From Bartonella apihabitans (GTDB lineage: Bacteria; Pseudomonadota; Alphaproteobacteria; Rhizobiales; Rhizobiaceae): a stretch of 64,000 nucleotides of DNA. Positions 1-64,000 of the stretch are shown here, piece after piece (the stretch's first letter is position 1; every line of letters begins with the position of its first letter). The stretch spans positions 1,364,001-1,428,000 of the forward strand of contig NZ_CP132387.1 of NCBI RefSeq assembly GCF_030758755.1. The letters are read 5' to 3'. Below the pieces are notes generated by a model that worked only from the letters and a program-made list of their open reading frames with translations, searched no databases and was not told the DNA's origin. The position numbers were made by a program, and so were the translations under genes.

Positions 1-97
1 TCTGACTTAAATACTCATTCCGCTGAAGCGGGGTCTCATCAAAAAGACTGCGCAAAGCTTTGGCAGCTTTCGCCACGTCTTGAACAAACTCACTCAT
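1..97 (-). CDS. ilvA: Threonine ammonia-lyase IlvA, N-terminal part only
   Basis: Thirty-two codons from an ATG at 97 run off the left edge. The N-terminus ends in a stretch containing TPLQRN and LS, the pattern that opens biosynthetic threonine dehydratase just before its PLP-binding core. The enzyme deaminates threonine to 2-oxobutanoate, the first step towards isoleucine; ilvC, a later step, lies at the other end of the window. The PLP lysine and any ACT domain are outside the window, so a serine dehydratase or another fold-type II enzyme cannot be fully excluded. Confidence 0.7.
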   Translation of the reverse strand, partial: MSEFVQDVAKAAKALRSLFDETPLQRNEYLSQ

Positions 98-749
98 GAT
101 ATAAAATGCTTTCTATTCCATAAAATTCGAGCTGGCTTTCTTCTGTTGGAAAGTCAATACCGGCTAGATTAAATCAAACAAGATTATATTCAACAAAAAT
201 TCGCAGCCGAATAGCGAGAGACACAAAAAATTCAACTCACCTTTCAATTGCGCCAATCGCGTTCAATTGCACCAAATGCCGCTTGCATTAAAACGACTTT
301 CAGCCCCTCTACCCTTTTTATAAATTAAAAACACCTGTTCCGGAAAAACCCGCGCAAATCAAAATATCGGTAAATAACGAAATAGATGCGTATTTACGAA
401 AACCCAATCGCCACGGATTGATGAAGTCATATCGGTAGACTTTACAATTCAACAATCGATATCCTGTTGCGAGCCTTTTTTGGAGACAAAAACCGGAGAA
501 ATAAAAAATCCCATCTTTCTCATTCTGATAAATTCCGGCTCATCATAGAAGAAACTATCGGCGGATATTTTCACCGCCTTTTAATGCCTCGTTTTGCAGT
601 GCAATAATTTACGGTGCTGAAAAACTACCGTGCCAAAATAGATATAAACGTTCGATATTTAAAAATATTGTGGCTATTTCCGCAGTCGGATTTTAAATTA
701 ATTTTTTAGCTTCACTTTTTGATATTCGTTCCCTATAAGGGCAAAAGCT
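98..749. other. Intergenic, no gene seen
   Basis: About 650 AT-rich bases between the ilvA start and tRNA-Leu. No open frame with coding character on either strand. It should hold the ilvA promoter (leftward) and the tRNA promoter, but no clear box pair stands out. Confidence 0.6.
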
Positions 750-836
750 GCGGACGTGGCGAAATTGGTATACGCTAGGGACTTAAAATCCCTCGATCTT
801 TAGATCATGCGGGTTCAAGTCCCGCCGTCCGCACCA
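750..836 (+). tRNA. tRNA-Leu (anticodon TAA)
   Basis: The acceptor stem GCGGACG pairs with CGTCCGC and is followed by an encoded ACCA end. The anticodon stem AGGGA/TCCCT encloses loop CTTAAAA, giving anticodon TAA at 784-786. A long variable arm typical of class II tRNAs lies between the anticodon stem and the T-arm (GGGTTCAAGTCCC). It decodes UUA and UUG leucine codons. Confidence 0.97.
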
Positions 837-1352
837 CAACTTTATTTTAAGCTTCCCCATGCATTTCTGATATCCGGCTCAAAGAAAACACGTGCTTGCT
901 CAACCCGATAATATCGGTCTTAGTCTTTCAATTCGCAAAAAATTAGGAAAAGTTCGAACTGAACATATTTGAGCGATTATTGCTCGCCGTTCAGTTTGTT
1001 GCCCAATCTCTTAATCAAAGGCTTTCAATCAAGTTAAAAAGTCTCTCAACAAAACTAATCAAGTCTATTGCAAAGCCTTTGGTGCAACCAACGCAAACAT
1101 AAACCTTCAAGAACAACTACATTCCGATAGGCGACAAATCGAAACGACGATTTCTTGAATTTTAAAAGCTCGCTCTTCGTCAGAACAAGAGATGCCCCCC
1201 AATTTATCATGCGTTCCTTAAAACCACAGAAACCACTGCGCCAAAGGGATGATAGAGCGTTATCGTCCAACATCACATCCGGGACAGGTTTTTTAATGCA
1301 GGAATACCGACCTCTCTATTCGTCAAAATAGTGCCGGTCGACTGCCTGCTTT
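837..1352. other. Intergenic, no supported gene
   Basis: About 515 bases between tRNA-Leu and the end of a leftward operon. The only open frame (minus, 1055-1276) lacks a ribosome site and any recognisable composition. No clear terminator hairpin was seen for either flank. Confidence 0.5.
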
Positions 1353-1619
1353 TTATTTGAAGCTCGCACGACTTCCGTTAATTTCTATTGTATCTGTCGC
1401 TTTGATTGCAAAGCGATCACCATTCGGGAAGGTAACGAAACATCCCTTCGGACAAATGTCGACTGTCTGATCTGCCTTCAAAGACACATCCCGTCTGGAA
1501 CTTCCTTCAGCGACCACGAGAGACTGCGTTTTTTGGTCGGTATTTTTTATTGTTGCGGCTTCTACTCCTTCCGAAAAGAAACATGTCAAAGCAACAGCTA
1601 CAAGAAACCATTTTGTCAT
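1353..1619 (-). CDS. Small secreted hypothetical protein, 88 aa
   Basis: Starts at ATG 1619, one base after the stop of the mechanosensitive channel gene, with GAAGGA inside that gene's last codons as ribosome site. Residues 1 to about 21 form a signal peptide (MTKWFLVAVALTCFF, cleavage near VEA-A). The mature part is small and has a CPKGC pair of cysteines, suggesting a disulfide in the periplasm. The spacing implies cotranscription with the channel gene. Similar short proteins occur in Rhizobiales, but I know of no function. Confidence 0.7.
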   Translation of the reverse strand: MTKWFLVAVALTCFFSEGVEAATIKNTDQKTQSLVVAEGSSRRDVSLKADQTVDICPKGCFVTFPNGDRFAIKATDTIEINGSRASFK

Positions 1620-1620
1620 A

Positions 1621-4029
1621 TCAGGTAATTCCTTCGTCAGAAAACCGCTTATAAGCCTGAAATCGCACTTTGTTTGTGACCGCAATTGTCGCGGTAATAT
1701 CAGGCACGTAAATTGCCAGAGTAAAATTGAAATTATTGCTGTCAAAGCTTGAAAAACTGACCCATGGACTGGGATTTTTCAAAACTCCTTCGGTATTATT
1801 GGCGGTTTCCATCAATACCTCGACGATATGTTCCGGATCGGACATAGCCGGAACAGTAAACGTCACGTCAACACGCCCGATTTTATTACGATGTGTCCAG
1901 TTACCGACATTGTTATTGATGAGGCTTGAATTCGGCACGATAATTGTTTGCCGCTTCAACGTTTCGACTTCGGTTGCACGGACGCTGATGCGTTTGACAA
2001 TTCCGACAATTGTACCGGTTTCAACATAATCGCCCACTTTGAAGGGGCGCTCTGCCAACAGAATAAGACCGGAAACAAAATTCTGGACAATATTTTGAAG
2101 TCCAAAGCCGATACCAAGTGAAAGACCACCGGCAATCAATGCAAGGCTACTCAAATTGAAACCGGCGGCCGATAGGCCTATCAGCGCGGAAAGCGCAATA
2201 CCGCCATAACCGACAACGGTGCGGATGGAATTTCTGACACCTGAATCGACTTTTCCGCGGGCAAGCACCGTGCCATCCAGCCAACCTATAAACCAGCGGA
2301 TCAGGAACCAGCTTATCAAAAAGAAAACAATGCCGATTGAAATACCGACAAGCGAGATGGATACATTTCCAATTTCGAAACCGGTCATTATGTGAATGAA
2401 GGCCGATAAAATATCGGATGCCGAAAAGCCGAGCTGCATAATGATCGGCGGCACACAAACAATAATCACAATAATGTTGAGGAGAATACCGGCAACAAGG
2501 CCTAGCTGGTCCATTGTGCTATCGTCGATATTAAATCTCTGAACCAGACGACGGCCGATGAATGTCTTGGCAAAAGCTCCCTCTTCAGCCGTTGCACGCG
2601 CTGTCTGTATGCCAAGATACATCAACACGAGAAACGCACCGCTGACTACGATTTGTTGGGAAATAAACCTCGCCATGCCGACATAACCGGCAAGTGCTGT
2701 CAAAATGGGTAATAACCCGACAACAATAAGCGGAATACGGATATAGAGCGGCCAGGAAGTTACCTTTTTATCATCCTCGCTGCTCGTTCTTGCCCGAACA
2801 AAAGAAATCGCCAGAATAATAATGCCAACAAGAATAACCGAAATGAAGCTCTTGGCGATAGCAAGTGAAAGAGGTGCCGATACGGCGCGATAAACAGCAT
2901 TCAGGAAATAATCCAGTGCCATTACCAACGCCAATAAAGTCAATAGCACAATCAACAGACGCGCCGGTTTTGGCGCTATATTCATCAACCGTAGCTCTGG
3001 CAGTTTCGGTGAGAGAATGACAAAAGACATGCGGGCGATAAAAAACACCAGCATTACGACATCTGCTGCCGAGCGGAATACCGGTTCCAGATTTGGCCAA
3101 CTAATTCCAAGATAGTTGAAAAATATCAGTATGAGAATGACAAAAACCGCGCAAATCATTGTCGGAACAAGCGTTGCGACAAAAGCGAATGACAAGCGCT
3201 TCAAATAGGATGCGTCTTGTTCTTCCTTGGTTGCCTCATGCTTGACACGACCAATCAATTTATGCGTCGAAATGACAAGAACACCAGCGATAAAAAGCGG
3301 AATCAAAATGCTAGCACATAGCGCTAACAACTTGAATTGATAAACAAATTGCCACCAGGAAAACATCAACGAGAAAAAGTCCGCCGCCGCATCTTTTGCA
3401 GATTGGGCAATTTGTGTACCAAGAGGTGAAGAAAACTCGACCCTATGGGTCAATGTTCTTGCGAACAATTCCCGCGATTGCGCTATCGTTCTTTCAACAA
3501 GTCGATTGGCATCAATCGAACAATCTTCGAGCTGTCCGACCAAAGTATTGATCTTCACTTTGAGCTGGCGAAGATTATTTCTTTCGTCGGTAACCGTTTT
3601 TGCTTCCTGAACCCCGTCTTGAGGCTCGCCCAATTGGTCCAGACGTAAATTGATATCATTCAACGGCGAACGGAAAAGCAAAGCCGTGTTAATGACTTTG
3701 CCGCTGACATCCTGTGCTTTGTTACGGACATCGGTCAAGGCTGCATCATCATCCTGTCCGGCGTCATAGCTCTTCAATAGCTCTTTTAGCTGGTCTTTAT
3801 AGCCATTCACGACCGCTTGTTGTTGTTTGACAAGATCTGCGGGGCTTAAAACCGTATTATCAGCGGTTGAAGGTGTTTGCGCCTCTGCAACATTCCCGAC
3901 AGCCGATAGACTTGATAAGGTCAGTCCCGTCGAAGAGATTGCCAGAACAATGATAAAACAGAAATTGCGAATGAGATTTTTAAAATTCAAGGGACCAACC
4001 ATTCCAGATAAAGATAACGAATCGCGCAT
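1621..4029 (-). CDS. DUF3772/MscS-family mechanosensitive channel, 802 aa
   Basis: A long inner-membrane channel of the MscK/MscM-like type that should open under membrane tension and release solutes during hypo-osmotic shock. The N-terminus has a signal or membrane segment ending near AEAQ, then an alpha-helical periplasmic part (DUF3772, about residues 50-210), many membrane helices, and a C-terminal MscS module with the pore helix (GGLSLGIGFGLQNIVQNF) and beta domain (ERPFKVGDYVE). ATG 4029 is preferred over an in-frame ATG 60 bases upstream because it sits closer to the membrane segment; no strong ribosome site decides it. Confidence 0.88.
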   Translation of the reverse strand: MRDSLSLSGMVGPLNFKNLIRNFCFIIVLAISSTGLTLSSLSAVGNVAEAQTPSTADNTVLSPADLVKQQQAVVNGYKDQLKELLKSYDAGQDDDAALTDVRNKAQDVSGKVINTALLFRSPLNDINLRLDQLGEPQDGVQEAKTVTDERNNLRQLKVKINTLVGQLEDCSIDANRLVERTIAQSRELFARTLTHRVEFSSPLGTQIAQSAKDAAADFFSLMFSWWQFVYQFKLLALCASILIPLFIAGVLVISTHKLIGRVKHEATKEEQDASYLKRLSFAFVATLVPTMICAVFVILILIFFNYLGISWPNLEPVFRSAADVVMLVFFIARMSFVILSPKLPELRLMNIAPKPARLLIVLLTLLALVMALDYFLNAVYRAVSAPLSLAIAKSFISVILVGIIILAISFVRARTSSEDDKKVTSWPLYIRIPLIVVGLLPILTALAGYVGMARFISQQIVVSGAFLVLMYLGIQTARATAEEGAFAKTFIGRRLVQRFNIDDSTMDQLGLVAGILLNIIVIIVCVPPIIMQLGFSASDILSAFIHIMTGFEIGNVSISLVGISIGIVFFLISWFLIRWFIGWLDGTVLARGKVDSGVRNSIRTVVGYGGIALSALIGLSAAGFNLSSLALIAGGLSLGIGFGLQNIVQNFVSGLILLAERPFKVGDYVETGTIVGIVKRISVRATEVETLKRQTIIVPNSSLINNNVGNWTHRNKIGRVDVTFTVPAMSDPEHIVEVLMETANNTEGVLKNPSPWVSFSSFDSNNFNFTLAIYVPDITATIAVTNKVRFQAYKRFSDEGIT

Positions 4030-5393
<1,364 letters not shown>

Positions 5394-7952
5394 ATGGATT
5401 TTATGCGAACACCACGCTGGCTAACAACTTTATATTTTGTCATTCTTCTCTTGGGAGTTCTGGTTGCACTACCTAACCTGTTGACGGAAAAGCAGCTCGA
5501 ATATTTACCTTCATTCATGAGGGATACAAAAGTTGTTCTGGGGCTTGACCTTAGAGGTGGTTCTTCGCTCGTTCTCGAAGTCGATGCCAAGTCACTCAAG
5601 CGCGATCAATTACGTACCGCTCTTGATAATGTTCGTGGTAAACTTCGCGAAAAGCAAATCCAGTCAACCAGTGTCCGCATGATCGGCGATTCGATTGTCG
5701 CCGTCATTCCTGATGCGGATCAGCGCAAAACCGCGCTGACTGCGCTTCAAGAATTGGCGACACCTATTTCGGCAGGCGCATTCCGCGCATCGGCATCCGA
5801 TATAGAGGTCACTGAACAAAATGATGCAATCCGCGTCTTTCTGACTGATGCAGGTATCAAATATCGCGTAAACAATGCCGTTGACCAAAGCCTTGAAATT
5901 ATTCGTCGACGTGTCGATCAGGTCGGTGTAGCCGAACCGAGCATTCAAAAAGTCGGACTTGATCGCATTGAAGTGCAATTGCCGGGATTACAGGATCCGA
6001 AGCAATTGCGCGATCTTTTGGGAACTACCGCAAAAATGACATTCCACCTTGTTCCCACCAATGTCGATATGGAAAATCCGCCTGCCGGTGTTTCGATATT
6101 GCCCGGTTATACCGATGAAAATCAACGTTTTCCTATTTACGATCAAGTCTCGCTTGATGGCAGTGTGTTAACCGATGCTTCGGCCGGTTTTGATCCTCAA
6201 ATCCCCGGTAAATCGCTTATTTCTTTCAAGCTCAACACAATCGGTGCAAAAGCATTTGCCGAAATTACAAGAGAAAACATCGGTAAGCCCTTTGCTATTG
6301 TCCTTGATAACAAAGTTCTGACAGCTCCAGTCATTCAAGGCGTTATACCTGGCGGTAGCGGGCAAATTACCGGCAATTTCACTCCCAAAGAAGCATCCAC
6401 TCTTGCTGCCTTGTTGCGTGCCGGTGCATTGCCTGCTCCTTTGACAGTGATTGAAGAGCGTACTGTCGGCCCCGATCTCGGTGCGGATGCGATCAAAATG
6501 GGGCTTTATACCGGTATTGCCGGTTTCTTCCTCGTGGCACTCTTTATCTTTCTTCTTTACGGGCTATGGGGCATTATCGCCGATATTGCACTTGCCCTTC
6601 ATACTGTTCTTACTTTTGCAGCACTCAGTCTCATTGGTGCAACACTCACCCTTCCCGGTATCGCCGGTATCATTCTCGGAATTGGTATCGCGGTTGATGC
6701 GAACATTCTTATCAATGAACGTATTCGTGAAGAAAGCGAAAAAGGCATGGGGTCTATGGCCGCGCTTGACCGTGGCTTCAAACATGCGTTTTCAACCATT
6801 ATCGACGCGAATGTGACGGCTGCTATAGCCACAGTTTTGCTGTTGTGGTTCGGCACCGGTCAGATACGCGGCTTTGCTGTCACAATGCTTCTTGGCATCA
6901 TCATTTCATTGTTTACCGATGTTACCATCGTGCGTATCATTATGTCGTGGGTTGTGCGTGAATGGAAAATTACCAAGTTGCACATCCATTCATTTTTCAA
7001 ATTCATTCCCCAACACACCAATTTCCATTTCATGAATGCGCGCTTCATCGGCATCGGTGTTTCCATTTTCCTGTCGATTGCGTCAATCGTGCTGTTCTTC
7101 AAGCCGGGCCTTAATTTCGGTATTGATTTTATGGGCGGCAGCCAAATGGCTATTACCACCAAGGCTCCTGCCGATCTCGCGACATTGCGCTCGACATTGG
7201 GACAATTGGGATTGGGCGAAATTGCCCTGCAAAATGTTTCCAACCAGAACACAGTGCTCATCAGAGTTCAGCAACAGGATGGTGGTGAAGCCCAACAAAC
7301 TGCGGCCATTGAAAAACTGAAAACGGCTGTCAAAACAATCTACCCTGATGTCACATTTGACCAGATCGAAGTTGTCGGTCCGAAAGTTTCAGGTGAACTT
7401 GCAACAGCCGGGTTTACCGCAGTTGTCCTCGCATCCATTGCCATGATGTTTTATATCTGGTGGCGTTTCGAGTGGTTCTTTGCTGTCGGTGCAATTGTCA
7501 CCATTGTTCTCGACACCACAAAAATGGTCGGCTTCTTTGCATTGTTCCAGCTAGACTTCAATTTGACAGCTATTGCCGCGCTTCTCACAATTGTCGGCTA
7601 TTCGGTCAACGATAAAGTGGTGGTTTATGACCGTATGCGTGAAAATATGAGGCTCTACAAAAAGATGGCCTTGCGACAATTGGTCGACATGTCGATCAAT
7701 CAGGTGCTTATCCGTTGTATTTTCACTTCAACGACCACTGTTCTTGCTATGCTGCCAATGGCGATCTGGGGCGGTAGTGCTGTTCATAATTTTGCCGTTC
7801 CAATGGTTGTCGGTGTGATTATTGCGACATCGTCGTCAATTTTCATTGCTGCACCAATTCTACTCTTCCTTGGTAATTGGTGGCATCATCACCATGAAGG
7901 ACGCGATCTCATCGAAGACAAGCCTCATCCGAATTCAGTGAACGCAAAATAA
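5394..7952 (+). CDS. secDF: Fused protein translocase SecDF, 852 aa
   Basis: Inner-membrane RND-type partner of SecYEG that uses proton flow to pull exported proteins into the periplasm. One chain holds both halves. SecD: first membrane helix, then DLRGG near residue 53, a large periplasmic domain, then five helices. SecF starts near residue 540 with a helix followed by GIDFMGG and its own helix bundle. The fusion is common in alphaproteobacteria and some Gram-positives. The histidine-rich tail (WWHHHHEGRD) is cytoplasmic. ATG 5394 is used; an in-frame ATG at 5403 is equally possible. A strong terminator follows. Confidence 0.96.
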   Translation: MDFMRTPRWLTTLYFVILLLGVLVALPNLLTEKQLEYLPSFMRDTKVVLGLDLRGGSSLVLEVDAKSLKRDQLRTALDNVRGKLREKQIQSTSVRMIGDSIVAVIPDADQRKTALTALQELATPISAGAFRASASDIEVTEQNDAIRVFLTDAGIKYRVNNAVDQSLEIIRRRVDQVGVAEPSIQKVGLDRIEVQLPGLQDPKQLRDLLGTTAKMTFHLVPTNVDMENPPAGVSILPGYTDENQRFPIYDQVSLDGSVLTDASAGFDPQIPGKSLISFKLNTIGAKAFAEITRENIGKPFAIVLDNKVLTAPVIQGVIPGGSGQITGNFTPKEASTLAALLRAGALPAPLTVIEERTVGPDLGADAIKMGLYTGIAGFFLVALFIFLLYGLWGIIADIALALHTVLTFAALSLIGATLTLPGIAGIILGIGIAVDANILINERIREESEKGMGSMAALDRGFKHAFSTIIDANVTAAIATVLLLWFGTGQIRGFAVTMLLGIIISLFTDVTIVRIIMSWVVREWKITKLHIHSFFKFIPQHTNFHFMNARFIGIGVSIFLSIASIVLFFKPGLNFGIDFMGGSQMAITTKAPADLATLRSTLGQLGLGEIALQNVSNQNTVLIRVQQQDGGEAQQTAAIEKLKTAVKTIYPDVTFDQIEVVGPKVSGELATAGFTAVVLASIAMMFYIWWRFEWFFAVGAIVTIVLDTTKMVGFFALFQLDFNLTAIAALLTIVGYSVNDKVVVYDRMRENMRLYKKMALRQLVDMSINQVLIRCIFTSTTTVLAMLPMAIWGGSAVHNFAVPMVVGVIIATSSSIFIAAPILLFLGNWWHHHHEGRDLIEDKPHPNSVNAK

Positions 7953-7960
7953 TTTTTTCC

Positions 7961-8002
7961 AAAAGCCGGTGTGACGAGATCGTGTCATACCGGCTTTTTT
8001 TT
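7961..8002 (+). terminator. Rho-independent terminator after secDF
   Basis: AAAGCCGGT, an imperfect inner stem GTGAC/GTCAT, and ACCGGCTTT followed by a run of T residues. It begins 9 bases after the secDF stop. Confidence 0.9.
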
Positions 8003-8134
8003 GGGGGGGGAAAATCGCCCGATTTTAACAAAATAAATCGGAAAATTTTGTCATAAGCTTAACACAAATGATGTTTATGTTCGTGGCATCTTGACGGGGG
8101 CTCGTCGAAAACAGGGAGGAAATTCCAGCCGCAG

Positions 8135-9906
8135 ATGATACAGGATACACCATTGGTAACAACTATTGTTGTGGGATTGTGCCTTGCATTTCTGTTCGGT
8201 GTCCTCGCCAATCGTTTACGAATCTCGCCACTTGTCGGTTACCTTCTGGCCGGTGTCATTGTAGGACCCCATACCGGTGGTTTTCGTGTTGATTCGGTTT
8301 TAATCAATCAGCTTGCCGAAATCGGTATTATCCTGTTGATGTTCGGTGTCGGCCTGCATTTTTCTTTCAAAGATCTTCTTTCGGTCAAAGCAATAGCGAT
8401 CCCCGGTGCTATTGTCCAAATGACTGTTGCCACAGCATTGGGGCTGTGTTTCGGTCTTATCATGGGATGGGGAATTGGCGGCGGTTTGGTCTTTGGACTT
8501 GCACTTTCTACGGCCAGTACTGTTGTGCTTTTGCGCTCGTTGCAGGAACGCAATCTCATTGAAACAGACCGTGGACGCGTTGCTGTCGGGTGGCTTATTG
8601 TCGAAGATCTGGCAATGGTTCTGGCGTTGGTGCTCATCCCTGCCCTGTCAACTTCGCTGGGGGGAAGAATAACCGGCGAAGTCGATCCTCTTGCCCAATG
8701 GATGCAATTGGGACTCTTCGGGACAATCCTTCTGACAATTGCCAAAGTTGTATTGTTTGTCATTTTAATGGTCATCGTCGGGCAACGTGTTATCCCTTGG
8801 CTTTTGAAAATTTCTGCCCAATCCGGTTCGAGAGAACTTTTTCGCTTGAGTGTTCTTGCAATCGCTCTTGGCGTTGCATTTTTTTGGCCCATCTTTTTGG
8901 CGTTTCCATTGCATTGGGTGCTTTTTTTGCCGGAATGATTATGAGTGGTTCGGAGCTCAGCCAAAGAGCAACAGAAGAAACATTGCCACTTCGTGATGCT
9001 TTTGCCGTTCTGTTTTTTGTTTCCGTCGGGATGCTTTTTGACCCATCCAAATTATTGACCGCTTTTTTGCCTTTGATTGTTACACTCGTCATTATTATTG
9101 TCGGCAAATCTCTTGCTGCTTATGCAATCGTCCGGCTCTTTCATCGTCCTTATGCAACGGCGCTTACAATTGGTGCCGGCCTTGCCCAGATAGGTGAATT
9201 TTCTTTTATCCTTGCAGGTCTCGGTACTTCGTTGGGTATTATCAATGACGAAGCTCGTGATCTTATTGTGGGAGGCGCTATCCTCTCCATTCTTTTAAAT
9301 CCGCTGGTCTGTTTTGCTGCCGAAAAAATTCGTTCCCGTCTTGAAACGGAAAATGGCGAAACCACGATTATAGATGTCAGTGCGGATGATGATAGTGATT
9401 TGAGAAAAACCGATAAAACCGACCACACAATTCTGGTCGGCTTTGGCGATATTGGCGAAAAAATTGCCAATGCTCTCCAACACTGTCACACAGATTTTAT
9501 CGTTATTGATCATAACGGGCAGGCTGTCAAAAGTGCCGAAGACCAAAAAAATGAAGCAATTCTGGGCAATGCGGCCAATGTGACTATACTTGAGCGAGCC
9601 AATATCGGGCAGGCCCGTCAACTGGTTATATCGACAAAAAGCGCAATTGATGCCGCTAAAATTGTTGCCGAGGCTCGCAAATCGAATGACCGGATACATA
9701 TTATTGCCCACGCTGTCACGGGTGTGGAAACCGCTTATCTAAAAGATATGGGGGCGAATACGATAGTGACGGATGACGAAGAAATCGCTAAAGGTATGTT
9801 AAAACATTTGAGTTATCCCGAAGAGGATGAACAGGCATGTTCGGATGACAAGACTTCCCCAGCGAATAATGGGGAAACGCCGGAAAATGTGAGTGGATAC
9901 GTATGA
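8135..9906 (+). pseudogene. YbaL/KefB-type cation:proton antiporter, frame broken
   Basis: Two overlapping frames together give one CPA2 antiporter of about 590 aa. Residues 1 to about 250 carry the membrane antiporter domain; after a one-base shift at the T7 run 8879-8885 the second frame continues LFGVSIALGAFFAGM, the rest of that domain, then a Rossmann RCK/TrkA-N domain (VGFGDIGEKIA) and an acidic tail. One extra T restores a continuous reading. Such proteins exchange K+ or Na+ for H+ across the inner membrane and are gated through the RCK domain. The stop overlaps the next start. Either a sequencing error or a genuine null allele. Confidence 0.88.
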
Positions 9907-10880
9907 AACTTAAGAAATATATTTGGCCGCTTATCGGCATCGTCGCAATGGTGGTGTCCATCTATATTCTCTACCACAAATTATCGGCGATTTCATTTAG
10001 TGACATTACCGGCAGGCTTGGCGCATTAAGCCCGCATCACTGGGTACTTGCCGCATTTTTTGCATTGATTGCTTATGCAGCTCTTGCCGGTTACGACCGT
10101 ATTGCCTTGCAACATTTAGGCAAAAAAATACCGCTTCATTATATTGCCATTTGCTCTTTCACAACATATGCGCTTTCCCACAATATCGGCGCCTCGGTTT
10201 TTTCCGGCGCTGTAGTGCGTTATCGTGCCTATAGCAAAAAGGGCTTGAGTGGTGTGGAAATTGCCGTTCTCGTCGCTTTTTGTTCCTTTACCTTTGCTCT
10301 TGGTACAATCCTGCTTTCCGGACTGGTACTCGTGATACGACCGGATCTCATTACGCTTGTCCATGAAGGTATTCCCACATGGCTTGCCGTTACCATCGGC
10401 ATCGGAATGTTGACATTTGTTGTTCTTTATATTTTGGGCAGCCTTTTGCAATTACGGCCTTTAAAAATCGGCAAGTCATTCCAGATTTCCTATCCGCATT
10501 TCAGTATTGTCGTTCAACAATTGATTATTGGGCCTTTGGAATTGATCGGCGCAGCAGGTGTTATTTATGCCACCCTGCCCGATGTAGGAAACCCCGGTTT
10601 TATCGCAGTTTTGGGTGTGTTTCTTGCGTCCTTTACCGTAACACTTTTATCGAACGCTCCTGCTGGCGGTGTCGGTGTGCTGGAAGCGCTGTTTATGGCC
10701 GGTATGCCGAATATGAATCCGGCAGATGTCATTTCGGCTCTCATTGTCTTCCGTCTGCTTTATCTCATTATACCGCTGGTTATCTCGCTATTTTTCGTTG
10801 CGGCTTTTGAAATAAGCCAATATCGCCAACGCAATGCAAATATCGCCAATGATCCGGTAAAAAAACCGGATGCGAAATAA
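9903..10880 (+). CDS. YbhN/LPG-synthase-TM-family membrane protein, 325 aa
   Basis: Starts at ATG 9903, overlapping the antiporter stop by four bases, so the two are translationally coupled. About eight membrane helices with the family's conserved regions (YALSHNIGASVFSGAVVRYR, and GGVGVLE near residue 255) place it in the UPF0104/YbhN group, related to the flippase half of lysylphosphatidylglycerol synthase MprF. No synthase domain follows, so it may move a lipid or only be a membrane partner. Function is unproven for this branch. Confidence 0.85.
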   Translation: MKLKKYIWPLIGIVAMVVSIYILYHKLSAISFSDITGRLGALSPHHWVLAAFFALIAYAALAGYDRIALQHLGKKIPLHYIAICSFTTYALSHNIGASVFSGAVVRYRAYSKKGLSGVEIAVLVAFCSFTFALGTILLSGLVLVIRPDLITLVHEGIPTWLAVTIGIGMLTFVVLYILGSLLQLRPLKIGKSFQISYPHFSIVVQQLIIGPLELIGAAGVIYATLPDVGNPGFIAVLGVFLASFTVTLLSNAPAGGVGVLEALFMAGMPNMNPADVISALIVFRLLYLIIPLVISLFFVAAFEISQYRQRNANIANDPVKKPDAK

Positions 10881-10889
10881 AATCTAAAG

Positions 10890-10928
10890 AAGCTTGAAGA
10901 GATGACGTTATTCAAGCTTTCTTTTTTT
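10890..10928. terminator. Bidirectional terminator between convergent genes
   Basis: AAGCTTGAA pairs with TTCAAGCTT across a 12-base loop, with T-rich sequence on the right and A-rich on the left. It serves the rightward ybhN-like gene and overlaps the last codons of the leftward folB fusion. Confidence 0.8.
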
Positions 10929-11931
10929 GTCGTTCGATTTCCACACCAACTGCGGCAGGCTCCAATTCGAGCTTATCCACGCGGACGATAACTCTTTGAA
11001 CTCTCGGGTAAGCAAGAATGAGTGCAGCTATCCGTTCGGCCAATGTTTCAACAAGTTCGACATGCCCTAGCGAAACGAGATTTTTGATACCATCAAGAAT
11101 AAGATCATAGGAAAAAATATGACGCATATCTTCCGGATTGGAAGACAAACGTTCGACATCAGCCTTGATGTTGAACCGGACTTTTTGTTTATGCCCATAT
11201 TCACGTTTATAGGCACCGATTTCCATCGGCAAAATAAAATCTTCAATAATAATGCGATCTGTACCGAGCCCCGAACCTTCGGGAAGTTGTTCCTGCCCGC
11301 TATCTACAGGTAAAAGAGCGCGCATCAATAAATTGGTTGCATTATCGCCAAACTGGCCCGATTTGACCGGATGTTTGATAATAAATCCCAGCCAATCAGG
11401 TGAATACGGTAGCAAACGTGGAATGTCGGGTGCCTCGATCATCCCTATAACGCCTGCTTCCAAATTATTGGCGCGGGATTTTGTCATGAATTGACCTATA
11501 TTTCCCACCTTTATCTGGCTTAAAATTGTCTGGTCAAGATTACGTGGTTGAAGCAAAATACCACTAAAGCCCAATGCGCCGATTATCGTGATCAAAGAAT
11601 TATCGGGCGAATTTTCCGCTTCTATCAATGCCACCAGCGGATAATCATTACATTGATTTGCCAGCGTTTTCACAAAAGCCGGAAGCTCTTCCTGTAAAGC
11701 CGAAACAACAATCCTTTGAGCGCCGCACCGCTCCATCACTTTGGAAGTCAACAAACGGGAATCGGAAGTCCGCAACCATATTTGCGGCGAATAGCCCGCC
11801 ATATTTTTCAGTGCCGAACATAATTTTTGCATTTTTTGCAATGTGCCGGACACTAAAACAATGTCAGCGCGGACGCTGTAAGCGATCCGCGCATCGTCCT
11901 GATCTTCAAGAACGACTAATAATTTAGTCAT
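10912..11931 (-). CDS. folB: Dihydroneopterin aldolase with N-terminal MfnB-like domain
   Basis: 339 aa. The C-terminal 120 residues are a FolB domain (IIIEDFILPMEIGAYKRE; then VETLAERIAALIL with the general-acid region), which converts dihydroneopterin to hydroxymethyl-dihydropterin in folate synthesis. The first 210 residues resemble a degenerate (5-formylfuran-3-yl)methyl-phosphate synthase (DUF556/MfnB), for example PLVALIEAE and the late DIPRLL..PDWLGF motif. That enzyme normally belongs to methanofuran synthesis. The N-terminal assignment is by motif only. Start ATG 11931 is preferred over the adjoining GTG. Confidence 0.8.
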   Translation of the reverse strand: MTKLLVVLEDQDDARIAYSVRADIVLVSGTLQKMQKLCSALKNMAGYSPQIWLRTSDSRLLTSKVMERCGAQRIVVSALQEELPAFVKTLANQCNDYPLVALIEAENSPDNSLITIIGALGFSGILLQPRNLDQTILSQIKVGNIGQFMTKSRANNLEAGVIGMIEAPDIPRLLPYSPDWLGFIIKHPVKSGQFGDNATNLLMRALLPVDSGQEQLPEGSGLGTDRIIIEDFILPMEIGAYKREYGHKQKVRFNIKADVERLSSNPEDMRHIFSYDLILDGIKNLVSLGHVELVETLAERIAALILAYPRVQRVIVRVDKLELEPAAVGVEIERQKKKA

Positions 11932-11956
11932 CACCTTGTCCGAAGGCTAAAACATG

Positions 11957-12529
11957 TCAAAATTTCGGGCGGATATTTTTTAAACCGTTATTCATTTTGA
12001 ACAATTCGTCAAAAACTGCCTGTGCCCCACCTTCGATAGCAGCACTTGGTCTGAAATTACCATTCTCGTCTATATACTGGGTATATTGGGGAATTGGCAA
12101 AGTCTCAAGAATTGGTACCATTCTTACGGCATTGACCATCAACCGTGCCGTTTCAACAGCTCTCAAGCCCCCTGAAATGCCGCCATAGCTCAAAAATGAT
12201 ACGGCTTTATAACTCCATTCATGTGCAAGATAAGTCACAGCATTCACAAAAGATGAGGGTGGCAGATGGTCATATTCGGGAATGACGAAAATATAACAAT
12301 CTCCCTTGGCAATGAGCTTGCTCCACTCTTTTGTATGGGTATGTTCATATTGATGAAGACGCGGATGTTTTGGCTCATCGAATAACGGCAGATTGATTGT
12401 TGCCAGATCGATCAATTCAACATCAAAGTTCGAATGACTGTCCGCATATGAACACAGCCAGTCGCCTAGCTTTCTACCGACACGACCAGCGCGCGTAGGC
12501 GTAACAATGATCTGCAAACGTGGTTCCAT
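11957..12529 (-). CDS. NADPH-dependent FMN reductase family protein, 190 aa
   Basis: Flavodoxin-like fold: strand and phosphate-binding loop TPTRAGRVGRKL near the start, and PEYDHLPPSSFVNAVTYL, the usual motif contacting the flavin (PEYN..P..LKNA in relatives), followed by SYGGISGG. It probably reduces FMN or quinone-like substrates with NADPH in the cytoplasm. ATG 12529 sits 8 bases after GGAGGGAA, which decides the start against a TTG two codons upstream. It stands alone between folB and the terC-type gene. Confidence 0.88.
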   Translation of the reverse strand: MEPRLQIIVTPTRAGRVGRKLGDWLCSYADSHSNFDVELIDLATINLPLFDEPKHPRLHQYEHTHTKEWSKLIAKGDCYIFVIPEYDHLPPSSFVNAVTYLAHEWSYKAVSFLSYGGISGGLRAVETARLMVNAVRMVPILETLPIPQYTQYIDENGNFRPSAAIEGGAQAVFDELFKMNNGLKNIRPKF

Positions 12530-12629
12530 ATCCAATTCCCTCCAATTGAGAACTATTCTTTATCTTACAAATTCTCGTAGATAAGTTAAGCGTCTTTAAC
12601 ATATACCTGATTGTTTTTTTATTGCCAAA

Positions 12630-14192
12630 TCATTGATCTTGCTTTTTTACCGGCGATATCAACACTTTTGCTATATTCCGTCGGTTCATTTCAACTACTT
12701 TGAAATTAAACCCTTCTGCTTCAAAACTCTCGCCCGTCACCGGCAAATGTCCGAAATGCCATAACATAAAACCTGCAAGAGTTGTATAACGATCATTCTC
12801 ATCCACCAAATCTTTATCAAGATAACCGCTCAGTCGGCGAATATCGGCATAACCTTCAACCATAAAGCTGCCATCTTTCAACTGTTCGGCAATAACCGGT
12901 TCGTCATCTTCATCGGGAAAATCGCCGGCAATAGCTTCCAATATATCCGTCGGAGTTGCAACTCCTTCAAACGAACCATGTTCATCAACCACTATGGCAA
13001 GTTGAATTGCTGAACGACGCAATTTTTCCATCAATCGCAAAACACTGGTATTTTCATGAACGACGAGAGGCTGACGCATGGCTTTCTGCCAATCGATATT
13101 CTTGCCTTCGGCGAGATCAAGCAGCAAATCTTTAGTCAATGCAACGCCGACAAATTCGTCAACTTTCTCGCGAGCAAGCACCAGACGGCTGTGTTTGAAT
13201 TGTTCGAGTTCGTTGCGCATCTCCTCTTCATCAGTATCAAGGTCAAGCCATTCTATCTCGTTTCGCGGGGACATGATCGACCGGACAGGCCGGTCTGCAA
13301 GATCAAGCACACCACGAATCATCTGCTTTTCTTCCGGCCTGAATATTTCCGAGGCAGCAGCCTGTTCAGCAATAAGATCAACTGTTTCACCGAGACTCCC
13401 CTCCTTTTTACCGCCGCCCAGAAGGCGCAGCACTGCACCGGCTGTCCTTTCGCGCAAATCATTGGTCGAAATAAGTTTCTCCCTGTTATGCCGGCCGATC
13501 TGGTTGAACGCTTCGATGAGAACGGAAAAGCCGATAGCCGCGTAAAGATAGCCCTTCGGAATATGAAAACCGAAGCCTTCCACAATGAGGCTGAAGCCGA
13601 TCATCATCAAAAACCCGAGACACAGGATGACCACCGTCGGATGGCGGTTAACAAATACCATCAGGGTGCCGGAGCCCCACATCATCACGCCCATAGCGAT
13701 AATGACGGCAAGATACATCACCATCATCTGATCTTTGGGGATCATACCTGTCGCCGTAATAATACTATCCAGAGAAAAGACTGCATCAAGCACAACAATC
13801 TGGACAATAACTTGCCAAAACACCGCATGGACAACCGAAGTCGAGTTTTCCTGAACCTCGCCCTCCAACCTTTCATGAAGCTCGAGTGTCCCCTTTGCCA
13901 GGAGAAAAGCTCCACCTATTATCAGTATGATGCTGTGCCAACTGAAATTGAAATTACCGAGTGAAAAAAGAGGTTGGTCAAGTGTCATGACCCAACCCAT
14001 TGCCGTCAGCAGTATCAAGCGCATGACCAATGCACAGCTCAAGCCTGTCAAACGGGCACGGTTCCTTACTTTGGGAGGCAATTTTGTAGCCAAAATTGCG
14101 ATAAAGACAAGGTTATCAATGCCTAGTACAATTTCCAGAAATATAAGTGTTACAAGCCCCATCCATGCATGGGGATTAGCTATCCATTCCAT
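12630..14192 (-). CDS. TerC-family membrane protein with CBS and CorC domains, 520 aa
   Basis: Residues 1 to about 235 form a TerC membrane domain (IFLEIVLGIDNLVFIAIL, then VLDAVFSLDSIITA, with acidic residues in helices that bind metal). A CBS pair (about 300-420, RSIMSPRNEIEWLD) and a CorC/HlyC transporter-associated domain (about 430-512) follow. This is the YegH/YoaE layout, thought to export metal ions such as manganese from the cytoplasm. No manganese riboswitch signature was seen upstream. Confidence 0.9.
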   Translation of the reverse strand: MEWIANPHAWMGLVTLIFLEIVLGIDNLVFIAILATKLPPKVRNRARLTGLSCALVMRLILLTAMGWVMTLDQPLFSLGNFNFSWHSIILIIGGAFLLAKGTLELHERLEGEVQENSTSVVHAVFWQVIVQIVVLDAVFSLDSIITATGMIPKDQMMVMYLAVIIAMGVMMWGSGTLMVFVNRHPTVVILCLGFLMMIGFSLIVEGFGFHIPKGYLYAAIGFSVLIEAFNQIGRHNREKLISTNDLRERTAGAVLRLLGGGKKEGSLGETVDLIAEQAAASEIFRPEEKQMIRGVLDLADRPVRSIMSPRNEIEWLDLDTDEEEMRNELEQFKHSRLVLAREKVDEFVGVALTKDLLLDLAEGKNIDWQKAMRQPLVVHENTSVLRLMEKLRRSAIQLAIVVDEHGSFEGVATPTDILEAIAGDFPDEDDEPVIAEQLKDGSFMVEGYADIRRLSGYLDKDLVDENDRYTTLAGFMLWHFGHLPVTGESFEAEGFNFKVVEMNRRNIAKVLISPVKKQDQ

Positions 14193-14654
14193 AATCCGTC
14201 AATTCCGAGAAAGGTGCCAAACAAAGGAAAATAGTCGAGGAAAAATATAGTCAAGCATTTTTAATCCTCGAAGTCGCCATTTGCAAAACGGCAAGACACA
14301 ATCGATCCTGTGATTCCGGCTCTAAAAGCTCGACGGAACGCCAAATCAACATAATGGTAATGAAAAAATCCCCGAAACGGCCTATACCGCTCGCTACTAC
14401 AAGAAGGGTCTTCTGATGAATTTTGGTCGGGCATTACGCTCGATCGTCCTCTCTTTACCGGTAACAATCAAAGTCACACATGCTAACGAAAGTTGTATAA
14501 TGAGGCTATTTCGCATGAAGATCAAGATATTTTCGCAATCTTTATACTTCCCGCTTCAACAATGGATGAAATGACAAAAAAACGAAAATTTTCTATGGAC
14601 ATCAATCCTTAGGAACGCTATAGAACCGCTATCGTTGATTGACAACGTCACCGT
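14193..14654. other. Intergenic between terC-type gene and tRNA-Lys
   Basis: About 460 bases without a supported gene. It should carry the terC-type promoter (a TTGACT box lies on the minus strand near 14250) and the tRNA promoter. Nothing else stands out. Confidence 0.5.
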
Positions 14655-14729
14655 GGGTGATTAGCTCAGTTGGTAGAGCAGCGACTCTTAATCAGCGGGT
14701 CACAGGTTCGATCCCTGTATCACCCACCA
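14655..14729 (+). tRNA. tRNA-Lys (anticodon CTT), one base short; prophage target
   Basis: Acceptor GGGTGAT/ATCACCC with an encoded CCA, standard D-arm, T-arm ACAGG/CCTGT and loop CTCTTAA give lysine anticodon CTT. The gene is 75 bases, not 76: the 5' anticodon strand reads AGCGA against TCAGC, where AGCTGA would pair fully. The stem therefore has four pairs and a bulged A. The prophage is integrated in this gene and supplies its 3' part. Either a sequencing error or a damaged tRNA. Confidence 0.9.
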
Positions 14730-14800
14730 TTTAAACCTCTGATTTATAAGTGTTTTTTCAGACAGAAAAATTTTCCGATAACAAAGTTTGACACTTTTTT
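14683..14800 (+). repeat. attL (118-bp direct repeat, left copy)
   Basis: Identical to 51867-51984 except for about two substitutions. It covers the tRNA-Lys anticodon loop to CCA and 71 bases beyond. Crossover probably occurs in the anticodon-arm part, so the tRNA is rebuilt after integration. Confidence 0.93.
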
Positions 14801-14814
14801 CGAAGAGTTTGACA
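14785..14814 (+). promoter_or_regulatory. Putative integrase arm sites, left (two AGTTTGACA)
   Basis: The nonamer AGTTTGACA occurs at 14785 and 14806, and again in the same orientation at 51775, 51816 and 51969 around attR. Repeated short sites flanking the core are typical of arm-type integrase binding. Inferred, no footprint known. Confidence 0.5.
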
Positions 14815-14816
14815 AT

Positions 14817-15872
14817 TTATGTACTCTTTTTGTTCATTCTAGCACCTAGTCTGACAACAGCCGCTTCGACCTTTTTGCTCTTGTCAGCAGACCGTGAATA
14901 GTGCCGCGCCATTTCAATAGTTTTTTGCCCAAGGACATCCGCGATTGTCCGTTCGTCATAACCAAGCTCGGCTAAAATCGTTGCAACCGTATGACGCAAA
15001 CCTTTGAGAGTGAGTCCCATGTCGACAGCACCTTCTGCTTCCAACCGTTTGCGGATTGGCCGCCAAGACGCACGAAAGCCAGAAACAGTCCAAGGCATTT
15101 TTTTACTGTTCAGGCAAAGCTGGACGGCATCGCTTTCCATCGCATTTGACGCGGCAATTTCTGTCGCTACGGGTTGCGGGATAGGCATCCAAACTCCGAC
15201 GCCGGTTTTCCCACGGCGTGTATTAATTCTCCCGTCGGATACAGCGGTCTTGGGCATCAATAATGCGTCTTGCGGGTCTAGACCACAAAACATCATCAAT
15301 AAAACTGGCAGCCTCATATGGGATGGTAGGGCGGAAATGACGGCATTCCGTTCATAGTCTTTCCAAGGGCGGTTGGCGTAACCCGCATTTTTATCACGTT
15401 TCAGCCCTTTTATGCCCATAGCCGGATTATCGCTTAATAGACCTCGTTCTTTTCCCCATGCGAAAATAATAGAAAGAACTGTTTTCATATAATTAGCACT
15501 TCGACGGCCATGTTTTTCTGCAATTTTATCACGGATGCGCACAATCACCGGAGGCGTAAAAGTTGCAAGCGGTACGTTAGATAAATCTTTCAAGTAATTG
15601 AAATAACGATTGTAATCTTGTTTTGTTTTATCAGCCAAATCAGTAAAAGCTGCATGTGCTTTATAACGCTTGATTAAAGCCCCTAACGTCCCCTCCTTTG
15701 CTACCTCCATGCGTTTTTCTATTGCTGCAATTCGCTCACACTCGGCAAAAAATGCGGCAGTCCCAAGAGGCATTTTTTCTAAGTCTATTTTAATATGAGT
15801 TTTTCGGTGATAGCACCGCATTTTCCCATAACGGTCTTTAAAAACCTGAAAACCCTTTAACTTGATACGCAT
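14817..15872 (-). CDS. int: Phage tyrosine integrase, 351 aa
   Basis: Lies next to attL, pointing towards the tRNA. Residues about 60-160 are the SAM-like core-binding domain (KRYKAHAAFTDLADKTKQDYNR), and 170-345 the catalytic domain. Box II arginine is in LKGLRHT and the nucleophile tyrosine in MARHYSR. The first catalytic arginine is not where expected: the aligned segment reads CGLDPQDAL, and the box II histidine is lysine. This may be a subfamily trait. It performs site-specific recombination between attP and the tRNA-Lys attB, and between attL and attR with the excisionase. The last residues before the stop lie within 20 bases of the repeat. Confidence 0.93.
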   Translation of the reverse strand: MRIKLKGFQVFKDRYGKMRCYHRKTHIKIDLEKMPLGTAAFFAECERIAAIEKRMEVAKEGTLGALIKRYKAHAAFTDLADKTKQDYNRYFNYLKDLSNVPLATFTPPVIVRIRDKIAEKHGRRSANYMKTVLSIIFAWGKERGLLSDNPAMGIKGLKRDKNAGYANRPWKDYERNAVISALPSHMRLPVLLMMFCGLDPQDALLMPKTAVSDGRINTRRGKTGVGVWMPIPQPVATEIAASNAMESDAVQLCLNSKKMPWTVSGFRASWRPIRKRLEAEGAVDMGLTLKGLRHTVATILAELGYDERTIADVLGQKTIEMARHYSRSADKSKKVEAAVVRLGARMNKKST

Positions 15873-15886
15873 TACATCGCTCCATT

Positions 15887-16132
15887 TTATCCTACCCGTT
15901 TAATCAAATCATCTATATTGTTAACCTCGACATTCCCCTTGCGGTTTTCAATCCATTTCACCAAATCTTCCAAGTCGTACCAGACGTACCCCTCGCCCAA
16001 ATCAGTTGGCACAACGGGGCAAATTGCGGAAAATTTATTGACCGGAATTCGGCAATATTGTGCAGCTTCTTTTTTCGACAAGAACCGATTACCGGCAGGC
16101 CGATCAGGTATCTTTAAAACATAAATTGCCAT
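15887..16132 (-). CDS. Excisionase-like DNA-binding protein, 81 aa
   Basis: Small protein immediately upstream of int in the same direction. The central part FLSKKEAAQYCRIPVNKF is a MerR/AlpA-type winged helix-turn-helix opening, and VWYDLEDLVKWIENR is the usual second half of such excisionase/AlpA folds. By position and fold it probably directs Int towards excision. The start overlaps the preceding gene's stop by one base. Confidence 0.7.
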   Translation of the reverse strand: MAIYVLKIPDRPAGNRFLSKKEAAQYCRIPVNKFSAICPVVPTDLGEGYVWYDLEDLVKWIENRKGNVEVNNIDDLIKRVG

Positions 16133-16626
16133 TATCCTTCGTTGCCTCCCTTATCCTTCATTTCTGCCAAAAGCGATTTCCGTATAGCCTCGCGCTCGTC
16201 TTCCTGCCACCGGATCATCCCGAAAAAGTCGGATAAACTACGCGAGGCAACAATCTTTAAATAACCGTACGAAAATATTATTCCGTCCACGGTCTCTGGA
16301 ATATTACCACAATGAACCAGCGGGTAAGTTGCATCAAATTGGTCTGGCAAACGCTCGATAACGGTATTGTTGCCGGAGGCCGTGACGATTTCGCAACGTA
16401 TATCTGTTAGGTAATTGCATTTGCGCGCGTCGTCCTTTGTGACAACGCAAAACGCGATAAGCTCGTCTCTGTGTATTTTTGACCGGACATCTGCGACCGC
16501 ATCATAGATATTCGCAAACGGTCCATTTTCAAAAAGCTTTTGGTCGACACCCGCGAAAACCCAAAACCAACCAATATTCCCAGCAAGAGATTTATCATCT
16601 GATGTCGTCTTTTCTGTATTAGTCAT
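16132..16626 (-). CDS. Phage early hypothetical protein, 164 aa
   Basis: Not recognised. Cytoplasmic, no membrane segment. Its opening (GWFWVFAG...ENGPFANIYDAVADV) resembles the opening of the next upstream gene (GWYWGIDG...INGAPFKTVEEAL), with a stretch of similar spacing DEL/AFCVVTKDDA matching SYLIFGEEYA. The two look like diverged paralogs sharing an N-terminal module. It overlaps both neighbours by one base, so it is part of the leftward early operon. Confidence 0.7.
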   Translation of the reverse strand: MTNTEKTTSDDKSLAGNIGWFWVFAGVDQKLFENGPFANIYDAVADVRSKIHRDELIAFCVVTKDDARKCNYLTDIRCEIVTASGNNTVIERLPDQFDATYPLVHCGNIPETVDGIIFSYGYLKIVASRSLSDFFGMIRWQEDEREAIRKSLLAEMKDKGGNEG

Positions 16627-17285
16627 TATGCGGCCTCCTCCGCTTTATCCGTATTTTTAATGTTAAGGATTTTGCCGGTAGGAATGGCAATGACATTCTC
16701 CAATTGCCATGTTTTAACTGTGGCTTTTAATTTCTCTGCCAGAACCTGTTTCTCGTAGTCAGTAAAATATCGCGAGAGTTCCACATCTTTCGGGTTGTCA
16801 ATCACCGCCATGATGAATGACTGCAACATTTTGTCGACAGACATATCGTCGATAGCCACAGACAGATCGGCCATCTCTATCATCTGTTTACTTTCTTCGC
16901 GAAATTCTACGTAACTTGCCTTAATATTATGCTCTCGCTGCCATTTGTCGGCAGCGGCTTTAAGTGCAGCATCTAAAGACTGTGCTTCTCCCTCCGAACA
17001 ATAAAAAGGTCCTTCTCCGCCGTTGTCCTGGAACTCGTACAAATCGTCATTTAAGCGCTCAACATTATCATCTAAATAGTCCGCTATTCTTAGCGCGTAT
17101 TCTTCGCCAAAAATTAGATAACTTTGCTGTTTGTCGATGTCTGTAAACTCAGTAAAATACTGTGATTTTAAACAATCCAACGCTTCTTCGACCGTTTTAA
17201 ACGGGGCACCATTGATTTCAATAATTTCGCCGTCGATGCCCCAATACCAGCCTTCGCGTAATTTTTTCTTGTTCTCATCAGCCAT
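16626..17285 (-). CDS. Phage early hypothetical protein, 219 aa
   Basis: Not recognised. ATG 17285 is preceded by GGGGAG at a good distance; a longer frame from 17336 would overlap the HNH gene. The N-terminal module (REGWYWGIDGEIIEINGAPF) is shared with the downstream gene. Acidic middle part, a C-terminal section with KATVKTWQLENVIAIPTG. No catalytic motif seen. Part of the leftward early operon. Confidence 0.7.
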   Translation of the reverse strand: MADENKKKLREGWYWGIDGEIIEINGAPFKTVEEALDCLKSQYFTEFTDIDKQQSYLIFGEEYALRIADYLDDNVERLNDDLYEFQDNGGEGPFYCSEGEAQSLDAALKAAADKWQREHNIKASYVEFREESKQMIEMADLSVAIDDMSVDKMLQSFIMAVIDNPKDVELSRYFTDYEKQVLAEKLKATVKTWQLENVIAIPTGKILNIKNTDKAEEAA

Positions 17286-17666
17286 TATTTTTTCTCCCCA
17301 CGGGTTCGCCGGTGTCTCTGAAAACAACCGTTCCATCTAAGCGTCGTTTGAACCGCGACTTCGGTTTTTGCCGTGTCATGCCGAAATGTTTGATCGCGTT
17401 TCGTTTCGCTTTTGCGCGTGTTTTGTTCTCTTTCGTCGTCTTTTGCTGGTGTGCATAGTGAAGAACCGGTGCAAGATTGCTTCTCTATTTTCGCCGCCAT
17501 CGGCGAGTGGAATAATGTGGTCTAAGTCCCATTTGTCACCCGCTAAAATCTTTTTGCCGGTCAACCGGCAGCGGCCACCATCGCGTTCAAAAATGCGCAA
17601 GCGAACACTCGGCGGTGGCATAGTGTCGTCTGTTTTGCCAATCCATTCTTTTACCTTCCGTGGCAT
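17278..17666 (-). pseudogene. Phage HNH endonuclease, frame broken, about 129 aa
   Basis: The first frame gives MPRKVKEWIGK, then RIFERDGGRC, and the core WDLDHIIPLADGGENRE, an HNH motif. After that residue, adding one base near 17485 restores NLAPVLHYAHQQKT and a basic tail ending in VGRKNNG, the normal continuation of rhizobial phage HNH proteins. As written the frame runs into an unrelated tail. HNH nucleases of this type nick or cut double-stranded DNA and often aid packaging or replication. Sequencing error or mutation. Confidence 0.75.
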
Positions 17667-17839
17667 CAGTCGCGCCCCCGTAAAAACTTGGCAACAGCGC
17701 GCTTATGTGCCTCGTATATTTTCGCAGTACTGGAATGCTTGGACATAGCGCGGGCTGTGCGCTTCCGGAAAAACGACTGCATCGCATCCCATTCTTTGAA
17801 CGCTTTGCGGCGGATTTCTCTACGATCAACAGAAGTCAT
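17666..17839 (-). CDS. Small basic phage protein, 57 aa
   Basis: Start ATG 17839 has an exceptional ribosome site (GGAGGAG) and overlaps the upstream stop as ATGA; its own stop overlaps the HNH start the same way. The protein is helical and basic (REIRRKAFKEWDAMQSFFRK, ending HKRAVAKFLRGRD), suggestive of nucleic-acid contact. No family recognised. Confidence 0.65.
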   Translation of the reverse strand: MTSVDRREIRRKAFKEWDAMQSFFRKRTARAMSKHSSTAKIYEAHKRAVAKFLRGRD

Positions 17840-18064
17840 AACGGCTCCTCCTCCACATCGTTTAGCTCAAGCCCGAAGTTGCTGATTTTGGCTCGGAATT
17901 TCGTTTTTTGGCCGTTTTCATCAACCACCGAAACGAGATGCACCGCTTAACATTTTGTAGTAAATTTCGCTCTTACAGCAATAAATCCAACCAGCCTCAA
18001 AGGCGTTTGGTGCTTCAATCTCAAGAGGCTTAGATTTGTCTATTTTAACCTTAAATTTTCCCAT
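17836..18064 (-). pseudogene. Small phage protein, frame broken, paralog of next gene
   Basis: From ATG 18064 the frame stops early after 47 residues. Removing one G near 17945 continues as VHLVSVVDENGQKTKFRAKI and stops at 17836, overlapping the next start. The restored 75-aa protein resembles the upstream 74-aa protein (ISVLDEKGQETEFKAEI) in the same position, so this is a tandem duplicate. Function unknown. Confidence 0.6.
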
Positions 18065-18073
18065 GCTGCGCCC

Positions 18074-18298
18074 CTATAGTTTGATAAGATCAAGGTTGCG
18101 GTCTATAATTTCAGCTTTAAATTCCGTTTCTTGACCTTTTTCATCAAGCACCGAAATATATTCTTCTTCCCTCCCGTTTTTTATCATTTGCTCTTCCATT
18201 TGGTATTCGCCGCAATACTCCCACGCCGCTTTCTCTGCGTTTTCTGCTTCAATCTCTTGTCGTGGGAAGTCGATTACTTCGACTGTAAATTCTTCCAT
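18074..18298 (-). CDS. Small acidic phage protein, 74 aa
   Basis: Not recognised. Acidic, soluble, with EAENAEKAAWEYCGEYQ followed by a beta-rich end ISVLDEKGQETEF. It has a tandem paralog directly downstream. Lies in the leftward early operon between the SSB group and the HNH gene. Confidence 0.6.
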   Translation of the reverse strand: MEEFTVEVIDFPRQEIEAENAEKAAWEYCGEYQMEEQMIKNGREEEYISVLDEKGQETEFKAEIIDRNLDLIKL

Positions 18299-18314
18299 TT
18301 CGTGCCTCGTCCGG

Positions 18315-18755
18315 TTAAGCCCATTTTTGATCGTCTGGATCCGTCAAAACGAACCCTTTTTCGGAAAACGAGCGATAAACTTCATCCAGAAATGCGTTAT
18401 ATTGTTTTGTTGTCATCCGGCGCGTCACAGGCCAATCGAGAGGAACCTTCATCAAGCTGATTTTTGCCAAATAAGGCAGAGGCGCGATAACTTTGTCATA
18501 TTCTTTCGCAAAGGCTTCATTTTCATTGCGCAAAATCGGCACGGCATATTTTAACTTTAACAACGCACGGACGTCTTCCGTCGACTGCCCCATTTGTTCG
18601 GATAATTCGCTAATCCATTGCCGTTGAAGACGGTTCTGACGAGTTGACCTGTGCTTCCCTTTTGTGATTGTTACCGTTACAGCACCATCTTGCAGTTCGA
18701 GGTATTTAAGCAATCGGTTGCGGTCGTAAGCTGTTTCGATTATTCGCGTCGTCAT
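18315..18755 (-). CDS. Phage recombination-associated protein, NinB/YbcN-like, 146 aa
   Basis: Downstream of ssb. It has the pattern of phage proteins that act on single-stranded DNA near recombination genes: KGKHRSTRQNRLQRQW near residue 35 (RTxxQN in relatives), EDVRALLKLKYAVPIL, and a C-terminal part MTTKQYNAFLDEVY. This resembles NinB/YbcN-type proteins, but I assign it by layout and not by a decisive motif. ATG 18755 is used; a TTG at 18770 overlapping the ssb stop is an alternative. Confidence 0.6.
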   Translation of the reverse strand: MTTRIIETAYDRNRLLKYLELQDGAVTVTITKGKHRSTRQNRLQRQWISELSEQMGQSTEDVRALLKLKYAVPILRNENEAFAKEYDKVIAPLPYLAKISLMKVPLDWPVTRRMTTKQYNAFLDEVYRSFSEKGFVLTDPDDQKWA

Positions 18756-18766
18756 TGCTTTTGCTT

Positions 18767-19240
18767 TCAAAACGGTACATCGTCATCAAGCGGGGCTTGG
18801 TAGCTCGTGCGCCCTTTTTGTGCTGCGTACTGGTTACCGATTGCGCTGTTTTGTGTGTTCGTTGCAGCGTTGCTGCCCCCATCATCAGGGCGCCTATCAA
18901 GCATTTGCAATTGGCCGCGAAAATTCTGCAAAACAATTTCGGTTGTATAACGGTCAATGCCGCTCTGATCTTGCCATTTGCGGGTTTGAAGCTGCCCTTC
19001 GATAAAAACCTTTGCTCCTTTTTTCAGGTATTGTTCGGCAACCTTGACCAGATTTTCATTAAAAATAACAACCTTGTGCCATTCCGTCCGATCTTTACGT
19101 TCTCCGGTGTTTTTGTCTCGCCAGCTTTCTGACGTCGAAATGCTTAAAGTTGCCACTTGATCGCCAGAATTCATTCTGCGAATTTCTGGGTCTGAACCAA
19201 GATTGCCAACCAGAATGGCCTTGTTAACACTGCCCGACAT
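18767..19240 (-). CDS. ssb: Single-stranded DNA-binding protein, 157 aa
   Basis: OB-fold opening [18 protein letters not shown], the central [24 protein letters not shown] and [14 protein letters not shown], then a flexible linker and the acidic tip DDDVPF that binds partner proteins. It coats single-stranded DNA during replication and with the ERF/YqaJ pair. Its ATG overlaps the upstream stop by one base, so it is translated with the nuclease gene. Confidence 0.97.
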
Positions 19241-19866
19241 TATGCGGCCTCCGCTAATTGCTCTAACTGCTCCATTGTTTCATCCAATTCGGAAAGGAAT
19301 TTTATGACTTCACCGGTGATTTCAGTGATCAGATCATCATCACGTTCGACACGTTTAATAAAAATCCTCAATCCTCCGGAGAAACGCGGGTCGAAAGACA
19401 CAAAATCGCACCATTTCCGGCCTGAACACGCCATTTGCCATTGCATCTGAAGGATGTATTTGTTGTTTATTTTGCCCGTCCTCAACGTTTCCAAATGTGT
19501 TGCAGAGTTTGGGCATTTGATCTCGACAAGCCCGTCATCACCAACCAGCCCGTCCGGTGATGCGCCCGCTTGGTCAATGTCGGGGTGGTAGATAAAAGCA
19601 ACCTCTTTCACAGCATTTCCGGTAAAAAATGAATAGGCATTACGTGCTTGGCTTTCCGTTTCCGTTCCCCATTGCATTGCGGGGGTGTTGAACCCTTGTT
19701 CAACTTCACCGGTTAGCCGTTGGATTGCCAATTCAGCCATGTAGTTTGCTCTGCTGGCTGAATAGCCACTCTTGGTTTTCGCCATGAGGTCGCCAATTCG
19801 GGATGCTGTTACCTTGCCAAGCCGAAGCTCGAACCATTCAGGAGTTCGTTGCAAAACTTCAGACAT
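19240..19866 (-). CDS. YqaJ/lambda-type phage exonuclease, 208 aa
   Basis: Opens with [20 protein letters not shown], the YqaJ signature. Catalytic PD-(D/E)xK residues are visible as GASPDGLV and VEIKC about residues 103-117, followed by HLETL and [13 protein letters not shown]. It should digest the 5' strand of double-stranded ends and hand the 3' strand to the neighbouring ERF annealing protein, with which it overlaps by eight bases. Confidence 0.93.
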
Positions 19867-20632
19867 TTACAGCCTCCTTTGCCTTGGCAATCTTTTTCTT
19901 AATTGCCTCTTTGGCATCCTTGAAGCGATTTTGAGGAATATCAGCAACAGCCTCGACACCCATGTAGCCACAGAAAGCAGCCTTATTGATTTCGTGTTCA
20001 TCAAGAAGCTGGTTGAGTTCTAAAAATTGCTGTTGTGTAACCACCGCCGGTTCACCCGCCGCTTGTGCATCATCATCTTCGGCAGCGGCTAAGCCAAGGG
20101 CTGCCTTGAGCGAATACCGTTCAAGATAGGTAACGGCAGAACCAACTGCTTGTATTGCATTCTTGCTTCCGGAAGTGTCATTGCTCGCCGATAACGTATT
20201 TTCCTCCGAATGCCCGTCGACATGTGAAACAACACACGTAACCGACACTATCGCGCCGTTCTGTTGTGTCCGGAACCGATAAGACAGCCCGTGCTTTTTC
20301 AAGATCGGTTTGACTGTTTCGGCAATTTCCGAGAGGTCGTCATATTTATAGCGGGCGTTTCCCTCCTTATCGACAATTGCCTTTTTATTTTTGGCAATCG
20401 TCGGTATTTCATTCACCGCTTCGGCCATGGCAGCATCAAACGCCTTTTTGGCCTGTTTTTTGTCCCACCTGTCTTGGTAGTCCATCAAGGATTGAATGAT
20501 ATTAATATCATAACCTTTTTCCACGGCCGTGTTGACCAAAGCCATCAATTGATCTGGTTTTGTTAAGCCGTTACCAATATGACCGGCTGGCAGATTTTCC
20601 GCTGTTTTTTCGGGTATTTGTAACTCGCTCAT
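19859..20632 (-). CDS. erf: ERF-family single-strand annealing protein, 257 aa
   Basis: First gene of the leftward early operon. The ERF core runs over residues 45-180: AMAEAVNEIPTIAKNKKA, RYKYDDLSEI, then GHSEENTLSAS and SGSKNAIQAVGSAVTYLERYSL. It anneals complementary single strands in phage recombination together with the YqaJ exonuclease and SSB. The ribosome site AAAGG precedes ATG 20632. Transcription probably starts near 20750 from a repressor-controlled promoter. Confidence 0.93.
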   Translation of the reverse strand: MSELQIPEKTAENLPAGHIGNGLTKPDQLMALVNTAVEKGYDINIIQSLMDYQDRWDKKQAKKAFDAAMAEAVNEIPTIAKNKKAIVDKEGNARYKYDDLSEIAETVKPILKKHGLSYRFRTQQNGAIVSVTCVVSHVDGHSEENTLSASNDTSGSKNAIQAVGSAVTYLERYSLKAALGLAAAEDDDAQAAGEPAVVTQQQFLELNQLLDEHEINKAAFCGYMGVEAVADIPQNRFKDAKEAIKKKIAKAKEAVNV

Positions 20633-20755
20633 TACGCAGCCTTTCGCTTTGAATTGGTTATGTTTTTGACCATCATGTCTAAGACACGCATCAGTACATG
20701 TTCTTCGCTCCGGTTGTGCCAGATCGGCTTTCGCTTCTTCGTGGCTGTAAAATAC

Positions 20756-20809
20756 ATATAGCGATTTTCGCTATAATATGTCAACAATAAAAATAACGAT
20801 TATCGCTAT
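20756..20809 (-). promoter_or_regulatory. Leftward early promoter with two operators
   Basis: On the minus strand TTGACA (20784-20779), a 17-base spacer and CTATAT (20761-20756). A 17-bp near-palindrome of the form ATAGCGATNATCGCTAT lies at 20758-20774 in the spacer and -10 region, and a second at 20793-20809 just upstream of -35. The same arrangement controls the rightward promoter. Confidence 0.8.
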
Positions 20810-21060
20810 TATTATTAAATGACATTAAAAACGAGGAACGATAACATGTGATAGAGTGGAGCCCCGCGCGTTAACCACAATAAAAATTTTATCCTTTAAA
20901 AATTAAAAAATGTTCTTGTTTTGTTCTTTTTCTTGTGGCTAAATTTGTGGTAGAATTTTTCGGGTGGGGGAATTGGGGGCATGAAAGATGCAAAAACACA
21001 ATCACGAGAAAAAACGATTGCTTAAATCTTTAGAAAAAATAACAGATCGGGAGGCTGCCT

Positions 21061-21402
21061 TTATTTACGTTCTTTGTTCTGAGCTAGCGACTGAACCATC
21101 GCAAGAATTGCACGCTGCAACTCCGGCGAAACAGAGTCGAAAAGGGTAATTAACTGTTGTTTTCCATTGTCCACGTGAACCGGAGACGTTAAATCATCTG
21201 GCAATTTTCCAAAAAACTCGGTTATTTTCACAAGCTCATCCGCCCGGATTGACCGGCGCTCTTTACCAGGCTCTGTGTTCAACAGGCGGGTGGCTTGTGT
21301 GGGTGTTATCTCTAAATAATCCGCAAACTTTTTCTTAGCCCCACGTGGCATAGCCATGAGTTGCGCTTTTACCCATATTTTTATCTTATCCTGAATATCC
21401 AT
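21061..21402 (-). CDS. Phage repressor (CI-like, XRE helix-turn-helix), 113 aa
   Basis: Helix-turn-helix in residues 20-45 (PRGAKKKFADYLEITPTQATRLLN). The remainder (VKITEFFGKLPDDL, then VSPELQRAILAMVQSLAQ) is a short helical dimerisation tail. There is no LexA/CI-type peptidase domain, so RecA-stimulated self-cleavage is not expected and induction must work otherwise. Divergent from the Cro-like gene across two operators. Ribosome site AAAGGGGTGG precedes ATG 21402. Confidence 0.85.
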   Translation of the reverse strand: MDIQDKIKIWVKAQLMAMPRGAKKKFADYLEITPTQATRLLNTEPGKERRSIRADELVKITEFFGKLPDDLTSPVHVDNGKQQLITLFDSVSPELQRAILAMVQSLAQNKERK

Positions 21403-21446
21403 TTCGCCACCCCTTTAAAAAATACTAGCGTCTGGCTTTTTAATAT

Positions 21447-21499
21447 ATAGCGATAATCGTTAAATATTGGTTGACATGATATAGCGAATATCGCTATAT
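21447..21499 (+). promoter_or_regulatory. Rightward early promoter with two operators
   Basis: TTGACA at 21471-21476, a 17-base spacer, CTATAT at 21494-21499. Operators ATAGCGATAATCGTTAA (21447-21463) and ATAGCGAATATCGCTAT (21481-21497) match those of the leftward promoter in sequence and spacing (centres 34-35 bp apart). The left one also lies in the leader of the repressor gene and so may autoregulate it. Confidence 0.8.
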
Positions 21500-21506
21500 C
21501 TGTGAT

Positions 21507-21776
21507 ATGAAATACGAACCTGCAAACACAATCATTAGCTACCTTGGCGGAGCCCGTTCTGTTGCAACAATTATCGGGAAACATCCGTCTAGGATCTATA
21601 AATGGGCGCTTGGCCCAGACCACGCAGAAGGGCAAAGCGGGGTAATACCCGCTCGTGACCAAATCAAACTGCTTGAGTATTGCAAAAGAAATGGCATCGA
21701 TTTACGCCCCGATGATTTTTTTTCCGCTAATCGTTTGAAGTCGCTGAACGGTCGACAATCGTGTGCACGGTCGTAA
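21507..21776 (+). CDS. Cro-like regulator, 89 aa
   Basis: Divergent from the repressor. The fold is a Cro/YdaS-like helix-turn-helix: IISYLGGARSVATIIGKHPSRIYKWAL, then VIPARDQIKLLEYCKRNGIDLRPDDFF. The start codon lies seven bases after the -10 box, so the message is predicted to be leaderless or almost so. It should compete with the repressor for the shared operators and promote lytic growth. Confidence 0.8.
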   Translation: MKYEPANTIISYLGGARSVATIIGKHPSRIYKWALGPDHAEGQSGVIPARDQIKLLEYCKRNGIDLRPDDFFSANRLKSLNGRQSCARS

Positions 21777-21826
21777 TTTTTAACATTTTCCCTACGCGTT
21801 TTGTTCCCCTTTGCGCGTGGGAAAAC

Positions 21827-21864
21827 GGGGCTGGTTCCACATCGCTCCCAAAAAAACCAGCCCC
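21827..21864 (+). terminator. Hairpin after cro-like gene, possible terminator
   Basis: GGGGCTGGTT pairs with AACCAGCCCC across an 18-base loop. No T run follows, so it may be a Rho-type or antitermination-related site instead of a plain intrinsic terminator. Confidence 0.4.
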
Positions 21865-21979
21865 GCCCTTTCAACCTGTTTTGCTGAACTGTTTTGGCAA
21901 AACCAAAGATAGCAATTGTTTTTGCGCATGTGGGTAAAAGTGTGTGGTGTGCAGAACAAAAACTATGCGGAGCAAAACA

Positions 21980-22330
21980 ATGAGTAATGAGTATGTTTTC
22001 CTTGCAAAGAAAATTGCCAACGACTTGCTGAACATAGAGTTTCGCGGAGTTGGAGATACAATTGAAGCTGCCGCTTATCGCGTTGAAACGAAATGGCATG
22101 TGCCATCAAGTGTCTTAATGCGTCTTAGGCATCGGAGCGACATCAAAGACATGAAGGTTTCAAACTGGTTTGCCGTGTTCGAGGCCTATCAACACGCCTG
22201 CAAGCAGGCTGAAGCAAAATACCAAATAGCGAGAACGAATAATGAAATTGATCCGCGTCTGGCTCGGCTGGCTGATTTTATCGCTGGCTACCAAGGCAGC
22301 AAAAAAAACGAAAAGGACAATCCGCAATGA
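21980..22330 (+). CDS. Phage early hypothetical protein, 116 aa
   Basis: Not recognised. ATG 21980 follows GCGGAGC at a suitable distance. Soluble and helical, with IEAAAYRVETKWHVPSSVLMRLRHR in the middle, which could be a DNA-binding helix pair. It is the first gene after the Cro-like gene and precedes the replication genes, the place of CII-type or replication accessory proteins. Confidence 0.6.
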   Translation: MSNEYVFLAKKIANDLLNIEFRGVGDTIEAAAYRVETKWHVPSSVLMRLRHRSDIKDMKVSNWFAVFEAYQHACKQAEAKYQIARTNNEIDPRLARLADFIAGYQGSKKNEKDNPQ

Positions 22331-22366
22331 CCACAAATGAACTTTGTTGGCGGTGGAGTAACTAAA

Positions 22367-23263
22367 ATGAGCACAAACCGCCCATGGTATAAGCGATACC
22401 CGGCTGATTTTATTCAAGGAACAATGGGCTTAAGCCTCGAAGAAAAAGGGGCTTATTCAATCATCCTTGATCTAATCTATGCCAAAGGCGCGCCGATTGT
22501 CGACGATGCAAGATATATCGCCGGCGTGTGCAACATATCGCTTAGAAAATGGGCGGCCATTCGTGAGCGGCTTGTTGAAGCTAAAAAAATAACAATTTCC
22601 GCCGGTTTTATCTCCAATTTTCGCGCAGAAAAAGAGATCGAAAACGTCTCGAAACTTGAACGAAAACTCGCTGAAAGTGGCGCGAAAGGTGGACGAAAAC
22701 AAGCTGAAAATGCACCTCGTTTCAATAAAAACAATAACTTAGATCAAGCCACCCTTAAGCATACGCGCGCGAAAGATATAGAAACAGATACAGATATAAA
22801 AAAGGATACTAACGTATCCCAAAAAAAAGGTTGCCGGTTACCAGACGATTTTCAACCGGATTTTTCTTTTGCCACCAATGAAGGTTTTTCCCAAGACGAA
22901 GCCCAAACGTTGTTCGAGAGCTTCCGGGACTATTGGACTGCAAAAACGGGAAAAGACGCGACCAAACGCGATTGGCAAGCGACTTGGCGGAACTGGGTGA
23001 GAAGCCCCTACAACAAAAAAATCAAAGGATTTAATCATGCAAAATCTCGCGAAGAGCGAAAATCGACCGGTCGGCAATTCGCCGAAGCCGTGTTTAACAT
23101 CTGTGATCGACAGGGCTTGGATCCGCATCAACCAATTGTTAGCCGAGACGTTCCCACCGAAGTTTCGGGCTGGGGCGAAACCGACGCTGGAACAGATAGC
23201 GAATACGCGAGTGCTCATAGCCGACACACGGGACTTGCTATCGTTGCGAGCAACCCCCGCTGA
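22367..23263 (+). CDS. DUF1376 replication-initiator-like protein, 298 aa
   Basis: The DUF1376 (YdaU) domain is clear in residues 1-90: RPWYKRYPADFIQGTMGLSLEEKGAYSIILDLIY. It is followed by a lysine-rich linker and a C-terminal region with FRDYWTAKTGKDATKRDWQATWRNWV, a helix pair found in phage replication proteins that bind the origin. ATG 22367 follows GGTGGAG; a start 30 bases upstream is less likely. Its last 227 bases overlap the next gene in another frame. Confidence 0.8.
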   Translation: MSTNRPWYKRYPADFIQGTMGLSLEEKGAYSIILDLIYAKGAPIVDDARYIAGVCNISLRKWAAIRERLVEAKKITISAGFISNFRAEKEIENVSKLERKLAESGAKGGRKQAENAPRFNKNNNLDQATLKHTRAKDIETDTDIKKDTNVSQKKGCRLPDDFQPDFSFATNEGFSQDEAQTLFESFRDYWTAKTGKDATKRDWQATWRNWVRSPYNKKIKGFNHAKSREERKSTGRQFAEAVFNICDRQGLDPHQPIVSRDVPTEVSGWGETDAGTDSEYASAHSRHTGLAIVASNPR

Positions 23264-23624
23264 CGTTGCAAAAATTTTCGCGCTTTTGGCTGGTGGAATG
23301 GCCGCTCGAAAAGGCGATGAAGCAGCGATATCGGCACAGGCCTACACCGACGCATTGGCGCACCGTTCAAGCTGGGCAATTGGTGAGGCTTATTCGCGGA
23401 TTATCGAAGGCGAAGCAAAAGAATTCAGCCAGACATTTTTACCGACAGCGCCGGAACTCTCTCAATTTTGCAAAAAGATCGAAGAGAACATGCGGGCAAA
23501 ACTTGATCGCATTGAGGCCATTCTGGACGCCCCTGAAGAACAAGCCAGTGGGACATCTATTTCAGCAGAAAAATTCGACGAACTGATTAAAAAATTCAAA
23601 CAAGTTAAGGGAGAAGCAGCATGA
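23037..23624 (+). CDS. Phage replication-associated protein (helicase-loader position), 195 aa
   Basis: The segment [45 protein letters not shown] and [12 protein letters not shown] matches a recurring type of rhizobial phage protein placed after DUF1376 genes. The C-terminus is helical. Position suggests loading of host helicase, as lambda P does, but no motif proves it. The first 227 bases lie inside the DUF1376 gene, and the conserved part begins inside that overlap. It overlaps the next start by four bases. Confidence 0.65.
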
Positions 23625-23875
23625 GCGAGGAAGATCAAAACACAGTCGTAGCAGCTAGCCAGTTGCGTTCTTTTATCGAGCGTATCGAACGCCTTGAAGA
23701 AGAAAAGAAAACAATCTCCGACGACATAAAAGAAGTTTATGCGGAGCTTAAAGGAAATGGTTTCGACAGCAAGGCTGTTCGCGAGGTTATCCGCTTGCGC
23801 AAAAAAGAAGACCATGAGCGGCAGGAAGAGGAAGCCATGGTCGAGCTCTACAAAAACGCGCTTGGTATGAGGTGA
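23621..23875 (+). CDS. GapR-like (UPF0335/DUF2312) protein, 84 aa
   Basis: Nearly the whole chain is the DUF2312 domain: [39 protein letters not shown] then [23 protein letters not shown]. Host GapR is a nucleoid protein of alphaproteobacteria that clamps overtwisted DNA ahead of replication and helps gyrase. A phage copy next to replication genes could do the same for phage DNA or compete with the host protein. Confidence 0.9.
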
Positions 23876-23880
23876 ACAAA

Positions 23881-24284
23881 ATGGTGGCTTATTCCTTTCA
23901 AAACCAGTTTGCCTCGTTTGTTGCGAATGGTCTTAAGAGACAAACAACTCGGCCAATGCGCAAAAATAGACATGCCAAGATTGGCGATAAGCTACAATTG
24001 TTCACTGGTTTGCGGACGAAAGAATGCCGCAAGTTGCTGACAAAAGAACCTATTTGCACGGCTGTTGATGCGATCGAGATACATCTCTCTCGGACTGTAC
24101 GCATGCCAAAATTGAACGGGTTGTTGTTAATGGGCGTGAGCTTCTTGATGACGAAGTTGAAGCTTTTGCAAAGGCCGACGGCTTTCTTGGTAGTGCGACA
24201 CAGGCGCCCAGTGAAGAAATGGCTGCATTTTTTCATCACTTTTATGGCAGCGGCGTTTTTCGCGGCCGCGTTATTCATTGGTAG
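23881..24284 (+). pseudogene. ASCH-domain phage protein, frame broken, about 133 aa
   Basis: The first part VAYSFQNQFASFVANGLKRQTTRP and KIGDKLQLFTGLRTKEC is the ASCH fold of rhizobial phages, an RNA- or nucleotide-binding PUA relative. At the CTCTCTC tract 24085-24091 one CT unit too many shifts the frame. Removing it gives HLSDCTHAKIERVVVNGRELL and a normal end at 24284 (GRVIHW). As written, the frame continues into a spurious hydrophobic tail. Confidence 0.75.
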
Positions 24285-24299
24285 AGCGGAGGCAGCGGA

Positions 24300-25586
24300 A
24301 TGATTTATGGCAGCATCTGTTCTGGTATCGAAGCTGCAACAGTGGCGTGGGAGCCTTTAGGATGGCAACCGGCTTTCTTTTCAGAGATTGAAAAATTTCC
24401 CTGTCAATTACTTGCACACCGGTACGGCAGCAATACGCCGAACGAACCGATATGCGCGAATGGCGTTCCAAACTTTGGTGATATGAATGGATATGAACAA
24501 TGGCCTCAATACGCAATTGACCTTCTCGTTGGCGGGGCCCCGTGCCAAGACTTCTCAATCGCAGGTATCCGAGCAGGCTTGGCTGGAGAGCGTAGCAGTC
24601 TCGTCATTACCTTTGTTAAAATTGTTCGCAAATACCGCCCCCGCTGGTTTGTTTGGGAAAATGTGCCCGGAGTGCTTACAAGTGGCAGCGGACAAGACTT
24701 TGCAGACATTTTGGGACTTTTCACCGGACACCGAGTTGAAAAGCCCAAAAGCGGATGGAAGAATTCGGGATACGTCGAAGGATACGAAAACGCGTACAGC
24801 GTCGCTTGGAGAGTGCTCGACGCTCAATTTACCAGAGCACGCGGGTTTCCAAGAGCAGTGCCACAACGAAGGCGTCGTGTGTTCCTTGTCGGACATATTG
24901 GAACGAACAAATATCCCGCAGCGGTATTATTTGACCTCGAAAGCCTGCGCGGGGATTTTGCGCCGCGCAGAGAAGCGAGGCAGAGCATTGCCGCAAGCAT
25001 TGCAGACGGCGTTGGAACAAGTAATACAGACGACAAAAATCAGCAAAGAAAACAATTAAATAACGGCAATCATCTTTTTGTTTGCACACTTGGGCATAGC
25101 CAATCCAATGGATTGGGCATTTCAAACGCAAACGTGGCAAATACGCTTGAAGCAACCGCCAGCGTTAATCAAGCCGTTTTCGATCGACAATCAAGCGGCG
25201 AATATGGGGCGAATGATGTGGCGTCAACTGTTTCCGCCCGCGATTATAAAAGCGCGAGCGATCTGATCGCGTGTTCGCCGCTTGCGTTTGATTGCTTATC
25301 GGGCGGCAAGACCGGTAATTCCGTTGGTAATATCCCAGGGGCGTTGCACGGCGTCGGAAGGGCAGCGATTGCAACGAAAACTCAAGTCCGGCGGTTGATG
25401 CCGATCGAGTGTGAAAGGATTATGGGTTTCCCCGATAATTACACAAAGCTTGACGAAAAAACCGCCGACGCACCGCGCTACAAGGCTTTAGGTAACAGCA
25501 TGGCTGTGAATTGTATGAGGTGGGTAGGTGAAAGAATTCAGCTCGTTGAAAACTTTCTGTCGGGAATTTTGGAGACCACGTCATGA
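24300..25586 (+). CDS. DNA (cytosine-5) methyltransferase, 428 aa
   Basis: All main motifs are present: SAM-binding SICSGIEAATVAWEPLGW, catalytic GGAPCQDFSIAG (cysteine about residue 81), WENVPG, the QRRRRVFLVGH motif, a variable target-recognition region, and the final ALGNSMAV. It methylates C5 of cytosine in phage DNA, likely against host restriction; target site unknown. No cognate endonuclease lies nearby. It overlaps the next methyltransferase start by four bases, and a second protein-like frame lies inside it. Confidence 0.93.
   Translation: MIYGSICSGIEAATVAWEPLGWQPAFFSEIEKFPCQLLAHRYGSNTPNEPICANGVPNFGDMNGYEQWPQYAIDLLVGGAPCQDFSIAGIRAGLAGERSSLVITFVKIVRKYRPRWFVWENVPGVLTSGSGQDFADILGLFTGHRVEKPKSGWKNSGYVEGYENAYSVAWRVLDAQFTRARGFPRAVPQRRRRVFLVGHIGTNKYPAAVLFDLESLRGDFAPRREARQSIAASIADGVGTSNTDDKNQQRKQLNNGNHLFVCTLGHSQSNGLGISNANVANTLEATASVNQAVFDRQSSGEYGANDVASTVSARDYKSASDLIACSPLAFDCLSGGKTGNSVGNIPGALHGVGRAAIATKTQVRRLMPIECERIMGFPDNYTKLDEKTADAPRYKALGNSMAVNCMRWVGERIQLVENFLSGILETTS
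24493..25059 (+). CDS. Nested phage protein inside the methyltransferase gene, about 188 aa
   Basis: Reads in the +1 frame relative to the methyltransferase and is wholly contained in it. The C-terminal part is protein-like: GECSTLNLPEHAG, then CSLSDILERTNIPQRYYLT and KACAGILRRAEKRGRALPQAL. I recognise this ending as a recurring phage-encoded sequence, usually found next to or over cytosine methyltransferase genes. The opening NNGLNTQLTFSLA also recurs. ATG 24493 or 24487; weak site GGTGAT upstream. Function unknown. Confidence 0.6.
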   Translation: MNNGLNTQLTFSLAGPRAKTSQSQVSEQAWLESVAVSSLPLLKLFANTAPAGLFGKMCPECLQVAADKTLQTFWDFSPDTELKSPKADGRIRDTSKDTKTRTASLGECSTLNLPEHAGFQEQCHNEGVVCSLSDILERTNIPQRYYLTSKACAGILRRAEKRGRALPQALQTALEQVIQTTKISKENN

Positions 25587-26611
25587 TAGAGCGCGTAGCA
25601 GAACGGCTTACAACATACACAGGCGATTGCTTGTCTATTTTGCCAGCATTACAGGCTGAAAGTGTCGATTGCGTGGTAACCAGCCCGCCTTATTGGTGCT
25701 TGCGCGACTATGGTGCATCCGGTCAATTAGGCCTCGAAGCGACACCAGATGAACACGTCGCGAAAATGGTCAAAGTATTTAACGAGGTGAAGCGCGTCTT
25801 AAAAAACACTGGAACATGTTTCGTCAATTATGGCGACAGTTACGCGACCGGCAAAAAGTGGGGAAAGGCAAAGGACCTATGCCTAATCCCGCAGCGCTTC
25901 GCAATCGCGATGCAAAACGCAGGCTGGTTTGTGCGTTCAGAAATCATTTGGGCGAAGCCAAATCCAATGCCGGAAAGTGTCACCGACAGACCGGCAGCGG
26001 CACATGAGAAAATTTTCCTTTTCACAAAAGCCCCAACTTATTTTTACGATGCCGATATCGTACGGCAAAAGCTCTCGGGCAGCTCCATTCAGAGACTTTC
26101 CCAAGATATCGAGCACCAAACAGGTTCTAGCCGTGCCAATGGCGGCGGGAAAAAGAACGGGAATATGAAAGCAGTGGCAAGGAAGCGCGGACAAGTGCCG
26201 GGCAATCGGGTGCAAGCTGGGCTGGCTCGATTAGACCAAATGAGTAAGGCGGAGCAGTGTGCCAATGGCCGAAACTTACGCGATTATGAACCCGCACCGA
26301 TGCCGGTCTGGAACATCGCAACAGTCCCTTTTACCGGCGAACATTTTGCTACATTTCCGCCTGAATTAGCTGAACGTTGTATTCTGGCAGGCTGCCCAAA
26401 AAACGGGGTGGTGTTAGATCCTTTTTCCGGTTCGGGAACGACTGGATTGGTTGCGTTACGCCACAGTCGAAAAGCTATTCTTATCGAAATCAACCCAAAA
26501 TTTATGGATATGGCAGTGCGCCGGATAAAAGCTGAATGGCACGTACCTGACAGTCAGCAACGTCCAGATTTTGGCCCGCTGTTCAAAAATATTCCGGAGG
26601 CCGCAGAATGA
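25583..26611 (+). CDS. Site-specific DNA methyltransferase (N4/N6 amino type), 342 aa
   Basis: Catalytic TSPPYW at residues 33-38 near the N-terminus and the SAM-binding FSGSGTTG near residue 280 give the beta-class order. TSPPYW favours N4-cytosine, though N6-adenine enzymes of this layout exist. The middle (residues 165-225) is a target-recognition region rich in basic residues. Coupled to the C5 methyltransferase by a four-base overlap, so the phage modifies its DNA with two chemistries. Confidence 0.92.
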   Translation: MIERVAERLTTYTGDCLSILPALQAESVDCVVTSPPYWCLRDYGASGQLGLEATPDEHVAKMVKVFNEVKRVLKNTGTCFVNYGDSYATGKKWGKAKDLCLIPQRFAIAMQNAGWFVRSEIIWAKPNPMPESVTDRPAAAHEKIFLFTKAPTYFYDADIVRQKLSGSSIQRLSQDIEHQTGSSRANGGGKKNGNMKAVARKRGQVPGNRVQAGLARLDQMSKAEQCANGRNLRDYEPAPMPVWNIATVPFTGEHFATFPPELAERCILAGCPKNGVVLDPFSGSGTTGLVALRHSRKAILIEINPKFMDMAVRRIKAEWHVPDSQQRPDFGPLFKNIPEAAE

Positions 26612-26832
26612 CAATAAAAAACGTCTGCGTCCTAAACGCATTTCTTTTTTATGGTTTGGAGGTAAACAACCATGCTGTCGGATATTTGGTTCGTACAATT
26701 CTTACTGTTTTGGATGTTTTGCAATGTTTTGTTCATCCACTTTTGTCTCTAGATTTTTATGGGAAAGCAAAACTCAATAGAAAAGCCGCCGCCGAATTAG
26801 AGCAGAAAAAGCATGAGGAGACGGCGGAATGA
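26608..26832 (+). CDS. Small phage hypothetical protein, 74 aa
   Basis: Overlaps both neighbours by four bases (ATGA at each end), which argues that the frame is real. A hydrophobic middle (YLVRTILTVLDVLQCFV) suggests one membrane segment, with a charged coiled C-terminus (AAAELEQKKHEETAE). No family recognised. Confidence 0.55.
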   Translation: MTIKNVCVLNAFLFYGLEVNNHAVGYLVRTILTVLDVLQCFVHPLLSLDFYGKAKLNRKAAAELEQKKHEETAE

Positions 26833-27341
26833 CGTTCCTAGCTCATTGTTTTCTGACTGCTTTTGCTATCGCGCTTTATTTCATTTGCAGGATGCCAGTT
26901 GTCGGTAGAGGCACAATCGGTTTTAGTTTTACGTTATTAGCATGGACAAGTGTGATCGTAATGTGTGCCAATCTGTGGAACCTGTCCAGAATTCTGAAAT
27001 TGCCGGTAAACGAAGATTTCAAAAAAACTATTCGTCGGTATTTTGAGAGGAAACGTATCGACTTTAAAGAGGCAGTTTACGGACGCTTCATATTGGTTGG
27101 TATAGCTCTTTTGTTACTCTGCGCACCGCACTACCGGATAATTTTGTTCAATATCGACGCGGGTAAAAATTCAATTTCTATTGACTTAGCCCAGTTTATT
27201 AAATTGTTTTGTTTTGTTGCTGTCGTTTATCTCGTTCAGCTAACCATACGCAATTTTTCCACCATTCGTTCATATTTCCATATTTACCACGAAGTAAAAG
27301 AAACTACGGCTCCTGATGAAATAAAGGAGCCATTCGAATGA
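26829..27341 (+). CDS. Phage membrane protein of unknown function, 170 aa
   Basis: Four hydrophobic segments, roughly residues 3-20, 28-48, 88-108 and 120-140, separated by a basic loop with FERKRIDFKEAVYGR. Cytoplasmic charged tail. Overlaps its neighbours by four bases. No family recognised; a role in superinfection exclusion would be a guess. Confidence 0.6.
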   Translation: MTFLAHCFLTAFAIALYFICRMPVVGRGTIGFSFTLLAWTSVIVMCANLWNLSRILKLPVNEDFKKTIRRYFERKRIDFKEAVYGRFILVGIALLLLCAPHYRIILFNIDAGKNSISIDLAQFIKLFCFVAVVYLVQLTIRNFSTIRSYFHIYHEVKETTAPDEIKEPFE

Positions 27342-27622
27342 GACGCGCTGCCAAAAGAGATACGGCGGAACGCGCAATCGTGGCAGTGCTCGAGCAGCAT
27401 TTCATGACGGTTTATCGTCTGGACCAGCCCGTCGATTTGCTGGTTGGCTTTCGTGGTGTGAACCATCTGGTAGAATGCAAGACCGGACATAAAGGGTACG
27501 GCAAAAGCTTGAATAATAACCAGTTGCAGTTTGCAGCGGGTTGGAAAGGTTCACCTGTTGTGACGCTTCATTCAACCGACGAAGCGATCGAATGGGCGCG
27601 CAAGGTAGCGAAAGGGCAATAA
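27338..27622 (+). CDS. Small PD-(D/E)xK nuclease (VRR-NUC-like), 94 aa
   Basis: AAKRDTAERAIVAVLEQHF, then VDLLVGFRGVNHLVECKTGHK holds the D...ExK active-site pattern, followed by NNQLQFAAGWKG and a TLHSTDEAIEWA end. This is the layout of single-domain phage VRR-NUC-like nucleases and of some junction resolvases. It sits in the late part of the early rightward operon, where RusA-type resolvases are common. Confidence 0.8.
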   Translation: MRRAAKRDTAERAIVAVLEQHFMTVYRLDQPVDLLVGFRGVNHLVECKTGHKGYGKSLNNNQLQFAAGWKGSPVVTLHSTDEAIEWARKVAKGQ

Positions 27623-27675
27623 TCCACAAACAGACATAAACATAAGGAAGGGAGCGCAAATAAGAGGGCAATATA

Positions 27676-28332
27676 TTGGATAAACGACCTATCACCGTTG
27701 TAAAACTGAAATCGGGTTCAAAGGCTGGCAAACTCAGGGCAAAGCGTGGGCGAGGACGGCCACGCCTTGAAGGCATTTATAGACAGCCGAACGGGCAGCC
27801 ATCGCGGGCAAAAAACCCGCCGCAAAAGGTAGCGTTGGAAGCACGGGCGCGACTGTATGGGCTCACCATGAAACAGGCAAAAGACCCACGTTCTGCAACC
27901 AATCTTGGACAGCTGGCAATGTTGCATGATGCGTGTCCCGACCAAGGGATAACGGACAGACAATACAATGCAGTGCAGCAATATTTAGATGTGGTGAATG
28001 ATTATAAAAAATCACTGTGTTCACCGGACGCACAATGGGGACAACCGGCGATTGTCGCAAGCAACGATGAAGACGATTATACGGCGTGGTGCGAGCGCGC
28101 CAAAAAAAGATATGAGGACGTAGAAAAAGCAATTGCCGAAGCGCAGCGCGAAAATCCGGAAGCCAATTTCCATATCGTTTTAACGCACGTAATAGGCCGA
28201 GACATAGCTATGTCGCGATACATTGGCGACTTGCGACTGCTTTGCAACGTCTTGTACAGGCATTTCAACCCGCAGCAAACGGAAGAAAATAGAAAACGGA
28301 TTTATTCATGGATTTCTCTAGCCGGCATGTAA
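27676..28332 (+). CDS. Phage hypothetical protein with basic N-terminus, 218 aa
   Basis: Starts at TTG 27676 with GAGGGC upstream; no ATG fits. The N-terminus contains an AT-hook-like RGRGRPRLEG, typical of minor-groove binding. The rest is helical, with ARLYGLTMKQAKDPRSATNLGQL and a helix ending near IYSWISLAGM. Its place as last gene before the late promoter fits an antiterminator or late activator, but this is inference only. Confidence 0.6.
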   Translation: MDKRPITVVKLKSGSKAGKLRAKRGRGRPRLEGIYRQPNGQPSRAKNPPQKVALEARARLYGLTMKQAKDPRSATNLGQLAMLHDACPDQGITDRQYNAVQQYLDVVNDYKKSLCSPDAQWGQPAIVASNDEDDYTAWCERAKKRYEDVEKAIAEAQRENPEANFHIVLTHVIGRDIAMSRYIGDLRLLCNVLYRHFNPQQTEENRKRIYSWISLAGM

Positions 28333-28339
28333 TTTTTTC

Positions 28340-28374
28340 TTGACTTTCTGTGCAATAAAATGAATTAATTGCAC
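28340..28374 (+). promoter_or_regulatory. Putative late promoter with inverted repeat
   Basis: TTGACT at 28340-28345 is followed by the perfect inverted repeat GTGCAAT...ATTGCAC (28350-28374), with AT-rich sequence at the -10 position (about 28363-28369). It lies in the only sizeable gap before the packaging genes. The remaining gap to 28521 holds nothing else supported. Confidence 0.4.
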
Positions 28375-28521
28375 ATACTTCCATAGTGGATAAGTGTGTT
28401 TACAGGCGGGCTTTGTTTTTTACAGAGCTCGCTTTTTATTTGGACTTATACTTTTCAGCATTTAGACAGTCTCCAAAGTCCAAACACATTTCATCTCTAG
28501 ATCACCATAAGGTAAAAATAT

Positions 28522-28878
28522 TTGCCAAAGCTCCCTACGATCAAGAGCCAAGTCCCCACCCTTGCGCCGCTCATTGGTGCACCTGTGGGTGATCGTAAAG
28601 CATGGCTGAAACAACGCGATGAGAATGTCGGTTGGCGCAAATGGTACAGGTCTAAACGCTGGCAGAGATTGAGGTGGCAGACATTAACAAAAGCAATGTT
28701 CACGTGCGCTATCTGTGGAAGGATTGAAGCAGACACAAGTAAGCTAGTCTGCGACCATATCAAACCGCACAGAGGCAACGAGACATTGTTTTACGATGAG
28801 GACAACCTGCAATGCCTCTGCAAACAATGCCACGACAGCATCAAGCAACGAGAGGAAAATCGGCAACGCGTTCTATGA
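28522..28878 (+). CDS. HNH endonuclease near terminase, 118 aa
   Basis: Zinc-type HNH: WYRSKRWQRLRWQTL, then FTCAICGR, the core VCDHIKPHRGN and NLQCLCKQCHDSIK give two CxxC pairs and the DH...N residues. HNH proteins just upstream of terminase aid cos cleavage in HK97-like phages. TTG 28522 with AAGG upstream is the most likely start. Confidence 0.9.
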   Translation: MPKLPTIKSQVPTLAPLIGAPVGDRKAWLKQRDENVGWRKWYRSKRWQRLRWQTLTKAMFTCAICGRIEADTSKLVCDHIKPHRGNETLFYDEDNLQCLCKQCHDSIKQREENRQRVL

Positions 28879-29030
28879 CATTGGCGGGGGCATGCAAAAG
28901 TCTGGGGGTTGGCAGGCCTCTGAACCGCGCGCCCTCTCACGCATAGATTTTTTATTTGCGTTTGATTTTTAATCAAAATCAAGTTTGATTTTTTAATAAA
29001 CAAAAACAACAAGTTATAGGATTTTTGAAA

Positions 29031-29372
29031 ATGGCTAGTGGCGGTTATCGTGCTGGTGCTGGTCGCCCGCGTGGCTCCACCAGTAAAAAGCTATCAAAAA
29101 AAGACGTTAAAGTAATCAAAAAAAGTTCCAAGCTTTCTGGAATGACGCCGCTCGAATACATGCTTGAGGTCATGAACAGTACTGAAGCGGATGACGAACG
29201 GCGCGATCGAATGGCTATTGCGGCTGCTCCATACGTTCATGAAAAAGCGGCAGACAAAAAGCTCGGCAAAAAAGAACAAAAGCTTGAAAGCGCGAAGAAA
29301 GCCGAAAATGTTTTTACTGCTCAGCGGAAAATACCGAATTCAAAGCCTCAGATTGTGGTCAATAATTCATGA
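29031..29372 (+). CDS. Terminase small subunit, 113 aa
   Basis: Opens with GGYRAGAGRPRGSTSKK, a basic segment typical of small terminases of this lineage, then SGMTPLEYMLEVMN and DRMAIAAAPYVHEK. It recognises phage DNA for packaging. ATG 29031 is preferred to an in-frame TTG six bases upstream; AGGA lies upstream. Overlaps the large subunit by four bases. Confidence 0.85.
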   Translation: MASGGYRAGAGRPRGSTSKKLSKKDVKVIKKSSKLSGMTPLEYMLEVMNSTEADDERRDRMAIAAAPYVHEKAADKKLGKKEQKLESAKKAENVFTAQRKIPNSKPQIVVNNS

Positions 29373-31042
29373 ATTGGGACACTTCCCTGCCCGATTGGGA
29401 AAAGCGCATTGTTGCCGGTGAAAGTATAGTACCAGTAAAACCAATTTTCCCTGCGCGTGCAGAAGAAGCACTAGAGATTTTCAAAAGTTTAAGAATTGTC
29501 GACTTGCCAGGGCAACCAACATTCGGAGAAGTATCGGCACAATGGGTTTTTGATTTTGTTGCAGCGATCTTTGGCGCCTATGATGAGGACACAGGAAAAC
29601 AGCTCATTAACGAATTTTTCCTGCTCATTAGCAAAAAAAACACGAAATCGACAATCGCAGCCGGTATCATGATGACGGCTCTTTTGCTTGACCCGCGAGA
29701 ATATGACGAATTATTGCTGCTAGCCCCGACAAAAAAGGTTGCTGATAATTCATATAAGCCAGCGGCGGGAATGATAAAATGCGACCCGCGCTTGCAGGAA
29801 TTGTTAGAAGCAAGAGACCATGTCAAAGAAATCCGGCATTTAAAAACGGAAACCGTTTTAAAAGTCGTGGCGGCCGAAAGCAAAACAGTCTCTGGCATAA
29901 AAGCGTCGTTTGTGCTGGTCGACGAATTATGGCTGTTTGGTAATAAGGCAGACGCAAAAGCCATGCTGCAAGAGGCTACCGGTGGTCTCATTTCGCGCCC
30001 GGAAGGTTTTGTCATTTACTTGTCGACACAATCAGACAAGCCCCCGGCGGGTGAATTCAAAGAAAAGCTCGATTATTATCGTGATTTGCGTGACGGAATA
30101 AAAAAAGACCCGTCAAGAATGGGTGTTCTTTATGAGTTTCCCAAATCGTACATAGAAAACAAAGAATTTCTGAACCCAGACAATTTTTATATTACAAACC
30201 CAAATCTGGGGCGTTCAGTGCAAAAGGACTATTTAGTCAGCAAATTGAACGCGCTTACCGATGATGACTCTCGCCGTACGTTTTACGCCAAACATTTGAA
30301 TGTCGAAATCGGCCAAGCATTGCGAAACAACCAGTGGGCTGGTGCAGAATTCTGGCTCCGACAAACCGACGAGACGCTAACGTATGAAACGTTTTTGGAA
30401 CGATCAGAAGTGGTCGTTGTCGGCATTGACGGCGGCGGGCTTGATGATCTTTTCGGTCTGACACTGATTGGCCGCGATAAACAGTCAAAGCATTGGCTGT
30501 CTTGGTCGCATGCATGGGCACACACAAGCGTTTTAGAACGGCGCAAGTCGATTGCCACTGTTCTACATGACTTTGAAAAAGACGGTGACTTAACCATTGT
30601 TGACGATAAACTCGATGATATTTCGCAAATAATCGAAATTATTGACGATGTAAAACAACGAAATCTTCTCGCATGTGTGGCGGTCGACCCCGCTGGTCTT
30701 GGTGAACTCGTCGAAGAGCTTGCTCAAATAGGCATCACACCAGAGAACAAACAAGTAGTCGGCGTATCACAAGGTTACATGCTGATGAACGCTATCAAAA
30801 CCACTGAACGGAAGGTCGCTGGTGGCACGTTCTGGCACTCAAAAAGCGAGATGATGGATTGGTGCGTGTCGAACCTAAAAATTGAACCAACGGCGACCGC
30901 TATAAGAGCAACCAAGCAAAATGCCGGCGATGCGAAGATAGATCCAGCGATGGCAATGTTTGATGCGGCAACGGTCATGAGCCGAAATCCGGCTGCCCCT
31001 GGCACGTCTATTTACGAAACTCGCGGAGTACTGGTTATTTAG
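29369..31042 (+). CDS. Terminase large subunit, 557 aa
   Basis: ATPase with a Walker A variant SKKNTKST near residue 88 and Walker B FVLVDELW near residue 185, preceded by LLLAPTKKVADNSY. The nuclease half has IDGGGLDDLF near residue 350 and a late acidic DAATVMSR. It cuts concatemers and pumps DNA into the prohead through the portal encoded next. The HK97/Terminase_1 type with adjacent HNH suggests cos packaging. Confidence 0.95.
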   Translation: MNWDTSLPDWEKRIVAGESIVPVKPIFPARAEEALEIFKSLRIVDLPGQPTFGEVSAQWVFDFVAAIFGAYDEDTGKQLINEFFLLISKKNTKSTIAAGIMMTALLLDPREYDELLLLAPTKKVADNSYKPAAGMIKCDPRLQELLEARDHVKEIRHLKTETVLKVVAAESKTVSGIKASFVLVDELWLFGNKADAKAMLQEATGGLISRPEGFVIYLSTQSDKPPAGEFKEKLDYYRDLRDGIKKDPSRMGVLYEFPKSYIENKEFLNPDNFYITNPNLGRSVQKDYLVSKLNALTDDDSRRTFYAKHLNVEIGQALRNNQWAGAEFWLRQTDETLTYETFLERSEVVVVGIDGGGLDDLFGLTLIGRDKQSKHWLSWSHAWAHTSVLERRKSIATVLHDFEKDGDLTIVDDKLDDISQIIEIIDDVKQRNLLACVAVDPAGLGELVEELAQIGITPENKQVVGVSQGYMLMNAIKTTERKVAGGTFWHSKSEMMDWCVSNLKIEPTATAIRATKQNAGDAKIDPAMAMFDAATVMSRNPAAPGTSIYETRGVLVI

Positions 31043-32257
31043 ATGAAAATTTTTGACATATTCCGCAAAAACAAAACGTCTGCGAACGTTCGACCGGCAA
31101 ATATTGCCGACGGTGGGTTCTTTTTCGGGTTCGATGACCCACGGTTTAAAGATTGGATCCGTGGTGGTGGCACGCATCCTGTTGACACCTCGAAAGCATT
31201 AGAAAATACGGCGGTTTTCCGTAGCATTTCACTTATCTCATACGCTATCGCGATGTTGCCAATCCATGTGATTAACGCACAAACAAAGGAAAAAGCGGTC
31301 GACGACAGTTTATACCAGTTGTTACATACGCGGCCGAACGACTGGCAGACTTCGTTTAATTTTCGCCAGTATATGCAGCGAAATGCGCTTATCTATGGAA
31401 ATGCATATGCATTTGTAGTCCGTTCAATGGGGCGTGCCATTCGGTTAGTTCCCCTTGATCCAGCCAATGTAACCGTGAAACAAAATAATGACTGGACGGT
31501 CGAATATCATTACTCCCCGCCGAATGGTGCGACACGGGTTTTAAAACCAGAAGACGTTTTGCATATTTATGCGGATAGCAAGGACGGCATCACCGGGACG
31601 TCATTGGTAAGTGTAGCTGCTAAATCAATCAATCTGGCTAGCGAAATTGAAGCCGCACAATTAAATTTTTTCAAAAACGGAATGTTGCTTGGCGGATTGT
31701 TCAAAATTGATAAGACTTTGTCGCCAGAAGCCTATGAGCGGCTCAAAAAGTCGATTAACGAGCAGTATAGCGGCTCAAAAAATGCGGGAAAATGGATTGT
31801 TGGAGAGGAAGGCGCGACTGCACAACAATTCACTAGCTCGGCAAAAGACAGCCAACAACTCGAAAGCCGCCGTTTGCAAATCGAAGAGATCGCACGCGCA
31901 TTTGGTGTGCCTCGCCCGCTTTTGGGGCTTGATGATACGTCATGGGGCACCGGAATTGACGTATTAGGCCAGATGTTTGTCCGTTATGCTCTGAACCCGT
32001 GGTTCTCTGTCTGGGAACAAGCAATCAAAAGGTCCTGCATGAATGATGAACAACGCAAATCGTTGGATGTGAAATTCAACGCTGGTGGTTTATTGCGCGG
32101 TTCAATGAAAGATCAATCGGAATTCTTTGCTAAAGCACTTGGTTCGGGCGGGCATCAACCTTGGATGGATTATGACGAAGTCCGAGACACAATGGATTTA
32201 CCGAAGAAATACATTGCTCCTAACGCACTTACCCAGCAGAAAGGCACAGATCAGTGA
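31043..32257 (+). CDS. Portal protein, HK97 family, 404 aa
   Basis: Begins directly after the terminase stop. HK97-portal features: the early LENTAVFRSISLISYAIAMLPIHV, the middle LIYGNAYAFVVR, AEDVLHI-type KPEDVLHIYA, and the late RLQIEEIARAFGVPRPLLGL. Twelve copies form the DNA entry vertex. Overlaps the protease start by four bases. Confidence 0.95.
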   Translation: MKIFDIFRKNKTSANVRPANIADGGFFFGFDDPRFKDWIRGGGTHPVDTSKALENTAVFRSISLISYAIAMLPIHVINAQTKEKAVDDSLYQLLHTRPNDWQTSFNFRQYMQRNALIYGNAYAFVVRSMGRAIRLVPLDPANVTVKQNNDWTVEYHYSPPNGATRVLKPEDVLHIYADSKDGITGTSLVSVAAKSINLASEIEAAQLNFFKNGMLLGGLFKIDKTLSPEAYERLKKSINEQYSGSKNAGKWIVGEEGATAQQFTSSAKDSQQLESRRLQIEEIARAFGVPRPLLGLDDTSWGTGIDVLGQMFVRYALNPWFSVWEQAIKRSCMNDEQRKSLDVKFNAGGLLRGSMKDQSEFFAKALGSGGHQPWMDYDEVRDTMDLPKKYIAPNALTQQKGTDQ

Positions 32258-33111
32258 GCTTGAAACAACTACCTCGCATTGAAGCCATTGCGCCTGCCAA
32301 AATATGCGCATTCGAGCAAGACGTGCGCACACTCGACCGTTGGAACGCCAACGTAATAATAACGAATGACGCCAGCGATAATACGATCAGTGTGCTTGAC
32401 GTTATTGGAGCCGACTACATTAGCGGCGAAGGCGTCACAGCGAAGCGCATAGCTGCTGCACTAAGGTCGATCGGCAATAAGGATGTTATCGTAAACATTA
32501 ACTCGCCCGGCGGTGATTTTTTTGAAGGTGTTGCGATCTATAATTTGCTGCGGGAACACCCCGCCAAAGTAACAGTGCAGGTGTTAGGTCTTGCTGCAAG
32601 TGCGGCTTCAATTATCGCAATGGCCGGAGACGAAATTTTAATCGCAAAATCCGCATTTCTCATGATCCATAACGTGCTTGTTGTCGCAATGGGGAACCGG
32701 TTGGATTTGGCCGATGCTATAGCCACGATGGAACCGTTTGATGACGCGTTGGCTGGTGTTTATGCTGACCGTTCGGGAAAAAGCAAAGCAGAAATCGTTA
32801 AATTGATGGACGCGGAGACGTGGTTCAACGGAGAAGATGCCATCAAAACCGGCTTGGCCGACGGAATTCTTCCTTCTTCAAAAGTCAAAGAAGACAAAAC
32901 GAAGGCAAGCGCGAATAATGCGATTAACGCGACACGACGAGTTGACACGCTTCTTGCACAAAATGGACTATCTCGCAGTGAACGCCGTTCACTTATAGCG
33001 AGCATGAAACACGGTACGCACGACGCTACCGTAAACGGCACGCACGACGCTGCTGCTGAAACTGAAATAACCGCCGGTTTGATCCGGCTACTCGAAACAA
33101 TCCAATCTTAA
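32254..33111 (+). CDS. Head maturation protease, ClpP-type, 285 aa
   Basis: GTG start at 32254. The ClpP-like S14 core has VNINSPGGDFFEGVAIYNLL, the serine region GLAASAASIIAMAGDEI and the histidine in AFLMIHN. It removes the delta domain of the capsid protein during prohead maturation. The tail has a duplicated GTHDA(T/A) motif near residue 255. Confidence 0.93.
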   Translation: MSLKQLPRIEAIAPAKICAFEQDVRTLDRWNANVIITNDASDNTISVLDVIGADYISGEGVTAKRIAAALRSIGNKDVIVNINSPGGDFFEGVAIYNLLREHPAKVTVQVLGLAASAASIIAMAGDEILIAKSAFLMIHNVLVVAMGNRLDLADAIATMEPFDDALAGVYADRSGKSKAEIVKLMDAETWFNGEDAIKTGLADGILPSSKVKEDKTKASANNAINATRRVDTLLAQNGLSRSERRSLIASMKHGTHDATVNGTHDAAAETEITAGLIRLLETIQS

Positions 33112-33126
33112 CTTAAGGATTATAAC

Positions 33127-34455
33127 ATGAACAAACATGTACAACCGTGCGTTGCGCGCGGGATCCTATCCGTGCGCGCTGAAACAACTACAACTGCACC
33201 AGCTCAAGCGGAAGACAAACCGACAAATATCAACGACGCTATCGAGCAAATCAATAAAGCTTTTGCCGAGTTCAAAGCAGAAAACGACAAAAAAATCGCG
33301 GACTTGCAAAAAGGCAAAGGCGACATCGTCCAGGATGAAAAACTGGAGCGAATTAACGCGCAACTGTCGACCTTATGCGCGGCGATTGACGAACTAAACA
33401 CCAAACAGGCACTCGCGGCGATTTCAAAGGGCGGTAGCACACCTGACACCCCGGAAATGGCCGAATTCAAGGCCAGTTTTGAAAATTGGTTCCGCACGGG
33501 TTCGGATGAGGAAAAGATCAAAGCGGCCTATCGTACGGGCGGTGTTATGGCCGCGATGAGTACTGGTTCCGATACCGACGGCGGATTTACAGCACCTGTT
33601 GAATGGGACCGAACTATTACGGACAAACTCAAAATAGTAACGCCAATGCGTCGTTATGCATCCGTTCAAAATGTGAAGGGGAGTGGTTTCAAACGCTTGT
33701 TCAATCTCCACGGGGCTACATCCGGCTGGGTTGGCGAAACTGACCCGCGCCCGGAAACCAGCACCCATACCTACGCTCAACGCGAATATAAATTCGGCGA
33801 AATTTACGCGAACCCCGCGATCTCACAGTCGTTACTTGAAGACAGTGAACTCGATATTGCCAGCCATTTGGCGGCCGAAGTGGAACAAGAATTCTCAGAA
33901 AAAGAAGGCCTTGCTTTCCTTTCAGGAAACGGCATCCTTAAGCCAAAGGGCGTTTTGATGTATGATAAAGCCACAGAAGATGCCTTGCCAGAAAACGAGC
34001 GGCATCCATTCGGACCAGTTGGCGAAGTTATCACAGGTTCTGCTTCGGACATCACCGCTGATGGGCTGATCGATCTCACCAACGACATACCATCTGCACG
34101 GGTAACCGAAAAATCTGCACTTTTTATGAACCGAAAAACTCACGCCAAAATCCGCAAAATGAAAGACGGGCAAGGAAATTATCTCTGGCAACCGCCGTTC
34201 CAAGCACAGCAACCTCCGGCAATTTTAGGTTACCCAACACATGAAATGGTAGGCATGCCTGACGTCGCGGCTAACACAATCCCGATCATTTTCGGTGACA
34301 TGGCTATGGGCTATCGTATCTTCGACAGGCGCGGAATTTCCGTGTTGAGGGATCCTTACACACAGAAGCCGTTCGTATTGTTCTACACGACGAAAAGAGT
34401 CGGCGGCGGTCTGTGGAACAGCGAATATCTCCGCTATCACCGCGTTTCAGCCTAG
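33127..34455 (+). CDS. Major capsid protein, HK97 family, 442 aa
   Basis: The first 100 residues are a coiled-coil delta domain (NDAIEQINKAFAEFKAENDKK) that acts as a scaffold and is cleaved. The HK97 fold follows: STGSDTDGGFTAPVEWDRTI, then GWVGETDPRPETSTHTY, FLSGNGILKPKG and a late IIFGDMAMGYRIFDRRG. Forms the icosahedral shell. Confidence 0.96.
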   Translation: MNKHVQPCVARGILSVRAETTTTAPAQAEDKPTNINDAIEQINKAFAEFKAENDKKIADLQKGKGDIVQDEKLERINAQLSTLCAAIDELNTKQALAAISKGGSTPDTPEMAEFKASFENWFRTGSDEEKIKAAYRTGGVMAAMSTGSDTDGGFTAPVEWDRTITDKLKIVTPMRRYASVQNVKGSGFKRLFNLHGATSGWVGETDPRPETSTHTYAQREYKFGEIYANPAISQSLLEDSELDIASHLAAEVEQEFSEKEGLAFLSGNGILKPKGVLMYDKATEDALPENERHPFGPVGEVITGSASDITADGLIDLTNDIPSARVTEKSALFMNRKTHAKIRKMKDGQGNYLWQPPFQAQQPPAILGYPTHEMVGMPDVAANTIPIIFGDMAMGYRIFDRRGISVLRDPYTQKPFVLFYTTKRVGGGLWNSEYLRYHRVSA

Positions 34456-34524
34456 CAATTTTGTCTTTCTACCGGGCGGCATTCCCTGCCCGGTAATCTG
34501 ATTTCCCAATTCACGGAGAAAAAA

Positions 34525-34791
34525 ATGAAGTTTGTGAAACCTTTTGTCGGCGCGACTGGTGGCTCCCCGTTCCCCACGACTTTTAATATTGGCGACGAAT
34601 GCCCGCCAAATTTGATTGTGGCCGCGCTGGAAAAGAATGCTGTGGTAGGAGAGGAAAAAGAAGCCTCTAAGCCGGATAAAAAAGAAACGCCTAAATCAGT
34701 GGAAAAAGAAGCCTCTAAACCGGATAAAAAAGAAGACGCTGAGCCGACAGAACAATCGGAACAGACAAGTCCGAAAAACAATAAGGCCTAA
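34525..34791 (+). CDS. Phage head-region hypothetical protein, 88 aa
   Basis: Follows the capsid gene with a GGAG ribosome site. A compact first 45 residues (FVGATGGSPFPTTFNIGDECPPNLIV) and a charged low-complexity tail. The tail holds a 33-bp DNA repeat (34654-34686 and 34702-34734, period 48 bp) encoding EKEASKPDKKE twice. Possibly a small head decoration or stabilising protein; not shown. Confidence 0.6.
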   Translation: MKFVKPFVGATGGSPFPTTFNIGDECPPNLIVAALEKNAVVGEEKEASKPDKKETPKSVEKEASKPDKKEDAEPTEQSEQTSPKNNKA

Positions 34792-34796
34792 GAGAG

Positions 34797-35354
34797 ATGA
34801 CGCCAATACGTGTCAAACCACCATCCGGCCTCCCTGTTTCGCTTGATGAATTGAAAAAAGCTGCCAATGTCGATTTTCCCGATGATGACGTATTGTTAGA
34901 AACATATCTTAAAGCAGCCGTTGAATATTTGGACGGATGGAACGGCATATTAGGCCGCGCAATTCTTAAACAAACGTATGAATTAACTATCAGTGAGTTG
35001 TGCGGCAGGCTGATAGACATCCCCTTCTCGCCGATCAGCGACGTGGCGATAACATACTCCCGCGATGGCAATGTTTGCACAGTATCGACAGACGATTACA
35101 GAATTGTAGCTACAGTAAATGGCACCGAGATTTATTTAAACCAAACCGAACCGCTTTTAGTGCCATTAACAGTAACATTCACGACTGGTTTTGGTGATGA
35201 CGCGAAAGACGTTCCGAACGCTATCAAAGTCGCAATATTACTGCTCGCATGCCACTGGTATGAACACCGCGAGGCAGCCACAAGCACGGTGCAAACTAAA
35301 CTGCCTTTTGCTGTCGATGCGCTAATCGCTCCATATCGGAGAATTTGTTATTAG
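34797..35354 (+). CDS. Head-tail connector, gp6-like, 185 aa
   Basis: Typical gp6 opening PSGLPVSLDELKKAANVDFPDDDVLLETYLKAAVEYLDGW, then strand-rich PISDVAITYS and a C-terminal IKVAILLLACHWYEHRE helix. It forms the adaptor ring below the portal. Start ATG 34797 is six bases from the previous stop. Confidence 0.88.
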   Translation: MTPIRVKPPSGLPVSLDELKKAANVDFPDDDVLLETYLKAAVEYLDGWNGILGRAILKQTYELTISELCGRLIDIPFSPISDVAITYSRDGNVCTVSTDDYRIVATVNGTEIYLNQTEPLLVPLTVTFTTGFGDDAKDVPNAIKVAILLLACHWYEHREAATSTVQTKLPFAVDALIAPYRRICY

Positions 35355-35365
35355 AAGGACAAAAA

Positions 35366-35743
35366 ATGGCTAACGGGGCAGCTTCATTCATCTGTAATTT
35401 TGCTTTTTTTGCCCGTGAAAAGGTGAACGATGGCATGGGTAACACACGCGGGAAATGGGTTCCGAAGTTTACCACGAAAGCAGCGATAACATTTCGACAG
35501 GGTAGCGAGACAGTTCAGGCAGCGAGATTGGAAGGAAAACAGCCCGCTTTCCTCACAATCCGTAGCTTCCAAGCAGCGAAAGACATAACAACCGAATGGT
35601 GTTGCTGTGACGCGCGAGAAACGACATTCGATGCTGCCAAGGGCAAGTTCAACGGCCGCGTATATAATATTCGGGCAATCAATCGCGACCCGATAACCCG
35701 CCATTATTATCGTCTCACCATTGAGAGCGGCGTCGCGGTCTAG
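35366..35743 (+). CDS. Head closure/head-tail adaptor protein, 125 aa
   Basis: ATG 35366 has AAGGA upstream. A beta-barrel pattern with NTRGKWVPKFTTKAAITFRQGSETVQAARL, then TIRSF, VYNIRAINRD and a final LTIESGVAV matches SPP1 gp16/HK97 gp7-type stoppers. It closes the channel after packaging and receives the tail. Confidence 0.8.
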   Translation: MANGAASFICNFAFFAREKVNDGMGNTRGKWVPKFTTKAAITFRQGSETVQAARLEGKQPAFLTIRSFQAAKDITTEWCCCDARETTFDAAKGKFNGRVYNIRAINRDPITRHYYRLTIESGVAV

Positions 35744-35752
35744 GAAAAGCTC

Positions 35753-35935
35753 ATGTGGATAAAAATCACAGCACCGTTCCAATGGCGGCCGAATGCGAGA
35801 CAGATTTATGTTTACCGTGTCGGCAACAGCTATTCAGTAACACACGTATGCGGGAAGCTTGCCATAGAAAGCGGTTGTGCTGTTAAAATCACCGCCCCTA
35901 CCAAACAGGATCGCGAAAAATGGGCTACAAAGTAA
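35753..35935 (+). CDS. Small head-tail region protein, 60 aa
   Basis: Begins with ITAPFQWRPNARQIYVYRVG and ends in KITAPTKQDREKWATK. Short proteins of this kind with a TxxFxWxP start occur between adaptor and gp10 genes in rhizobial phages. It overlaps the next gene by 16 bases. Function unknown. Confidence 0.55.
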   Translation: MWIKITAPFQWRPNARQIYVYRVGNSYSVTHVCGKLAIESGCAVKITAPTKQDREKWATK

Positions 35936-36378
35936 CTCTGCTTGGCCGTGCCCGTTTGGAACGCAGGCTTAACGCCATCCCAAAGGTTACAAAAGACCTT
36001 GTGAAAAAGGACATGGAGAAAATCGCCCAAGAGATTGTCGACAAAATGAAAGCGATTGTGCCCGTTGACACTGGGGAACTGCGTAATTCAATCGGCTGGA
36101 CTTGGGGGCGGCCGCCGAAAGGCTCAACTGCTTTCGCGGTGGCGAAAAACACGCTCGGAAGCGAAATGACTTTAACAATCTACGCCGGTAACGAAGCAAC
36201 GCTGGTTAAAAGCGCGAATGGCCGTCGCCCTTATTTGCAGAAAGCATGGATAGTCGAGTTTGGCACATCCAGAACACCTGCCCAACCTTATTTCAGACCG
36301 GTTTGGAAAACGGAAAGAAAGCGCGTCAAGTCGAAGGTGCGTAGCGCTGTGAAAAAAGCGGTAAAGGCAACACAATGA
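35920..36378 (+). CDS. HK97 gp10-family tail-completion protein, 152 aa
   Basis: MKAIVPVDTGELRNSIGW is the gp10 signature (VDTGxLRxS), followed by WIVEFGTSRTPAQPYFRP, the family's second conserved block, and a basic tail. It caps the tail tube at the head end. Confidence 0.93.
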   Translation: MGYKVTLLGRARLERRLNAIPKVTKDLVKKDMEKIAQEIVDKMKAIVPVDTGELRNSIGWTWGRPPKGSTAFAVAKNTLGSEMTLTIYAGNEATLVKSANGRRPYLQKAWIVEFGTSRTPAQPYFRPVWKTERKRVKSKVRSAVKKAVKATQ

Positions 36379-36785
36379 TGAAAGCTGCTACTAGTGAATT
36401 GCAAAAAGCGATCATACAAACGCTTTCAGACGATGCGGATGTCAAAGAAATCGTTGATGGTCGGGTATTTGATAGCGTTTCGTCGAAGGCCGAATATCCT
36501 TATATTTCTTTAGGCCCCATGACCAGTGACACGACACTTGCCGATTGTCTGGAGCTCGACAACATCTCAATCCAGATTGACGTGTGGTCTCGCGATGTCT
36601 CGTCCGCCGAAATGCGCGAACTAGCCAATGCAGTCCGGCGGGCTCTAACGAAATCCGATCTCATTTTGGAGAAAAACGGCCTTGTGCTGTTCAATCACGA
36701 AAGTACGCGTGAATTGCGCGACCCGGATGGTCTGACATCTCACGCAGCCGTCAATTTCGAAGCGGTCGTGCAACGTTTCGATTAA
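36375..36785 (+). CDS. DUF3168 tail terminator protein, 136 aa
   Basis: TSELQKAIIQTLSDDADVKEIV and YPYISLGPMTSDTT, then ISIQIDVWSRD are the DUF3168 pattern (SPP1 gp17/HK97 gp10-neighbour type). It stops tail-tube growth and joins the head. Overlaps gp10 as ATGA. Confidence 0.88.
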   Translation: MMKAATSELQKAIIQTLSDDADVKEIVDGRVFDSVSSKAEYPYISLGPMTSDTTLADCLELDNISIQIDVWSRDVSSAEMRELANAVRRALTKSDLILEKNGLVLFNHESTRELRDPDGLTSHAAVNFEAVVQRFD

Positions 36786-36812
36786 TAACCACCCCACATT
36801 TTAACAACCAAC

Positions 36813-36839
36813 AGCCGCCTTTTCAGAGCGGCTTTTTTT
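36813..36839 (+). terminator. Terminator before major tail gene
   Basis: AGCCGC pairs with GCGGCT around a nine-base loop, followed by seven T residues. It lies between the connector block and the tail-tube gene and may set their relative expression. Confidence 0.75.
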
Positions 36840-36851
36840 ATGGAGAAAAAT

Positions 36852-37316
36852 ATGGCTCAAGCGACCACTATCAAGGGCGGCAAGGTTCGCGTTTTCATCG
36901 GGAACGATGCCGACCCAATCGTTTATTCTAATCTGTGTGGCCTTACATCGCGATCAATCGATTTGAAAAAAGGAACGTCGGACGAGCGCATCCCCGACTG
37001 TGGTGCACCCGACAAGGTCGACTGGTTGGCGCGTAACGCTACTAGCCTTGCATTTGATATCGATGGAGAAGGAGTACTTGCAGCGGAGAGCATCTCAACA
37101 TGGTATGACGCGTGGCAAAGCGTCAACCCGGTAAACGTTAAAATTGAATTAGTGTTTCCGGACACAACGTTTACCTGGACGGGGAAAATGTTAGTCGACA
37201 CTTTCAAAATCACCGCATCAAACGGCGAAACGGTGAAGGCATCAATTAGCATGAAAAGCGACGGCGAAATGGTTGTGGCAAAAACACCGACAGCGTCGCA
37301 AGGCAGTGATTTGTGA
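36852..37316 (+). CDS. Major tail tube protein, 154 aa
   Basis: ATG 36852 follows GGAG. Beta-sandwich tube-protein pattern: KGGKVRVFIGNDADPIVYSNLCGLTSRSID, RIPDCGAPDKVDWL and a late FTWTGKMLVDTFKITASNGETVKASISMKSDGEM. Polymerises around the tape measure. Its stop overlaps the next start (TGATG). Confidence 0.85.
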   Translation: MAQATTIKGGKVRVFIGNDADPIVYSNLCGLTSRSIDLKKGTSDERIPDCGAPDKVDWLARNATSLAFDIDGEGVLAAESISTWYDAWQSVNPVNVKIELVFPDTTFTWTGKMLVDTFKITASNGETVKASISMKSDGEMVVAKTPTASQGSDL

Positions 37317-37708
37317 TGGCTAATAGAAGCAGCAAAATTTCGTTACCTTTTGGAGACGATACGCATGTCTTCAAGCTTGGCTATGGACAATTGAAAGAGC
37401 TTCAAGACACTGTCGATGCAGGCCCGTTTGTGATTTTTGACAGCCTCCTCAAAAACACATGGAAAATCGAATACATCCGCGAAACAATCCGTTGTGGGCT
37501 TGTTGGTGGCGGAATGTCGGGCATTGACGCAATTCGCATGGTAAAAACCTATGTCGAAGACGTGGAAAGCTATCCACTCCAGCCAAACGTTTTGATCGCC
37601 GCTGCTATTCTTAACGCTGCGCTGATAGGCGCGGCGGAGGAAGATGTCGGAAAAAAAAACGAAACGGCGGGGGAGAAAGTCTCGCGCCGCTCGAAAACGG
37701 GAAAATAA
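37316..37708 (+). CDS. Tail assembly chaperone, short form, 130 aa
   Basis: Position and size of HK97/lambda G. LPFGDDTHVFKLGYGQLKELQDTVDAGPF and IRCGLVGGGMSGIDAIRMV resemble GTA gp10-type chaperone proteins. Near its end the sequence crosses A9C, containing the slippery heptamer A AAA AAC in frame at 37654-37660. Confidence 0.85.
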   Translation: MANRSSKISLPFGDDTHVFKLGYGQLKELQDTVDAGPFVIFDSLLKNTWKIEYIRETIRCGLVGGGMSGIDAIRMVKTYVEDVESYPLQPNVLIAAAILNAALIGAAEEDVGKKNETAGEKVSRRSKTGK

Positions 37709-55565: not shown

Positions 55566-57905
55566 ATGACTTCACATATAATCAAATCCGCATCGTTGGG
55601 GTTTCCTCGCATCGGTGCAAAACGGGAATTAAAAACAGCTCTCGAACAGTTCTGGAAAGGTAATATTTCCAGGGATGACTTATTAAAAACTGCTGCCGAA
55701 TTAAGAAGAAGACATTGGAAACTGCAAAAAGACAAAGGAATTGACGTTATACCGTCGAATGATTTTTCTTTGTATGACCATGTCCTTGATACGGCCATTA
55801 TGGTTGGCGCCATTCCTGCCGAATATACGCATGGTCGTGAAAATAGCGATATTTTAGAAACCTATTTTGCAATGGCGCGCGGCCGCGAAGGCAACAATAA
55901 TTGCCAGTGCGGAAATCATCACATTGACAATGATATCAAGGCACTGGAAATGACAAAATGGTTTGATACGAATTATCATTATATCGTCCCTGAAATAAAC
56001 GCCAAACAAAACTTCAAGCTACAATCAGAAAAACTTATAACAGAGTTTCTCGAAGCAAAGGCTGAAGGCATTGTGACAAGACCCGTTCTTCTGGGACCTG
56101 TGACTTTTCTACTGCTTTCGAAATGCCGTAAAGATGACATTGAACCGCTGTCATTGCTCTCTCAACTCCTGCCAGTCTATCAGGATGTTCTGGCGCATTT
56201 GAAATCTATCGGTTGTCCTTGGGTGCAAATTGATGAGCCCATCCTTGTGACGGATCTCGATGCCAATCAGAAATCCGCCTTTGACTATGCTTATAAAATT
56301 CTTGGCGACACGGAAAAATTTCCAAGCATTATGCTGACCAGTTATTTTGGAGATGTTGGTGATAACCTTAAAACTGTTTTGTCTTTACCGGTTAAAGGTT
56401 ATCACATTGATCTTGTTCGCGGGAAAAAACAGCTTGAATCCTTTGTCTCGAATATCCGGCCTGAACAGACGCTTTCTCTCGGTGTCATTGACGGGCGTAA
56501 CATTTGGCGTAGCGATCTCGATGCTTTGATTGACTGGCTTAAGCCGGTTGTTAAAAAACTGGGAAGAGAGCACATTCAGATTGCCACATCCTGTTCGCTA
56601 CTTCATGTTCCCATCGATCTTGATCTTGAAGTCGATCTCGACGACGAGTTGAAATCATGGCTTGCCTTTGCCAGCCAGAAACTTGATGAACTCCATATTC
56701 TTTGTCAGGCATTATCGGGCAATGCGGCCGCTGTGACTGAAAAACTCACCGCCAATAAAGCAGCATTAAACGAAAGAAAATCATCAAAACGCATCCGCAA
56801 TGACCTTGTTCAAAAACAGCTTCAAAATGCCAAAAAAGATAGCGCGCGTCGCGCATCTGCCTACTCGACAAGGCATGAAAAACAAAAAGCTATCCTAAAT
56901 CTGCCTCCTTTTCCAACAACGACAATCGGATCCTTTCCCCAATCATCTGATGTTCGCAAAGCACGTTCGGATTATACAAAGGGAATAATTTATAAAGCCG
57001 CTTACGAGAGCTTTATTACAACGCGGATCCACGAAGCAATCAAGTGGCAGGAAGAGGTTGGGCTTGATGTTCTGGTACATGGTGAATTTGAACGAAACGA
57101 TATGGTTCAATATTTTGGCGAGCAATTGGAAGGCTTTGCTTTTACTCAACACGGTTGGGTACAGAGCTATGGCTCCCGTTGTGTCCGTCCACCCGTCATT
57201 TTCGGGGATGTTTCCCGACTGAGGCCGATGACCGTCAAATGGTGGCAAGTCGCACAATCATTTACCTCGAAGATTGTGAAGGGTATGCTGACCGGACCTG
57301 TTACCATTCTGAATTGGTCATTCGTCAGAGATGATCAACCGCGAGAAGAAACATGCAGGCAAATTGCCTTGGCAATTCGCAATGAAGTTGAAGATCTTGA
57401 AAAGGCTGGCGCTAAAATCATCCAGATTGATGAGGCAGCCTTACGGGAAGGACTGCCGCTCAAAGAAAAGGATAAAGCTTATTATCTTGAATGGGCTGTT
57501 CAATGCTTTCGCTTATGTCAAAATACGGTGAAAGACGCTACCCAGATCCATACCCATATGTGCTATTCGGAGTTTAATGATATCATTTCCGCTATTGCCG
57601 ATATGGATGCAGATGTTATCTCTATAGAAACGTCACGCTCCAAGATGGAGCTTCTCGATGTCTTCAAGCAATTCAAATATCCCAATGAAATTGGTCCCGG
57701 TGTCTATGATATCCATTCACCGCGTGTACCTTCTATAGCAGAAATCCTCGAGCTTCTTGGATATGCGCTAGAACGTTTGGAGGCGAGACAGCTTTGGGTT
57801 AATCCCGATTGCGGTTTGAAAACACGGCAATGGGAGGAAGTGAAACCTGCCATTGCACATATGGTTGCCGCTGCCAAAACTTTGAGAAAGACAATTATGG
57901 TTTAA
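55566..57905 (+). CDS. metE: B12-independent methionine synthase MetE, 779 aa
   Basis: Transfers the methyl group of 5-methyl-tetrahydropteroyltri-glutamate to homocysteine. Two similar barrels: the N-terminal one from SASLGFPRIGAKRELKTALEQFW, and the catalytic C-terminal from LPPFPTTTIGSFPQ on. Zinc ligands are the histidine and cysteine of THMCYSE, a later glutamate, and the cysteine of NPDCGLKTR. Start ATG 55566 after AAGGG; an upstream frame from 55497 overlaps the riboswitch. Controlled by that riboswitch. Confidence 0.96.
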   Translation: MTSHIIKSASLGFPRIGAKRELKTALEQFWKGNISRDDLLKTAAELRRRHWKLQKDKGIDVIPSNDFSLYDHVLDTAIMVGAIPAEYTHGRENSDILETYFAMARGREGNNNCQCGNHHIDNDIKALEMTKWFDTNYHYIVPEINAKQNFKLQSEKLITEFLEAKAEGIVTRPVLLGPVTFLLLSKCRKDDIEPLSLLSQLLPVYQDVLAHLKSIGCPWVQIDEPILVTDLDANQKSAFDYAYKILGDTEKFPSIMLTSYFGDVGDNLKTVLSLPVKGYHIDLVRGKKQLESFVSNIRPEQTLSLGVIDGRNIWRSDLDALIDWLKPVVKKLGREHIQIATSCSLLHVPIDLDLEVDLDDELKSWLAFASQKLDELHILCQALSGNAAAVTEKLTANKAALNERKSSKRIRNDLVQKQLQNAKKDSARRASAYSTRHEKQKAILNLPPFPTTTIGSFPQSSDVRKARSDYTKGIIYKAAYESFITTRIHEAIKWQEEVGLDVLVHGEFERNDMVQYFGEQLEGFAFTQHGWVQSYGSRCVRPPVIFGDVSRLRPMTVKWWQVAQSFTSKIVKGMLTGPVTILNWSFVRDDQPREETCRQIALAIRNEVEDLEKAGAKIIQIDEAALREGLPLKEKDKAYYLEWAVQCFRLCQNTVKDATQIHTHMCYSEFNDIISAIADMDADVISIETSRSKMELLDVFKQFKYPNEIGPGVYDIHSPRVPSIAEILELLGYALERLEARQLWVNPDCGLKTRQWEEVKPAIAHMVAAAKTLRKTIMV

Positions 57906-57918
57906 CCGGCAGTGCAAA

Positions 57919-57950
57919 AAGGCTTGGCATTTCTTGTAATGCCACGCCTT
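57919..57950 (+). terminator. Hairpin after metE
   Basis: AAGGC and GGCAT pair with ATGCC and GCCTT around a TTCTTGTA loop. The T run is weak, so termination is likely but not certain. Confidence 0.6.
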
Positions 57951-58143
57951 AACTCATGTTAGTCATAAGATTTACAAGTTTAGGAGCACCGTTTAAATCG
58001 AACCGGTGCTCCGACTTTTTATCAGGAAGATGAGTAAACAATCTGACATTCCGCAAAATGTCTTCGGGGAGGTCTTCATCTTCATCGTCGGTTGCAACTT
58101 GCCGCAGATTGATGTTGCTAATAAAAAAGCCTTTCAATTGCAC
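57949..58143 (-). CDS. Possible small hypothetical protein, 64 aa
   Basis: GTG start, no clear ribosome site. The reading is protein-like (FFISNINLRQVATDDEDEDLPEDILRNVRLFTHLPDKK), and the frame stays open upstream for about 30 codons without an ATG. It may be the tail of a truncated gene. No family recognised. Confidence 0.3.
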   Translation of the reverse strand: MQLKGFFISNINLRQVATDDEDEDLPEDILRNVRLFTHLPDKKSEHRFDLNGAPKLVNLMTNMS

Positions 58144-58319
58144 AAGCGGAATTTTCGACAGATAGCCGTAACTGCGGCGAGAGTGGTTTGGTTTTAAATC
58201 GACTAGAAAAATATTTTTTAAAAAATACGTTGGCTACAATCGTAAAAGCTGAAGGCAGTTTTCAAGCAAAAGACAGTTTTCCCGATCGCTGTTTTCACGG
58301 CAGGAAAGCCAAAAAATGT

Positions 58320-59234
58320 TCAAGGGAATATATGACCTTCTGCATATTTAACAGCCTTGCCGCCAATGCGTGCCGAAATCAATTTTCCGTTTTCGACATA
58401 CCATTCGAGACGGATTTTTGACACACGATTCATCTCCATTCCCTGCTCGAGCCAAATATTTTTCTTGCCATCCAACGGGTTATCAAAATGCTGGACAACG
58501 CCGCAAAATGCAGATGCAGCCGAGCCGGTTGCAGCATCTTCCGAACCATCCGGACGGAACATACGAACATGAAAGGCACTCTGGAACAACTGCGTTTCCC
58601 GGCTATAGAGGTAAAATGACGGTGTCTTTACGTTAAGCTTGTCGAAGTTCTCCATAATATAAACGGGATCAGGCGATGCACTGGCAATAGTTTTGAGATT
58701 GCGTAAAGGCACAAAAAAGAATGGAACACCCGCTGTCCAAAGCGAGGGAACATGATTTTCAAACCCTATTTCTTTGCTTTCAAGACCGAATGCTGCTGCA
58801 AAAATTTCTTTCGGTGTATCAAGCGGGAGCTGTTCGGGGAGTTTGGGCAGATCGAATTCGGCAAAAGCGACTTTCTCACTCAAATCAACCACCGCACGGA
58901 TAATTCCGACTTTCTCCTCAAGAATGATAAGTGAATCATTACGGCAATTGTTTTTTATATTTTTCCGTGCGAGGGATACGGCAGCTCCGACAGTCGGATG
59001 ACCGGCAAATGACATTTCTCCATCCGGTTTGAAAATTCGCAAATTGGCAACATGTTTTTCATCTTTCGGCGGATTGACGAAAACAGTTTCCGACAAATTG
59101 AATTCACGCGCGATAGACTGCATCTGCTGATCGGTCAAACCGTCTGACTCATGCACAATTGCTACAGGATTGCCCGAGAGAACCGTGTCACTGAATACGT
59201 CGTAAACTTCAAAAAAACGGCCATGATACGCCAC
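58320..59234 (-). CDS. PhzF-family isomerase/epimerase, 304 aa
   Basis: PhzF fold with [18 protein letters not shown], the catalytic-glutamate region [22 protein letters not shown] and the second-half [14 protein letters not shown]. Members isomerise metabolites in the cytoplasm; the substrate here is unknown, and phenazine is not implied. GTG 59234 is chosen because AAGGGGA lies nine bases upstream; an in-frame ATG at 59309 has none. Confidence 0.92.
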
Positions 59235-59452
59235 GGTAGCAGTTCCCCTTTTGCAATAAAGCTCATTTATAATATAAAACCTCTCCACTCTATGCTTATG
59301 ATGAAACACGCCGATATGTAAAGTTTCATTATGCTAAAAATAAAAGGACACAGCCTTGAGGCTGCATCCTTTCTGTTAAAACGTCTCGTCTCTCAACAAA
59401 CAATTGTGTCGAAAAGTTTTATTCTTTTCACCAGATTTGAAGTTTTAAAAAA

Positions 59453-59947
59453 TTATTTGTTATCGGCGCTCAAAGTCAATTTCGACACGCCAATAGCGAT
59501 ATTGGCTCCCTCATGAGCTTCTACACTCACCGGTTGCAAAGAAAATGCTTTGTTGTCGCCAACAAGTAAGTTGGCTCCGCCACCAACACCGGCAGCAGCG
59601 TCGACACTGACCCCCTCATATTTGCCTACAAGAATTCCGGACTTGTAGGCGTCTTTACTGGCCGCCATGACCATCCAGGATAATTGTCCGGCACCTGCTT
59701 TACCAATATCTATGCCAAGCTGTTCGATTTTGCCGACATATTTATCTGTCTCGGCGCCTTTATCATTCGGCTGGAAAACACAGGTGAGCTTTTCTGTCGC
59801 TTTGAATATATGCCCCTCGGCGCCCTGCCCTGTGCAGACAAGCACTCCGATTGTGACTTTGTCATCCGCAAATGCTCCCGAGGCACTCAAACAAGCGCTC
59901 CCGACCACGACCCCGGCAATAACAATATTTCTCAAAAAATGTGACAT
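59453..59947 (-). CDS. DUF992 secreted protein, 164 aa
   Basis: Signal peptide FLRNIVIAGVVVGSACLSASGAFA, then VTIGVLVCTGQGAEGHIF, TCVFQPNDKG and the glycine-rich VDAAAGVGGGANLLVG, the DUF992 pattern seen across Rhizobiales. Periplasmic, with two conserved cysteines. Function unknown. ATG 59947 after AGAAGGA. Confidence 0.9.
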   Translation of the reverse strand: MSHFLRNIVIAGVVVGSACLSASGAFADDKVTIGVLVCTGQGAEGHIFKATEKLTCVFQPNDKGAETDKYVGKIEQLGIDIGKAGAGQLSWMVMAASKDAYKSGILVGKYEGVSVDAAAGVGGGANLLVGDNKAFSLQPVSVEAHEGANIAIGVSKLTLSADNK

Positions 59948-60122
59948 TATATTTGATCCTTCTCTACTAACCATTCCAAATTTGGCGTATATTAAAAAAA
60001 ATACAAGTTGCCTGAAGAGAAGTTTTGAAGAGTAGCATTGAATTCTTATAACTTACGATACGAAACGTGATCGATACAATTCAATTTATTCAGAATTCTT
60101 TAAGGTTTTTACGAGGAAGGCC

Positions 60123-60464
60123 ATGAATTTCCGGTTAGCTAAATTATTTGTTATACCTTTGTTCTTATCCACAACGCTTGCTATAAACGCCGGTGCAGTC
60201 GAGTTGAACAGTCCTTTGGCCCCCATAGTTCGCCCGCAAAATGCCCCGCTTCCTCACTCGAATTATGGAGTTCCAAAACCGAACCGTAATTATAAACCGG
60301 AGCTGACACATCCTTCCGGTCCCACATATAAACTGGATACCGGCCCTGATATAAATCATCAGCAATGGTGTAGCGATCGTTATAAAAGCTACCGTTCGTC
60401 GGATGATACTTATATAGATCGGGGCGGCGTTCGCCAGACCTGCAAGTCACCTTTTCCTAGATAA
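60123..60464 (+). CDS. BA14K-family protein, 113 aa
   Basis: Signal peptide (LAKLFVIPLFLSTTLAINAGA), a proline/asparagine-rich middle, and the C-terminal WCSDRYKSYRSSDDTYIDRGGVRQTC, the cysteine-bounded module of the Brucella BA14K family. Those proteins are small, envelope-located and immunogenic. Ribosome site AGGAAGG. Confidence 0.85.
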   Translation: MNFRLAKLFVIPLFLSTTLAINAGAVELNSPLAPIVRPQNAPLPHSNYGVPKPNRNYKPELTHPSGPTYKLDTGPDINHQQWCSDRYKSYRSSDDTYIDRGGVRQTCKSPFPR

Positions 60465-60923
60465 ATCATTTTATAAACGGGACGCGCTTTTATGTGAGAT
60501 CTATTAAGCGGTCGGTCGTTCATCTACCGGCCGGAAAAGATGATCGTTATCATAATCAATGATGTTTTTCTTCGTCTGCCGATTTCGACTAAACGGCAAT
60601 TGCAAATGATGTTTGCTACGTTGTCTGCACTTACCCGCTTTTTGCATAGGCATCAGGAATAATCTTTCGTCGCAGTCAACCGGGCTTTTCCGTTTTTGGT
60701 CAAACCATTGGCTTGTCGATTATGTTGACTAAAAATATGCGGTCAAACCGGATAATCTTTTGTTAGCCCGACAAAGTCATAACCGGAGTTTCCCGAAACG
60801 AATAATCAAACAATTGACCGGAATGGTTCAAAAACAAACATGACGCCACAACGTTTTAGCCCCGCGCGTTGATCGTGAGTTGCAAGCCGGTTATCGCGAT
60901 TGTTGATTTTCTATATGAATATC
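60465..60923. other. Intergenic, no gene seen
   Basis: About 460 bases between BA14K and the end of ilvC. No frame with coding character and no repeat recognised. Confidence 0.5.
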
Positions 60924-60952
60924 AAAAGAAAAGGGCTGACATCGTCAGCCCT
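60924..60952 (-). terminator. Rho-independent terminator after ilvC
   Basis: On the minus strand AAGGGCTGAC, loop GAT, GTCAGCCCTT, then TTCTTTT. A ten-pair stem 32 bases after the ilvC stop. Confidence 0.9.
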
Positions 60953-60983
60953 TCTTCAACATTTGAACTATCAAAGTTCGCAA

Positions 60984-62689
<1,706 letters not shown>

Positions 62690-62701
62690 TTTCGTTTGCG
62701 T

Positions 62702-62716
62702 ACCGTACCGTACGGT
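62702..62716 (-). promoter_or_regulatory. Putative TetR operator
   Basis: The perfect palindrome ACCGTACGGT (62707-62716), preceded by a further ACCGT, 18 bases upstream of the regulator ATG. TetR proteins usually bind such a site in their own promoter. Inferred. Confidence 0.5.
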
Positions 62717-62809
62717 TCGTAACCATGCTACGAGAAATCGGCAATATCAAGTATTATTTTCAGTAAAAAATTTCTTTTTTGTTTTGAACGAGATTTGTCA
62801 GGATAATTT

Positions 62810-62850
62810 TACCGGCTTTGCTCCCTTCTGGTTCATGAACAAAGCCGGTA
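62810..62850 (-). terminator. Terminator after kup
   Basis: TACCGGCTTTG and CAAAGCCGGTA form an eleven-pair stem across 19 bases, 22 bases after the kup stop. Confidence 0.7.
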
Positions 62851-62871
62851 CGAGACAGATAATTTTGTCTT

Positions 62872-64000
62872 TCAAACGGTAATCTGGGTGCCTATTTCCA
62901 CAACCCGACCGGTTGGAATCTGGAAATATTCGGTTGCATCGGCGGCAGTTCTGGCAAGGAAAATATAGAATTTATCCTGCCACATCGGCATATCGGATTT
63001 GGCCGCAGGTTTGATCGAACGACGGGACACAAAAAAGGATGTCGTCATAATATCGAATTTCCAGCCGAGTTTGCGACATATTGCCAAAGCCTTCGGAATG
63101 TTTGGCTGCTCCATGTAACCGAACGTTAAAGTAACTTGCATGAAACGTTCATTAAACTGGGAAACACGGGCACGATCCACCGAAGGCACACGTGGCGTTG
63201 AAGCCGTATTCACCGTCAATATCACATTGTTTTCATGCAAAACTTTATAATGTTTGAGGCTGTGCATCAAAGCACTGGGTGCGCTCTTCGGATCGCTTGT
63301 CAAAAAGACCGCTGTGCCAGGTACAATGATTGGAGGCTTTTCCGCCATTTTATTAACAATCAGATCAAGCGGTACCTCGGCCTTACGGGTTTTCTGGAAC
63401 AAATGCCGACTGCCCCGAACCCATGTCCACATAACGAGCACAACACTAAAGGCAAGTCCCACCGATACCCAGCCGCCATCATGGATTTTAACGAGATTGG
63501 CACTGAAGAAAAGAAGATCAAGACAGAGAAACGTCAGCGTCGGCACGAGACATAAAGCAAGGCTCCATTTCCAGATGCGTTTCATGACAATGAAAAGCAA
63601 AGAAGTTGTCACAATCATGTTGCCGGTAACCGAAATGCCGTAAGCTGCTGCCAGATTGGAGGATTTTTCAAAGCCGATCACAAGACAAATAACAATCACC
63701 GCAAGAAGCAGATTAACCCGCGGCATATAGATTTGTCCGAGATTCTTTTCCGAAGTGTGCAAAATTTCAAGTCGCGGCAAAATATTGAGCTGGACAGCCT
63801 GACGTGCCATGGAAAAAGCACCTGTTATAACAGCTTGGGAAGCGATCACTGTTGCCATAGTTGCAAGCACAATCATCGGGATGAGCGACCATTCGGGCAA
63901 CATTTGATAAAATGGGTTAATTGTGTTGCGCCCATGAGAAAGAATAAAGGCCCCTGCCCCAAATAATTGAGGACAAGGCATGGAAATACTATCCACAGCC
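62872..64000 (-). pseudogene. kup: Potassium uptake protein Kup, C-terminal part, frame broken
   Basis: Text from NPFYQMLPEWSLIPMIVLATMATVIASQAVITGAFSMARQAVQL to IPTGRVVEIGTQITV is the C-terminal half of a KUP K+/H+ symporter: last membrane helices and the cytoplasmic tail. Near 63961-63966 a missing T (minus strand, run before GGGG) shifts the frame; restoring it joins LWIVFPCLVLNYF to GAGAFILSHG. The gene runs off the right edge. Confidence 0.88.

Follow-up and report, generated by a model that had tools for sequence, protein, structure and literature searches.

The window, i.e. the whole 64-kb stretch of DNA that was analysed, contains around the site prophage genes for an integrase, SSB, an Erf-like protein, a primosomal protein, terminase, portal and head. 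Among them lies a C5-cytosine DNA methyltransferase (MTase) gene of the phage type, and a second, protein-like frame is nested in its +1 frame. The features of the locus are the following:

24300..25586, + strand: phage-type C5-cytosine DNA MTase, host gene of the nested frame, 428 aa (PF00145, phrog_116, motifs)
24477..24481, + strand: candidate Shine-Dalgarno (SD) sequence GGTGA, 5 bases 5' of ATG 24487, weaker than the AAGGAG-type of many relatives
24487..25059, + strand: predicted overprinted gene, nested in the MTase and read in +1, 190 aa (188 aa from ATG 24493), as judged from homology, open length, frozen synonymous sites, profile scores and stop avoidance
24487..24876, + strand: residues 1-130 of the nested protein, its variable N-terminal part, with pLDDT block means of 46-63 (alignment, AlphaFold model)
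24877..25056, + strand: residues 131-190 of the nested protein, its conserved C-terminal domain, with modelled helices 134-139, 151-164 and 170-189 (model, relatives)
25583..26611, + strand: next gene, an N6/N4 DNA methyltransferase (PF01555, E 1.2e-48), with a 4-base overlap with the first MTase

The product of 24300-25586 matches PF00145 (E 5.6e-42) and phrog_116 (E 1.7e-74), and the MTase is intact, with the PCQ, ENV and QRRRRVF motifs all in the translation. The host frame in the window combines PF00145 with motifs IV, VI and VIII, by which a phage-type C5-cytosine MTase was recognized, and the patterns of these three motifs are found in 211 of the 213 MTase genes of the nested-bearing set. 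The nested open reading frame (ORF), with a first ATG at 24487 and a second at 24493, is entirely within the MTase ORF. The first-pass annotation of this DNA had described such a +1 frame of about 190 residues (24487/24493 to 25059) in a MTase whose motifs are intact, and both ORFs are indeed present. It had also proposed that the DNA here encodes two conserved proteins overlapping by more than 560 bases, and this holds for 24487-25059 within 24300-25586.

Another overlap is listed in the window. The ORFs 22337-23263 and 23037-23624, both on the + strand and in different frames, share 227 bases as listed. One is a primosomal-type protein and the other matches phrog_18745 only from residue 61; the true start of the latter may lie later, leaving a small overlap with its neighbour.

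Relatives of the nested frame and where they lie

The search of protein databases that the first-pass annotation had proposed retrieves, with the 190-aa nested query, 1379 proteins at E<=1e-3. With tblastn, the same protein finds 113 phage records and 527 plasmid records, 448 of which are from Escherichia. In all six phage loci opened first (hosts Roseobacter, Enterobacter, E. coli with phage P1, Cronobacter, Pseudanabaena and Mycobacterium), the relative is read in +1 within a C5-MTase gene and carries no gene annotation. Of the 21 phage and plasmid records opened, only that of Thibault marks some of the nested frame as a gene (gp104, which is the nested C-terminus). By record titles and hosts, the relatives are found in Pseudomonadota, Cyanobacteria, Actinomycetota, Bacillota, Verrucomicrobiota, Spirochaetota, Planctomycetota and Acidobacteriota.

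The loci for the profile scan are 80 viral loci fetched with the +1 profile, 79 new viral loci fetched with the MTase profile, 80 genome loci fetched with the +1 profile, the window, and the six phage loci opened first. Certain contigs and places in genomes were retrieved twice. A six-frame HMM scan gives 247 matches in 246 sources, and a second, MTase-selected scan with a mycobacteriophage query gives the nested frame at its 80 best loci. The mapping of relatives against dcm-type genes, also suggested at the outset, places every one of them (247/247 and 80/80) in +1 of a MTase. The MTase-based fetches were seeded with nested-bearing MTases and only the best 80 were kept, so these counts describe close relatives and not all phage MTases. 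A free-standing nested homologue is found neither in the 246 scanned sources nor in the 80 further loci, which are the best-scoring ones only, so that rare free copies could escape. Of 36 additional loci, many of them repeating earlier places, 34 carry the nested frame in a MTase and the remaining two are weak matches.

The nested ORF is present in five of 299 genomes sampled from the host phylum. This sample yields eight places, including the window and a second copy in its genome, and all of them overlap MTase sequence. The second MTase copy of the host genome (G000:C3:1209592-1210875, locus L247) likewise contains a nested ORF, which encodes 185 aa. The nested gene is absent from all 40 other genomes of the host genus examined. 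Two of the eight places, L281 and L285, look decayed, with the MTase and the nested frame both shortened or altered. In some Omega-type mycobacteriophages, an HNH endonuclease gene splits the MTase/nested stretch (L372, Thibault, and L373, Schatzie, at about 1871-3400); the annotators of Schatzie noted an intron, the boundaries of which were not determinable.

A tree of 95 MTases places the 65 nested-bearing enzymes on one side of a branch with support 99 and 30 controls, all from one phylum, on the other side. The nested gene was probably overprinted once, and is old. C5-MTases are spread far more widely than the nested-bearing clade. Because of this wider distribution, the frame of the MTase predates that of the nested gene.

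Open length, profile scores and selection on the two frames

A frame that lies over a conserved gene may look conserved only through that gene. Some of the similarity in +1 is of this kind: the MTase segments QRRRRVFVVG and AVLFExESL read in +1 roughly as SLSDILE and YFLSxKAC, and the confirmed relatives are all within MTases, as a pure shadow of the MTase would also give. The comparison of open length started from 213 genes of the 246 sources, the other 33 being without the required motif I pattern. Removal of short or similar genes leaves 169 representatives. Many of these were selected through the +1 protein, and the tests of open length, start and SD, stops, replacements and pairs are on this set partly biased towards open frames. 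The main tests were repeated on 41 representatives (25 pairs) picked by the MTase alone, and the results agree.

The +1 ORF of the window has 190 codons. When the MTase is shuffled synonymously 200 times, the mean is 94.7 codons, and four of the shuffles reach 190. In the 41 MTase-selected representatives the +1 ORF has 170 codons where 90 are expected, and 17 of the 41 are individually significant (p<0.05). The values for all 169 representatives are 179 and 101 codons, and those for 20 genes of 40-50% GC are 162 and 52. The ORF is longer than the amino acids and the codon usage of the host frame predict; the L077 representative has a +1 ORF of 88 codons only. Stops in +1 are avoided inside the overlap (five observed and 117 expected in the 41 genes; 57 and 466 in the 169), compared with 64 observed and 47 expected in one flank of the 41 genes and 171 and 126 in the other.

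The profile scores separate the two sources of similarity. The +1 frames of 31 MTase-selected genes kept outside the profile score 180.6-250.6 bits (median 218.4). A total of 620 synonymous shuffles of these genes still score a median of 64.0 bits, so the shadow contributes, with a maximum of 118.8; each of the 31 held-out frames outscores all 20 of its own shuffles. Since shuffling removes about 150 of the 218 bits, the MTase shadow accounts for roughly one third of the similarity in +1 of these sequences, but not for the rest. In 30 unrelated MTases, all from the host phylum, no nested relative is found (at most 15.1 bits against the nested profile), and unusual +1 openness is seen in none of the 25 that could be tested, the other five being without the motif VIII pattern. 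The lowest observed score is above the highest shuffled one, and the stop avoidance and the freezing of synonymous sites described below are confined to the overlap. A frame conserved through the MTase alone is therefore extremely improbable.

The absence of homologues outside methyltransferase shadows, put forward in the first-pass annotation as a ground for refutation, is literally the case, yet the gene is not refuted by it, because the 30 unrelated MTases are without the frame and the shuffles lose so much of the score. As every confirmed relative is in +1 of a MTase while the shadow fails to explain the score, the nested gene appears, as far as searched, to be an obligate overlap and not a free-standing gene that overlaps here by chance.

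Synonymous substitution was also to be compared between the frames. In the 41 MTase-selected genes and the window, the homozygosity of third bases is 0.661 over codons 63-232, where 0.343 is expected, and outside these codons it is 0.384 and 0.383 (expected 0.349 and 0.343). The set of 169 genes gives 0.630 inside (expected 0.349) and 0.396 and 0.399 outside (expected 0.357 and 0.347). Judged from these alignments, the synonymous sites of the MTase are frozen across the overlap only, and the freezing begins and ends with the nested gene. In 79 close pairs, third positions change at 0.252 per codon inside the overlap and 0.496 outside.

The residues of the second protein are under selection as well, as seen in conservative replacement, stop avoidance and the periodicity of the C-terminal domain. 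Where the nested residue is not the most frequent one at its position, its mean BLOSUM score inside the overlap of the 41 set is -1.00 with -1.27 expected, and outside it -1.12 and -1.18 (expected -1.16 and -1.22). In the set of 169 the difference is 0.253 (s.e. 0.012, 8264 cells). The third base of MTase V209 is A in 87 genes, T in 76 and C or G in none, so that the nested codon there reads Tyr or Phe. In the C-terminal domain of 77 pairs, the subset kept of the kind counted above as 79, MTase position 1, which is the nested wobble position, changes at 0.225 per codon and position 3 at 0.151; position 1 is ahead in 56 pairs, behind in 10 and equal in 11. The MTase-selected pairs give 0.237 and 0.159, with position 1 ahead in 21 of 25.

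A nucleotide element under constraint (a regulatory site, a RNA fold or a packaging signal) could likewise freeze synonymous sites. However, the constraint has the +1 codon period in the C-terminal domain, is more than 500 bases long in very diverged genes, tolerates swaps of the Tyr/Phe type where other third bases are missing, and comes with the avoidance of stops. A calculation over 24440-24520 indicates no excess of RNA structure there (z 0.91). A DNA or RNA element in place of a second protein is thus scarcely credible.

The lineage of the window is less uniform. Between the locus in the window and L247, the second copy in the same genome and the other member of its closest pair, third positions change in 45 of 190 codons in the overlap and in 60 of 238 outside, which is not clearly lower, and the nested proteins (74.6% identity) are less similar than the MTases (83.6%). 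The N-terminal part has 32 third-position changes in 130 codons, as in the flanks and without nested periodicity; in the 55 codons of the C-terminal domain, which shows that periodicity, MTase position 1 has changed 14 times, position 2 9 times and position 3 8 times. Across the family silent change in the MTase frame is lowered within the overlap alone, but in this pair it is lowered only in the C-terminal domain and not over the overlap as a whole. The free substitution in +1 that would have spoken against the gene is accordingly not seen across the family, but the N-terminal part looks unconstrained between these two copies. Compared with the metagenomic locus L087, third positions change in 35 of 179 codons in the overlap and in 87 of 211 outside. 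Because of these two pair comparisons, the C-terminal domain is, on the nucleotide changes counted, the visibly constrained part in the window lineage.

Taken on the sequence evidence, 24487-25059 is very probably a genuine protein-coding gene, overprinted in +1 of the phage C5-cytosine MTase gene.

Predicted translation start

A start codon preceded by an SD of at least four bases is found at MTase codons 63-75 in 113 of the 169 representatives (43.5 expected) and in 30 of the 41 selected by the MTase. The commonest SD motifs are TAAGGAG and AGGAG, and the start codon alternates between ATG and TTG. In other relatives, the P1-like group among them, the start is near codon 105-110. In many relatives the nested frame has a predicted translation start of its own; the SD of the window is weak. 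A single promoter-like match is found in 24200-25100, where 0.9 are expected. The simplest reading would be internal initiation on the MTase mRNA, i.e. ribosomes would start within the message and make a separate protein.

The nested sequence could alternatively be the C-terminal half of a frameshifted MTase, with no start of its own. The database proteins P0181 and P0199 fuse a MTase N-terminus to nested sequence, and the weak SD of the window is also in line with this. On the other hand, the position of the frame switch differs between the two, as expected from indels or assembly errors, which is probably what they are. An in-frame +1 stop lies upstream at codon 62 in 93 of the 169 representatives, and the starts at codons 63-75 follow it. 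A frameshift product is considered very unlikely, and a gene with its own internal start is preferred.

The nested protein and its possible role

The 167 relatives, with starts chosen by rule, have 118-241 aa (median 157). Invariant residues are concentrated in the C-terminal part, which holds 14 of the 15 found in 93 aligned sequences, and its median pI is 9.4 (166 relatives). The AlphaFold prediction is confident only C-terminally, with block pLDDT means of 85-98 for residues 141-190 and 83.5 for a C-terminal model, and the modelled domain is formed by a short helix followed by two longer ones. In the product, a variable stretch at the N-terminus would be followed by a compact basic domain made of helices. 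The invariant residues (L, G, I, R, P) look structural or basic and not like those of an active site. Because of the basic domain and of the lack of a conserved set that looks catalytic, a binding role seems more likely than an enzymatic one.

The fold and family searches with the nested protein point to no function. The search of solved folds with its model gives no convincing match, and none of 98 nested proteins matches Pfam or NCBIfam at E<=0.01. In PADLOC, MTase_II is weakly matched by five of the 98 (best E 0.0039) and OloA by one (E 0.035). The nested protein of the window has no credible Pfam match and reaches phrog_16143 at E 0.12. The model also aligns weakly with BFVD A0A8S5LZA8, a 521-aa 'Cytosine specific methyltransferase' of Podoviridae sp. 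ctDgT26. The family phrog_16143 (139 positions, labelled 'DNA methyltransferase') is matched by 68 of the 98 nested proteins (best E 9.9e-14). On account of these matches, it probably consists of nested-frame proteins, and its label was probably borrowed from the overlapping MTase. The likeness to a recurring phage protein, suggested in the first-pass annotation, was right in substance.

Same-strand overprinted genes are classically known in phages, such as phiX174 E in D and lambda Rz1 in Rz. Like them, the nested MTase gene is a second frame on the same strand that starts inside its host gene. It differs in having an enzyme of DNA methylation as host, with no sign of a lysis protein, and in its presence in phages and prophages of many bacterial phyla, within one MTase clade. 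Long same-strand overlaps kept over such distances are unusual in DNA phages, which have room to spare, and this one offers a test case for two proteins locked in one sequence. Work on phiX174 is cited in a review (PMC8227390). The ShiLan-type hidden HNH element was considered as a candidate and rejected: none of the 98 nested proteins gives an HNH match in Pfam or NCBIfam, and the nested gene is no insertion, spans core motifs of the MTase and is read in +1.

The nested protein possibly acts with its own MTase, as a partner or regulator that would bind the enzyme or its DNA. This reading is put first because the two are never found apart, and it is held only tentatively. A slightly less probable one is a real overlapping gene whose product is independent of the MTase, e.g. 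a counter-defence protein or a DNA-binding regulator. Phage genes often serve counter-defence, and the basic helical C-terminal domain would suit such an effector; however, it is never free of the MTase in confirmed loci, though a useful protein might have escaped, and the PADLOC matches are weak. As a first guess the partner or regulator is ranked first and the independent effector close behind. In a wider version of the partner or regulator reading, which is as tentative, a whole clade of phage C5-MTases may be a two-protein module, in which the enzyme comes with an overprinted, obligate partner or regulator that carries a small helical domain of a new kind. This module would have been inherited as a unit from a single origin and occur in phages and prophages of many bacterial phyla, P1 included, and the needs of the nested protein may also have shaped the MTase just after motif VIII.

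The nested ORF is found in +1 of P1 dmt, and stays open in the records examined of P1, P7 and six P1-like plasmids. The P1 nested protein has matches in 530 PLSDB records, 517 of which cover at least 80% of it in one place. The dmt (dam) product of P1 and P7, a bifunctional C5 and N6A methyltransferase, resembles the window MTase in carrying the nested ORF in +1, and differs in the start of this ORF, near codon 105-110 compared with 70 elsewhere. In the P1 and P7 records fetched, the MTase alone is annotated at the nested stretch. In comparisons of P1 with the six plasmids and P7, constraint is not consistently stronger in the overlap than in the sequence downstream of it. The function of the nested protein can be tested in a standard laboratory phage given its occurrence in P1, and the deletion or recoding of such MTases, P1 dmt included, may unknowingly alter two genes. 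In the P1 isolate OP279344.1 (L003, about 1105-2119), dmt appears to carry an insertion of the intein type, in frame and at its catalytic PCQ motif, and the nested ORF lies downstream of this insertion.
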